A stretch of DNA of 9,649 nucleotides from a bacterium (GTDB lineage: Bacteria; ARS69), in NCBI GenBank assembly GCA_025774865.1, contig JALGZO010000309.1, forward strand, positions 1 through 9,649, in the 5' to 3' direction. Within the stretch, counting starts at the first letter, position 1. The number at the start of each line of letters is the position of its first letter. The position numbers and the translations under genes are program-made. The notes under the pieces were generated by a model. The model saw only the letters and a list, made by a program, of their open reading frames with translations. It was not told the DNA's origin and did no database searches. Of the stretch, positions 1 through 9,649 are shown piece after piece.

Positions 1-3000
1 GGCGACGGATTCTTTGTCTACGTGCGCGACCTCGACTCCCGCGAGCTCTGGTCCGCGGGCGTGCAGCCGACCTTGCGCGCGCCGTCCGAGTATCGTGTCG
101 CCTGGGAGCCGGGCCGGTTCGAGATCACCCGGGTCGATGATGAGATCGAAACGCACCTGGAGGTCTGCGTACCGCCCGATCGTGCGCTCGAGCTTCGCCG
201 CCTCACGCTGCTCAACCGATCCTCACGGCCGCGCCGCCTCGAGCTCACGAGCTACGCGGAGATCGCGCTCTGCGACGCCGCCGCGCACGCAGCGCACCCC
301 GCTTTTTCGAAGCTCTTTCTTCAGACCGAGCACGAGCCCGCCGGGAACGCGCTGCTCGTCCGCCGCCGCCCGCGCAGGAACGGCGAGACACATCCCTGGG
401 TGGTCCACGCGATGCTCGATCAAGAGCCGGATTTCGAGACCGATCGGGCCCGCTTCCTGGGCCGAGGGGGCTCCCGGCACGCGCCGCACGCGCTCGGGGA
501 GGACATGCTCTCTCGCACCGTCGGGAACGTGCTCGATCCGGTGCTCAGTCTCCGCCGCGCGGTCGAGCTGGAGGCCGGGCAGAAAGCGGAGACGGTGCTC
601 GTGCTCGGCGCGGACCCCGATCGCGACGGTGCACTCGAGCTCGTCGAGGGACTCCGCGACGTCGCGGGCACCTTCCACCGCGCGCAGCATCAAGCGCGGG
701 AGCTGATGGGCCGGCTCGGTCTGGCCGAAGACGAGGCCGCCCATCTCCAGACGCTCGCGGGCGCAATCCTCTTCGGGCATCCGGAGCTCTTCGCATCCCC
801 TCCTCGGCCTCGCACGGCGCTCGACTACTGGAACTCAATGCGGATCCCGGTCGTTCTTCCCGCGGGTCACGACGGCGACTTTCGTGAACCGAGCCTCGGC
901 ACCGCGGATGATGACGAGCCGCTCGCACTCCTCGGGGCGAAGAACGAGCAGTCCCACGAGATCCCGTCCACGGTCGGGAAGCCGACCGGCGCCGATCCGG
1001 AGACGCTACGGCACTTCAATGGACTCGGAGGTTTCAGCGAGGACGGAACAGAGTACGTGATCCGGCTCCGCCGCGAGGGTGGCCGACTCCGCCTCCCCCC
1101 GAAGCCCTGGATCAACGTCATCGCGAACGAACGGTTCGGCTTCCTCGTGAGCGAGACGGGGGCCGGTTACACCTGGCGGGGCAACAGTCGCGAGCACCGT
1201 CTCACGCCCTGGTCCAACGATCCCGTGCTGGATCCCCCTTCCGAAGCACTCTACGTGCGCGACGAAGAGAACGGGGAATTCTGGTCTCCGCTCCCGGGCC
1301 CGGCTCCCGGTCCCGGCGAGTACGAGATGCGCCATGGATTCGGTTACAGCCGGTGCCGGCACCTCGGACACGGGATCGAGCACGAGACGACGCTGTTCGT
1401 CCCGCAGGAGGACTGCGTGCGCATCTGCCTGGTTCGGCTGACGAACTCCGGCGAGGCTCCCCGCCGGGTTTCGCTCTTCTCCTATTATCGTCTCGACCCG
1501 GGACCGGCCTCTCGGCGTTCCATCTCGACGACGATCGATCCCCACGGCACGGTGCTCGCCCGGCGCCGTCCCGACGACGACTACCCCGACAGCGTCACGT
1601 TCGCAGCCGTCGCGGCACCCGCCAAAACGGCAGTTCATGCGACCTGCGACCGTCGGGGATTCCTCGGGGGGAACGGGCGGACCGCCTCGCCGGCCGCGCT
1701 GCGTCGCGCAGAATCGCTGGATGGAGCGAGCGGGACCGGACCCGACGTCTGCATCGCCCAACAAACCGAGCTCCGGCTCGCGCCCGGCGCCACGATCGAG
1801 GTTGCATTCCTGTTCGGCGAGGAAGACGGTGAGCGGGAGGCGCACGCGGTCGCCGAGCGGTACCTCCGCCCCGGCGCGATCGACGCCGCCCTCGAGCAGG
1901 CGACCGCGTTCTGGAAGCGAACGCATTCCGCCGTTCGGATCGAGACCCCGTCGTCGGCGCTGGATCTGCTCGCCAACGGATGGCTCGCGTATCAGACTCT
2001 CGCGTGCCGGATCTGGGGCCGCTCCGCGCTCTACCAGTCCGGCGGTGCGTTCGGCTTTCGCGATCAGCTGCAGGACTCCTCGGCACTCATCCTCCTCCGG
2101 CCGGACATCGCGCGCGAGCAGATCCTCCGGAACGCCTCTCATCAGTTCGCCGAAGGGGACGTCCTGCACTGGTGGCATCCGCCCCGGTCGTGCGGGATCC
2201 GTACCCGCTTCGTGGACGATCTCCTCTGGCTGCCCTACCTGACCGCGTTCTACGTGAGATCTACGGGCGACTGGTCCGTGCTCGACGAACCCCTCCCGTT
2301 CCTGACCGGGCGCGAGCTCGCTCCCGGTGAGGACGAGGCGTTTCTGACGCCGGAACGCGCCGGCGAGTCCGCGGATCTCTACGAGCATTGCGTTCGCGCG
2401 CTCGATCGATCGCTCGGCACGGGTGGGCACGGGCTGCCCCGGTTCGGAACCGGGGACTGGAACGACGGAATGAACCGGGTCGGTCGCCTCGGCCGCGGTG
2501 AGAGCGTATGGATGGGGTTCTTCCTCTACCGTGTTCTCGGCGATTTCCTGCCGGGGTGCGAGCGACGCGGCGACCAGCCGAGACGGGACCGCTACCGCGA
2601 GCACCGCGACGAGCTCCGGAGCGCCCTGGAGGAGTCCGGTTGGGACGGCGAGTGGTACCGCCGCGGCTACTACGACGACGGCACGCCGCTCGGCTCGCGG
2701 CACAGCAACGAATGCCGGATCGACGCGCTCGTGCAGGCGTGGTCGGTGCTCTCGAAGGCGGCGGCCCCCGATCGGGCCGACCGGGCGATGGACGCCGTCG
2801 AGCGTGAGCTCGTCTCGCGCGAGGACGGTTTGATCCGCCTCCTCACACCGCCCTTCGACGAGACGCCCCTCGATCCCGGCTACATCAAAGGCTACGTTCC
2901 CGGCGTTCGCGAGAACGGCGGGCAGTACACGCATGCCGCGCTCTGGGTCGTTCGTGCGATGGCGGAGCTCGGAAGGAACGATCGCGTGGCCGAGCTGCTC

Positions 3001-3456
3001 GAGCTTCTCAACCCGGTCCACCACGCCTCCACGCCGGAGCAGGTCGAGCTCTATCAAGTCGAGCCGTACGTGGTCGCCGCCGACGTCTACGGAGCTCCGC
3101 CTCACGTGGGCCGGGGTGGGTGGACCTGGTACACCGGTTCGTCGGGCTGGATGTACCGCGTGATCCTGGAGTCGCTCCTCGGATTCCGGATCGTCGGCGG
3201 GGACACGGTGGAGCTCGCGCCCTGCGTGCCGGATACCTGGCCTGAGTTCGGAGTGCGCTACCGGCCGGACGACGCGACCCGATGGGAGTTCCGGATCACG
3301 AATCCGACCGGACAGGCGCGTGAAGTCGTCGCGGTGACGATCGACGGGGAGCCGGTCGTGGTCGAGGGCGGCATCGGTCGCATTCCCCTGATCCGCGACG
3401 GGCGCCAACACCGCGCCGACCTCGTGCTGGGAACGAGCGAGAGCGGGCGGTCTTGA
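1..3456 (+). CDS. GH94-family cyclic beta-1,2-glucan synthase-like protein, C-terminal part (5' truncated)
   Basis: The frame is open from base 1, before any start codon, and the first residues (GDGFFVYVRDLDSRELWSAG) are already inside a conserved domain, so the true start is upstream; the GTG at 22 is not it. Two related sandwich domains (glycosyltransferase 36-associated type) occupy about 1-790 and 1012-1850. They are followed by an (alpha/alpha)6 GH94 domain. Motifs seen are YQSGGAFGFRDQLQD (2032-2076), HWWHPP (2167-2184), GTGDWNDGMN (2446-2475, carrying the DWND aspartates that include the general acid in GH94 phosphorylases), SNECRID (2704-2724), ENGGQYTHAA (2911-2940) and GGWTWYTGSSGWMY (3115-3156). 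This two-sandwich plus GH94 layout is that of the C-terminal half of NdvB/ChvB, where GH94 trims glucan chains by phosphorolysis after a membrane GT84 domain makes them. The GT84 and cyclising parts would lie upstream and are not visible, so a free-standing beta-glucan phosphorylase remains possible. The linker between the sandwiches looks short. The gene ends tail-to-tail with the minus-strand operon. Confidence 0.9.
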   Translation, partial: GDGFFVYVRDLDSRELWSAGVQPTLRAPSEYRVAWEPGRFEITRVDDEIETHLEVCVPPDRALELRRLTLLNRSSRPRRLELTSYAEIALCDAAAHAAHPAFSKLFLQTEHEPAGNALLVRRRPRRNGETHPWVVHAMLDQEPDFETDRARFLGRGGSRHAPHALGEDMLSRTVGNVLDPVLSLRRAVELEAGQKAETVLVLGADPDRDGALELVEGLRDVAGTFHRAQHQARELMGRLGLAEDEAAHLQTLAGAILFGHPELFASPPRPRTALDYWNSMRIPVVLPAGHDGDFREPSLGTADDDEPLALLGAKNEQSHEIPSTVGKPTGADPETLRHFNGLGGFSEDGTEYVIRLRREGGRLRLPPKPWINVIANERFGFLVSETGAGYTWRGNSREHRLTPWSNDPVLDPPSEALYVRDEENGEFWSPLPGPAPGPGEYEMRHGFGYSRCRHLGHGIEHETTLFVPQEDCVRICLVRLTNSGEAPRRVSLFSYYRLDPGPASRRSISTTIDPHGTVLARRRPDDDYPDSVTFAAVAAPAKTAVHATCDRRGFLGGNGRTASPAALRRAESLDGASGTGPDVCIAQQTELRLAPGATIEVAFLFGEEDGEREAHAVAERYLRPGAIDAALEQATAFWKRTHSAVRIETPSSALDLLANGWLAYQTLACRIWGRSALYQSGGAFGFRDQLQDSSALILLRPDIAREQILRNASHQFAEGDVLHWWHPPRSCGIRTRFVDDLLWLPYLTAFYVRSTGDWSVLDEPLPFLTGRELAPGEDEAFLTPERAGESADLYEHCVRALDRSLGTGGHGLPRFGTGDWNDGMNRVGRLGRGESVWMGFFLYRVLGDFLPGCERRGDQPRRDRYREHRDELRSALEESGWDGEWYRRGYYDDGTPLGSRHSNECRIDALVQAWSVLSKAAAPDRADRAMDAVERELVSREDGLIRLLTPPFDETPLDPGYIKGYVPGVRENGGQYTHAALWVVRAMAELGRNDRVAELLELLNPVHHASTPEQVELYQVEPYVVAADVYGAPPHVGRGGWTWYTGSSGWMYRVILESLLGFRIVGGDTVELAPCVPDTWPEFGVRYRPDDATRWEFRITNPTGQAREVVAVTIDGEPVVVEGGIGRIPLIRDGRQHRADLVLGTSESGRS

Positions 3457-3480
3457 CTCGCCGCTCGAACGGAGAGCTCC
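3457..3480. other. 24-base convergent intergenic spacer
   Basis: This is the only non-coding stretch in the window, lying between the TGA of the + strand GH94 gene and the TGA of the minus-strand secreted-protein gene. It contains a small GGAG-AG-CTCC inverted repeat, which is too short to call a terminator, and no T-run on either strand. I see no promoter. Transcripts from the two sides probably overlap at their 3' ends or rely on Rho-type termination. Confidence 0.8.
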
Positions 3481-6400
3481 TCACGGCCGGATGACGACGA
3501 CCGCGGGGAGCTTCGTCACGAGCGCTTCACCCCCGGTCGGCGGCCTCACCACGATTCCGGATGCCGGCATTCGCAGCGCACCTTCCATCTCCACGATCGT
3601 CGCCTCGCCGTCGAGCCGCGCGGAAAAAGTGATCGGGCCATACCGGGTTCGCAACCCGCGGATCCCCACGGGACCCTCGGACAGCCAATCGAAGGGCAGA
3701 CCGGCCGCTACCACGAGCGCGCCGTCCTCCCGCTCGTATGCGAACAGGTCCAGCGCGGAACGAACGAAGTCGGTGCCGACCCAGGAATGCGGCAAGTCCC
3801 CGAGAAAGCGCGGCGTCCGCAACTGGGAAGAGACGACCTCCGGCCACTGGCGCCAACCGGGCGGGCGGCGGTGTTCGAGGAAGAAGTCCACGAGCTCGTT
3901 CGCGCGATCCCGCCAGCCGAGCCGCACGAACGCACCGATGTTCCGAGTCTCGTACGGAGTGAACGCGTCCCACGGTTCCCCGCCGCGTCGATCGTCGAAG
4001 AACTGCCAGTAGCGCTCGAACGTGGCGGTAACCGCCCCGCGCGGCAACACGCCCCCGGCGTGCGCCGGCGACAGGCCGACCGTCGTCGAAGTCGCGTCGA
4101 AGTCGCCGAGATCGGCGCAGCCGGGAATATAGTCGATCCGGTGTCGCTCCATCGCGTGACCGATGGAGGCCACCAGGTCGCGCTCGAACTCGTCCCGGAT
4201 TACCTCGAGGCGGGCGCGCTCGCCCTCGTGCCCGAGCTCGCCCGCCAGAAATGCGGCGTCCTTGAAACCGCGTAGCGCGAAGAAATCGTCCCAGTAGGAG
4301 TGCATGGGCTTGGCCGAGTACCCCTCGTGACTGATCGAGGGTGGCAGGATGCCGTAGAACTCCTGGCGGTCCGGATCCTCGAACGCGGCGGTTCTTCGCC
4401 GTTGCCGGAGGGAGTCGAGGTAGCCCGCCGCCGCGACCACGCGCGGCCACATACGCGCGAGTACGTCGTGGTCGTCCGTGTAGCGGTAGTACTCCGCCAC
4501 GAGGAAGATGAACTCACCGTTGCTGTCGTGCTCCGGCACGGGGTCCGCACCGCGCCAATCGACGACACACGGCACCTTCCCGTCGTCATACTGATACGGC
4601 GCGAACCACTCGAGGAACTCGAGGACGACATCGGAGTGGCCCATGCGAAGAAGGGCCGACGAGGTGAGCGAACCGTCCCGGATCCACGAACGTGCGTACG
4701 CGCGCGAGCCGGGCTGAATCGCGGGGCCGGACCGGTTGACGAGGACCCAGCCGAGCTGCGCCTTCAGAGTCTCCTCGAACTCTCGCGCGATCGGGGGAAG
4801 CTCGAAGGCCACACGGCCCAGTCGGGACTCCCAGGCCGACCGCGACCGTTCCCGCGCCGCAACCAGGTCACCTCGTGGCACCGGCGCGCCGGGATGGAGG
4901 GGGAACACGATTTCGACCGTACGCTCCGCCCCGGCCGCGAGCTCCACCGCGTAGGCGAGCGCGGCGGACGCGGCCCCGAACGGATCACGGACCGAAGCGG
5001 CCGCTCCTACCGTGCCATGACCCAGGTGATCGACGACGATGTCGCCGCCGTCGAATGACACCGCACCGAACGAGTCCGGCCGCGTCACGCAGTTCACCGC
5101 CCTATCCCCGTCGACGTAGATCGAGTCTCCTTCTCGCGTGATCTCGTGGACTCGCGCCGTTCCTCCGATCGTGTTGAGGTCCTGCGACGGGGGATTGGTC
5201 TGGAACGGTCGGAGCGCGAGGTACAGCGAGCCCGCGGTGGGATCGGTTCCGTCGTTGCGAACGGCGTACCGGACGACGACGGAAGACCCGCCCGGCTCTC
5301 CGACGGCGACCGCGGAGATGGTCAGTTGCAGGTCGTCGTACCGCCACGTCACGCGCGGCATCGGCAGGAAGCCCGCCTCGAGCGACTGCTCGCCTTGTAC
5401 GTCGGCCCACGTCACGAGCCGGTCGTTCCAGAAGACGAACGGCTCGATCGAGAAGCGCTCCTTGCCGGTTCCGGTCATCCCGTCCTCGTTGAACAGGCAC
5501 TCGCGCGAGTCGCCGTCGAGGCCGACCACGGTCCAGTAGGACTGCTCGCCCGAGATCCCACGTGGATACGAGCCTCGGGGAGCATCCTTCGCGATCGCGG
5601 CGAAGAACGCCTCGCGCGTCGCCGACCATTCGATCGGTTGGACGGCGAGGCCGGTGAGAACGGGGGAGCCGTCTCCGTGCGCATCCACGATGCGAAGGCG
5701 CAGTTGCCGGGATTCCGACTCGGGGAGGTAGAGGTCGTCGCGTCCGCCGTTTCCCCCGGAGACCGTGCGGAGCGCACGCCAGTGGGTCTCGTCGTGTGAC
5801 GCTTCGACCACGTAGCCCGTCGCGTTCCGATCCGCGGCCCACTCGACCGTCAAGCCGCCGTACTCGCGGACGCCCCCGAAGTCGAGCGCGATCCAGCGTT
5901 CCGCGTCTCCGGCGTCGGGCGCCCACCCCGTGGCGACATTCCCGTCCAGCGCCGAGGCCGCGTCGTGTCCGGAGAGCGCCGACGACGCCTTGACGACCGG
6001 ATCCGGAAGCGGCGCACCAGGAGGCGGCAGCTCGACAAGCCGAAGCTCGTCGATCCACACCGAGCCCGTCCCGCCGCTTCCCGCGGTCACCGCCAACTCG
6101 ATCGCCGCGACGTGTTCGATCTCCCCACCTCCGAGCGGTCCCCAGGCGAACGAAATGTGCCGCTTCTTGATCGCGACGCGCCGCCACTCGCGGGGGAAGT
6201 CCATGTCGCGGCGCACCGACCACCAGACGTTCTCTCCCGTCGAGTCGATGAGCTTGAACTCGAGATGGTTCGGGAGCGCGTCGCCCCGGATCCGGAACGA
6301 GAACGCGTAGTTCTCGGGCAGGTCGAGCGCAAGCTCCCGGCGAGCGACCGCGTAGCCACCCCCGGAGAATCGAAAGTCGAGCTGCAACGCATTCCCCGAG

Positions 6401-6573
6401 AAGCCCGGGCCGGCGCGAATGTCGAGTGCGACGCCGTCCGCGGGATGGGCCGTCCAGCCGGTCACGTCCTCGAAATCATCCACCACGGCCGGATCGGCCG
6501 ACGACGCGGGCGACGACGAGACGGCGCAGAACGCGGCCGCGATCGCGACGCCCCGGGCCGGACCGCGCGTCAT
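3481..6573 (-). CDS. Secreted discoidin-domain six-hairpin glycosidase-like protein
   Basis: This protein of 1030 residues has a Sec signal peptide at 1-26 (Arg-containing n-region, Ala-rich core, likely cut after PASSA), so it is exported. Residues ~28-185 (VDDFEDVTGW at 31-40, ending SVWIDELRLVEL) look like a CBM11/CIA30-type jelly roll. Residues ~192-312 (ASSALSGHDAASALDGNVATGW, WIALDFGG, YVVEASHDETHW) form an F5/8 type C (discoidin, CBM32-like) domain. Residues ~340-585 are beta-rich and resemble the N-terminal sandwich of GH15/GH65/GH94-type enzymes. Residues ~595-955 look like an (alpha/alpha)6 barrel, with ARSWIRDGS (627-635), VPEHDSNGEF (679-688), HSYWDDFFALRGF (758-770) and TPYETRNIGAF (872-882). 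Acidic residues E681, E687, D762, D763 and E875 are candidate catalytic or substrate ligands, but I cannot assign a GH family. It is the last gene of the operon. Its ATG overlaps the permease TGA (ATGA) and has a good GGAGGG at 6582-6587, 8 bases upstream. The likely role is to bind and cleave an extracellular glycan whose products the upstream ABC system imports (inference). Confidence 0.85.
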   Translation of the reverse strand: MTRGPARGVAIAAAFCAVSSSPASSADPAVVDDFEDVTGWTAHPADGVALDIRAGPGFSGNALQLDFRFSGGGYAVARRELALDLPENYAFSFRIRGDALPNHLEFKLIDSTGENVWWSVRRDMDFPREWRRVAIKKRHISFAWGPLGGGEIEHVAAIELAVTAGSGGTGSVWIDELRLVELPPPGAPLPDPVVKASSALSGHDAASALDGNVATGWAPDAGDAERWIALDFGGVREYGGLTVEWAADRNATGYVVEASHDETHWRALRTVSGGNGGRDDLYLPESESRQLRLRIVDAHGDGSPVLTGLAVQPIEWSATREAFFAAIAKDAPRGSYPRGISGEQSYWTVVGLDGDSRECLFNEDGMTGTGKERFSIEPFVFWNDRLVTWADVQGEQSLEAGFLPMPRVTWRYDDLQLTISAVAVGEPGGSSVVVRYAVRNDGTDPTAGSLYLALRPFQTNPPSQDLNTIGGTARVHEITREGDSIYVDGDRAVNCVTRPDSFGAVSFDGGDIVVDHLGHGTVGAAASVRDPFGAASAALAYAVELAAGAERTVEIVFPLHPGAPVPRGDLVAARERSRSAWESRLGRVAFELPPIAREFEETLKAQLGWVLVNRSGPAIQPGSRAYARSWIRDGSLTSSALLRMGHSDVVLEFLEWFAPYQYDDGKVPCVVDWRGADPVPEHDSNGEFIFLVAEYYRYTDDHDVLARMWPRVVAAAGYLDSLRQRRRTAAFEDPDRQEFYGILPPSISHEGYSAKPMHSYWDDFFALRGFKDAAFLAGELGHEGERARLEVIRDEFERDLVASIGHAMERHRIDYIPGCADLGDFDATSTTVGLSPAHAGGVLPRGAVTATFERYWQFFDDRRGGEPWDAFTPYETRNIGAFVRLGWRDRANELVDFFLEHRRPPGWRQWPEVVSSQLRTPRFLGDLPHSWVGTDFVRSALDLFAYEREDGALVVAAGLPFDWLSEGPVGIRGLRTRYGPITFSARLDGEATIVEMEGALRMPASGIVVRPPTGGEALVTKLPAVVVIRP

Positions 6574-7394
6574 TCGCGAATCCCTCCGGCGAGGAGGCCC
6601 CGCACGTACGTCCGCTGGAACGCGAGAAAGACGACGAGCGCCGGCAGCACCGTGAGTACGGATCCCGCCATCATCAGCTCCGTGTCCTGCACGTGCTCAC
6701 CGGACAGGTTCGCGAGCGCGACGGGGAGCGTGTACATCGAGTCGTCGCTCAGGACGACGAGCGGCCACATGAAATCGTTCCAGGCCGCCAGAAACGTGAA
6801 CGTCGCCATCGTGACGAGGATCGGTCGAATGACGGGCAGCAGAACCGTCCAGAAGATCCGGACTTCGCCCGCGCCATCGATGCGGGCCGCGTCGAGAAGA
6901 TCGTCGGGTACGCCGAGCACGTACTGTCGGATCAGGAAGATCCCGAACACGCTCGCGAAGTACGGGATCATCACGCCCAGGTACGTGTTCACGAGCCCCA
7001 GCTCGCGCAGCAGGAGGAACAGTGGGAGCATCCCGACCTGCGCCGGGATGACGAGCGCCATCGTGAGTCCCCGGAAGATCCGTTCTCGTCCCGGAAACGC
7101 GAGCTTCGCGAACGCGTATCCCGCCATGGCGTTGACGATCACCGAGACGACCGTGGCACCGGTCGTCACGACGACACTGTTGAAGAAGTGGCGCGCGACG
7201 TCGAGACGCGTGAACAGGTCGATGTAATTGTGGAGCGACGGGGCCTCGGGGAGGAAGCGGGGCGGTACGGTGTTCGCCTCCCCCGCCCGCATGAGCGACG
7301 CGCCCACCATCCAGACGAGCGGGGCGAGCGTGATCAGTGCGCCGAGGGCGAGCGCCGCGTGCGTCGCGACCCAGATCGCGAGCTTCCGCATCAT
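6570..7394 (-). CDS. Carbohydrate ABC transporter permease, MalG/UgpE type
   Basis: This 274-residue inner-membrane protein is of normal length for the MalG-type subunit of a CUT1 sugar importer. About six hydrophobic segments are visible near residues 9-34, 70-98, 107-130, 137-158, 185-210 and 240-262. The cytoplasmic EAA loop, which contacts the ATPase, is DLLDAARIDGAGEVRIFWTV (166-185) followed by LLP. The short C-terminal TYVRGLLAGGIRE is typical of the family. The frame stays open far upstream (to 8567), but that region is the other permease's sequence in a shadow frame. The start at 7394 gives an ATGA overlap with the upstream permease stop, like the other junctions. A second in-frame ATG follows directly at 7391. 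A weak GGGG lies 5 bases upstream of the first ATG. It pairs with the MalF-type subunit. Substrate specificity cannot be read from the permease; a beta-gluco-oligosaccharide is suggested only by the neighbours. Confidence 0.93.
   Translation of the reverse strand: MMRKLAIWVATHAALALGALITLAPLVWMVGASLMRAGEANTVPPRFLPEAPSLHNYIDLFTRLDVARHFFNSVVVTTGATVVSVIVNAMAGYAFAKLAFPGRERIFRGLTMALVIPAQVGMLPLFLLLRELGLVNTYLGVMIPYFASVFGIFLIRQYVLGVPDDLLDAARIDGAGEVRIFWTVLLPVIRPILVTMATFTFLAAWNDFMWPLVVLSDDSMYTLPVALANLSGEHVQDTELMMAGSVLTVLPALVVFLAFQRTYVRGLLAGGIRE
6582..6587 (-). promoter_or_regulatory. Ribosome binding site for the secreted glycosidase-like gene
   Basis: GGAGGG on the minus strand lies 8 bases upstream of the ATG at 6573, inside the last codons of the MalG-type permease (Gly-Gly-Ile-Arg-Glu). 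The ideal spacing fixes the start of the secreted protein and suggests it is translated efficiently even though it is the last gene. Confidence 0.65.
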
Positions 7395-8281
7395 CGTCGC
7401 CCCGGCGAGAGGCGCAGTTGAATGAGAGTGCCGATCAATGTGATCACGAGCAGCACGGCCGCGAGCGAGGAGGCCGCTCCCATTCTCCACCAGCGGAAGC
7501 CTTCCTCGTACATGAGCAGAACGAGACTTCTTGTGCTCCCGAGGGGTCCACCCTGCGTCATCACGTACGGCTCGGCGAAGAGCTGGAAATACCCGATCAT
7601 CGTCGTGACGCTCACGAAGAGGAAGACGGGGGCGAGACCGGGGAAGGTGACGTACAGGAAGCGCCGCCAGGCTCCCGCGCCGTCCAGAGCGGCCGACTCG
7701 TACAGAACTTCCGGGATGGCCTGCAGGCCGGCCACGAAGATGATCATGTTGTAGCCGAAGTTCTTCCAGACGGCCAACACGATGATCGCCGGCATGGCCC
7801 ACAGCGGATCGGCGAGCCAGTCGACGGGACCCAATCCGAGGAAGCCGAGCGCGTGATTCGCCAGTCCGTAGCGCGGATGGTAGAGGTAGCGCCACACGAT
7901 CGCCACGGCGACCAGCGTCGTCACGACCGGCGTGAAGAATACGGTACGAAAGAGACCACGCCACCGCACGAGGTGGCCACTCAGCAGGAGCGCACTGGCC
8001 AGCGAGACGAAGACGGACAGCGGTCCGCCGACCAGTACATAGTAGAGCGTGTTCCGCACCGCACCGCGAAAGGCCGGATCCGTCGTGACGGACACGTAGT
8101 TGTCGATCCCCACGAAGCGAGTCGTCTCGGGAGCGCCGATCGAGTAGACGTCGAAGTCCGTCAGGCTCAGGAGCAACCCGGACGCAACGGGCAGGAAGAA
8201 GAAGAATCCGATCAGCCCGAGCGCGGGCGCCAGGAAGAGCCACGCCGCGCGCGTCTCCGCGCGGGGAGCGCGCACGCTCAT
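7391..8281 (-). CDS. Carbohydrate ABC transporter permease, MalF/UgpA type
   Basis: This 296-residue inner-membrane protein starts MSVRAPRAETRAAWLFLAPA, a typical short cytoplasmic tail leading into the first helix of a MalF-type CUT1 permease. Hydrophobic segments lie near residues 13-40, 73-102, 112-132, 161-186, 214-238 and 266-288. The EAA loop is EVLYESAALDGAGAWRRFLY (191-210), followed by VTFPG. The FAEPYVMTQGGPLGST segment (235-250) is characteristic of the family. The frame is open further upstream, to 8542, but the ATG at 8281 gives the expected N-terminus and forms an ATGA overlap with the stop of the binding-protein gene. Its own TGA overlaps the start of the MalG-type gene in the same way. 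Only a weak GGGA precedes the ATG, so translation probably depends on coupling to the upstream gene. It would form the transmembrane channel with the MalG-type partner; the ATPase must be encoded outside the window. Confidence 0.93.
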   Translation of the reverse strand: MSVRAPRAETRAAWLFLAPALGLIGFFFFLPVASGLLLSLTDFDVYSIGAPETTRFVGIDNYVSVTTDPAFRGAVRNTLYYVLVGGPLSVFVSLASALLLSGHLVRWRGLFRTVFFTPVVTTLVAVAIVWRYLYHPRYGLANHALGFLGLGPVDWLADPLWAMPAIIVLAVWKNFGYNMIIFVAGLQAIPEVLYESAALDGAGAWRRFLYVTFPGLAPVFLFVSVTTMIGYFQLFAEPYVMTQGGPLGSTRSLVLLMYEEGFRWWRMGAASSLAAVLLVITLIGTLIQLRLSPGRR

Positions 8282-9573
8282 GATCCCGGCTCGCGCACGG
8301 AGCGCAACCGGTCGCGCTCCAGTAGCCACCGCCGCTTCTCGAGAATCCGTTCGACGTCCTGGTCCAGGAGCTCGAGCGCCTCGCCGGAGGACGCGGCCCC
8401 GCGGGCCGCCAGCTCCGCCCGCTCGCGCACCTTCGACGCGATCTGCTCCCACTCCGGGATCTTCGGCGTTGGTTCGACGCGTTGCAGCTGATCCCAGAAC
8501 GCACGGATCCGAGGCTCCCGCGACAGTTCCGAGTCTTCCCACGCTTCCCGGCGCGCGGGCAGGTCACCGGTCAACCGATAGAAGCGCAGCTGCTGCTCCG
8601 GCTGCGACAGGAACTCGACGAGTCGCCAGACTGCGTCCTTGTGGCGGGAGCTCCGGAACATCACGAGACTCGCACCGCCCGCGAGCGACACGCCGGGGCC
8701 GTCGGGCCCGGGGAGAGCCGCGGTGCTCCAGGCATCCCGAAGCTCTTCGGGCAGCCTCCGTTCGAACTCGCCGAGATTCCAGGGACCGGTGATGTACATC
8801 GCGAAGTAACCGCGCTCGAACTCCTGGTAGAGGTTCGCGATTTCGTTCTCTGCGACCGGGGGAGCGAGCTCGTCCCGGAAGAGCTCGAGATAGAAGTCGA
8901 ACCCGCGGCGAAACGCCTTCGCGGAGAACGCACCGCGCGTCGCGTCGTCTGCGAGCAGTGAGGAACCCGCCTGCAGCCCGAAGATCACGGGCGCGGTCCA
9001 CTCGTTGATCGGAAGGAATACCGCGAAGCGATCCGGCCCCACCACCTTCTTGACGGCCTCCATGGCGCTTCGCCACTCGCTCCACGTCCGCGGCACCGAC
9101 TCGTAGCCCGCTTGCTGGAGGATGTCCTGGCGATAGAAGAGAACCCGCGTGTCGACGTACCACGGGAGTCCGAAGAGTACGTCGTCGATCACGTTCGTGT
9201 CCCAGATCCCGGAGAAGAACGCGGCGGGTTCCACCGTGGCCGACTCGCCTACCCACCGATCGAGCGGCTCGAGCGCCTTCAGCGCAGCGAACTCCGCGAT
9301 CCACGTGTTCCCGAGCTGCGCGAGGTCCGGCGTCGCTCCACCGACGAACGCCGTGAGGAGCTTCTCATGCGCGGCTGACCAAGGAATCTGCTGAACCTCT
9401 ACGCGAATGTCCGGATTCGCGCGCTCGAAATCGCGCACGAGCGCCTGGACGACTTCTCCTTCGCGCCCCATCGCCCAGAAGCGGAGCGTCGTGCGCGCGT
9501 CGCCGCTCCGATCGCCGCAACCCGCGCCGGTCGCGACGGCGAGAGCACAGGCCGCCGCCAGCCCCCGGTTCAC
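8278..9573 (-). CDS. ABC transporter extracellular sugar-binding protein (family 1 solute-binding lipoprotein)
   Basis: This 431-residue protein has the usual length and motifs of a CUT1 family 1 solute-binding protein (MalE/UgpB-like). The N-terminus (LAAACALAVATGAGCGD) is a short export signal with a probable lipidated Cys19. The -3 residue is Gly rather than the usual Leu, so the lipobox is weak and signal peptidase I cleavage is possible. Fold landmarks are TLRFWAMGREGEVVQALVRD (29-48), TPDLAQLGNTWIAEF (81-95), FGLPWYVDTRVLFYRQDILQ (134-153), FERGYFAMYITGPWNLGEF (252-270) and GGASLVMFRSSRHKDAVWRL (299-318). Several aromatic residues (W65, W91, W138, Y139, W192, W265) could stack on sugars. 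The start is GTG, overlapping the stop of the upstream gene (GTGA), with GGAGGG at 9577-9582 only 3 bases upstream. A charged tail (about 412-431) extends past the usual family end. It should capture oligosaccharides in the periplasm and pass them to the two permeases. Confidence 0.92.
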   Translation of the reverse strand: MNRGLAAACALAVATGAGCGDRSGDARTTLRFWAMGREGEVVQALVRDFERANPDIRVEVQQIPWSAAHEKLLTAFVGGATPDLAQLGNTWIAEFAALKALEPLDRWVGESATVEPAAFFSGIWDTNVIDDVLFGLPWYVDTRVLFYRQDILQQAGYESVPRTWSEWRSAMEAVKKVVGPDRFAVFLPINEWTAPVIFGLQAGSSLLADDATRGAFSAKAFRRGFDFYLELFRDELAPPVAENEIANLYQEFERGYFAMYITGPWNLGEFERRLPEELRDAWSTAALPGPDGPGVSLAGGASLVMFRSSRHKDAVWRLVEFLSQPEQQLRFYRLTGDLPARREAWEDSELSREPRIRAFWDQLQRVEPTPKIPEWEQIASKVRERAELAARGAASSGEALELLDQDVERILEKRRWLLERDRLRSVREPGS

Positions 9574-9649
9574 GGGCCCTCCGGCAACTCGTCGAGCCAG
9601 CCTCCGCGGAAGCCGGCGCGCCGGAGCCCGCGAATCACATGGGCGTTTC
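9570..9649 (-). CDS. C-terminal tail of an unidentified upstream gene (partial)
   Basis: A minus-strand frame enters from the right edge and reads 25 residues, beginning NAHVIRGLRRAGFRGGWLDE and ending LPEGP, before a TGA at 9572-9570. That TGA overlaps the GTG start of the binding-protein gene by 4 bases, the same arrangement as the next three junctions, which is the main reason to treat it as a real gene end. The other two minus-strand frames do not fit as well: one hits a stop within five codons of the edge, and the other is the binding-protein frame itself, read upstream of its start. The tail is too short to identify a family. A sugar-metabolism or regulatory gene of the same operon is plausible but unproven. 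Confidence 0.5.
   Translation of the reverse strand, partial: NAHVIRGLRRAGFRGGWLDELPEGP
9577..9582 (-). promoter_or_regulatory. Ribosome binding site for the GTG-started sugar-binding protein gene
   Basis: GGAGGG on the minus strand lies inside the tail of the upstream gene, 3 bases before the GTG at 9573. The spacing is short, but it supports the GTG as start, because no ATG or GTG lies further upstream in this frame before the window edge. Confidence 0.5.

Follow-up and report, generated by a model that had tools for sequence, protein, structure and literature searches.

A secreted multidomain protein distantly related to GH15 glycosidases as a candidate component of bacterial beta-1,2-glucan utilisation systems

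Organisation of the locus

The window (the whole stretch of DNA analysed, 9,649 nucleotides) carries on its reverse strand an open reading frame at 3481..6573, present exactly as delimited in the first-pass annotation, whose 1030-aa product, P0001, is described by ORF, alignment and AlphaFold model as a secreted, multidomain, glycosidase-like enzyme. Upstream of it on the same strand lie two ABC sugar permeases, one of the MalG type (6570..7394) and one of the MalF type (7391..8281), both identified by Pfam/NCBIfam-type matches, and the sugar-binding lipoprotein of an ABC importer (P0003, 8278..9573), assigned as Lin1841-related on the basis of Pfam and sequence comparison. The ATG of P0001 and the stop codon of the upstream permease share 4 bp (ATGA), and this overlap makes P0001 the final gene of a coupled operon encoding a solute-binding protein (SBP), two permeases and the enzyme. 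Its earlier placement as the last gene of an ABC sugar-import operon is hence borne out by four tightly coupled genes.

The gene on the forward strand (P0002, 1..3456), which lacks its 5' end at the window edge, encodes a stand-alone GH94 phosphorylase-like protein, as judged by Pfam and sequence comparison. P0002 scores 820 bits against the phosphorylase domain of cyclic glucan synthase (CGS) and 291 bits against cellobiose phosphorylase, and most of its relatives are about 1,300 aa long, with the glycosyltransferase part absent. The first-pass description of this gene as cyclic-glucan-synthase-like therefore stands for its CGS-phosphorylase-like GH94 character, but not for a whole synthase. 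Within the P0002 coding region, ARAGORN calls a tRNA-Pro at 2413-2503, which is probably a false call arising from GC-rich coding DNA.

Domain architecture and fold of P0001

An AlphaFold2 model of P0001 was built with 54 aligned sequences (pLDDT 92, pTM 0.90). Residues 1-26 (6496..6573, reverse strand as for all features below) are likely a signal peptide, judged by eye from an Arg-containing start and a hydrophobic stretch, and are unstructured in the model. They are followed by a CBM11/CIA30-like jelly roll (residues 28-181; 6031..6492), which is supported by the model and by a weak sequence match (E 0.0017, below the Pfam cut-off; profile against PDB CBM11, E 2e-4), and by a discoidin domain (F5/8 type C, CBM32-like; residues 193-300; 5674..5997), seen in the model and the sole confident Pfam domain of the protein (residues 194-301, E 3e-14). 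The model and structure comparison then delimit a beta-sandwich (residues about 306-570; 4864..5658) and, with additional support from profile comparison, an (alpha/alpha)6 barrel (residues 594-942; 3748..4794), after which the model shows a C-terminal beta domain (residues 945-1028; 3490..3741). The domain order proposed earlier is thus reproduced from the signal peptide to the barrel, and the C-terminal domain, which had gone unmentioned, is added to it. All four motifs quoted for the barrel (WIRDG, PEHDSNGEF, SYWDDF and PYETRN) are found in P0001.

In Foldseek searches with the P0001 body, the best match was the GH15 dextran dextrinase (E 2e-16), followed by GH94, GH95 and GH116 enzymes. 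VIA structure comparison was led by GH65 7fe3 (Z 30.1) and GH15 5z3a (Z 29.2), with Z values of 28-29 to 5z3a over the barrel and to 9ju0 and 1lf6 over sandwich and barrel; other families scored about 26-28 (GH78) and about 24 (GH94). Both methods consequently agree with the initial description of a GH15/65/94-like body. The identities in these structure alignments are only about 9-16% (about 10-14% for GH15), so that the P0001 family cannot be placed from fold alone.

Placement among glycoside hydrolase families

The catalytic part of P0001 falls within no sequence family of Pfam, NCBIfam or the PDB, and PDB searches with it, both as single sequence and as profile, returned no match below E 0.4. 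GH162, GH192-194 and GH189 entered the comparison of the catalytic part through that PDB search, with nothing below the same value. The sub-threshold hints that were obtained involve Bac_rhamnosid6H and GH15-like models. For GH15, profile-profile comparison gave a probability of 97.3 (E 2e-11) and the model displays the beta-sandwich plus (alpha/alpha)6 barrel architecture (VIA). The curated GH15 model PF00723 has no match to P0001 and reaches at best E 0.001 among family members, TIGR01577 scores 29.5 bits versus a cut-off of 820.7, and a GH15 single-sequence search of the PDB was empty. The GH94 models PF17167/PF06165 do not match P0001 (profile-profile probability 66), nor does the GH144 model PF10091 (hhalign probability 0.7). 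The GH78 model PF17389 gives 16.7-17.5 bits against a cut-off of 24.5, and the Bac_rhamnosid6H match, present in 44 of 54 members, is weak. Pfam models of GH65 match neither P0001 nor the members, despite GH65 7fe3 topping the structure matches. Membership of P0001 in GH15, GH94, GH144, GH78 or GH65 was rejected because scores fell short of the curated-model cut-offs. These results agree with the first-pass annotation, which had recognised the signature of no single named family and had seen no clear motif in common with GH144.

Fold and profile alignment together point to GH15 as the nearest family. P0001 shares with the GH15 enzymes (glucoamylase, glucodextranase, isomaltose glucohydrolase, dextran dextrinase) the sandwich and barrel, the W-x-R-D motif and the base Glu between alpha11 and alpha12, and differs from them in its WPEVV, SHEGY and SYWDD motifs, its CBM11 and discoidin front and its beta-1,2-glucan gene context. 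With the GH94 enzymes (cellobiose phosphorylase, the CGS phosphorylase domain, SOGP) it has in common the sandwich and barrel and good Foldseek and VIA scores, but its GH94 profile match is weak, and a Glu occupies the position of the GH15 base. In phosphorylases, phosphate takes the place of the GH15 base Glu. The beta-1,2-glucanases of GH144, GH162 and GH192-194 share with it the pathway and, according to the literature, an (alpha/alpha)6 barrel. From sequence comparison and the predicted structure we conclude that P0001 represents a family that is undescribed in the Pfam, NCBIfam and PDB libraries and remotely related to GH15; it is a new family within a known superfamily. A search of the open-access literature found this enzyme family described nowhere, and in the papers on XCC2208 and XAC2312 the TonB receptor is the one component named.

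Candidate catalytic residues

Residue conservation was read from 54 sequences 38-57% identical to P0001. Invariant among them are R632, D633, D672, E681, D683, E750, D762, D763, D824, D826, E875, E912 and D926. From the first-pass set of candidates, E681, D762 and D763 hold as invariant, E687 is replaced by Gln in 11 of the 54 sequences, and E875, invariant in the 54, is Val in a Methylosinus relative.

Under six hhalign settings, R632-D633 of the WIRDG motif (4675..4680) aligned with the Arg-Asp of GH15 subsite -1, as also seen in the motif blocks, and E912 (3838..3840) with the invariant GH15 Glu. The latter corresponds to the Glu of LPEQV in isomaltose glucohydrolase, a residue mutated to Ala in structure 5z3e (E335A); E912 thus occupies the GH15 base position and is proposed as general base or nucleophile. 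The acid and base of GH15 enzymes sit in the alpha5-alpha6 and alpha11-alpha12 loops, respectively (PMC12446779). Counting helices in the model places E750 (4324..4326) in the alpha5-alpha6 loop, as its sole invariant acidic residue, and E912 in the alpha11-alpha12 loop, alongside D926. None of the six hhalign settings paired E750 with the GH15 acid, the automatic alignment leaving it unpaired, and its putative role as general acid is deduced from loop position and conservation. Both E750 and E912 are kept in the Methylosinus relative and in the divergent relative L115 (printed motif blocks). GH15 alignment and loop position hence favour E750/E912, with good though incomplete confidence, as the catalytic pair over the set E681/E687/D762/D763/E875. 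Dextran dextrinase has the same Glu pair and is nevertheless a retaining enzyme, so that the pair is compatible with an inverting or a retaining mode and sequence cannot separate the two (PMC12446779); the anomer and mode of P0001 lie beyond the reach of sequence and fold.

Distribution and genomic neighbourhood

A single scan of 84,980 species genomes found 287 relatives of P0001, 80 of which were taken for comparison. These are mostly full length, show 38-60% identity and align across almost the entire protein. They derive from Krumholzibacteria, Eisenbacteria, Latescibacterota, Gemmatimonadota, Acidobacteria, KSB1, Ignavibacteria, Phycisphaerales, Duganella, Lysobacter, Dyella and others. 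NCBI names the plasmid-borne relatives 'discoidin domain-containing protein', and further, more distant relatives (L115, L116, L117) belong to no named family. In the copy on a Xanthomonas sacchari plasmid (L119:15001-17820) the match falls in three pieces and gene annotation is absent, perhaps because the gene is disrupted or has been missed in the gene table.

Neighbouring genes matching PF10091 ('Glycoamylase') were identified as GH144, a representative from L026 matching XcSGL (XCC2207) with E 2e-182 and CpSGL with 7e-45, and were counted across loci by phmmer. Genes for GH144 endo-beta-1,2-glucanases occur in 52 of the 80 loci (54 genes, versus about 0.4 expected in the flanks by chance, given about 60 genes in 157.5 Mb); many of the 28 loci lacking one are short contigs. 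Genome-wide, a strong GH144 gene accompanies the enzyme in 34 of 36 genomes. Among 98 genomes related to that of the window, 8 have a strong enzyme match and 7 of these a strong GH144 gene, compared to 7 of the 90 others; the exception is the divergent L115, and the 8 genomes are not independent, since 4 come from the taxonomic family of the window. A chromosome-level Latescibacterota genome (L029) encodes enzyme and importer with no PF10091 gene genome-wide, indicating that the enzyme can exist without GH144.

Other recurrent neighbours are SBPs, permeases, GH1, LacI, TonB receptors, GH94, MalK-type ATPases and glucokinase. Beta-1,2-glucosidase activity has been demonstrated for a GH1 enzyme encoded in a beta-1,2-glucan locus (PMC12369401). 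In Croceibacterium the order is TonB-GH144-enzyme, with GH144 and enzyme overlapping by 4 bp and a GH3 gene close by. In Methylosinus sp. C49 a divergent relative adjoins a 1,2-beta-oligoglucan phosphorylase (SOGP; PF21958, E 3e-68), with a GH15 gene near; on the Methylosinus plasmid (L120:6523-11424) GH15, SOGP and the divergent relative are adjacent and form an unusual beta-1,2-glucan cluster. Esterase-like alpha/beta hydrolases are found near the locus in several genomes (L006:12506-13585; L118:7087-7842) and could possibly strip acyl groups from the glucan.

In the window's own genome, contig C588 encodes GH144 together with a TonB receptor, and C740 a fragment of a cyclic glucan synthase; components of the system therefore exist in the genome, though not all on this contig. 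The proposition that P0002 and the C740 fragment form one gene was rejected, their overlapping part being just 44% identical. The GH144 protein of C588 (L121:9257-20000) shows a weak match to a C-terminal sorting domain, and beside it and the TonB receptor the contig encodes large proteins that match no Pfam model and are found again in L002 and L040.

The binding protein P0003 is closest to Xac-MalE 3UOR (477 bits), then to Lin1841 (239 bits), with the next kind at 144 bits; among proteins of known ligand its closest relative is therefore Lin1841, the beta-1,2-glucooligosaccharide binder of Listeria. A linked beta-1,2-glucanase and a Sop-binding ABC importer, the two attributes of a beta-1,2-glucan locus, are thus represented by the GH144 neighbours and the Lin1841-related SBP. 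The Lin1839-1841 (Listeria), IALB_1177-1187 (Ignavibacterium) and SGR_2423-2427 (Streptomyces) loci likewise combine a Lin1841-kind SBP and ABC permeases with GH94 or GH1 and a beta-1,2-glucanase, as far as their published descriptions go; those descriptions, supplementary figures aside, include no P0001-like component.

Proposed role in beta-1,2-glucan utilisation

Beta-1,2-glucans are bacterial polysaccharides with roles in osmotic adaptation, symbiosis and pathogenesis, and the enzymes of their breakdown are still being discovered family by family. The beta-1,2-glucan link raised in the first-pass annotation gains independent evidence from the GH144 neighbours, the Lin1841-like SBP and the SOGP neighbour in Methylosinus, and P0001 very probably belongs to a beta-1,2-glucan utilisation system. 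Because its family adjoins known beta-1,2-glucan genes in many bacteria, it probably represents an enzyme so far missing from the pathway. The neighbourhood indicates the pathway, not the bond that P0001 cuts, and whether this is the beta-1,2 bond itself is evenly balanced.

Family, fold, neighbourhood, invariant residues and the alignment of E912 with the GH15 base come directly from computation; beyond these, we infer an exo-acting enzyme of the periplasm, its probable location, that acts on the beta-1,2 linkage with E750 as acid. GH144 would cleave beta-1,2-glucan outside the cell and a TonB receptor would carry the fragments to the periplasm, where the CBM11-like and discoidin domains of P0001 would bind them and its barrel pocket trim them from an end, R632/D633 holding the -1 glucose and E750 and E912 serving as acid and base, respectively. 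The products would be taken in by the Lin1841-like SBP and ABC importer and finished in the cytoplasm by GH94 phosphorylase and/or GH1 beta-glucosidase. Taken as a whole, this proposal of a GH15-distant secreted hydrolase trimming beta-1,2-glucan fragments in a conserved utilisation system is about as likely to hold as to fail. Somewhat more tentatively, a GH15-type two-Glu barrel turned to a beta-linkage would constitute a new GH family and a standard beta-1,2-glucan step across many phyla. If correct, the proposal adds a widespread pathway component, so far named only as a discoidin domain-containing protein, with a likely catalytic pair (E750/E912) open to direct test.

The known GH15 enzymes that carry this Glu pair are active on alpha-linkages, which counts against a beta-linkage and makes the opposite specificity a serious, if rather unlikely, alternative: P0001 might remove alpha-linked glucose that GH144, GH1 and GH94 cannot, such as the alpha-1,6 bond in fragments of alpha-1,6-cyclised beta-1,2-glucans. 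Beyond the proximity of GH15 by sequence, the best-matching structures belong to alpha-active enzymes (GH65 alpha-1,2-glucosidase, isomaltose glucohydrolase, dextran dextrinase, glucodextranase), beta-1,2-glucans cyclised by one alpha-1,6 bond occur in Xanthomonas, Ralstonia and Cereibacter (PMC11842490), and a literature search found no enzyme breaking that bond. However, the beta-active families GH94 and GH116 share the fold, GH94 with comparable Foldseek scores, and the P0001 family is present in many phyla with no known production of such cyclised glucans. It is improbable that the substrate is instead another co-used glycan, for instance the substituents or branches carried by osmoregulated periplasmic glucans: the weak Bac_rhamnosid6H matches and esterase-like neighbours would fit such a role, but the specific neighbours indicate plain beta-1,2-glucan and R632/D633 match glucose-binding residues of GH15. 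Slightly less probable again is that P0001 works on beta-1,2-glucan fragments as a transglycosylase and not as a hydrolase, for which the precedents are dextran dextrinase, a retaining transglucosidase that shares the Glu pair (PMC12446779) and is the top Foldseek match, and the transferases GH189 and IaSGT of this pathway (PMC8861115, PMC11842490), whereas the placement of P0001 between GH144 and importer suggests breakdown. A catalytically dead binding protein, which the two binding-type domains could suggest, is very hard to reconcile with the many acidic and aromatic residues invariant over 54 sequences, the GH15 base position included.

Assignment of P0001 to beta-1,2-glucan trimming would also bear on Xanthomonas citri, suggesting that its MalE really binds beta-1,2-glucooligosaccharides. 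The specificity of Xac-MalE has been entered as unknown (PMC7676653); by its similarity to P0003, 3UOR likely binds beta-1,2-glucooligosaccharides instead of maltose. The X. citri TonB receptor XAC2312, which responds to PhoP and low osmostress (PMC9108719), may, judging from synteny, be the receptor for the same kind of locus.
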